From the IMG/VR virus record IMGVR_UViG_3300025112_000208, positions 1 through 22,943 of that record: 22,943 bases of DNA; one strand, given 5' to 3'. The DNA is from a virus. Positions 1 to 22,943 of the stretch are shown here, piece by piece (within the stretch, counting starts at the first letter, position 1; the number at the start of each line of letters is the position of its first letter). A program made the translations under genes and the position numbers. The notes beneath the pieces are model-generated. The model had not been told where the DNA came from, did no database searches, and saw only the letters and a list, made by a program, of their open reading frames with translations.

Positions 1-263
1 GCTTAGTGTGTTGGTATTGTGGGGTGCTTCCCTCATCTATCTCTTCCATTGCCATGGAAGGTTTTGCGAAAGTAATATCAATATTACCGCCTGTATCTGT
101 CGTCATTGGGTCTGCAAAGAACTGCATAACTGGAAGGTCTGTGACCTTGTAATCCAGAATAGCGTCTTTGTAATCAATGAGGACTCGCTCACCTGTTCCG
201 CCAGTTGTGGCGTAGGAACCTGTGTTCAGGCTAGTTAATAAACCGGGAGTTGCGTCGACCATC
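1..263 (-). CDS. Major capsid protein, N-terminal part (runs off the left edge)
   Basis: Minus-strand reading frame open from an ATG near 263 to the window edge, about 87 residues visible. The visible part begins MVDATPGLLTSLNT and continues with LIDYKDAI and LPVMQFF, then an acidic stretch. It follows a prohead protease and a decoration protein, which is the usual place of the HK97-fold major capsid protein in head-tail viruses. An AGGTGAT ribosome binding site lies just before the ATG and overlaps the end of the decoration gene, so the two are translationally coupled. The call rests mainly on gene order: too little of the protein is present to recognise the fold. The start may be off by one base. 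Confidence 0.7.
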
Positions 264-267
264 TAAA

Positions 268-681
268 TCACCTGCCTCCGACCCACATACACTTTACCAG
301 ACCCTCTGCCGTTGTGGCGCGAGTCTCTAAAGCTATTGCTACTGCTGTACCTGCTGCTGCGAGTGTTGCTGCATCAGCAGTAAAAATCAATACTCCATCA
401 GCGTTGACAGCGCCCAAATCACCAACAGCAACTGCGCCAGTAGCGGAAATGTTTAAAATTACGCCGTGGCCAGTTATAATATTGGCTGGTCCGTTGTCAG
501 CTGCATCAGTTAGCGATACACCACAAGTTGTTACTGAATTAACAATCGCTGGTCGTACATCGTTTGCAGTTCCTGAGAGCTCAATATCCACCACTTCTCC
601 ACCTGTAATAGCGCCGTTCGCTGTGAACGGTAAGATACGTGCTGGTGCTCCTCCATCGTTTAGTAAAATTTCTGTTGCCAT
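268..681 (-). CDS. Capsid decoration (cement) protein, DUF2190-like
   Basis: A 137-residue protein rich in Ala, Gly, Thr and Val with almost no charged surface, typical of small all-beta head-stabilising proteins. It has alternating hydrophobic strands and recurrent Gly-Asp/Asn turns (for example ITGHGVILNI and AVAVGDLGAV) and ends LVKCMWVGGR. Proteins of this kind bind the outside of the HK97 lattice at threefold or local symmetry axes and lock the expanded shell. It lies between the prohead protease and the capsid protein, the usual site of the gpD/cement gene. A GAGGTGA ribosome binding site precedes the ATG, and the gap to the upstream gene is two bases. The family is inferred from composition and position, not from a diagnostic motif. 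Confidence 0.7.
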   Translation of the reverse strand: MATEILLNDGGAPARILPFTANGAITGGEVVDIELSGTANDVRPAIVNSVTTCGVSLTDAADNGPANIITGHGVILNISATGAVAVGDLGAVNADGVLIFTADAATLAAAGTAVAIALETRATTAEGLVKCMWVGGR

Positions 682-683
682 AC

Positions 684-1937
684 TTATTCACCTCTATAGT
701 ATTCTGGGTCTATCTTAATATTCCCATCCACTATCTTCATACCGAACTTCCTCTCGGACTCTGGTACTTCACCCTCATCGGCTGATTTACCTTTTCCGAA
801 AGACCTCTCGGCCTCTTGCGTGGGCTCTGGCATTGCTGCTAAAGCCTCACTAAACCCAGTCAGTCTGGGTTCATCCCATGCAGTTAGTTCCTCTACACGC
901 ATATCCTTCTTATCTTCTTCGAGTGTCCCGAACAAGACTTCGCGGGATATAATCGCTTCTACAGCTGCACCCTTTCGAGTTAATTCTTCCTTAGCGATTC
1001 TCGTTTCCTCAGCAAGCTTAAATGCTTCAATTTCTTTCAAAGCATCTGCGTACTTGGATTCGATATCCGTTTTGGAAGCCTCAACTTCATTAAGTTGTGC
1101 GCGTAGAGAAGCGAACTCGCGTTCGACAATGCTCTCTGCATCGGATTTAACATTTGTTTCCTTAACTTCTTCAGTCATAGTTACCTCTGTTTTCCCGTCT
1201 TCACATTCACATGCTCCTTCTTTACCACCACAACCACAGTCGTGGTCGTTTTCCGGCGCATGTAATCCACATTCCTTTTCAATAGTACATTCTTTACAGA
1301 CGGGTTCCATCGTTTCATTGTCAATGAAACTTACCTCTGTAGGACGAATCTTGGTGGCAAATGTGTCACCCATCACGTCGATATCGTTGGAAAACCAGTC
1401 GATACTAACGTGAGTCATGTCCCCGTCCTTGACCTTGTTCATCACTTCTTGACCACGACCATATTTATTAGACACCGTTGCCAGCATCTTGATTGCGGTC
1501 TTTCCATTATCCATCTTGACCAACTCAGGATTAGTTGCCATGCCGATTAAATCCTCAGTCGTTCGCTGATGGTCAATATACATTGGAAGCTCCTTAAAAG
1601 CTTCTATATTATCTTTTAAAGTACCTCCCTCTATATAAACCTTATGTTGCTTTCCGTCTTCCTCATACTCATGAGGCCCGGAAGTAATAGCGGTTACCGG
1701 AAATGATACAGAATCAATTCCCTCATCGCTAGTAAATGTCATGTCGTCACCTTCTCCTAAAGAAAGCGCAAATGACCTTTGAACCGGCTCAATGGTTTTG
1801 CCCTCTGCAAATTCCCGCTCTACGCCATTCTCTTGCGCCCACATGTTACACATGCCAGCTGCAATCTCCTCGGAGTTATCAAAACCCCTCTTCTTAAGTG
1901 TAGCTTTAACTGATGTCATACATTTCTGATACGTCAT
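684..1937 (-). CDS. Prohead protease with C-terminal scaffold-like coiled coil
   Basis: 417 residues. The region from about 80 to 210 has the plan of a herpesvirus/HK97-type assemblin serine protease: ELPMYIDH with candidate catalytic His123, then DMTHVSIDW with candidate Ser178, followed by EVSFIDN. Residues 270-325 form a long charged heptad-like coil, as expected for a scaffold (delta) domain fused to the protease. Between the two is a Cys-rich insert with Cys at about 214, 217, 223, 234, 236, 243 and 245, which could bind metal. Residues 1-40 resemble the small helical Cys-containing domain placed before proteases in other uncultivated tailed viruses (from memory). The gene starts within the portal stop (ATGA overlap) with AGGTGAT just upstream, so it is coupled to the portal. 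Expected role: cleaving scaffold and capsid N-termini during head maturation. Confidence 0.85.
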   Translation of the reverse strand: MTYQKCMTSVKATLKKRGFDNSEEIAAGMCNMWAQENGVEREFAEGKTIEPVQRSFALSLGEGDDMTFTSDEGIDSVSFPVTAITSGPHEYEEDGKQHKVYIEGGTLKDNIEAFKELPMYIDHQRTTEDLIGMATNPELVKMDNGKTAIKMLATVSNKYGRGQEVMNKVKDGDMTHVSIDWFSNDIDVMGDTFATKIRPTEVSFIDNETMEPVCKECTIEKECGLHAPENDHDCGCGGKEGACECEDGKTEVTMTEEVKETNVKSDAESIVEREFASLRAQLNEVEASKTDIESKYADALKEIEAFKLAEETRIAKEELTRKGAAVEAIISREVLFGTLEEDKKDMRVEELTAWDEPRLTGFSEALAAMPEPTQEAERSFGKGKSADEGEVPESERKFGMKIVDGNIKIDPEYYRGE

Positions 1938-3241
1938 GTTCTATCACCTGTTGCGTTTGCGGAGGGCTTATTGCCCCTGTTCTGTGCTCTGGCAGATTCC
2001 TCTTTCTTATCTGTCTTCTTACCGCCAGAAATGTTGGCATTCTTGCTTCCCGGTCCACCTTCGAGTGGGCTAGACTTTACATCTTCCGAAGTTTCCATCA
2101 TTAGTTCTGTAACTCCTTCAGGGTCAAGACCACGCTCCTCTCTGACTTCACCGGGCGATAATACTCCTTCGGACAGATATATCATATCCGTCTTAGCTTT
2201 AGTGAATGCGTCTTCAACATTAATTTGCCTAAACTTAAACTTAGCTTCGCCCTTCTCCAATTGAGGCATCAGCTGTGCATTGAGTGCTCCTTCTACTAAT
2301 GATTGTAGATAGCGCACATAGGGTTCAAAAATGGGTCGCGCCTTTTCGGGGTCCGACCACATTGTCATGGGTACTTTAAGAGCCATATGAATCTTGGCAA
2401 GTATATCATCAGTATATTTACCATATTCAAAAGCTCGTTGTGTGCCCTGTAATTCTTTAATTATTATGTCGTTTCCATGGATAATATCTTCACCGGGAGC
2501 CAGTGAATTAAATGCATCTACTATTTCGTTTATCTTATCAGGACCATAGGGCATATCAGGTAATCCAGCACTTACATCGAAGCGACTGGACGCATATTTG
2601 TTTAATGCTGCCCCTATATCCCTCTCAGCGTAATCCTTTAAATCCACGAGATATAAAATAGGATGAATGTCGGAAAGTCCGTATGCGTAATCATCGAAGG
2701 TATTATTCTTGAGTTCTATTATCTCATCTTCTTCAAAACGCACATTCTCTTCATCGTCTCCTACTTTCTGATAGTAGTATTCTATCTGACCGTGCTCATT
2801 TCTCTTTACAAACATATTTTGGCTTGACCTTAAGACCAGATTATCTCCGGTCCACTCAAGGTAACCTGTTCCAAAAATACGAGCATTCCTAAGCCACCCA
2901 TATAGAATATTCTCTATATTGATGTCTCTAAACATTTCTTCGACTTCTTCGCGTACGTCATCTTCATCTGTTACTATATCAAAATTATCTTTAACAGCAT
3001 ATAGGCACGGTAAATCAACGAGAGTGCGTATAATAGGGTCTGATAGATATACATTCATATAAGTTCTATTCTTCCCTAAGTGGGGCTCATAGTCCTTAAT
3101 CTGATTAAATCCACCAAATCCTTTATTGATTTTTAATCGTTTTATCACACCCGCACCGAAACTGCGAGGGTCGTCTTCTTTGTACGGAGGATTGCTGCCA
3201 GTGACAGCAAAACGGCGTCTAATATTGTCTACGAACGACAT
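1934..3241 (-). CDS. Portal protein
   Basis: 435 residues, the usual size for a portal. Recognisable features are the core DPIIRTLVDLPCLYAVKDNFDI, an acidic EEVEEMFRDI helix, RNARIFGTGYLEW, and the hallmark YGLSDIHPILYLVDL segment, followed by the long helix with ERDIGAALNKYASSRF. The C-terminal part has VLSPGEVREERGLDPEG, typical of portal clip/stem ends, then a Lys/Ser/Asn-rich tail. The dodecamer forms the DNA channel at one vertex and docks the terminase. The gene lies between terminase and protease, as in most head-tail viruses. Its promoter is a TATA box at 3268-3275 in the gap after the terminase, leaving at most a few bases of leader and no clear ribosome binding site. Confidence 0.92.
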   Translation of the reverse strand: MSFVDNIRRRFAVTGSNPPYKEDDPRSFGAGVIKRLKINKGFGGFNQIKDYEPHLGKNRTYMNVYLSDPIIRTLVDLPCLYAVKDNFDIVTDEDDVREEVEEMFRDINIENILYGWLRNARIFGTGYLEWTGDNLVLRSSQNMFVKRNEHGQIEYYYQKVGDDEENVRFEEDEIIELKNNTFDDYAYGLSDIHPILYLVDLKDYAERDIGAALNKYASSRFDVSAGLPDMPYGPDKINEIVDAFNSLAPGEDIIHGNDIIIKELQGTQRAFEYGKYTDDILAKIHMALKVPMTMWSDPEKARPIFEPYVRYLQSLVEGALNAQLMPQLEKGEAKFKFRQINVEDAFTKAKTDMIYLSEGVLSPGEVREERGLDPEGVTELMMETSEDVKSSPLEGGPGSKNANISGGKKTDKKEESARAQNRGNKPSANATGDRT

Positions 3242-3267
3242 GGCTTTAAATAACTAATCATAATGAG

Positions 3268-3275
3268 TATATAAA
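3268..3275 (-). promoter_or_regulatory. TATA box for the portal-protease-decoration-capsid genes
   Basis: Read on the minus strand the sequence is CTTTATATACTC. It ends 27 bases before the portal ATG, in the only gap between terminase and portal. An archaeal start site 22-27 bases downstream would give a leaderless or nearly leaderless transcript. This would allow head proteins to be made separately from terminase. Confidence 0.65.
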
Positions 3276-3282
3276 GTTTTTG

Positions 3283-4950
3283 TTACATTCCCCTTAGTGG
3301 TTCCTTGTTTAATGGCATTTTTCGGCGTGTAGTAGCAAATAATGGAGTCGGTCCAGAATATTGAGGGCGACCCATACCCGAAGTTTTGTTAATAGGGGTA
3401 GATACTATACTTTTACCGAAATTACCAGTCATGGGTAACATACTAAGCGTAGCATGTAGAGCCATAGCTGCACTATCACAATAATCGTCATGTCTTCCAC
3501 TGGGCGCTGATATCTTCTCTGTCTTGTTGGCTATATCCATAGTATATTCTAAATCCATATGTTCTCGTGTCCATTTATGCATCATCTTAGCCTCATCCCC
3601 TACTAAGCCTTGGGGATTAGGCACTCTTACTCTTCCTTGTTGTATGAAGGATTGATAATCCCTATACATCTGAGTCTTAGTTCCTTTGGGACCACCTGTA
3701 AAGACAAAAGCTACAAAATGAACCCCAACTTCTAGTGATGCTAAGCGTAAGTCGTGTTCTACAGCTCCTCCGATACCCGTACAGTCGACAATAAGCCTAT
3801 TAGCTCCTAATCTCTCAACCACATCCATAATACGTCGCCGTTGGTAGGGTATATCATGGCCGCCAGTCCTAGCATTGATTTCTTCAATGTAAATTAGGCG
3901 TGCAATGTTCTCCTTGTCGGTCTTCTCAAGAGACCAAGCACTAATAACCGTAGAATTAACGGATTTACCGATATCTACTCCAACTGTAATGTTGCTTCCT
4001 GATACAACCCCGTCAAGAGTATTGAGTAAGTAGTCATCGTAGCAGTTCTTTATTTTTTCTGGAGTAAATACATTCGACACCGATTCTACGAACTCGCATT
4101 CGTATTCAGTTCTCCAGTAGATAGAATCTTCTCCCCATTCAGTCATCTTCTCCAGCATTTCTTGTTCATCATAAGGAGCTGAATAAGCGTCTCCCTGCTT
4201 TATAGCATCCCTCCATGTAAAATGCATTCTTTGGAAAGTATCGGCATAAGCGTCATCATACAAGTAACGATACATATGATTGTCTTTTGATTTGGGAGTA
4301 CCTAAGTTTATAAATGGTGCCTTATTAGAAACTATGGCTGGTTCTACATTGTCAATAAATAGTTTATCGTCAATGAGAGGAGACTCATCGACTACTAGGA
4401 ATGTAGGGTGTTGTCCCCGTATAGCCTGTCCTTGATTAGTAGGCGCCAATGGAGCCCTTCGCATTATAGTGCCCCCTTTAAGTGTTATGTTGGGCTTATT
4501 ATGAAATCTATAATTAGCTACCAGTCCATTAAGAAAGGCATTATCAGCGAAATGCCTGTAAACGTAATTAAATATAAGAGCTGCTTGGTCCTCCGTAGGA
4601 GCAAGGATAAAAACTAAATCCCTGAAACGATTAAAGAACATATAGATAGTTACAGCTACGGAAAGAGCGTAAGATTTCCCACTACCTCGTGGAGCTAATA
4701 TAGCCAACTTAGTTTGCCTACCGTCTTTCCTTTCTATTAAGGCTTCGAGTATAATTGACTCCTGTAAAGGTCTCAATTTAAGAGGACGTTGATTTGCATC
4801 CAAAAGATACGCAGAACAGAAAGCGCGTACCAATTTACGCATCTTGCTCTTTTTCTGTCTACACTGTTTGAATATATTCTCTAAGTGTCTTGAATCTAGT
4901 CCGCCTTTACCTGTTAAAAGGCCCTTTAGGTGCTTCTCTTCCTTCATCAT
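3283..4950 (-). CDS. terL: Terminase large subunit
   Basis: 555 residues with both expected domains. The ATPase has Walker A APRGSGKS at about 86-93, Walker B FLVVDES at about 184-190, and a coupling motif INLGTPKS at about 214-221. The RNase H-like nuclease domain has TVGVDIGKS (first acidic residue), RLIVDCTGIGG (second) and RHDDYCDS (third). The motor translocates DNA into the prohead through the portal and cuts concatemers. An ATG pair at 4945-4950 with GGAGG nine bases upstream fixes the start, although the gene then overlaps the preceding frame by 44 bases. It lies directly before the portal gene. Confidence 0.95.
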   Translation of the reverse strand: MMKEEKHLKGLLTGKGGLDSRHLENIFKQCRQKKSKMRKLVRAFCSAYLLDANQRPLKLRPLQESIILEALIERKDGRQTKLAILAPRGSGKSYALSVAVTIYMFFNRFRDLVFILAPTEDQAALIFNYVYRHFADNAFLNGLVANYRFHNKPNITLKGGTIMRRAPLAPTNQGQAIRGQHPTFLVVDESPLIDDKLFIDNVEPAIVSNKAPFINLGTPKSKDNHMYRYLYDDAYADTFQRMHFTWRDAIKQGDAYSAPYDEQEMLEKMTEWGEDSIYWRTEYECEFVESVSNVFTPEKIKNCYDDYLLNTLDGVVSGSNITVGVDIGKSVNSTVISAWSLEKTDKENIARLIYIEEINARTGGHDIPYQRRRIMDVVERLGANRLIVDCTGIGGAVEHDLRLASLEVGVHFVAFVFTGGPKGTKTQMYRDYQSFIQQGRVRVPNPQGLVGDEAKMMHKWTREHMDLEYTMDIANKTEKISAPSGRHDDYCDSAAMALHATLSMLPMTGNFGKSIVSTPINKTSGMGRPQYSGPTPLFATTRRKMPLNKEPLRGM

Positions 4951-5242
4951 CAGTTAAATCCTCCAAAAACGTTTCAAACATTTCTGTGCTTTTCTCTGCT
5001 ACTGTGGGAACTTCGATATTCAACGCTCGGAACTCAGTATGTATGTCTTTAACGATTGTATTTCTTTGTCGCAAGAGCTCTGTTCGCGCGTTAACATCCC
5101 GAATACATATAAGAATTTCTTCCCACAATATATCTTCAAGAGCAAGATTGCGCGCCAGAAGACGGACAAGCTCTTTATGACGACCATATTCTGCTTCTCC
5201 GACTCTCTGACGTAATCGCTGCTCGTATTTCTCTACGTTCAA
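4907..5242 (-). CDS. Small helical protein upstream of terL (possible terminase small subunit)
   Basis: 111 residues, almost entirely helical and highly charged. It begins with an Arg/Glu-rich segment (YEQRLRQRVGEAEYGRHKELVRLLAR) and a second helix around DVNARTELLRQRNTIVKDI. The start codon is TTG, overlapping the upstream stop as TTGA; no ATG fits. The 3' end runs 44 bases into terL. Position next to terL, size and charge fit a small terminase subunit, which recognises viral DNA and loads the motor, but no helix-turn-helix can be recognised. A head-assembly chaperone is an alternative. Confidence 0.5.
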   Translation of the reverse strand: MNVEKYEQRLRQRVGEAEYGRHKELVRLLARNLALEDILWEEILICIRDVNARTELLRQRNTIVKDIHTEFRALNIEVPTVAEKSTEMFETFLEDLTDDEGREAPKGPFNR

Positions 5243-5658
5243 AGTGCTTTGCCTTCGGCAAGGGCTGACTTGACTTCACTCTTAACCAGTGCGGCTAATT
5301 TGTCGTCATGCTCGTCCCATGCGGTTAGCAATACATTTCGAACTAAAGAGTCCTTTACGTGCTTTTGAGCTGCTTCATCCAGCTTCTCGTATGCTTTCAT
5401 CTGGGTCTCAGTTAGATTCTTATCCAATAGAGTCATCAGTTCTGCTTCATTATTCTTTAAGTATTTAAAGACTAACGCTTTAACTGCTGGTACGGTGTAT
5501 GCTATATAAGCACCAAGTCCTAATACTAAAGCAGCTAGTGCTAGAAGCACTGGGTCATCCATCAGACTATCTAAGAGTCCTGATTCTTCCACACTCTCGA
5601 GAAGTTCGGTTACATTACCGCCCGTCTCGTTGTTTTCATTTGTTGTGTTGTTCGGCAT
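5239..5658 (-). CDS. Single-pass membrane protein of unknown function
   Basis: 139 residues. The first 20 residues are Asn/Thr/Glu-rich and polar. One hydrophobic segment spans about 36-60 (VLLALAALVLGLGAYIAYTV), followed by an amphipathic, charged, mostly helical C-terminal domain of about 80 residues. The start has GGAGA upstream. It overlaps the preceding membrane gene by 23 bases and ends in a TTGA overlap with the next gene. It is the third of three consecutive small membrane proteins before the packaging genes. A role in lysis, membrane remodelling or virion assembly is possible, but nothing identifies it. Confidence 0.65.
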   Translation of the reverse strand: MPNNTTNENNETGGNVTELLESVEESGLLDSLMDDPVLLALAALVLGLGAYIAYTVPAVKALVFKYLKNNEAELMTLLDKNLTETQMKAYEKLDEAAQKHVKDSLVRNVLLTAWDEHDDKLAALVKSEVKSALAEGKAL

Positions 5659-5971
5659 TGTTGTCTCCTATTTCGTGTTCGTGTCCATTCCTAAACGTTC
5701 CTTTCCTTGTCTGTTCTATCTGACTGTTCTGTTGAGCAGTCCATAATTCTAATATTTTATATATAATAACGAGCGCAGGTGAACCTATAATCAGAAGAAT
5801 TGACTTATAAGATTCTATATCTTCTACTATTGATGGCTCTCTAAAAGCCATAGCAACTAAGAATATAGATAAACCTACCCAAGCCATTACAACTGGGGCT
5901 GCTACTAGCATCATCATGAAATTAGCGAAATTCCCATCAGGGGATGTTGCGTCTTTCTTATGATTACTCAT
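5636..5971 (-). CDS. Two-pass membrane protein, holin-like topology
   Basis: 111 residues with two predicted membrane segments, about 17-43 (FMMMLVAAPVVMAWVGLSIF) and about 58-74 (ILLIIGSPALVIIYKILEL), and a hydrophilic, His/Asn/Glu-rich C-terminus. Two closely spaced segments in a protein of this size match the class II holin layout, but holins share no sequence signature, so this is only a topological resemblance. GGAG lies seven bases before the ATG; the start overlaps the stop of the 69-aa membrane gene (ATGA). Confidence 0.65.
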   Translation of the reverse strand: MSNHKKDATSPDGNFANFMMMLVAAPVVMAWVGLSIFLVAMAFREPSIVEDIESYKSILLIIGSPALVIIYKILELWTAQQNSQIEQTRKGTFRNGHEHEIGDNNAEQHNK

Positions 5972-6177
5972 TTCTTCTCCTGTAATAATAACTTAATTTC
6001 TGCGAGAGCTATTTTTACCACATTCATATCCTCTGCATTTTTTTCATGCCGAGCTCCAAATTCGTTCTTCACTTCATATAGTGAAAAAACCATAAAGCGA
6101 TATAAGGCATAAATTGCTCCAAGAAGGAGTATTAACGGTAGTCCATAATCTTCGATTGCGACTAAAACATCTTCCAT
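5968..6177 (-). CDS. Small single-pass membrane protein with cytoplasmic helix
   Basis: 69 residues. An N-terminal membrane segment at about 11-32 (YGLPLILLLGAIYALYRFMV) is followed by a charged amphipathic helix ending ALAEIKLLLQEKK. This resembles the layout of small holin or haemolysin-XhlA-type proteins but no motif is diagnostic. It is the first gene after an internal TATA box and is coupled to the next membrane gene by an ATGA overlap. Its own promoter suggests the three membrane genes and the packaging genes can be expressed apart from the nuclease gene. Confidence 0.6.
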   Translation of the reverse strand: MEDVLVAIEDYGLPLILLLGAIYALYRFMVFSLYEVKNEFGARHEKNAEDMNVVKIALAEIKLLLQEKK

Positions 6178-6199
6178 TATTCTTTTTACACAACGCGCC

Positions 6200-6207
6200 T
6201 ATATAAA
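6200..6207 (-). promoter_or_regulatory. TATA box for the membrane-protein and terminase genes
   Basis: On the minus strand the sequence reads CTTTATATAGG in the 37-base gap after the nuclease gene. Its first T is 30 bases before the ATG at 6177, giving a leaderless or near-leaderless transcript. Confidence 0.65.
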
Positions 6208-6214
6208 GATTACC

Positions 6215-7243
6215 CTAATCAAAGTCAGGAAACTGAGACTGGCTCTCTACATCCAAGTCTAATTTGGTTGAAGAAGGAATATCAGAATAATTCTCCTTGG
6301 GTCTCTTTTTATATTTGGGTTCCCACTTGGGTATCTCTACATCACAGGGTCCACCATTATGTTGCTTATTAAACGAACACCACTTACATAGATTCTGGGG
6401 CACCTGCTCGTATCGGTCCTCATATTCTTCTTTCTGCTTTATACAGTCGTGTACCATCTTAATTAAGTCACGAGCCTCATCAAGCTCACTTTGCGTTATC
6501 TTGACGAAGAAGGTATCGTCGAAGCGAAGATAGTTAACGCCCACGAAATTGGGCATCTCTCCCATCTCTAATGTGTACAGAAAGGCGTAAATGATTAATT
6601 GTCGATAGTACTCCTCAGGGAGGTATGGTCCGTAGCGCTTACTGGTCTTATAGTCCAGCAATGTAGTACCACCGTCGAAATCATTACATACAACATCTAC
6701 GACTCCTACTATTGCATACTCTACTGACTTAACCCATTTCTCAGCGTACTTGGGTGCCACAGCATTCCATGCCTGTTGCTTGTTCCTGTATATCTTCCAC
6801 TGTACCATCTCAGTTAATTTCTTATTGACGGAGTCAACAAAATTCTGGAGAATAGCTTCTGTCTCCTTGTACATGGCATCCATTTCTTCATTGGTGTGAA
6901 CTTCCCATAGCCACTTATGCTTCGCTATCTTCTCTTCCCAACCTTTCTCAAACTCTCCCTGTACCCATAACTTGGGCACTCCTTTCTCCCATTGGCTCAA
7001 CGTCTTGAACTGCTGCTTGAAGAGTCTTTCGAGTACCTTATGTACCAACGTTCCACGGAAGAGATGTATAGTCTTCTTCTCGGGCAACTTGGCTATGTAC
7101 TTGTAATAAAATTCGCGGGGACATTTCAGATACGTATTTATCTTCGATGGAGACAAGCGCATGTGGCTGGGCTCCCAGAAGTGCTTATCCTTTATCTTTT
7201 CCGTGGCCATTTTGGATAAGCCCGACTTAGCCTTTTTTGTCAT
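6215..7243 (-). CDS. PD-(D/E)XK nuclease with Fe-S cluster, Cas4/AddB/RecB-like
   Basis: 342 residues of the PDDEXK_1 family. After SPSKINTYLKCPREFYY (Cys41) come His68 (LVHKVLE), Asp183 (VGVVDVV), the D-x-K motif LLDYKTSK (Asp197, Lys199) and QLIIYAFLY (Q-xxx-Y at 215-219). The C-terminus carries Cys286, Cys289 and Cys300 (LCKWCSF then PC), which with Cys41 makes the four-Cys 4Fe-4S site of Cas4, AddB and Dna2-type nucleases. Such enzymes resect DNA ends. No helicase motif or CRISPR array is present, so it acts alone or with a host helicase, perhaps in recombination-dependent replication or end processing. It overlaps the upstream small Cys gene by 17 bases. Confidence 0.88.
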   Translation of the reverse strand: MTKKAKSGLSKMATEKIKDKHFWEPSHMRLSPSKINTYLKCPREFYYKYIAKLPEKKTIHLFRGTLVHKVLERLFKQQFKTLSQWEKGVPKLWVQGEFEKGWEEKIAKHKWLWEVHTNEEMDAMYKETEAILQNFVDSVNKKLTEMVQWKIYRNKQQAWNAVAPKYAEKWVKSVEYAIVGVVDVVCNDFDGGTTLLDYKTSKRYGPYLPEEYYRQLIIYAFLYTLEMGEMPNFVGVNYLRFDDTFFVKITQSELDEARDLIKMVHDCIKQKEEYEDRYEQVPQNLCKWCSFNKQHNGGPCDVEIPKWEPKYKKRPKENYSDIPSSTKLDLDVESQSQFPDFD

Positions 7244-7457
7244 GATTCCATTCTCCTGCTATCCCGTTCATTGTAAATCGAGTCTTCATTTCGTATGGCT
7301 TGCCACACGTTATACATACCATTCCATAGGTCTTGACTTCTTTACATTCGCACTTTTCCGTGGCTGCTACGAAGTCGCTATAAGACTTACCGTGGAAGCC
7401 ATCAGGGTCTTCAGTAAGCTCTACTGTGCTCATGTTTTTTGCGTTCTTTTTCGACAT
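7227..7457 (-). CDS. Small Cys-motif protein heading the leftward operon
   Basis: 76 residues with CEC and, after a short loop, CITCG (positions about 36-52), a compact zinc-ribbon arrangement. The flanks are polar and charged. It is the first gene of the leftward transcript and overlaps the nuclease gene by 17 bases. A weak AGGA precedes the ATG. No function can be given; metal binding is inferred from the paired Cys residues. Confidence 0.6.
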   Translation of the reverse strand: MSKKNAKNMSTVELTEDPDGFHGKSYSDFVAATEKCECKEVKTYGMVCITCGKPYEMKTRFTMNGIAGEWNHDKKG

Positions 7458-7492
7458 GGTTATTTTTCCTATAGAAACTTAAAGCACCTCAC

Positions 7493-7506
7493 TATTTAAA
7501 GCTTTC
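7493..7506 (-). promoter_or_regulatory. Main leftward promoter (TATA plus BRE)
   Basis: On the minus strand GAAAGC (BRE-like) is followed by TTTAAATA. The box ends 35 bases before the first leftward ATG at 7457, so a short leader of about 10 bases is expected. It faces away from the rightward promoter at 7777. Confidence 0.65.
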
Positions 7507-7776
7507 GCGAGGGGTCTCAGTTCGGCCCCCACGGTCCTGAACTGAGGATGCTTAGTAGAGCTTATTATTGTTGTTAATAGTGATACTCTACTATCTTTAA
7601 TATAGCTGTATAAAGAAGGTTCAAAATATGGCTCGATTTGTTTAAGGGGGTAGTCAGAGAATATGTAGGGGGGGCCTGACTGAGTTTAGACGGGAGTAAC
7701 CACAATAAAATAAACCATAAGCAGAACTAAAAAAGAGCTATAAATTAAAGTGCTAAGCACGAATAGACCTAAAACC

Positions 7777-7784
7777 TTTATATA
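7777..7784 (+). promoter_or_regulatory. Rightward TATA box, leaderless
   Basis: CCTTTATATAC with the first T 28 bases before the GTG start at 7805, which lacks a ribosome binding site. The transcript probably begins at or within a few bases of the start codon. Confidence 0.7.
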
Positions 7785-7804
7785 CTACATGCTACTGATA
7801 GCTT

Positions 7805-7993
7805 GTGAGTGAATACCCAAACAGGTTGGAAAGTGTCGATATAGAGCGACACATGGAAGCAAAGAATAGGATAGTCTGTATATCCTGTTCGGAGTCAGTC
7901 CCCGAGGACGGCAACTGGCATTTTATAGTTTCGGAGACATGGTGCCACCAATGCGTTATTGACGCTGATTTGATAGGTCACACTTATGGATAA
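7805..7993 (+). CDS. Mini zinc-finger protein, first rightward gene
   Basis: 62 residues with two CxxC knuckles, CISC (about 25-28) and CHQC (about 47-50), separated by about 18 residues: a one-domain zinc ribbon or treble-clef layout. Leaderless GTG start directed by the TATA at 7777. Its last eight bases overlap the GIY-YIG gene, so the two are coupled. Small proteins of this sort in archaeal viruses are often DNA-binding regulators or adaptors, but the target is unknown. Confidence 0.7.
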   Translation: MSEYPNRLESVDIERHMEAKNRIVCISCSESVPEDGNWHFIVSETWCHQCVIDADLIGHTYG

Positions 7994-8318
7994 ATTTTAC
8001 ATCTATAAGTTAGCCCGTCAGGCAGAAAAGACAAACTACAATTTTGTAGACATCCAGATGGATAAAGCCCCCGATAAGGGGGCCATATACTATGGCTTAA
8101 CACAGAATCCACAAAAGCGATTAAGCCAACACAGACCAATAAAGGGTCATGATGTCAGCATGTGCATAATAGCAGAGTTTGACTCTGTGTGGTTTGCTTT
8201 AGAGCATGAAGCCAAAATAATAGCAGACCATGTCAGGACCTATGGAAAGGCCCCTGAAATGCAAGGAAAAGCCAATTCTGGAGTAAAGGCCACCCCTAAG
8301 GGGGGTGGTCAGCAATGA
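7986..8318 (+). CDS. GIY-YIG domain protein, copy 1
   Basis: 110 residues forming one GIY-YIG fold. KFYIYKL supplies the first motif, IYYGLTQNPQKRLSQH the second with the catalytic Arg, and ALEHEAKIIADH the Glu-containing helix. A C-terminal APEMQGKANSG segment supplies a conserved Asn. There is no extra DNA-binding domain, so it resembles a stand-alone cleavage module rather than a classic homing enzyme. A paralogue lies at 9359-9730; both keep KRLSQH and the APxxQGxANSG tail. Possible roles are cutting host or competitor DNA or resolving branched DNA. It overlaps both neighbours. Confidence 0.85.
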   Translation: MDKFYIYKLARQAEKTNYNFVDIQMDKAPDKGAIYYGLTQNPQKRLSQHRPIKGHDVSMCIIAEFDSVWFALEHEAKIIADHVRTYGKAPEMQGKANSGVKATPKGGGQQ

Positions 8319-8644
8319 ATAAAGAATTTAATAATATTTGGAAGTTCATTAAATCAGGTCAACCAGATACAGCAAGCATGGCTATAAGCATGGCTAACGG
8401 CCTTAATGAAATGGATAATACAAATTATGAAAATTCAGAAAATGAAAATAGCTTCCTTGAATTAAAAACATTAATCTATAAGAAAGTCGCTTTCTGTAAT
8501 GATAATATACCTGATACCCTATGCCCAGAATTACAATTAAAACAATGGTTCTGGTTTTACGTCAGTGCCCTAATACAGGGTCGTTATGATGACGCAAGCT
8601 ATAACTTAACCATATGGGAATCATACCGTAAAGAGGTTAAATAA
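8315..8644 (+). CDS. Hypothetical protein
   Basis: 109 residues, not recognised. It begins MNKEFNNIWKFIKSG and has a helical, repeat-like character: SMAISMANGLNEM in the first half and FYVSALIQGRYDDASYNLTIWESYRKEV in the second, suggestive of a small TPR-like or helical-hairpin fold. Coupled upstream by ATGA overlap and followed at once by the next gene (stop shares a base with the ATG). Part of the 7805-8919 operon. Confidence 0.7.
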   Translation: MNKEFNNIWKFIKSGQPDTASMAISMANGLNEMDNTNYENSENENSFLELKTLIYKKVAFCNDNIPDTLCPELQLKQWFWFYVSALIQGRYDDASYNLTIWESYRKEVK

Positions 8645-8853
8645 TGGCTTTAAGATTTAATAGAAGATGGCGACAAATAGCAAAAGACATTAAACCTAAA
8701 GAGGACGCTTGGAAAGGCTTTAAGCCTATACAAAAGGGGTCTTATGGTGGTGGCTTAGGTCACTGTGATAAATGTAAAAATCCAAGGATGACATTCGTTC
8801 ACTGTGTAAAAGGACTTAAGACTTATTGTAATAAACATAAAGGGGGTGAATAA
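8644..8853 (+). CDS. Basic zinc-finger protein with MALRFNRRW N-terminus
   Basis: 69 residues. The N-terminal 16 residues (MALRFNRRWRQIAKDI) are strongly basic. A zinc site with CDKC, then HC and a final C-x-x-H follows. GAGGT lies upstream of the ATG. The basic N-terminus recurs in a 20-residue gene at 11439, so it is a separable unit, perhaps a nucleic-acid- or membrane-binding helix. Function unknown. Confidence 0.7.
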   Translation: MALRFNRRWRQIAKDIKPKEDAWKGFKPIQKGSYGGGLGHCDKCKNPRMTFVHCVKGLKTYCNKHKGGE

Positions 8854-8919
8854 ATGGAATATCAAGATTGGTTGGTATGGCACATGATTATTGCGTCATC
8901 ACGACACAGCATTAATTAA
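8854..8919 (+). CDS. Conserved 21-residue peptide (YQDWL-WH-IIASSRHSI family), copy 1
   Basis: A 21-codon gene directly after the stop of the zinc-finger gene, with GGGGTGA as a strong ribosome binding site. It shares YQDWL, WH and IIASSRHSI with the gene at 9976-10044. Comparing the shared part codon by codon, most differences are silent third-base (or Leu first-base) changes, a sign of selection on the peptide. The peptide is Trp-, His- and Ile-rich and could form one amphipathic helix. Function unknown. A hairpin and T-run follow. Confidence 0.75.
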   Translation: MEYQDWLVWHMIIASSRHSIN

Positions 8920-8932
8920 GCTGAGTAAAAGA

Positions 8933-9006
8933 GGACTTAGGGTTAATATCCCTAAGTCCAAAATACGCCCTTGTCTGAGCGTAAGCTTTATTTTTTTTTA
9001 TTTTTA
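8933..9006 (+). terminator. Hairpin and T-rich termination region
   Basis: GGACTTAGGG (8933-8942) pairs perfectly with CCCTAAGTCC (8950-8959) around a 7-base loop. A second small stem ACGC/GCGT follows, then a run of T residues up to about 9006. The T-run is the likely archaeal termination signal for the 7805-8919 operon. Confidence 0.6.
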
Positions 9007-9078
9007 TTATCAAAGTTCCATCCGCGTGGAAAAATCTTTTAATTAATTTAATCCCGCGCTGTACGTGAGCCTAGGCCC

Positions 9079-9188
9079 GGGTGAGATACGCCATAACGCG
9101 TAGGTGAGAAAGAGAAACCCAGCGTCCCTTTTTTGCGGCCTTTGGCGGGGGTGAGATACGCCATAACGCGTAGGTGAGAAAGAGAAAC
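9079..9188. repeat. Exact 40-base direct repeat, two copies 70 bases apart
   Basis: Copies at 9079-9118 and 9149-9188 look identical by eye. Each contains TACGC-CATAAC-GCGTA, a 5-bp inverted repeat, flanked by two GTGAGA elements. The spacer is unrelated and 30 bases long. GTGAGA also recurs near promoters at 9929 and 13745. The arrangement resembles iterons of a replication origin or paired operators. Confidence 0.75.
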
Positions 9189-9330
9189 TGTAGCACCACT
9201 TTTCCACAATTTTTGGACCCTTTATATACCCCCCTGTAGCTCTACATTTTCCTTTATATACCCCCTTCTATCTCATAAGGTTTAGGGCTCCCTAAATCCT
9301 ATATTAGGGTATATAAGGCTTTGCGTAGTC

Positions 9331-9338
9331 TTTATATA
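9331..9338 (+). promoter_or_regulatory. TATA box for GIY-YIG copy 2, leaderless
   Basis: TTTATATA with its first T 28 bases before the ATG at 9359. The palindrome TTTAGGG-CT-CCCTAAA 35 bases upstream is a candidate operator. Confidence 0.7.
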
Positions 9339-9358
9339 GCCACACTCAATGTGTATGT

Positions 9359-9730
9359 ATGCCTAAAATGAGTGAAACAACCGAAGCCAAATTCTATATC
9401 TATGCTTTAGTGTCAACTTCAGAAAAAGCACGTGGTGAAAATTCACTACGAGTGGACATGGGAACATTTGAAGGACTCGGTAAAAATATAGAATATATAG
9501 GAATCTCGAGACAAAACCCAACTAAGAGATTGAGCCAACATCAATCTAAGCCATTGTTTGAAAAAGCTATTGGAAAGAAAGTTAAAAATCTGGGAATGTT
9601 CATAATAGATTCTGGAATAAAATCCGAATGGCACGCACTTCGAGACGAAGCGAAACTCGTGTCTGATTACTTCGACCAATTTGGCGAAGCACCAAGACTG
9701 CAAGGAGCAGCAAACTCGGGAAAATACTAA
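9359..9730 (+). CDS. GIY-YIG domain protein, copy 2
   Basis: 123 residues, paralogous to the protein at 7986. KFYIYAL gives the first motif, IEYIGISRQNPTKRLSQH the second with the catalytic Arg, and ALRDEAKLVSDYF the acidic helix. The tail APRLQGAANSG matches copy 1. It is longer by an N-terminal extension and an insert of about a dozen residues (FEKAIGKKVKNLG). It is leaderless, whereas copy 1 is internal to an operon. As with copy 1, a conserved micropeptide gene follows some distance downstream. Confidence 0.85.
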   Translation: MPKMSETTEAKFYIYALVSTSEKARGENSLRVDMGTFEGLGKNIEYIGISRQNPTKRLSQHQSKPLFEKAIGKKVKNLGMFIIDSGIKSEWHALRDEAKLVSDYFDQFGEAPRLQGAANSGKY

Positions 9731-9741
9731 GGAGGTAAAAA

Positions 9742-9798
9742 ATGGATATCGACGCATGGATAGAAATTGAAATCGAAAGAATAAAACTCGGGGAATAA
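9742..9798 (+). CDS. 18-residue acidic peptide
   Basis: A short frame beginning MDIDAW and continuing with IEIEIER, preceded by an excellent AAGGAGGT ribosome binding site five bases before the ATG and placed 11 bases after the GIY-YIG stop. The strong site is the main reason to call it. Its stop codon lies in the loop of a 7-bp hairpin. It may be a real tiny protein or a remnant. Confidence 0.45.
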   Translation: MDIDAWIEIEIERIKLGE

Positions 9799-9846
9799 TC
9801 CCCGACCTTTCGAGCATACGCAAACCGGAGCCGCAAGGCTCCTTTT
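9788..9846 (+). terminator. Tandem hairpins ending in a T-run
   Basis: TCGGGGA-ATAA-TCCCCGA (9788-9805) holds the stop codon of the 18-residue peptide in its loop. It is followed by GGAGCC-GCAA-GGCTCC (9827-9842) and TTTT, which looks like an intrinsic terminator with a GCAA tetraloop. Confidence 0.7.
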
Positions 9847-9892
9847 CCATTCGTGGGGATTTTCAAAAAAAAGGCGAGCGGGATTTGTCCCC

Positions 9893-9954
9893 TTATATAC
9901 CCCCTTATAGGATTTGCCTTACGTCGTCGTGAGAGACCACCCATAACTATATAA
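9893..9954 (+). promoter_or_regulatory. Tandem promoters before the 22-residue peptide gene
   Basis: TTATATACCCCC (9893-9904) is the upstream box of the recurring cassette. TATATAA (9948-9954), preceded by GACCACCCATAAC, is 28 bases before the ATG at 9976 and would give a leaderless message. Apart from these boxes and the preceding hairpins, 9799-9975 has no gene. Confidence 0.65.
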
Positions 9955-9975
9955 CACTGGTAGCTACTGTCATAT

Positions 9976-10044
9976 ATGGACAAATATCAGGACTGGCTGA
10001 CATGGCACGTTATTATTGCGTCGTCACGTCACAGTATAGCATAA
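9976..10044 (+). CDS. Conserved 22-residue peptide (YQDWL-WH-IIASSRHSI family), copy 2
   Basis: A 22-codon gene with its own leaderless promoter and a stable hairpin just after it, so it appears to be transcribed alone. It shares YQDWL, WH and IIASSRHSI with 8854-8919; the aligned codons differ mainly at silent positions (for example CAA/CAG, GAT/GAC, TTG/CTG, TCA/TCG, CGA/CGT, AGC/AGT). Such a pattern is hard to explain unless the peptide is translated and useful. Function unknown; a regulatory or toxin-like peptide is conceivable. Confidence 0.75.
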   Translation: MDKYQDWLTWHVIIASSRHSIA

Positions 10045-10061
10045 GCAAAACAAACACTTAA

Positions 10062-10095
10062 GGCTGGGTTTCAGGGGCCGAATCCCGACCCAGCC
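10062..10095 (+). terminator. Hairpin after the 22-residue peptide gene
   Basis: GGCTGGGT (10062-10069) pairs with ACCCAGCC (10088-10095). There is no T-run; it may protect or end the short transcript. The comparable peptide gene at 8854 is also followed by a hairpin. Confidence 0.45.
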
Positions 10096-10102
10096 CATAA
10101 GC

Positions 10103-10122
10103 TTAAATAGGGACTCCCTATT
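10103..10122 (+). promoter_or_regulatory. TATA box with overlapping palindromic operator
   Basis: TTAAATA (10103-10109) overlaps AATAGGG-ACT-CCCTATT (10106-10122), a perfect 7-bp inverted repeat. The expected transcript start near 10131 falls on AATGAGGTAG, where an ATG is followed after one codon by a stop. The promoter therefore drives no protein and probably makes an RNA. Confidence 0.6.
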
Positions 10123-10130
10123 GTATGATT

Positions 10131-10430
10131 AATGAGGTAGCACCTTGTTAAGTGGTGGCTGAATAAAGAGACCCAATCTCTTAAGGCACTATTGACCAGA
10201 AACGAGAGCCGACTGGCGGAGTGACTGGTAATAGGTAGGACGCGATTAAAAACTACTCATGTAGTTGGGCGCGGACTTGGAGGTAAACACGAGACCTCCC
10301 CACACCTTACGATTCTCTATAGAGCACGCTGTGTTATAAGACGTATTCTTATAGCTGCAAAGTGCGAATCGGTTTGGCCGCAGCGAGCTCTTTATATACC
10401 CCAATGGCTAGGCGACGGGGTATATATAGT
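10131..10430 (+). ncRNA. Candidate structured non-coding RNA
   Basis: About 260-300 bases from a good promoter with no open frame. Stems seen by eye: AAGAGA/TCTCTT, a 10-bp stem with one bulged G (10189-10199 with 10225-10234), AACTAC-TCAT-GTAGTT inside CGCG/CGCG, GGAGGT/ACCTCC, and TATAAGA-CGTAT-TCTTATA. A final 10-bp hairpin TATATACCCC/GGGGTATATA (10393-10402 with 10417-10426) may mark the end. It does not match RNase P, SRP, tmRNA or tRNA signatures that I know. Ends are approximate. Confidence 0.5.
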
Positions 10431-10489
10431 TTTTCCCCTCATGTGGAAATTTCAAAATTTCGAGCTTGAGCACAAAAACGTTCAAAAAA

Positions 10490-10572
10490 ACGTAAGCGGG
10501 ATTTTTCCCTTTATATACCCCCTTTCAGAAAAATGAGACTTGAGCACAAACGACCACCGAAAGACATATAAG
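10490..10572 (+). promoter_or_regulatory. Promoter cassette A (tandem TATA boxes)
   Basis: TTTATATACCCCC at 10510-10522 is followed by TGAGCACAAACGACCACCG and a second box CGAAAGACATATAAG (TATA about 10566-10572), 35-41 bases before the ATG at 10607. GGAG lies upstream of that ATG, so this transcript has a leader. It is nearly the same as cassette B at 11075-11162. Confidence 0.65.
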
Positions 10573-10606
10573 CTCGTAGCCTACTGTCATGTAAGGAGTA
10601 AAAGAC

Positions 10607-10738
10607 ATGAGTGACCATAACCATGATACGTTTGGCGAGTGCGATAACTGCCAGCTTGAAAGTCGATTATACGGCGGAATATGTGAAAACTGCGATAATG
10701 AATATTTCGCAGAATTTTGGACGGGAGAAGATTATTAA
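10607..10738 (+). CDS. Mini zinc-ribbon protein A
   Basis: 43 residues with CDNC and CENC knuckles separated by about 13 residues, then an acidic aromatic tail EFWTGEDY. The ATG follows AAGGAGTAAAAGAC, a good ribosome binding site. It is a duplicate of the gene at 11195, with the same order of motifs and the identical tail. Rich in Asp and Glu, it is unlikely to bind DNA by charge alone and may be a protein-binding adaptor. Confidence 0.75.
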   Translation: MSDHNHDTFGECDNCQLESRLYGGICENCDNEYFAEFWTGEDY

Positions 10739-10740
10739 AT

Positions 10741-10995
10741 ATGAGACACTCTAAAAAAATGGTTGGCGACTATCGTTACAGCTGTAAAGTATTAACGCAC
10801 GTCGTTAGATTAAATGATGGCCATGTTATGCCTGACTGGATTGACTGCAAACCATCACAGGCTAAAGAAATAAGCCGAAGGTTAAGAAACCGTGAATATG
10901 ACACGGACCATTATGCGGTAAGGATTCGCAGAAGTCCTAAAAGCCGCCACGCTAAAGACGTGGAACTTTGGACCGATGAAAAGGTATTTTGGTAG
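10741..10995 (+). CDS. Hypothetical basic protein
   Basis: 84 residues starting at the ATG two bases after the preceding stop; an upstream TTG in frame is inside the zinc-ribbon gene and is not favoured. It begins MRHSKKMVGDYRY and contains PSQAKEISRRLRNREYDTDHYAVRIRRSP, a basic helix followed by a strand, and ends WTDEKVFW. Not recognised. The opening MRHxKK recurs in the 26-residue gene at 11498. Confidence 0.65.
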   Translation: MRHSKKMVGDYRYSCKVLTHVVRLNDGHVMPDWIDCKPSQAKEISRRLRNREYDTDHYAVRIRRSPKSRHAKDVELWTDEKVFW

Positions 10996-11020
10996 TATAT
11001 ATAGGCAGTCCGCTAGCCAA

Positions 11021-11038
11021 GGGGGTATATAAACCCCC
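11021..11038. repeat. Near-palindrome GGGGGT-ATATAA-ACCCCC
   Basis: A 6-bp inverted repeat framing a TATA-like core 25 bases after the preceding gene. It could fold as a terminator hairpin or act as a two-sided operator/promoter. Confidence 0.5.
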
Positions 11039-11048
11039 TAGTGCAACC

Positions 11049-11162
11049 TTCCATCCCTGTGGAAAACATTTTCTAAAAATAGTGAGCGGGATTTTCCCCC
11101 TTATATACCCCCTTTTAGGAAAATGAGATTTGAGCACAAACGACCACCCAAAGGCATATAAG
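11049..11162 (+). promoter_or_regulatory. Promoter cassette B (tandem TATA boxes)
   Basis: Contains the inverted repeat TTCCA-TCCCTG-TGGAA near 11049, then GAGCGGGATTTTCC, TTATATACCCCC (11101-11112), the same TTGAGCACAAACGACCACC block as cassette A, and CATATAAG (11155-11162), 33-40 bases before the ATG at 11195. Confidence 0.65.
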
Positions 11163-11194
11163 GGCATAGACTACTGTAGTATAAGGAGTAAAAG

Positions 11195-11311
11195 ATGAGT
11201 GACCAGAGATGTGATAACTGTGACTTGGAAGATGTCGAATTATTCGGCGGTATATGTGAAAAGTGCGATGATGAATTTTTCGCAGAATTTTGGACAGGAG
11301 AAGATTATTAA
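11195..11311 (+). CDS. Mini zinc-ribbon protein B
   Basis: 38 residues with CDNC and CEKC, and the same EFWTGEDY tail as the protein at 10607. The N-terminus is shorter and the loop between the knuckles differs (LEDVELFGG against LESRLYGG). The ribosome binding site AAGGAGTAAAAG is shared. Together with its promoter it forms the second copy of a duplicated block of about 230 bases. Confidence 0.75.
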   Translation: MSDQRCDNCDLEDVELFGGICEKCDDEFFAEFWTGEDY

Positions 11312-11313
11312 AT

Positions 11314-11397
11314 ATGTTATTAGAAATATTTATAGCAATCATATCTATATCAGCATGGATAATCACATTCTGTGAAGCTTTCGAGGTTTGGGAATAA
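11314..11397 (+). CDS. 27-residue membrane peptide
   Basis: A short frame with one hydrophobic helix (IFIAIISISAWIITF) and an acidic end (EAFEVWE), typical of a single-pass micropeptide. It starts two bases after the zinc-ribbon stop, the place occupied by an unrelated basic protein in copy A. Called because of spacing and a clean membrane segment; function unknown. Confidence 0.55.
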   Translation: MLLEIFIAIISISAWIITFCEAFEVWE

Positions 11398-11399
11398 CC

Positions 11400-11418
11400 T
11401 TATATAGGGGTTCCCTAT
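11400..11418 (+). promoter_or_regulatory. TATA box with overlapping palindrome
   Basis: TTATATA is overlapped by ATAGGG-GTT-CCCTAT (11404-11418), the same operator type as at 10106. It lies two bases after a stop codon and 33-39 bases before the ATG at 11439, which has AGGAG in front. Confidence 0.6.
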
Positions 11419-11438
11419 TGGGTATACAGGAGTAAAAA

Positions 11439-11501
11439 ATGGCATTGAAATTCAACAGAAGATGGAAAAAAATAGCAAAAGAAATAAGAGGTAAAAAATG
11501 A
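11439..11501 (+). CDS. 20-residue basic peptide, truncated paralogue of the 8644 gene
   Basis: The peptide begins MALKFNRRWKKIAKEI, matching the N-terminus of the 69-residue zinc-finger protein (MALRFNRRWRQIAKDI) residue for residue apart from conservative changes, but it stops before any zinc site. AGGAG precedes the ATG, and the stop overlaps the next ATG (ATGA). Either a trimmed duplicate or an independently useful basic helix. Confidence 0.6.
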   Translation: MALKFNRRWKKIAKEIRGKK

Positions 11502-11578
11502 GACATAATAAAAAATGTAATTGTGATGCGTGCTTTGATAAAGGTGTTGGTGCAATTGAATATTGGATGGAGGATTAA
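11498..11578 (+). CDS. 26-residue Cys peptide
   Basis: Begins MRHNKK and has CNCDAC within the first dozen residues, then GVGAIEYWMED. Only three Cys residues, so a full zinc site would need a partner or a fourth ligand such as His3. Coupled to both neighbours: ATGA overlap upstream, and the next ATG follows the TAA directly. Confidence 0.5.
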   Translation: MRHNKKCNCDACFDKGVGAIEYWMED

Positions 11579-11671
11579 ATGAAATCAATACTTGATATCC
11601 TCGCAGACATGGAAATAATTATAGAGGATGCAGAGGGGGACCTTTGCATATTAAAACGTAAAGATGAGTGA
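11579..11671 (+). CDS. 30-residue acidic peptide
   Basis: A short frame with an amphipathic acidic helix (ILDILADMEIIIEDAEGD) and a basic end. It begins at the base after the preceding stop, and its last eight bases overlap the next gene, so all four small genes from 11439 to 11861 form a translationally linked operon. Function unknown. Confidence 0.5.
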   Translation: MKSILDILADMEIIIEDAEGDLCILKRKDE

Positions 11672-11861
11672 AGAGTGGACCGACCATTTAACAATGGAAG
11701 AGTTGAATTTTAAAAAGCCCGAAAGTTGGGACGCCAAAGATTTTATTTTTAGTAATAAATATTATTGCCCTATATGTGCCACGCCCGAAGATGGCACCTG
11801 TCAAGTTTTAGTTGATTGGGAAATTGAAAAATGGGGCTCATGTAAAGTGCTCGAAGAGTAG
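11664..11861 (+). CDS. Small CPIC-motif protein
   Basis: 65 residues. CPIC at about 35-38 and later single Cys residues (TC and SC) suggest a distorted zinc site. The first half is acidic with WTDHLTMEELNF. It is the last gene of the 11439-11861 operon and is followed by a GC-rich hairpin. Not recognised. Confidence 0.65.
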   Translation: MSEEWTDHLTMEELNFKKPESWDAKDFIFSNKYYCPICATPEDGTCQVLVDWEIEKWGSCKVLEE

Positions 11862-11914
11862 GGTATATAAAGGGCTGTGATGTGAAGGCTGAGCCCGCAG
11901 TTTTCCACACGAGT

Positions 11915-11931
11915 GGGGGCGCCTCGCCCCC
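11915..11931 (+). terminator. GC-rich hairpin
   Basis: GGGGGCG-CCT-CGCCCCC, a perfect 7-bp stem with a 3-base loop, extended by GTG/CAC across a mismatch. It lies between the small-gene operon and the next promoter, so it probably ends the former. A TTTTCCAC-N4-GTGG inverted repeat precedes it. Confidence 0.55.
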
Positions 11932-11943
11932 GCACCGCAACGC

Positions 11944-11962
11944 TTATATAGCGGTCCCCTAT
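11944..11962 (+). promoter_or_regulatory. TATA box, leaderless, with degenerate operator
   Basis: TTATATA (11944-11950) is 28 bases before the ATG at 11972. ATAG and CTAT form an inverted repeat across 11948-11962, a weaker version of the ATAGGG-N3-CCCTAT element. Confidence 0.6.
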
Positions 11963-11971
11963 TCCCATATA

Positions 11972-12139
11972 ATGAGCTTTGAGAATATAGTAAGGAACGC
12001 CTACCGGTTCAGGAGAGCCCCCTCACGCCCTCGTGTGAGTAACAAAAATAGCCACACCCTCGAGATATACGAGGCAATAGAGGCCCATAAATTGGGACTC
12101 GATGAGAAACACGCAACGCCCCTAAAGGAGAAGCCTTAA
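11972..12139 (+). CDS. Small basic protein
   Basis: 55 residues starting MSFENIVRNAYRFRRAPSRP. The ATG fits the TATA spacing, whereas an upstream GTG in frame would lie before the promoter. The N-terminus is Arg-rich, and the second half is a helix (TLEIYEAIEAHKLGLDE). Not recognised; nucleic-acid binding is possible from charge. Its stop codon overlaps the TATA box of the next gene. Confidence 0.6.
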   Translation: MSFENIVRNAYRFRRAPSRPRVSNKNSHTLEIYEAIEAHKLGLDEKHATPLKEKP

Positions 12140-12142
12140 ATA
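12136..12142 (+). promoter_or_regulatory. TATA box overlapping a stop codon
   Basis: TTAAATA shares its TAA with the end of the 11972 gene and lies 28 bases before the ATG at 12164, giving a leaderless message. Confidence 0.65.
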
Positions 12143-12163
12143 GGGGCTTGCGTTTGGTGTAGT

Positions 12164-12820
12164 ATGTTAATGCATAAGTTTGATAGTCTGAAAGAAGCAG
12201 AAAATACAATAGGGGGTTTAAGTTCCCCCTCTAAAATGCCGTCTTATGGATGGAGTATTTCAGCCCGTCGGTGTGATGTAGGGAGTAAATTAGCTAAAAA
12301 AGAGGGAACCGTTTGTTATAACTGTTATGCTCTTAAAGGCCGTTATATGTTTCCCATGACCCAGAACGCTTTAGAAAGGCGCTTTAACGCTTGGAGTGGT
12401 GACCGTGAAAAATTTGTAGACGCTATGATTTTTATAATGCATAATAAAAAGCACATTGTAGATACTGGCGTTTTCCGTTGGTTTGATAGTGGTGACCTTC
12501 AAGGTATAAAAATGTTAGAGGATATTAATAATATAGCTTGGGCAAGTCCCCACGTTAAATTTTGGTTGCCTACAAAAGAATATACTTTAATAAAGGACCA
12601 CTCTTTAGATATAGCACCTAATCTAATTATTAGAGTTAGCAACCCTAATAAAAATAAGAGCTTTAAAGATAGCTTCGATTATGTTAGCGCTGTATTTGAT
12701 AAAGACAGACTCCCTAAAGATTCCCATAAATGCCCATCTTCTAAACAGGGTAATAAGTGCGGAAGCTGTCGGGCTTGCTGGTCGGATAAAATTAACGAGG
12801 TTGTTTATTTAGCCCATTAG
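12164..12820 (+). CDS. Gp88-like Cys-rich phage protein
   Basis: 218 residues resembling the phage Gp88 family (recognised from memory). Features are LSSPSKMPSYGWSISARRCDVG, then VCYNCYALKGRYMF at about 50-63, FRWFDSGDLQG at about 104-114, and FWLPTKEY at about 132-139. The C-terminus has CPSSKQGNKCGSCRACW, the family's Cys cluster. These proteins are widespread in tailed phages; the function is not established, and the Cys pattern suggests a metal or Fe-S site. The start may be the ATG at 12164 (leaderless) or 12170. A single-gene transcript is likely, with promoters on both sides. Confidence 0.8.
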   Translation: MLMHKFDSLKEAENTIGGLSSPSKMPSYGWSISARRCDVGSKLAKKEGTVCYNCYALKGRYMFPMTQNALERRFNAWSGDREKFVDAMIFIMHNKKHIVDTGVFRWFDSGDLQGIKMLEDINNIAWASPHVKFWLPTKEYTLIKDHSLDIAPNLIIRVSNPNKNKSFKDSFDYVSAVFDKDRLPKDSHKCPSSKQGNKCGSCRACWSDKINEVVYLAH

Positions 12821-12847
12821 AAGCCCCTATATAAAGGCGGGGGGTTT

Positions 12848-12901
12848 CCCCACGTGTGGACGCGCAGCGGGCTGCGGGACTGGACCGCTTTATATACCCC
12901 C
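12848..12901 (+). promoter_or_regulatory. Promoter cassette with TTTATATACCCCC
   Basis: A CCACGTGTGG inverted repeat, GCGCAGCGGG, and TTTATATACCCCC (12889-12901) lie 28-40 bases before the ATG at 12929. TCTCAGTTCGG follows, a sequence also present at 7515. CCTATATAAAGG at about 12826 could serve the opposite strand. Confidence 0.6.
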
Positions 12902-12928
12902 TTCTTCTCAGTTCGGTCCTCAGTCGAC

Positions 12929-13264
12929 ATGAGATACCACAAAGCTTATAAGGAGTTCCACTACTGTATAGGTATGAGTAAAGGACACTGCGGAAGAATA
13001 ACCGCTAAGGAATATGCAAAAGGAAGGGGTAAAAACCCTTGCGGCAAAACGGTATCAGTGGATGAGCCGTATGAGATTTACAAAGATGAGCGTTCAGGCT
13101 TTGAATGGAGAGTTTTAAAGAAGTATCAGACTCCTGAGAACGAAGCGAAAAATACTTTTGCTCGCTGGTTCTGTGCTGTTAAAAGTCCTATGACTTATGG
13201 CTCATGGGAAATGGGCGACGTCTACGCCAGAGACGTAAAGACATATGGGGAAAGGGTTAAATAG
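12929..13264 (+). CDS. Hypothetical Cys/Gly-rich protein
   Basis: 111 residues beginning MRYHKAYKEFHYCIGMSKG. The ATG fits the promoter; a longer frame from a GTG would cross the TATA box. Cys residues near 13, 21 and 38 with CGRITAKEYAKGRGKNPCGK could form a small metal site. The second half has EWRVLKKYQTPENEAKNTFARWFCAVKSP, a mixed strand-helix region. Not recognised. Its TAG stop is inside the TATA box of the following RNA region. Confidence 0.65.
   Translation: MRYHKAYKEFHYCIGMSKGHCGRITAKEYAKGRGKNPCGKTVSVDEPYEIYKDERSGFEWRVLKKYQTPENEAKNTFARWFCAVKSPMTYGSWEMGDVYARDVKTYGERVK
13257..13263 (+). promoter_or_regulatory. TATA box overlapping a stop codon, before a gene-free region
   Basis: TTAAATA overlaps the last codons of the 12929 gene. 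The expected start is near 13285 and there is no open frame after it, as at 10103. Confidence 0.5.
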
Positions 13265-13284
13265 CCCTCCCATACTGGTATATT

Positions 13285-13650
13285 ACAGTTACTTAAGTAA
13301 CACGTGACCTGAAGTAATGACAACAAATTGAACCATACGCACCTTTGACACGACAAACTTGAAACCGCACGACCCATCCCTCAACGGTTACCTTAAGGGA
13401 GAGTAGCGCTTTAACTGATTCGAAATGCTGTATCTCGGTCCCTCACTTTGTATAGTTCAAAGAAAGCTATGATGTGAATTTACGATGTGGTTGCTGTCTC
13501 CCTCGCCTGACTGGAAACGGTTTGCCTTGGAGCAGGTCACCCCCCTAGATGGACCCCCTGCGTTCAACAAAGAACGGTCAGGTCCACGGGCAACCGCTCC
13601 CAACGTTAGACTTTTTGAATTGTTAACAGACTTTGGTGAAGTTGCCTAAA
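13285..13650 (+). ncRNA. Second candidate structured RNA
   Basis: Roughly 370 bases without an open frame, behind its own TATA box. It contains the 14-base perfect palindrome GTTACTTAAGTAAC (13288-13301). It also has a long hairpin in which TGGACC-ccc-TG-CGTTC (13550-13565) pairs with GAACG-gt-CA-GGTCCA (13572-13586) around AACAAA. CTTTG/CAAAG and other short stems lie between. No known RNA family recognised; both ends are estimates. Confidence 0.4.
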
Positions 13651-13652
13651 CA

Positions 13653-13770
13653 CTCCTATATAAAGGCGCGTCCACGCATGTGGAAAAACGCAGCGGAAAC
13701 AGGGCGCTTTAAATACCCCCCTCGACCAAAACGACTCTATCGTCGTGAGAAAGCACCGAAAGACTTAAGA
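13653..13770 (+). promoter_or_regulatory. Promoter cassette before the 13793 gene
   Basis: TATATAAAGG, the inverted repeat TCCACGCATGTGGA, CGCAGCGG, TTTAAATACCCCCC (13708-13721), then CGTCGTGAGAAAG, CACCGAAAGACTTAAGA (TATA-like 13763-13770). The last box is 30 bases before the ATG at 13793, and no ribosome binding site is present. Confidence 0.55.
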
Positions 13771-13792
13771 CGCCCCCTGACTATACTATATC

Positions 13793-14026
13793 ATGAGCTT
13801 AGAGACTAAGAGAGGACTGCCATGGCGGTCCGGTAGAGCTTCGACTGTCGACTACTTTGTAGAAGTCGGCACGACTCCATACGGCAAGTATGGTTTATAT
13901 AAGGAAATGATTCCTATCGGCACTGGCCGAAGAGGAAAGCATTTGGAAATGGCAACTGAGATTCAGCTGTCTAATCCAGAGATTTTCGAGAATCTCACGC
14001 TAAGGCAAATAGTCAGCAGGGGATAA
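13793..14026 (+). CDS. Hypothetical protein
   Basis: 77 residues. The N-terminus is basic (TKRGLPWRSGRA), followed by a likely two-stranded sheet (TVDYFVEVGTTPYGKYGLYKEM), a Gly-Arg loop (IGTGRRGKHLEMA) and a helix (NPEIFENLTLRQIVSRG). The layout suggests a small alpha/beta domain but no family is recognised. Leaderless ATG. Confidence 0.65.
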   Translation: MSLETKRGLPWRSGRASTVDYFVEVGTTPYGKYGLYKEMIPIGTGRRGKHLEMATEIQLSNPEIFENLTLRQIVSRG

Positions 14027-14028
14027 GC

Positions 14029-14048
14029 TTAAATAGGCTCCCCCTATT
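14029..14048 (+). promoter_or_regulatory. TATA box with overlapping palindrome, leaderless
   Basis: TTAAATA (14029-14035) begins two bases after a stop codon and 27 bases before the ATG at 14056. AATAGG and CCTATT (14032-14048) form the same 17-base element as at 10106, with a less symmetric centre. Confidence 0.65.
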
Positions 14049-14055
14049 CTGAACT

Positions 14056-14385
14056 ATGAGTAAAGCAAAGATGGATTACCTGTGGGCTCCAAAAGACGAG
14101 AAGCTTGTTAGTGGGCTTCTCGAACTTCTGGGAGTTGAAAAGGTCGGTAAGTCAGCACGTTACCCTACTGGGGTAAAGTATGATTGTCTGGTAGCTATTT
14201 GCGAAGTCGTTTCTTCTAACGAAAAGACTGCTTCAATGATTGCGTCAAGGACACACGACCTACAAAGTCACAGGAAAGCTGTCGGAAAGGCTCCAAGCAT
14301 TGACTCTGTGGTTAACGCTCTCCAATCTGGAAAGATGTCGGAAGCAGACCTTAAAGAGGCGATGAAAAAGGCCGGACTGGTATAA
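14056..14385 (+). CDS. Hypothetical helical protein
   Basis: 109 residues beginning MSKAKMDYLWAPKDEKLVSGLLELLG. The middle (YDCLVAICEVVSSNEKTASMIASR) could be a winged-helix-like core, and the C-terminus (ALQSGKMSEADLKEAMKKAGLV) looks like a short SHOCT-type helical hairpin. These are impressions, not family matches. A regulator is possible given its own promoter with an operator-like palindrome, which would fit autoregulation. Confidence 0.65.
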   Translation: MSKAKMDYLWAPKDEKLVSGLLELLGVEKVGKSARYPTGVKYDCLVAICEVVSSNEKTASMIASRTHDLQSHRKAVGKAPSIDSVVNALQSGKMSEADLKEAMKKAGLV

Positions 14386-14852
14386 GCAAGTAAAACGTAA
14401 CGGGGTAAACGAAATTACCCCACCTTACAGTATTCGCCCTGTGATGAACAGGGCCTTACATTAAAGAGGTAAATAAGGCAAAACCGAACGGGAGACGCAA
14501 ACAACATAATTCCTTTACGTTGAGGATTAAATGTCACACTTGGCAAAGTGAAGTCATGGTAGGGGCGCTTAAAGCCGTCATACTTCAACGACAGCGTAAA
14601 AGTGATGAAGGTTTAAACTCAAAAGGTTTAAATCGTAAAACCAAGGGGCGTTGTTTGGGTCTCGGCCTCTTATTCACAGTTATGCCCCCTTGACTTATCG
14701 TTAACGTATAATTAAATATCGAGATAAGAAACGCATTGGCGGGCCCGCTATATAAGGCGGGGGGCTAACAAAATTTTTCCACGGGAGAGGACGTTCTCAG
14801 CTCAGCTCTATTAATCTCTCAGTTTAAAATGCTTAGTCGGGCTTAGGCCCAA
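14386..14852 (+). other. Gene-free, hairpin-rich stretch after the 14056 gene
   Basis: No open frame of note. GGGGTAA-ACGAAA-TTACCCC (14402-14421) and GCCCTGT-GATGA-ACAGGGC (14436-14454) are strong hairpins; the first may end the 14056 transcript. AGGTTTAAA is repeated near 14610-14635. AAGGGGC near 14652 can pair with GCCCCCTT near 14687. A perfect 10-base palindrome GCGGGCCCGC lies at 14739-14748. No clear promoter is seen inside the region, so any RNA would be a 3' extension of the upstream transcript. Confidence 0.45.
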
Positions 14853-15101
14853 GTGAGAAAGGTTCTCAGTTCGCGTTTCAACATCTCAGTGTATCATCGC
14901 TCAGTCCGCATGAGAAAGCGCTACAAAGCAACAGTAAGGGGCCCTGAGAAGCCCGTCTCAGTTGGGCTTTGGGCTCTACTGAGCCAGTCGGTAGGCCTAA
15001 AAGAGAAAATGGAGGGCTTAGTAGGGCTTAAAACCCAAACTAAAACCAGTTTATGCTCAACCAAACCAGTTCAGTGTGTGAACAGAGAAAGAGTAAGGTA
15101 A
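14853..15101 (+). CDS. Doubtful basic protein
   Basis: An 82-codon frame from a GTG that lies 31 bases after the TATA-like TTTAAAAT at 14822, so a leaderless start is possible. An ATG at 14909 is the alternative and would give about 63 residues. The protein is basic and Thr/Gln/Lys-rich with no recognisable fold, and the DNA is full of CTCAG/CTGAG repeats, so the frame may be open by chance. Confidence 0.3.
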   Translation: MRKVLSSRFNISVYHRSVRMRKRYKATVRGPEKPVSVGLWALLSQSVGLKEKMEGLVGLKTQTKTSLCSTKPVQCVNRERVR

Positions 15102-15329
15102 ATATCTGTCTTCACTATATTATAAGCTCTATTAAGAGCCCTATTAAGCAAAGCTTTATAAACCAAGCTCTACTAAGAGAGCTATACTAAGATAACTAAG
15201 CACTATTACTTACAGCAATATATAGCTTAACTGAGCCATGCTATAATATAGTTAATATAGTGCCCGATTTCTCAGCCCAAGCACAGGCACCACCGAAAAG
15301 CTTATAAAGGCACTCCCTTCTCTAAGGGC
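15102..15329 (+). repeat. AT-rich region with degenerate short repeats
   Basis: From 15124 to about 15210 a unit close to AAGCTCTAYTAAG recurs with variations, for example at 15124, 15165 and 15179, and with weaker copies between. GCTCT-ATTA-AGAGC is itself an inverted repeat. AAGCTCTACTAAG also occurs inverted at 7550 in the divergent promoter region. No gene is present. Candidate iteron or operator array just before the large rightward operon. Confidence 0.5.
15288..15309 (+). promoter_or_regulatory. Promoter of the MoxR-VWA operon
   Basis: CACCACCGAAAAGCTTATAAAGG combines the recurring CACCGAAA BRE-like block with a TATA box (CTTATAAAG, 15301-15309) 29 bases before the ATG at 15330. The message should be leaderless. 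Confidence 0.65.
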
Positions 15330-15557
15330 ATGCACAAAACCGATGCAATGACGACTGATGTGATAGCTCAAATGCTGTCTCAGTTGAACAGTAAGCAACT
15401 ACAAAAGTTGCTCAGCTCAACCCCGAACCGTAAAGGGTCGGAGATACGTGGAAAGAGAAATGCCCGAACTGAGGTATATTTCCAAAGAGTAAAGGACGAG
15501 GGATTATACCCTCACAATTATCCTACCTTCCCTCAGTTCAGAGAGGTATTGCTGTGA
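15330..15557 (+). CDS. Hypothetical protein, first gene of the MoxR-VWA operon
   Basis: 75 residues. The N-terminal half is a Gln/Leu-rich helical segment (MLSQLNSKQLQKLLSS), the middle is basic (NRKGSEIRGKRNARTEVYFQRVKDEG), and the end is aromatic. Not recognised. Leaderless ATG; the stop overlaps a GTG that may start the next gene. Confidence 0.65.
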   Translation: MHKTDAMTTDVIAQMLSQLNSKQLQKLLSSTPNRKGSEIRGKRNARTEVYFQRVKDEGLYPHNYPTFPQFREVLL

Positions 15558-15559
15558 GA

Positions 15560-15685
15560 ATGACATTAGCTGAATGGTGCCTTATGACTTGTGAATGTCC
15601 TGAGCCTAAACTGGCTGAGGACATAAACGATGTGTGCGAGGATTGTGGCTATTATTTGCCTCAGTCCAGCGAGGTAGCAGGATGA
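15560..15685 (+). CDS. Mini Cys-motif protein
   Basis: 41 residues from the ATG at 15560; a GTG at 15554 in the same frame overlaps the previous stop and is an equally possible start. It has CLMTCEC and CEDCGYY, which together give a four-Cys zinc site. Stop overlaps the next ATG (ATGATTAA). Likely a small adaptor in the same operon; function unknown. Confidence 0.6.
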   Translation: MTLAEWCLMTCECPEPKLAEDINDVCEDCGYYLPQSSEVAG

Positions 15686-16035
15686 TTAAACACGACGCAG
15701 TAAAGAAGTTCAATTCTTACATGACTCAGCACACGGACAGGTTGCCCCTGCTCAGTGTTGAGACGATTGAAGATAAACGCTTTATTGGCCTGAGAAGAAC
15801 ATTGGAAGGTGTCTACGGAGACATTGAGAACAATGCGTGGTCTGTGAGCCAGCACTTAGCTCGGCTCGTTGATGACCTCAGCTCAATGGAGCTTGATGAT
15901 AAGAAAAGGTTGACAGGTATACTGAGTAAATACCAAGTGAAAGGTGAAGTAAGACCTGTTAGTGGAACTAAGACCTATGGCTACGACTTCAGCCGAGTTG
16001 ATGGTAGTATGTATAAGAGAAGGAGGTCGAACTGA
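15682..16035 (+). CDS. Hypothetical protein upstream of the MoxR ATPase
   Basis: 117 residues from the ATG at 15682; upstream in-frame codons belong to the previous gene. Mainly helical: IKHDAVKKFNSYMTQHTDRL, then a long helix (ENNAWSVSQHLARLVDDLSSMELDDKKRLTGILSKY) and a basic, Tyr-rich tail ending KRRRSN. Not recognised. The stop shares a base with the MoxR ATG, so the two are tightly coupled and the proteins may interact. Confidence 0.7.
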   Translation: MIKHDAVKKFNSYMTQHTDRLPLLSVETIEDKRFIGLRRTLEGVYGDIENNAWSVSQHLARLVDDLSSMELDDKKRLTGILSKYQVKGEVRPVSGTKTYGYDFSRVDGSMYKRRRSN

Positions 16036-17324
16036 TGGGTAAAAGAGATGATAGACCTTCCCCGACTGAATCCGCAACTAAGTTCATCGTAGGGTCAACT
16101 AAGATAGGTGGAGACGGACATAGGTGGATAGTAAGGGATTATCCAAAATCAGGGACTCGGAGATGGGTCAGATACTACCCGTATATGGAATCCGAACTGA
16201 AAGGAATTGCCCACGATGGTGAGGGACTCTACGATGATGGATATACCACCGTAGTTGAACACCTCAGGACGAGAGCTGACCCAAGTTACGACACAGGGAA
16301 AGATGTCTCAGTTGAGGACACCGATACATTTATAAAGGAGCATGCAGATGCAGATACGATGACTACAACCGACGTAGAACATGAGGGCTTAGGCGCACTT
16401 TTTGGTGATGCCGAAAGCCCCGAGCCAGTTGAGGAACCTACCCCCGAAGAAGTGGTAGAAATAGAGAAAGAAACAGTGATGTCTAAGCTGAGAGGCTCAG
16501 TCAATGTGCCTGAGGAGTTTAAGTTCGCAGACCACCTCACGTTCTTCACCATGCTAAGAAATATATTTCGTGGTAAGAACATACTGGTCACCGGACCCTC
16601 AGGATGTGGTAAGTCAAGTCTCGGTAAGATATTATCTGATATAACCGGAAAGAGTTACTATTCTTTTAACTTTGGTGATACTATGAATCCCTCAGCTAAG
16701 CTGTTGGGTGATACTAAGTATAACAAGGAAGAGGGAACATGGTTCAAACCTTCTCGGTTCGTTAAAGCCATCCAACAGGATTCATTTATCATGCTGGATG
16801 AGGTGACAAGGGACCGAACAGGTGACTTAGCTAATATTCTGATGCCTGTCCTTGATGGACAGAAGTATCTCGCTTTAGATGAGTCTGAGGATGCTGACTC
16901 AGTTACCGTTAGCCCCCAAGCCTTCTTCTATGCTACTGCCAACATAGGTAGAGAGTATCTCGGAGCAAGTCACGACTTGGACCGAGCTTGGAAGGACAGA
17001 TTCACAGGTGGGATATATGAATTGGACTACCTTCCTCCAGACAAAGAGAAGGAATTGTTGAAGATACGAAGTCCTCAGTTGATGGACGACACCGCAGATA
17101 AGATAGTTGACTTTGCGAAGAGGGTTCGTGACCTATACAAGTCGGATGAGCTGGCTACGGCTGTCTCAACCCGTATGTGCTTGGCTGTGGCCGACCTCGT
17201 TGTAGACGGAATGAGCCTGATTGATGCATTGAAGCATACCTGTCTCCCTTTCTACCCTGTTCAGGGTGGAGATGACACTGAGAGGGTAAGGATTGTGCAA
17301 GTCATTCAGTCTATGGGGGATTAA
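16035..17324 (+). CDS. MoxR/CobS-like AAA+ ATPase
   Basis: 429 residues. An N-terminal segment (FIVGSTKIGGDGHRWIVRDYP and RRWVRYYPY) looks like a small beta module, followed by an acidic linker up to about 150. The AAA+ core has Walker A GPSGCGKSS at about 187-195, Walker B FIMLDEVTRD at about 252-261, sensor 1 FFYATANIG at about 297-305, and DLDRAWKDRF with candidate arginine finger. The AAA_5/MoxR grouping is based on this motif style and on the neighbouring VWA protein. MoxR and CobS ATPases remodel protein partners or insert metal cofactors with a VWA protein as clamp. One-base overlaps on both sides show coupled expression. Confidence 0.9.
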   Translation: MGKRDDRPSPTESATKFIVGSTKIGGDGHRWIVRDYPKSGTRRWVRYYPYMESELKGIAHDGEGLYDDGYTTVVEHLRTRADPSYDTGKDVSVEDTDTFIKEHADADTMTTTDVEHEGLGALFGDAESPEPVEEPTPEEVVEIEKETVMSKLRGSVNVPEEFKFADHLTFFTMLRNIFRGKNILVTGPSGCGKSSLGKILSDITGKSYYSFNFGDTMNPSAKLLGDTKYNKEEGTWFKPSRFVKAIQQDSFIMLDEVTRDRTGDLANILMPVLDGQKYLALDESEDADSVTVSPQAFFYATANIGREYLGASHDLDRAWKDRFTGGIYELDYLPPDKEKELLKIRSPQLMDDTADKIVDFAKRVRDLYKSDELATAVSTRMCLAVADLVVDGMSLIDALKHTCLPFYPVQGGDDTERVRIVQVIQSMGD

Positions 17325-17527
17325 TGCCTAAGTTCGTAATAGAGCTGGACATGGAAGAATATGACATACTCCGAGACTACTATAATGAGTTCAAATATGA
17401 TTCCGACCTTGCTTCGATTGAAGGGAGCATAGTTCATGGCATCGTATCTCAGCTCTTTGCATCATTTGAAATGGAGCCTGAACTATACCATGATACTACC
17501 CACTTCACGGGAACTGAGGAGGATTAA
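17324..17527 (+). CDS. Small acidic protein between ATPase and VWA genes
   Basis: 67 residues, strongly acidic (LDMEEYDILRDYYNEFKYDSD and MEPELYHDTT...GTEED) with a hydrophobic core helix (IVHGIVSQLFASF). Shares one base with the ATPase stop. Not recognised. Composition and linkage suggest a small subunit or regulator of the ATPase complex. Confidence 0.65.
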   Translation: MPKFVIELDMEEYDILRDYYNEFKYDSDLASIEGSIVHGIVSQLFASFEMEPELYHDTTHFTGTEED

Positions 17528-17528
17528 G

Positions 17529-17933
17529 ATGGTTAGAAAGAAAGTATTACGAAGAAAGCATTGTTACTGGCATCAGGTTGCTAAGTCCATGCTTGAGCTT
17601 GGACTGAAGCCAACCATTGTTGGACACATAATCAGAGATGTCTTTCCTGAGACCGAGATAAATGGTCGCCATATTGGTGCGTTCAAGCGTAGATTGATAA
17701 AGGATGGTGAACTGAAGATTCCCGATAAGGTAACCATGAAAAGAAATGAAGCATCTCAGTTAGCGAAAGGACTTGTCTCAACTGAAGATTTATTCATATA
17801 CAAATGTATGGTAGGCTCAACTAAGAGGACTCTCAAGTGTTTTGAGTTCAAATTCAAAGGCGAAGAGAAGGATGTATTGATGGAGGTAGACAAATGGTTA
17901 TTGAACATGGACCACACAGAACTGAAAGCATAG
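17529..17933 (+). CDS. Basic protein with helix-turn-helix-like region
   Basis: 134 residues from the ATG at 17529, just after the previous stop; a longer frame from 17436 would lie inside the upstream gene. The N-terminus is very basic (VRKKVLRRKHCYWHQVAKSMLELG). The segment LGLKPTIVGHIIRDVFPETEINGRHIGAFKRRLIKDGEL resembles a helix-turn-helix or winged-helix unit. The C-terminus is a mixed domain ending in a helix. DNA binding is an inference. It overlaps the VWA gene by 40 bases. Confidence 0.65.
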   Translation: MVRKKVLRRKHCYWHQVAKSMLELGLKPTIVGHIIRDVFPETEINGRHIGAFKRRLIKDGELKIPDKVTMKRNEASQLAKGLVSTEDLFIYKCMVGSTKRTLKCFEFKFKGEEKDVLMEVDKWLLNMDHTELKA

Positions 17934-20068
17934 ACGATTGGGCTGAGGAGGAGGATGACCCATACTGCTACGGGTGTGATGCATGGACTACGGTTGATGA
18001 CCACGATAACTGTGCAACGTGTGGTCTCTCAATTAAGACCATAGACCCTTATACTTCACCCATTACTGCCAAAGTTTACAGTTCCTCAGCCCCTAAGGTC
18101 TCATCTCATGGTGACATGTGGGGCAGAGGTAGAAGTAGTGGCTACACTTGGGGTAGTGGTGGAGGCTGGTGGCAAGGAAACTCAAGCTCTTCTTACACCT
18201 CTCAGTGGGGTGGTGGGTGGTCTTCATCCAATACAGACCGAGACGCACGTTTGCTGAAACATAAGAGGCATCTGGATTCTCTTTGTAAGGTTGTGTCACC
18301 AACTGTAAAACACACACTAAGCTATTCTACTGGTAAAAAGAACTATTCCAATATGGAAAGAGGGAGTATCTTTGTTGATGGCTCCTTACTCTATGATAAT
18401 GATGATAAGCTGGATGTGGTGGCAGGTCTCTCAATTCACGAGAAGCTACACTTAGTTCATACTGCGCCATTATTGGCTTGGGAAAAGAAATATGGTTATG
18501 ATAATGACCTGTCCATGACTAAGAAAAAACTATTACATAACATTGGTAATATCATCGAAGATGAGTTCATCGAGTCTCAGTTAGCTAAGACCCACGCTGG
18601 TTTCGTTAGCTACATAGAAAAGGTGAAACGTCATTATTTTGAGAAGCATGGCAAGAAGATTGAGGACTGTGATGATGCCTTCGCTGACGTAGTAAACACA
18701 TTACTGGCCTTAGTTCGTTATCCTGAGGTGATTGATGCAGAGCGTAGAAAGAAACACGCTAAGCACCTTCAATACTTTGCACGAGCCCTGAAGACGGCAA
18801 CTGAGAGTAGGGAAGAGTCCCTTAAAGCAGTTCAATCCTGTTATGAGTATCTCGTTCAGCTTGCTGAAGAGATGGCCGAAGCGAGCAAAGATGGTGACGA
18901 AGAAAGTATCATGAAACGAGCTGAGGATAAGATGGCTGACGTAATGAAAGCGTGGGCTAAGGCTGGAATGGAAGATAAGCTCAGCCCAGAGGAAAAGGAA
19001 GATATGCTCGAAAAGATGATAGAAGATGAGAGGGCGACGGATGAGAGGCATGGTCGCACAGGAGCAGAGCGTATTATAGAAGATGCTGACCCTAAGCTGG
19101 CGAAGAAGCTGGTAGCCTACGAAGAAGATTTAAAGAGCATCAGTGATGAACTCGCTAAGAGGATTGCCGACTTAGAGGATAGTGACTATTCTGAGGAAAC
19201 TTATGGTAAGGACAAGGCTCTCGGCCTGAAAACAGGACTGAAAGTAACTTGGCGTAACCAGAAATCGTCGGGTGAAGAACGCTTTGGTCGAAGTAAGATT
19301 GCAGTATATGATGATGGTGTGGCTGAAATGAAGTCAGCTATATCTGGACTGAGGCGTAAGATAGACCTCTACGGTGATACTAAGATGTATACTATTCGTA
19401 ACCAAAAGAGAGGAAGGCTTGATAAAAAGATGCTACATAAGATACCTCTCGGTAGAGATGACCTCTTTAAGAACATAGTCGTTGATGAGGATAAACCTCT
19501 GGATGTATGTCTCTTAATTGATGAATCGGGTAGTATGGGAAGTCATAAGATGAAGCATGCCCGTGAATGTGCTATTGCTCTACGTGAAGCACTAAAGGAC
19601 AATCCTGCTCTCAGCTTATGGGTCTTTGGGCACACGGCTGATGGTTATTCATGGGATGATAAGGGTGCTACTAACATGTCCGTCTACTGGTCTCCTCAGT
19701 ATCAAACTGATTTGAAGGCGATGGGTGGACTTCAAGCAAGGTCCGAGAACAGGGATGGCATGGCTATCCTCAGTTCAGCCGAGCGTGTTAGGAATGAATC
19801 CGACTCACCATCAAGCAACAAGCTGATGATAGTTATCTCAGATGGAGAGCCGTCTGCGGCTAAGTATAGAGGACACACCGCTATACAGCACACCCGTAAG
19901 GTAGTGAAGCACATTGAGTCTCAGGGCTGGAGTGTGATTCAGGTGGGTATAAGTGGAGCGAGAGAGCATACAATGAAGGATATGTTTAAGAACTGGCTTT
20001 ACATTGACGATTCATCTCAGCTCGCCAACAAGGTGAGCCGAATCATCAGGAAGGTGATAAAGGTATGA
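17894..20068 (+). CDS. Zinc ribbon - HExxH - VWA protein, MoxR partner (CobT/DUF2201-like)
   Basis: 724 residues. An N-terminal zinc ribbon (Cys25, Cys28, Cys40, Cys43) is followed by a Gly/Ser/Trp-rich linker to about 110. A metallopeptidase-like domain follows with HEKLHLVH at about 182-189, an exact HExxH, and NIIEDEFIESQLAK further on. A long charged helical region with Glu/Lys-rich coils occupies about 290-480. The C-terminal VWA domain has the MIDAS DESGSMG at about 542-548 and VISDGEPSA later. The metallopeptidase-like/VWA pairing next to a MoxR ATPase is a known bacterial arrangement; here it is viral with an added zinc ribbon. Whether the HExxH cleaves protein is unknown. The complex could remodel or dismantle a host or viral target. 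Confidence 0.88.
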   Translation: MVIEHGPHRTESIDDWAEEEDDPYCYGCDAWTTVDDHDNCATCGLSIKTIDPYTSPITAKVYSSSAPKVSSHGDMWGRGRSSGYTWGSGGGWWQGNSSSSYTSQWGGGWSSSNTDRDARLLKHKRHLDSLCKVVSPTVKHTLSYSTGKKNYSNMERGSIFVDGSLLYDNDDKLDVVAGLSIHEKLHLVHTAPLLAWEKKYGYDNDLSMTKKKLLHNIGNIIEDEFIESQLAKTHAGFVSYIEKVKRHYFEKHGKKIEDCDDAFADVVNTLLALVRYPEVIDAERRKKHAKHLQYFARALKTATESREESLKAVQSCYEYLVQLAEEMAEASKDGDEESIMKRAEDKMADVMKAWAKAGMEDKLSPEEKEDMLEKMIEDERATDERHGRTGAERIIEDADPKLAKKLVAYEEDLKSISDELAKRIADLEDSDYSEETYGKDKALGLKTGLKVTWRNQKSSGEERFGRSKIAVYDDGVAEMKSAISGLRRKIDLYGDTKMYTIRNQKRGRLDKKMLHKIPLGRDDLFKNIVVDEDKPLDVCLLIDESGSMGSHKMKHARECAIALREALKDNPALSLWVFGHTADGYSWDDKGATNMSVYWSPQYQTDLKAMGGLQARSENRDGMAILSSAERVRNESDSPSSNKLMIVISDGEPSAAKYRGHTAIQHTRKVVKHIESQGWSVIQVGISGAREHTMKDMFKNWLYIDDSSQLANKVSRIIRKVIKV

Positions 20069-20187
20069 ACAATTACGAAAAGATATTCGAGATGTTAATT
20101 GAGGCCATCATAGAAGATGCTATGAACGGAGGCGTTCAGATAGACATGGATGAAGTAGAGAAAGCAGAAGCTATGTATGAACCTTAA
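20065..20187 (+). CDS. 40-residue acidic protein
   Basis: Starts in the VWA stop (ATGA overlap) and is too small for most gene finders. Strongly acidic amphipathic helix: IFEMLIEAIIEDAMNGG and MDEVEKAEAMYEP. Linkage and composition suggest a small accessory factor of the ATPase-VWA operon. Not recognised. Confidence 0.6.
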   Translation: MNNYEKIFEMLIEAIIEDAMNGGVQIDMDEVEKAEAMYEP

Positions 20188-20281
20188 AGCCCCTCCTCAT
20201 CTCGAGGAAGCTGGTTGGTATCTACTCGTAGCTTTCTTCATAATAATTTGGATGTGGATATTTATATTCGCATCCCCTTAG
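20177..20281 (+). CDS. 34-residue membrane peptide
   Basis: Overlaps the end of the acidic gene by 11 bases. It begins MNLKAPPHLEEAGW and then has one membrane helix (YLLVAFFIIIWMWIFIF). The position at the end of the MoxR-VWA operon suggests a membrane link for that complex, although translation is not proved. Confidence 0.55.
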   Translation: MNLKAPPHLEEAGWYLLVAFFIIIWMWIFIFASP

Positions 20282-20357
20282 GTGATAGGACATAAGTTGA
20301 GCAACCCTTACTTAGTCGGTTTTGCTCATACTCCGCTCAGCTTGTGTCCCACCAAAT

Positions 20358-20380
20358 TCAGCTGGGGTTTTCCCCACTGA
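20358..20380 (+). terminator. Hairpin after the MoxR-VWA operon
   Basis: TCAG-c-TGGGG-TTTT-CCCCA-CTGA, about nine paired bases with one bulge. A looser pairing, TGAGCAA with TTGCTCA, lies upstream at about 20298-20330. Together they probably end the operon. There is no gene in 20282-20423. Confidence 0.5.
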
Positions 20381-20423
20381 GAAGCATACGCAACAAAGAC
20401 TTGGATTTTGAAACTTAGACAGG

Positions 20424-20588
20424 ATGATTTTATGCGCTCAAGGAGTAAGTTATACTGCCGAATACCCAATCAACGATGGTAGGTGGTCCCTGAACGATAA
20501 ACAAGGAAGCCGGAAAATCATTAGGCTGGGAAGAGAGAGTAGACTATACATTCCTAATCATAATGGAATACACAGCCAACTCGGATGA
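20424..20588 (+). CDS. 54-residue hypothetical protein
   Basis: Reads MILCAQGVSYTAEYPINDG, then WSLNDKQ and IIRLGRESRLYIPNHNG, with alternating hydrophobic and polar residues like a small beta domain. A TGA directly upstream in frame fixes the start. It overlaps the next frame by 26 bases. It and the next gene could be two proteins or one gene split by a frameshift; the sequence alone does not decide. Confidence 0.45.
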   Translation: MILCAQGVSYTAEYPINDGRWSLNDKQGSRKIIRLGRESRLYIPNHNGIHSQLG

Positions 20589-20787
20589 GGCACGGCCTCA
20601 TTTTCTCAGCTCAGTGTGTAAGTCTGGACCGATTCTGGTTCGTGAGAAGCACAGCAACACTGAGGTAGGGTGGATGAAAGGTAGGGTAGTAATATCTGAG
20701 AAACACTCGGAAGCCTTATCACTGTTGAATCCCTACCAAACTAAGAGGAGAACGGGTGCTGGTCCGTTCTTAAACCTGAACCGATGA
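20563..20787 (+). CDS. Hypothetical protein
   Basis: 74 residues starting MEYTANSDEARPHFLSS. It contains GPILVREKHSNTEVGWMKGRVVISEKH, a likely pair of strands, and a basic C-terminus. No ribosome binding site is evident; translation may depend on coupling to the overlapping 54-residue frame. Not recognised. Confidence 0.5.
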   Translation: MEYTANSDEARPHFLSSVCKSGPILVREKHSNTEVGWMKGRVVISEKHSEALSLLNPYQTKRRTGAGPFLNLNR

Positions 20788-20921
20788 AGCAAGGACATCC
20801 TCTCCTAAGAGTCGCTGGTGAGGATGTATGAATGCCTTTCCCTCATATAGAGGAGATTGATGTATCTATACTCAGACCGGACTCTACTAAGAAGTCATCC
20901 TCTCTTTGTTGCACCACAACC

Positions 20922-20929
20922 TTTATATA
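20922..20929 (+). promoter_or_regulatory. TATA box
   Basis: GCACCACAACCTTTATATAGG, TATA first T 23 bases before an ATG at 20945. That ATG opens a 20-codon frame (to 21007) which covers the ribosome binding site of the 20973 gene and could act as a leader peptide. The rest of 20788-20944 shows no gene. Confidence 0.6.
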
Positions 20930-20972
20930 GGTATTTCAATTATAATGAAATGTCGTATAGGAGAAATGAAAT

Positions 20973-21062
20973 ATGATGAGAAGAATAATGGTATGGTTAG
21001 ATACTAAATTTGGATTTAGTGAGAGAAAATTGACCTTAAGGCCGAGGAGATATAAAAAATGA
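20973..21062 (+). CDS. 29-residue basic peptide
   Basis: Begins MMRRIMVWLDTKFG and ends LRPRRYKK; very basic with an amphipathic start. GGAG lies ten bases before the ATG. The stop overlaps the next start (ATGA), which supports it as a real, coupled gene. Function unknown. Confidence 0.5.
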   Translation: MMRRIMVWLDTKFGFSERKLTLRPRRYKK

Positions 21063-21289
21063 AAGAAAAGAAAGGAATAGAAATGATGTCCGGTGTAATG
21101 ACCGAACTGAATGAGATAGCCAGTCTGATATTTTATCAGGCTAAAGACAGCGAGTTGGATGGCTGGTTGAGAAAGGTCATCAAAGACGGCTGGTGGGAAC
21201 CTGCACACGATACTAAAGCACGAAGTGAATTGATTAATTCAATCTCTCGACGTAGCCACCTAAAGGAGTGGGACACCCCTCGTAAATGA
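21059..21289 (+). CDS. Hypothetical protein
   Basis: 76 residues. Helical N-terminal half (SGVMTELNEIASLIFYQAKDSELDGW), then WLRKVIKDGWWEPAH and a basic end. GAGG precedes the ATG. Not recognised. Coupled to the 29-residue peptide and followed within four bases by the next gene. Confidence 0.65.
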   Translation: MKEKKGIEMMSGVMTELNEIASLIFYQAKDSELDGWLRKVIKDGWWEPAHDTKARSELINSISRRSHLKEWDTPRK

Positions 21290-21292
21290 GAC

Positions 21293-21559
21293 ATGACAAC
21301 AGACAGAAGTGAAGCGATAAGATTTATGAAAATCGTATTGGATTGGTGTAGCCCTCAGGTGGCACGAAGCATGATGGATGACATGCAGTTCTACATAGGT
21401 GACGTAACGGACAATGAATCCATCAGGGATTCAATTAAGATGGTCCGTAAGGCAATCTATGACCGAGCTGAGGAAAATCTAATGTTGGGAGACACTGACG
21501 AATACATCTCAGAACATGGTGCATGTTGCAGAAATGGCTGTGAGAAGTGTGAGCGTTGA
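21293..21559 (+). CDS. Hypothetical protein with C-terminal Cys cluster
   Basis: 88 residues, mostly helical (RSEAIRFMKIVLDW, SIRDSIKMVRKAIYDRAEENLML), ending ACCRNGCEKCER with four Cys in the last dozen residues, which could hold one metal ion. The stop shares a base with the next ATG. Function unknown. Confidence 0.65.
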   Translation: MTTDRSEAIRFMKIVLDWCSPQVARSMMDDMQFYIGDVTDNESIRDSIKMVRKAIYDRAEENLMLGDTDEYISEHGACCRNGCEKCER

Positions 21560-21666
21560 TGTTAGCTGATAAACGTTGCAGAGATTGTGGGAGACATATC
21601 TCTATCGCTGAGGAGAGTTTAGGGCGTGGAGGGAGATGTATCCTATGCTCTACAAAGATGATATAA
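21559..21666 (+). CDS. Mini zinc-ribbon protein
   Basis: 35 residues with CRDC and CILC knuckles 17 residues apart, otherwise basic (GRGGR, LADKR). It starts in the TGATG overlap with the previous gene. It is close to the minimum size of a zinc ribbon. Function unknown. Confidence 0.65.
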   Translation: MLADKRCRDCGRHISIAEESLGRGGRCILCSTKMI

Positions 21667-21682
21667 GCTCTACACAGCAAGC

Positions 21683-21745
21683 TTTATATAGACATAAGGA
21701 GAGATATAATATAGCAAGCATAGTATATACTAACCACTATACTTG
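21683..21745 (+). promoter_or_regulatory. TATA box and leader hairpin before the resolvase gene
   Basis: TTTATATA (21683-21690) is far (about 79 bases) from the ATG, so a leader of about 50 bases is expected, unlike most genes here. The leader contains GCAAGCAT-AGTATA and TATACT-TGC, which can form a bulged hairpin, followed by GGAG before the start. Folding could control translation. Confidence 0.5.
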
Positions 21746-21761
21746 CTTAATGGAGCTATGA

Positions 21762-22331
21762 ATGGGGAGACCATCACCACAGAAGTCGGGAAAGAACTTT
21801 GAGAATGAAATCAGGAGAAGTCTCAAGTCAAGCCGTCACATCTGGTGGTTCAGAATACAGGACACAAATGATATCACTCGAACTATTAAAGTCAAAGTTA
21901 AAGCCGTCGAGAAAGACTACGGCAAAGAGGGGTGGGCTCATGGCTACAAAGGACTCGTTGGCAAATCGCCAGCTGATTTCTTCACGGTGTTCAAAGGACG
22001 ACCAGTTATGCTCGAGGCTAAAACTTCTCGGAATCTTACTTCTTTCCCTCTTTGGTATGGTAGTAATCGTGCTATCCCTAAGCACCAAGTGAGCTATGGA
22101 GAAGGCTTAGTGAGAGCTGGCGGAATTGCGCTCATCCTAATACGAAGAGAGGAGTATCGCAACAAGAAGTGCTACGCAATCACCCCGTCTCAGGCCAAGT
22201 ATCTCTATTCAAAGGCGTTCAAGAGAAAGTCTGCGAAGTGGGAGTGGTTTGAGGAACACGCCTACAAGGTGGATAGATTGAAAGCACCCCTGAGATGGAA
22301 CCTGCATAAGCTTTATGAACAAATAATATGA
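21762..22331 (+). CDS. RecU-like Holliday-junction resolvase (PD-(D/E)XK)
   Basis: 189 residues. SGKNFENEIRRSL supplies the N-terminal acidic motif (Glu14/Glu16), followed by WWFRIQD, GKSPADFF (Asp72), VMLEAKTSR with E-x-K (Glu85, Lys87) and IPKHQVSYGEGLVRAGGIALILI (Gln109). This order and spacing match RecU and phage RecU-like enzymes better than archaeal Hjc, which is shorter. Such enzymes cut four-way junctions during recombination or before packaging. GGAG lies eight bases before the ATG. The basic C-terminus (KRKSAKWEW) may bind DNA. Coupled to the next gene by an ATGA overlap. Confidence 0.85.
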   Translation: MGRPSPQKSGKNFENEIRRSLKSSRHIWWFRIQDTNDITRTIKVKVKAVEKDYGKEGWAHGYKGLVGKSPADFFTVFKGRPVMLEAKTSRNLTSFPLWYGSNRAIPKHQVSYGEGLVRAGGIALILIRREEYRNKKCYAITPSQAKYLYSKAFKRKSAKWEWFEEHAYKVDRLKAPLRWNLHKLYEQII

Positions 22332-22477
22332 TATTAGATTGTATATTCTGTCGGAGAGTGAGTCTCAACAGCAAGCACTTCCAGACTTATGTTTGTGATG
22401 ATTGCTATGACAATCAACAAGCTGAGAAGAAAGCACTACTGGAAGCAGAAGAAAGGAGTTATGAATTAGATGAGTAA
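22328..22477 (+). CDS. Mini zinc-ribbon protein with acidic helix
   Basis: 49 residues. CIFC and CDDC knuckles 15 residues apart, then an acidic helix (AEKKALLEAEERSYELDE). It begins in the resolvase stop (ATGA) and overlaps the next gene by eight bases. Likely a protein-protein adaptor; function unknown. Confidence 0.65.
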   Translation: MILDCIFCRRVSLNSKHFQTYVCDDCYDNQQAEKKALLEAEERSYELDE

Positions 22478-22538
22478 AGAAGAGTTTTGTTATGGGTGGC
22501 TTCAGTTGTTTATCCTGCTGAGTATTTGGGGGATATAA
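22470..22538 (+). CDS. 22-residue membrane peptide
   Basis: Begins MSKEEFCYGW and then has a hydrophobic run (LQLFILLSIWGI). Overlaps both neighbours (ATGAGTAA upstream, shared base downstream), which is the main support. Very short for a membrane span; function unknown. Confidence 0.45.
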   Translation: MSKEEFCYGWLQLFILLSIWGI

Positions 22539-22813
22539 TGAAACCTACCTACTACAAAGCCTTATGGCATAACTGCGGCAAATGTAAGCTACACTTTATG
22601 AGTGAAGCCCCTCATCTCAAGGCGTATCTCTGTGACGAGTGCTGGAATAAGATGCCCCATTACAGGACAACAAACGTGCAGAAGGTAAAGAAAGGCCCTA
22701 CCCATAACTTACCCCATATTCTAAGAGACATATCGTCAACGGAGATAATGTTATATACAATAGGCAACCTAATATGTTTAGCCATAGTAGGCTATTATCT
22801 ATGGTTTAAATAG
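22538..22813 (+). CDS. Zinc ribbon with C-terminal membrane anchor
   Basis: 91 residues from the ATG that shares a base with the previous stop; a longer frame from 22487 is not favoured. CGKC (about 14-17) and CDEC (about 33-36) form a ribbon. A basic linker follows, and the last 20 residues (IMLYTIGNLICLAIVGYYLW) form a membrane helix. It may tether a partner to the membrane. Confidence 0.7.
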   Translation: MKPTYYKALWHNCGKCKLHFMSEAPHLKAYLCDECWNKMPHYRTTNVQKVKKGPTHNLPHILRDISSTEIMLYTIGNLICLAIVGYYLWFK

Positions 22814-22820
22814 GGAGAAT

Positions 22821-22922
22821 ATGTCAACAACAAGATGTGAGAGGTGCAACGGCAGAGCCATCGTCATAAATGAACATGGTGATTGGAGATGTGTCAGGTG
22901 CGACCCAAAGAAATATGATTAA
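22821..22922 (+). CDS. Mini zinc-ribbon protein
   Basis: 33 residues with CERC and CVRC 15 residues apart, basic, ending DPKKYD. GGGAG just before the ATG is a good ribosome binding site. Its end overlaps the next ATG. Confidence 0.65.
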   Translation: MSTTRCERCNGRAIVINEHGDWRCVRCDPKKYD

Positions 22923-22943
22923 GTGTTACAAGTGTGGTAAAGC
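22915..22943 (+). CDS. Start of a further Cys-motif protein (runs off the right edge)
   Basis: ATG overlapping the previous gene by eight bases, reading MIKCYKCGK up to the edge: the first knuckle of another zinc ribbon. Only nine codons are visible, so the call is weak, but the tandem overlapping arrangement fits its neighbours. Confidence 0.45.

What the first reader, a model, noticed from the sequence alone, without database searches (positions are those of the whole stretch)
8854..10044. Two conserved peptides of 21-22 residues with silent divergence
Genes at 8854-8919 and 9976-10044 encode peptides sharing YQDWL, WH and IIASSRHSI. In the shared part I count about seven silent codon differences and three replacements, which points to selection on the peptide. 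One copy ends an operon with a strong ribosome binding site. The other is alone behind a leaderless promoter and before a hairpin. Both are downstream of a GIY-YIG gene. This looks like an undescribed micropeptide family. A role as a signal, inhibitor or toxin-like peptide is speculation.
Basis: partly seen in the sequence, partly recalled or inferred. Interest (0 to 1): 0.75.

Follow-up and report, generated by a model that had tools for sequence, protein, structure and literature searches.

The report
Tiny conserved peptide of marine viruses
A group of uncultured marine tailed viruses, probably infecting archaea, carries a gene for a free peptide of only 20-23 amino acids whose sequence is held constant by selection; it matches no family searched here, and what it binds is unknown.

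Summary
The window is a 22.9-kb virus record. Its two ORFs (8854-8919; 9976-10044) encode MEYQDWLVWHMIIASSRHSIN and MDKYQDWLTWHVIIASSRHSIA. In 19 aligned codons they differ at 14 nucleotides but only 3 residues; simulated random substitution did this well in 1 and 0 of 20,000 runs. Flanks are 27-28% identical, so this is no recent copy.

Relatives of 20-23 residues occur in 32 other viral contigs, opposite the PD-(D/E)XK nuclease in all 29 where I saw it. Tyr4 and Leu8 are invariant in 22 distinct sequences. Median pN/pS is 0.27. Of 29 distinct genes, 25 have a Shine-Dalgarno motif against 9% of background ATGs.

Pfam, PHROGs, NCBIfam and PDB gave no credible match. It is not transmembrane-like. 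My best mechanism is a soluble docking peptide made with other small accessory proteins. The most specific candidate target, the host clamp PCNA, is weakly supported: the PIP-box aromatic is not kept across the family.

The parts
8854..8919 (+). Micropeptide gene copy 1, MEYQDWLVWHMIIASSRHSIN; last gene of a likely operon, start codon directly after the upstream stop
8842..8849 (+). Shine-Dalgarno-like GGGGGTGA of copy 1
   Evidence: sequence
8933..8959 (+). Hairpin after copy 1 (10-bp stem)
   Evidence: z -4.8
7986..8318 (+). GIY-YIG protein, upstream in the likely operon of copy 1
   Evidence: PF01541 E 4e-5, above cut-off
8315..8644 (+). Unknown 109-aa protein of the same likely operon; relative in L088
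8644..8853 (+). Unknown 69-aa protein ending at the start codon of copy 1
9976..10044 (+). Micropeptide gene copy 2, MDKYQDWLTWHVIIASSRHSIA; single gene, probably leaderless
9948..9954 (+). TATA box of copy 2, 28 nt before its ATG; similar promoter block before the peptide genes of L088 and L191
10057..10101 (+). Hairpin after copy 2 with inner sequence TTTCAGGGGCCGAATCCCGA, also present after the L088 peptide
9359..9730 (+). Second GIY-YIG-like protein, with its own CTTTATATA box at 9330; upstream of copy 2 but behind a different promoter
10130..10308 (+). manA-like RNA (neighbour; not claimed to act with the peptide)
   Evidence: RF01745 45.5 bits, below gathering score 55.2
6215..7243 (-). 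PD-(D/E)XK nuclease, synteny anchor on the opposite strand

Best explanation
Shown by sequence: the two ORFs belong to a family of 20-23-residue peptides encoded in the small-gene region of a group of marine tailed viruses. The genes carry translation or promoter signals and the peptide sequence is under purifying selection, so they are very probably translated. Inferred: the peptide is a soluble, non-membrane docking peptide. It is made with other small accessory proteins and binds one specific protein through a surface formed by Tyr4, Leu8, the hydrophobic residues at 11-13 and 15, Ser16 and the mostly basic C-terminus, and so inhibits or redirects that partner in the infected cell. The partner is most likely a host protein, because the gene is present in some and absent from other viruses of the group and sits among other small genes.
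For: Selection: 14 nucleotide differences but 3 residue changes in the window pair, simulation 1/20,000 and 0/20,000. Median pN/pS 0.27 over 71 pairs; L185 and L187 encode one identical 22-mer with 14 nucleotide differences, including Ser codon switches, and flanks of 25-30% identity. Signals: SD motif in 25 of 29 distinct genes against 9.2% of 4,492 background ATGs; 2 of the other 4 have a TATA box 29 nt upstream. Homology of the window pair with the rest: an HMM built without them ranks them first and second among the non-members of 18,551 ORFs (E 4e-4 and 0.015; next 0.11), and the reverse HMM finds L219 at 1e-4. Synteny: opposite strand to the nuclease in 29 of 29 contigs where a nuclease match was seen. 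Not transmembrane-like: best 17-residue Kyte-Doolittle mean 0.98 or less in 22 peptides. Accessory: 3 of 8 records above 45 kb retrieved by terminase or nuclease carry it.
Against: No binding partner was identified and nothing was measured. The helical hydrophobic moment of the window peptides is low (0.05 and 0.12) and no better than shuffles; only 2 of 20 peptides beat 95% of their shuffles, so a simple amphipathic helix is not supported. The target could equally be a viral protein. The timing of expression is not known. The link of the window pair to the wider family is modest in score: 14.3 and 13.2 when left out of the matrix, about the level of the best shuffled ORF (13.5 of 30,222, with the full matrix).
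Confidence: 0.5

Rival explanations
1. The peptide is a free PIP-box that occupies the host sliding clamp PCNA, competing with host clamp clients in favour of the viral polymerase, as p21 does in animals (role of p21 recalled).
For: Residues 5-12 read [Q, rarely R or S]-x-x-L-x-x-[WYHV]-[LMVI]. One clade has QSSLLTWL; Q..L..W[ILV] is in 6 of 22 members against 14 of 7,563 background ORFs (members are not independent). The 10 full-length viral DNA polymerases found (two of them identical) all end in a motif of this type, e.g. QQSLAEWI. PCNA_N (PF00705) matched 0 of 20 records, many of them fragments, so host PCNA would be used. Among 77 confirmed PCNA ligands 34% lack the Q and 43% lack one aromatic, and flanking positive charge raises affinity (PMC6881253, passages).
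Against: The aromatic at position 11 is replaced by H (7) or V (4) in 11 of 22, including the window pair, while the polymerase motif stays constant; of 5 records holding both, only 2 peptides keep Q..L..W (G027, G051). The most constant residues besides Leu8, namely Tyr4, Val/Ile13 and Ser16, are not PIP positions. The archaeal PIPs in that survey are C-terminal; this one is not. The motif was noticed after the fact.
Confidence: 0.15
2. A membrane-active micropeptide: a small toxin, holin helper or type I toxin with a neighbouring RNA antitoxin.
For: Small size, duplication in the window, structured RNAs in the region, a basic C-terminus in most members. One member has a weak DUF751 hit (E 0.007) and one a YbgT_YccB membrane-protein hit (E 0.13), of 15 members scanned.
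Against: Best 17-residue hydropathy is 0.18-0.98, below the usual transmembrane range (recalled, about 1.6). Acidic residues in the middle of some members. The manA-type RNAs found lie on the same strand downstream, not antisense; antisense promoters were not searched for.
Confidence: 0.15
3. A leader or coupling peptide whose translation, not product, matters (attenuation, terminator control).
For: Hairpins follow both window copies, and the start codon of copy 1 touches the upstream stop.
Against: By eye it is the last gene or a lone gene in the contexts printed. The start signal changes (SD or leaderless) and the downstream sequence is not conserved even where the protein is identical, whereas the residues are.
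Confidence: 0.07
4. A conserved RNA element or recent duplicate, not a protein gene.
For: The two copies are 78% alike in DNA.
Against: Differences are silent far above expectation, flanks are unrelated, and relatives share residues rather than bases.
Confidence: 0.02

Closest known systems
Phage small proteins and host-takeover modules (e.g. SPO1 module)
   Same: Small genes clustered outside the structural block; SPO1 module described in PMC6873191 (outline and abstract); review of phage small proteins PMC11323111 (passages)
   Different: At 20-23 aa it is shorter than the two products whose size I saw there (25 kDa; 51 aa), comes from a probably archaeal virus, and no host target is known
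PIP-box peptides that bind PCNA (p21; archaeal replication proteins; viral polymerases of this group)
   Same: Q-x-x-L-x-x-hydrophobic pair, positive residues after it, and likely clamp use by the viral polymerase
   Different: Free-standing 22-mer; aromatic not kept across the family; extra constant residues Tyr4, Val13, Ser16
Type I toxin peptides (Ibs, Hok, TisB; recalled)
   Same: Very short, structured RNA in the region, duplicated in the window
   Different: Not hydrophobic enough to span a membrane; no antisense RNA shown
T4 Stp, a phage peptide of about 26 residues that acts on a host enzyme (recalled, not looked up)
   Same: A free phage micropeptide acting by binding one host protein
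   Different: No sequence comparison was made; target unknown here

Membership tests
Conserved viral micropeptide family (defined here) | Found in independent related genomes | tested here: met
   32 contigs besides the window
Conserved viral micropeptide family (defined here) | Purifying selection on the peptide | tested here: met
   pN/pS median 0.27, 71 pairs; simulations
Conserved viral micropeptide family (defined here) | Window pair recognised by a profile built without it | tested here: met
   HMM: E 4e-4 and 0.015, top two non-members of 18,551 ORFs; next 0.11. Matrix: 14.3 and 13.2, ranked above the other non-member ORFs but near the best shuffle
Conserved viral micropeptide family (defined here) | Peptide is made in infected cells | not testable with these tools
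   Needs ribosome profiling or peptidomics
PIP-box PCNA ligand | Q-x-x-[LIM]-x-x-aromatic-aromatic/hydrophobic | tested here: not met
   8 of 22 members match Q..[LIM]..[WFY][LIVMFYW]; the window pair does not
PIP-box PCNA ligand | Binds PCNA | not testable with these tools
Type I toxin peptide | Transmembrane-like hydrophobic segment | tested here: not met
   Best 17-residue hydropathy 0.98 or less in 22 peptides
Type I toxin peptide | Antisense RNA antitoxin | not tested
   No search for antisense promoters made
Known protein family (Pfam, PHROGs, NCBIfam, PDB) | Significant profile match | tested here: not met
   Best DUF751 E 0.007 in 1 of 15 members, phrog_14929 E 0.07 in 1 of 15, none in NCBIfam at E 1 or PDB at E 10
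Host-takeover module peptide | Early expression and action on a host target | not testable with these tools
   Only genomic setting available

The most novel reading that the evidence does not exclude
The virus makes a stand-alone PIP-like micropeptide, a viral miniature of p21, that loads onto the host's PCNA and takes the clamp from host clients for the viral polymerase, which carries a C-terminal PIP of its own. Divergent members, including the window pair, have drifted to match the clamps of different hosts.
Probability: 0.13. Interest if true: 0.8.

Novelty: new variant of a known kind. Interest (0 to 1): 0.5.

Why it matters
Conserved proteins of 20-23 residues are near the lower limit of what gene finders and family databases hold (general knowledge), and none of the four libraries searched covers this one. 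The family shows that such peptides can be recognised in uncultured viruses by synteny plus silent divergence. It also gives a set of 22 natural variants, with Tyr4 and Leu8 as obvious knock-out positions, for finding the target by pull-down. If the target is a host replication, transcription or translation factor, it would be a minimal natural inhibitor from a marine virus.

Tried and rejected
Direct searches with the window peptides found nothing: copy 2 in phages by tblastn and the pair in viral contigs by degenerate patterns (87 stretches matched, none confirmed at E 1e-3, a threshold hard for 22-mers). The commonest variant also found nothing in phages. The family appeared only after relatives of the terminase and the nuclease were fetched and their small ORFs scored. 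The second GIY-YIG and the gp88-like gene gave no confirmed relatives. Host identification failed: the terminase alignment, and a 621-aa viral protein that I took from recall for a ribonucleotide reductase, found nothing in the genome collection.

Considered and rejected: amphipathic membrane helix (moments no better than shuffles for the window pair); hairpin as obligate partner of the peptide (the GATGA...TATTGC hairpin also occurs at RNA-like places without the peptide); GIY-YIG as obligate partner.

Left out as a group, the window pair scores 14.3 and 13.2, about the best shuffle (13.5). Two matches (L188, L195) out of 17 and seven (L214, L216-L218, L220-L222) out of 13 are not members; two partial matches in record G014 (E 0.005 and 0.011) are counted as chance. 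Five of eight records above 45 kb have no member. With a profile of the window pair alone, non-members intermingle with members from E 0.04 on; several of the best of these come from contigs fetched by a pattern for the same motif. So the wider family rests on the intermediates, the leave-out HMM and synteny. The promoter block shared by copy 2, L088 and L191 resembles stretches before the zinc-ribbon-like genes too (family D10), so it is weak evidence for homology.

Rows dropped: one search left out genes with under 40 nt of flank and identical copies (26 gene-plus-flank entries, 24 distinct ORFs kept) and predates L215 and L219; window-versus-other pairs used the first 16 columns only; pairs with fewer than 3 differences were not counted. 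One search lists overlapping loci of one contig separately and skips nuclease pieces under 100 residues; counts here are per contig. One search took 50 of the records then held, and 17 of its 19 real hits were already known.

Full report
What the window is. It is a 22,943-base virus record. Terminase, portal and a PD-(D/E)XK nuclease lie on the minus strand, and small genes plus genes like porphyrin/cobalamin-biosynthesis subunits (CobS and CobT by recall) on the plus strand. An archaeal host is likely but not proven. CTTTATATA occurs 14 times against 0.4 expected. The 10 full-length DNA polymerases found in 20 related records all end in a PCNA-type motif; an eleventh is cut by its contig end, nine records had no match, and two of the ten (G022, G024) are identical. 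The highest-scoring terminase match in the list of 15 of 20 phage records that I saw is Halogranum tailed virus 1, a haloarchaeal virus, at 24% identity. No host genome was found. Tailed viruses of marine archaea with such genes are described (PMC8651126 and PMC10160649, passages), but I did not place this group in a named family.

The observation. The two ORFs are exactly as described. Over 19 aligned codons there are 14 nucleotide differences, seven silent codons and three replacements. Random placement of 14 substitutions changes about nine residues on average and reached three or fewer in 1 of 20,000 and 0 of 20,000 runs. The 60 bases before and after are 28% and 27% identical. So the similarity is in the protein, is not recent and has been selected.

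The family. The terminase search kept 80 of 191 related stretches and the nuclease search 80 of 101. Scoring 12,455 distinct 12-45-residue ORFs of these loci gave related peptides of 20-23 residues; 12 of the 15 that I kept scored above the best shuffle. A matrix built from the 15 separated them from everything else: lowest member 44.6, next ORF 7.3, best of 30,222 shuffles 13.5. Members there contribute to their own score, so one search is the fair test. Searching 50 whole records found 20 with a match, of which I count 19 as real (17 already known, 2 new) and one (G014, E 0.005) as chance. Two DNA patterns added more. In all there are 32 contigs besides the window, counted by hand, and 22 distinct peptides. 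In ungapped columns Tyr4 and Leu8 are constant in 22 of 22; position 13 is Val or Ile in 22 of 22; Ser16 in 20, Gln5 in 19 and Arg20 in 19.

Do the window peptides belong? An HMM of the 20 other sequences, searched against 18,551 ORFs, puts the window peptides first and second among everything not used to build it (E 0.0004 and 0.015; next 0.11). The reverse profile finds MSNYQDWLISHMVSVSYATRKL of L219 at 0.0001. L219 links the YQDWL start of the window pair with the SYATRKL end of the main group. Against this, the leave-out matrix score of the pair (14.3, 13.2) is only about that of the best shuffle, and their C-terminal half aligns poorly. The setting agrees with membership: in 29 of 29 contigs where a nuclease match was seen, the peptide lies on the strand opposite to it, at 0.6-6.9 kb (none was seen in the sequence held around the peptide for L185, L191 and L192). 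In 17 of 32 contigs a relative of the 12854-13264 gene follows on the same strand at 1.0-3.2 kb, as it does at 2.9 and 4.0 kb from the window copies; in L095 it is on the other strand, and many loci end before that point.

Is it translated? Of 29 distinct genes, 25 have a Shine-Dalgarno motif at the right distance, against 9.2% of 4,492 ATGs in six of the sequences. Of the other four, window copy 2 and L088 have a TATA box at -29 and so should be leaderless; L191 has a similar AT-rich box that the script's pattern did not count, and L138 has a G-rich stretch. Among 71 pairs at 60% or more residue identity the median pN/pS is 0.27. L185 and L187 code for the same 22 residues with 14 nucleotide differences and unrelated flanks. 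This is about as strong as sequence evidence for a 22-codon gene can be.

Setting. By eye, the peptide gene stands last in a small operon or alone behind its own promoter in the contexts printed. The region holds structured RNAs. A manA-like RNA starts 85 nt after copy 2 (45.5 bits, under the gathering score of 55.2). manA passes its gathering score in 2 of 8 sources (L112, L129) and 1 of 8 (L191), and in L189; it lies 0.26 kb after the peptide in L191 and 1.3-2.4 kb after it in L129, L112 and L189. A recurring hairpin follows the peptide in several genomes but also occurs at RNA-like places without it. GIY-YIG matches lie upstream on the same strand in 12 of 31 other contigs with at least 1.9 kb held; one of them, L088, is partial. 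Of eight records above 45 kb that came from the terminase or nuclease search, three carry the peptide. In three of the five without it that I looked at (L086, L090, L098), related small genes are visible by eye, so it looks like an accessory gene.

How it most likely works. Shown: a selected micropeptide gene with start signals and two invariant residues. The best 17-residue hydropathy of any member is 0.98, and that of the window pair 0.34 and 0.18, which argues against a membrane span. Inferred: both ends and the spacing are kept, as in a peptide that docks on one partner. The most specific candidate is PCNA. One clade reads QSSLLTWL, the viral polymerases of the same group end in QQSLAEWI or close to it, and PCNA_N matched none of 20 records. 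Against it, the aromatic at position 11 is H or V in 11 of 22 peptides while the polymerase motif is stable; only two of the five records holding both keep Q..L..W in the peptide; and Tyr4, Val13 and Ser16 are not explained. I therefore give the clamp 0.15 and the general docking model 0.5.

What is known. Profiles of Pfam, PHROGs and NCBIfam and PDB sequences gave no credible match, nor did the phage collection. A search for papers with 'archaeal virus' and 'micropeptide' returned none. Of the papers listed for PCNA and archaeal viruses (15 of 253; 1 of 1), host takeover (12 of 24) and small viral genes (7 of 7), none describes such a peptide in the title or abstract start that I saw. The catalogue of small phage genes by Fremin et al. 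2022 (seen only as a reference) is not held, so it may contain this family unnamed.

Noticed in passing
window 10130-10308; L112 2315-2485 (-); L129 1703-1888 (-); L191 7916-8087; L189 10625-10796: manA-type RNA (RF01745) in these probably archaeal viruses. In the window it starts 27 nt after the first base of a TATA-like TTAAATA (10103-10109), so it looks like an independent RNA gene rather than the 5' UTR element that the family is described as (PMC2864571, passages).
   Followed up: partly
L103, L112, L113, L128 and others, just after the peptide; 27 stretches: Hairpin with constant inner sequence GATGAWAATAGCAAAATARTATTGC and varying outer stem, near RNA-like sequence; the stretch after it in L112 and L189 had no Rfam match besides a more distant manA and one weak chance-level hit.
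   Followed up: partly
window 10057-10101; L088; L128; L112 about 3530-3500 (-): A second hairpin type with constant inner TTTCAGGGGCCGAATCCCGA and varying outer stem, resembling a tRNA T-arm to my eye.
   Followed up: no
L223-L232 (10 full-length viral DNA polymerases, two identical): All end in [KS]Q[QK][ST]L[AML]EW[IV] at the very C-terminus, a PIP-box-like motif, with no PCNA_N match in 20 records searched.
   Followed up: yes
window 10474-10743 and 11064-11316: Duplicated cassette: 132-nt upstream region 84% alike, followed by a small CxxC protein gene 92% alike over 78 nt; similar small proteins in genomes that lack the peptide (by eye).
   Followed up: partly
window 9074-9118 and 9144-9188: 45-nt direct repeat, 96% identical, 70 nt apart, in a stretch without a listed ORF of 60 aa or more.
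   Followed up: no
window 9742-9798 and 11579-11671: Further micro-ORFs with Shine-Dalgarno motifs (MDIDAWIEIEIERIKLGE; MKSILDILADMEIIIEDAEGDLCILKRKDE); the second resembles an ORF in L086 by eye.
   Followed up: no
window 12164-12820: GP88-like protein (PF17338, E 4e-25) without confirmed relatives in viral contigs.
   Followed up: no
L129 1301-1376 (-), L134 585-662, L185 1013-1088 (-), L196 55-130 (-): tRNA-Glu (anticodon ttc) in 4 of the viral contigs that carry the peptide (5 of 33 loci scanned, two of one contig).
   Followed up: no

Follow-up and report, generated by a model that had tools for sequence, protein, structure and literature searches.

A virus-borne MoxR–VWA operon with a zincin signature and a tentative role in remodelling DNA-associated proteins

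Known MoxR–VWA pairs and layout of the viral operon

Viral 'CobS/CobT' pairs are known in Druskaviridae, Saparoviridae and cyanophages (PMC8651126). In current reports, viral cobS and cobT genes count as auxiliary metabolic genes serving vitamin B12. NorD, the VWA partner of NorQ, has its role in iron insertion into nitric oxide reductase (PMC13036017). The MoxR–VWA pair analysed here is of an already known kind, represented by the tailed-virus 'CobS/CobT' (PMC8651126) and the jumbo-phage MoxR-vWA-metallopeptidase (PMC7824862).

The pair lies in an operon of nine overlapping or abutting ORFs (g1 to g9) that spans 15330–20281 on the plus strand, on which all the operon features given below are located. 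The operon is placed downstream of an archaeal-type BRE/TATA element, CGAAAAGCTTATAAAG (15294–15309), whose centre is 26 nt upstream of the first ATG. This motif is unique in the window, i.e. the whole stretch of 22,943 nt that was analysed, and the box recurs 26-28 nt upstream of an in-frame start in seven related loci. The initial annotation of a leaderless operon of eight genes therefore stands with respect to the leaderless layout, as indicated by the promoter spacing, but not with respect to the gene number. The starts of g3 and g6 were corrected from 15634 to 15682 (117 aa, matching the homologues) and from 17436 to 17529 (134 aa), respectively. In every operon comparison where dS could be estimated, dN was well below dS, and this together with conservation ruled out chance ORFs. 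Searches for Rfam families and tRNAs found none. The host of the virus is probably an archaeon, with the promoter as the basis of this assignment because two contig scans of GTDB genomes, with the MoxR profile and with a viral squalene/phytoene synthase, gave no provirus or host relative.

The gene g4 (16035–17324) encodes a MoxR-type AAA+ ATPase of 429 aa with Walker A (G187-S195), Walker B (L254-E256), sensor 1 (A300-N303), arginines R317/R322 and sensor 2 (S378-R380), motifs that are kept in 20 homologues. It matched the Pfam domains AAA_5 (7e-14) and CbbQ_C (7e-9) as well as PHROG_249 (3e-23), and among solved structures NorQ/CbbQ were the nearest (NorQ, 1e-12), CobS being less near. An AAA_5 core with all the motifs and a CbbQ_C domain identify it as a CbbQ/NorQ-type MoxR. 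The bpMoxR domain of the bpMoxR/VMAP ternary conflict systems scored 12.6 bits, below the cut-off of 27. The VWA gene was paired with MoxR in every relative whose contig extends that far, with the frame broken in one of them (L097). The profile matches and conserved motifs thus bear out the early description of a MoxR ATPase partnered by a zinc ribbon/HExxH/VWA protein.

The zinc ribbon–zincin–VWA protein

The partner g7 (17894–20068; 724 aa) combines, by sequence and model, a zinc ribbon, a zincin (HExxH) domain, a helical linker, a finger and a MIDAS VWA domain of the CobT/NorD type. The zinc ribbon CxxC...CxxC (C25-C43; 17966–18022) is kept in 20 of the 21 close homologues. Both motifs named in the initial annotation, the HExxH at H182-H186 (H182, E183 and H186; 18437–18451) and the MIDAS DxSxS at D543-S547 (D543, S545 and S547; 19520–19534), proved invariant when these 21 were aligned. 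N619, D621 and D650 of the MIDAS domain are likewise invariant in close homologues, as is N219-x-x-E222-D223 (18548–18562), where E222 is the probable third metal ligand. An HExxH followed by a downstream acidic ligand gives g7 the gluzincin-like zincin signature, and in the model the HExxH falls within helix 173-189 and E222 within helix 208-233.

The structure was predicted from an alignment without phage-record rows. With the whole-protein model, the fold matches listed were filled by the VWA domain, and the zincin region (residues 115-300) was not matched separately. Model residues 433-723 matched NorD residues 347-638 of the NorQ-NorD complex (Z 22.8 over 253 residues), a match that reaches past the VWA core and takes in the finger region, and the Rea1 MIDAS domain was matched at Z 23.4. 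The putative pore-inserting finger, IRNQKRGRLDKKMLHKIP...FKN (about residues 497-531; 19382–19486), also aligns in sequence with CobT; its bounds are approximate. As modelled, g7 fits the MoxR partners of the NorD/CobT/Rea1 type, having a MIDAS VWA with a finger whose insertion into the pore is predicted.

The HExxH was also found in Bacteroides phages, a Roseobacter phage, halovirus HCTV-2 and each of the six plasmids analysed. N-x-x-E-D likewise recurs in distant phages, the halovirus and the plasmids, with the N replaced in one of the six. The main clade lacking HExxH, a large phage clade, is nested among HExxH-bearing proteins; there the acidic third-ligand position is changed as well, and the flanking residues are mostly kept. 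Judging from these sequences, the zincin site was lost in this clade and apparently also in cellular CobT, for which one weakly aligned segment reads GLGDSMALRQARHN, with no intact site in the readable part. Plasmid searches for cellular CobT gave plasmid VWA relatives instead. g7 looks like a protein-cutting enzyme with an intact site, and the proteolysis suspected at the outset is plausible because HExxH and glutamate are strictly kept and because both sides are lost jointly in the clade without them.

Relatives of g7 are usually labelled as a vitamin B12 gene. In a cobaltochelatase reading, the pair would act as CobST with a host CobN, raising cobalamin for a viral class II ribonucleotide reductase, as has already been proposed in print for archaeal tailed viruses. 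The homology of the VWA half of g7 to CobT (1e-18), the CobT_C VWA domain (PF11775) above cut-off and a B12-dependent RNR domain in 14 of 16 related records fit this proposal. However, CobN was not found in 16 records (the window and 15 others, several of them fragments and a host CobN being possible), the ATPase is nearer NorQ/CbbQ than CobS, the readable, weakly aligned part of cellular CobT has no intact zincin site, and the same type of pair sits on plasmids beside recombination genes. The CobT N-terminal domain (PF06213) gave no match to g7; the HExxH-bearing CobT of the Roseobacter phage matches it at 2e-15. Cobalt insertion is an unlikely role for the operon, and the helper scheme as a whole appears highly improbable.

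Small partner genes and gene neighbourhood

The most constant of the small genes is g6 (17529–17933; 134 aa, pI 9.7), the third gene of the core, placed in the interval between MoxR and VWA. It occurs in 24 of the 24 related contigs that extend past MoxR and in no others, i.e. in exactly those having the pair, with homologues 35-66% identical. Its basic, possibly DNA-binding nature had been noted before; the architecture was confirmed, and the AF2 model (pLDDT 76) predicts an N-terminal three-helix HTH-like domain, with weak matches to HTH folds (best Z 5.6) that are under the level showing homology. No convincing match was obtained among PDB sequences (best E 0.043), and nothing beyond matches at E of about 3 among GenBank phages.

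Among the remaining small genes, g1, g3 and g9 are widespread and g2, g5 and g8 are sporadic. The basic g1 (15330–15557; 75 aa, pI 9.9) is conserved in one subclade, with homologues 32-69% identical at 14 loci (15 counting the window) and dN below dS where dS was estimable. The basic g3 (15682–16035; 117 aa), with a conserved C-terminal TYGYDxSRxD...RRxRxN, was found in 23 aligned loci including the window, each time upstream of MoxR. g9 (20177–20281), a 34-aa single-span membrane peptide (GRAVY 1.07), has homologues of at most 73% identity in 12 related loci and lies directly 3' of VWA in about half. The acidic Cys-rich mini-protein g2 (15554–15685; 43 aa) had no sequence homologue, only a positional Cys-rich analogue in one related locus (L001, 5955-6068). 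The acidic g5 (17324–17527; 67 aa) has homologues in two relatives only (L086 and L095), and the acidic g8 (20065–20187; 40 aa) gave only doubtful matches elsewhere. Retention in related operons thus holds for at least three small genes (g6 in 24/24, g3 in 23 loci, g1 in 15 loci) and fails for the three sporadic ones, and to call the set a complete effector machine over-reads it.

A constant core with small partners that differ between loci is in keeping with host takeover or anti-defence, where the machine would unfold or degrade a host protein, for instance one of chromatin or defence, and g6 and the small genes would serve as its adaptors. The presence of the pairs on both plasmids and viruses would fit a common need against the host. 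Yet no host target or defence-gene link was found, g6 is constant in occurrence rather than variable, and the gene context favours DNA metabolism. Host takeover, raised in the initial annotation, is accordingly a rather unlikely reading, and defence against competing elements received no specific support.

As to the gene context, 17 diverse viral pairs of the HExxH type had 114 neighbours, among which Holliday-junction resolvase (7), Cas4-type exonuclease (6) and UvsX/RecA (5) were the most frequent families in raw counts; the 25 commonest families shown included no structural one. The main sources of this RecA-HJR-Cas4 context are six related Bacteroidetes-phage-like records and plasmids, and it is looser in the window's own family. 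Plasmid pairs adjoin SSB, RecT, lambda exonuclease, toprim, helicase or DNA methylase genes, and in the window a RecU/Hjc gene is situated 1.5 kb downstream of the operon on the same strand. The location of relatives on viruses and plasmids among recombination genes suggests a role on DNA-bound proteins rather than in vitamin synthesis.

The main rival is virion assembly, with MoxR-VWA as a head or tail assembly chaperone coupled to proteolytic processing. Such a role has been proposed for the jumbo-phage MoxR-vWA with its N-terminal metallopeptidase (PMC7824862), p618/p892 of Acidianus two-tailed virus (ATV) are cited as required for tail assembly in the same source, and the ATV VWA protein is among the fold matches of g7, though a weak one. 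Against this, the head genes of the window are on the strand opposite to the operon, relatives adjoin replication and recombination genes with TerL tens of kb distant in several of them, and HExxH-type pairs occur on plasmids whose annotation gives no sign of virion production. Head maturation, one of the functions first suggested, is thus not favoured, and we consider virion assembly possible but unlikely.

Tentative mechanism and comparison with known systems

Our tentative reading, with a little less than even confidence, is that the operon encodes a remodelling machine of the NorQD kind by which DNA-associated proteins are unfolded or cut, the complex, the protease, the recruitment to DNA and the target all belonging to this inference. 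The MoxR ring (g4) would grip the finger protruding from the g7 VWA domain, as NorQ does on NorD, while the MIDAS site would hold the target. ATP turnover would twist g7, and the strained target could then be cut by its N-terminal zincin domain. The zinc ribbon and the HTH-like g6 may recruit the machine to DNA, and its likeliest targets would be DNA-bound proteins, host or viral, encountered in viral replication or recombination. Our literature search found no experiments on any HExxH-type pair.

A wider and more doubtful proposal is that CobS/CobT pairs with HExxH in viruses and mobile elements mostly encode zinc proteases that are powered by an AAA+ ATPase and directed at DNA-bound proteins, and are not cobalamin genes, that cellular CobT and the large phage clade are protease-less descendants, and that the archaeal form adds the DNA-binding subunit g6. 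Many B12 annotations are wrong if the class with HExxH works as a remodelling machine of the protease type. A widespread mobile-element machine would then have a target approachable through mutants of H182, E183, E222 and D543, and in the archaeal family the constant partner g6 gives a handle on recruitment.

Compared with described systems, the tailed-virus 'CobS/CobT' likewise has a MoxR/CobS-like ATPase adjacent to or near a CobT-type VWA protein, and the VWA protein of HCTV-2 shares HExxH and N-x-x-E-D with g7; the present operon differs in the constant HTH-like gene between the pair, the N-terminal zinc ribbon and an ATPase nearer NorQ/CbbQ. Plasmid MoxR/DUF3150/VWA clusters with SSB-RecT-exo-toprim (e.g. 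pMAQU02) share HExxH, N-x-x-E-D, MIDAS and an adjoining AAA ATPase, but have bacterial hosts and, in four of six, a DUF3150 gene between ATPase and VWA; the literature search gave no paper on DUF3150. p618/p892 of ATV (cited in PMC7824862 and PMC7911831) are also a MoxR-VWA pair of an archaeal virus, but of an unrelated virus type, with a weak fold match only and, according to PMC7824862, no peptidase domain. The group 2.2 jumbo phages (PMC7824862; proteins ASV44728/ASV44729), compared by description, resemble this locus in having MoxR and a VWA protein with a fused N-terminal metallopeptidase, whereas here the virus is of archaeal type and extra small genes are present. NorQ-NorD (PMC13036017) shares the CbbQ/NorQ-type MoxR and the finger-bearing VWA protein and differs in that the target enzyme of NorD is nitric oxide reductase.

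The operon and its surroundings

The window is a virus record of 22.9 kb, probably a fragment. Within its first 7.5 kb the minus strand encodes terminase, portal and head proteins; the remainder has mainly small plus-strand genes, including two matching the GIY-YIG endonuclease family (7986-8318 and 9359-9730, both +) and one for a GP88-family protein (12164-12820, +; Pfam PF17338, 4e-25). The 417-aa protein encoded between the portal and cement-like protein genes (684-1937, minus strand) may, as read by eye, be a prohead protease that includes a coiled-coil scaffold part; its scaffold match was weak (PHROG 2932, 0.014).

The operon (15330-20281, plus strand) comprises nine ORFs, not the eight of the initial annotation, linked by overlaps or a 1-nt gap; the starts of the third (15682) and sixth (17529) genes were set by homologues. 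A CGAAAAGCTTATAAAG box, present once in the window, is centred 26 nt upstream of the ATG at 15330 and is found in seven related loci 26-28 nt upstream of an in-frame start. Such spacing is what an archaeal promoter giving a leaderless transcript should show, which upholds the description of the operon as leaderless and makes an archaeon the likely host; scans of GTDB genomes found no host. CTCAG/CTGAG occurs 91 times in the window, as against 35 expected from base composition and 66 from a Markov estimate, and several loci carry CTCAG ahead of the operon promoter.

An independent scan for the small basic protein of the sixth gene (17529-17933) located it in 24 contigs, every one with the pair of MoxR and VWA genes; its gene follows MoxR directly and precedes VWA in each contig that includes both flanks. 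The first three helices of its model (pLDDT 76) match HTH DNA-binding domains, with a best Z of 5.6 that is too low to prove homology. The third gene occurs in 23 loci including the window, the first in 15 and the terminal membrane peptide in 12 relatives; the second, fifth and eighth are sporadic across related loci. In all comparisons with an estimable dS, dN was far lower; for several pairs dS was saturated.

The ATPase and the predicted zincin site of its partner

The fourth gene (16035-17324) encodes, by its sequence, a MoxR-type ATPase with Pfam domains AAA_5 and CbbQ_C and catalytic motifs kept in 20 homologues; among solved structures NorQ is matched far better (1e-12) than CobS (8e-4). 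In the 724-aa protein of the seventh gene (17894-20068), the C-terminal VWA is related to CobT (profile, 1e-18; CobT_C in Pfam). Residues 433-723 of its predicted structure (mean pLDDT 80) match NorD of the NorQ-NorD complex (Z 22.8), and the model also matches the Rea1 MIDAS (Z 23.4). The finger of NorD inserts in the NorQ pore (PMC13036017), and the NorD-matching part, comprising the VWA and the preceding region, should carry this finger. The VWA frame seems to be interrupted in one related locus (L097:7186-9635), where the sixth-gene homologue is followed only by a 389-aa C-terminal ORF.

The N-terminal half holds a CxxC...CxxC ribbon that 20 of 21 close homologues keep. It also has an HExxH and, roughly 36 residues further on, N-x-x-E-D, both invariant in all 21. 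Bacteroides phages, Roseobacter phage CRP-810 CobT and halovirus HCTV-2 share both motifs, as does each of the six plasmid proteins examined, one of them with N replaced. In a large phage clade (L008-L069) the HExxH segment instead resembles QNAAL and the acidic side LNTERID, both sides being altered while neighbouring residues are mostly kept; nine members of this clade group at 100/100, nested among HExxH-bearing proteins, and the tree forces at least two changes of HExxH state overall. Given this recurrence, co-change and nested position, the sequences indicate that for most of the family HExxH is a metal site under constraint, secondarily lost in part. Cellular CobT, in its readable segment, has GLGDSMALRQARHN where phage CobT has GYVDHEAGHVRHS, this pairwise segment being weak; phage CobT matches the CobT N-terminal family at 2e-15. 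The main interest lies in the argument that many viral 'CobT' proteins are predicted to be intact zincins.

Gene context and the role of the pair

In the neighbourhoods of 17 diverse HExxH-type viral pairs, comprising 114 ORFs, the most frequent PHROG families were Holliday-junction resolvase, Cas4-type exonuclease and UvsX recombinase; none of the 25 families listed was a capsid, portal or tail family. Six related Bacteroidetes-phage-like records share the order RecA, resolvase, MoxR, VWA and Cas4-like nuclease, with TerL, where found, tens of kb away. Plasmid pairs neighbour SSB, RecT, lambda exonuclease and toprim genes, or helicases and DNA methylases. The association with recombination- and replication-type genes is only suggestive, since the plasmids are six chosen from 1,758 matching records and the neighbour counts have no random-position control. 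A role in virion assembly, backed in the literature by a proposal and by the ATV case, is disfavoured by this context and by the presence of pairs on plasmids. In the plasmids (L155-L160), AAA ATPase genes accompany VWA proteins keeping HExxH, and in four of the six a DUF3150 gene directly precedes VWA, in the position of the sixth gene.

A TerL 65-84% identical to that of the window was present in 23 of 26 records with the pair. A 67-kb relative encodes a B-family polymerase, class II ribonucleotide reductase (RNR), squalene/phytoene synthase, pyrimidine-dimer glycosylase and a homologue of the window's RecU-like resolvase. The squalene/phytoene synthases of two viruses (L152:6448-7053 and L001:12171-12776) are 99% identical as proteins, the operon proteins of both appearing more diverged, and may reflect recent exchange. 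An 81.2-kb record (G016) has a TerL match at either end, and its ends look redundant. The class II, B12-dependent RNR domain, detected in 14 of 16 related records tested (G007, G003 and G016 included), keeps a cobalamin role for the pair alive, but CobN was found in none of the 16, and this together with the predicted intact zincin and the affinity of the ATPase leaves such a role disfavoured.

The ATPase-VWA step is best modelled, by analogy, on the NorQD mechanism, in which the finger of the VWA partner would enter the ATPase pore, the partner would be twisted and the target would be touched through the MIDAS or the linker. As the predicted zincin is retained, the strained target would likely be cut by it. 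The DNA-linked gene context, the HTH-like sixth-gene protein and the zinc ribbon suggest that the targets are DNA-bound. The original observation is confirmed, as a distinct variant of the already known viral MoxR-VWA pairs.
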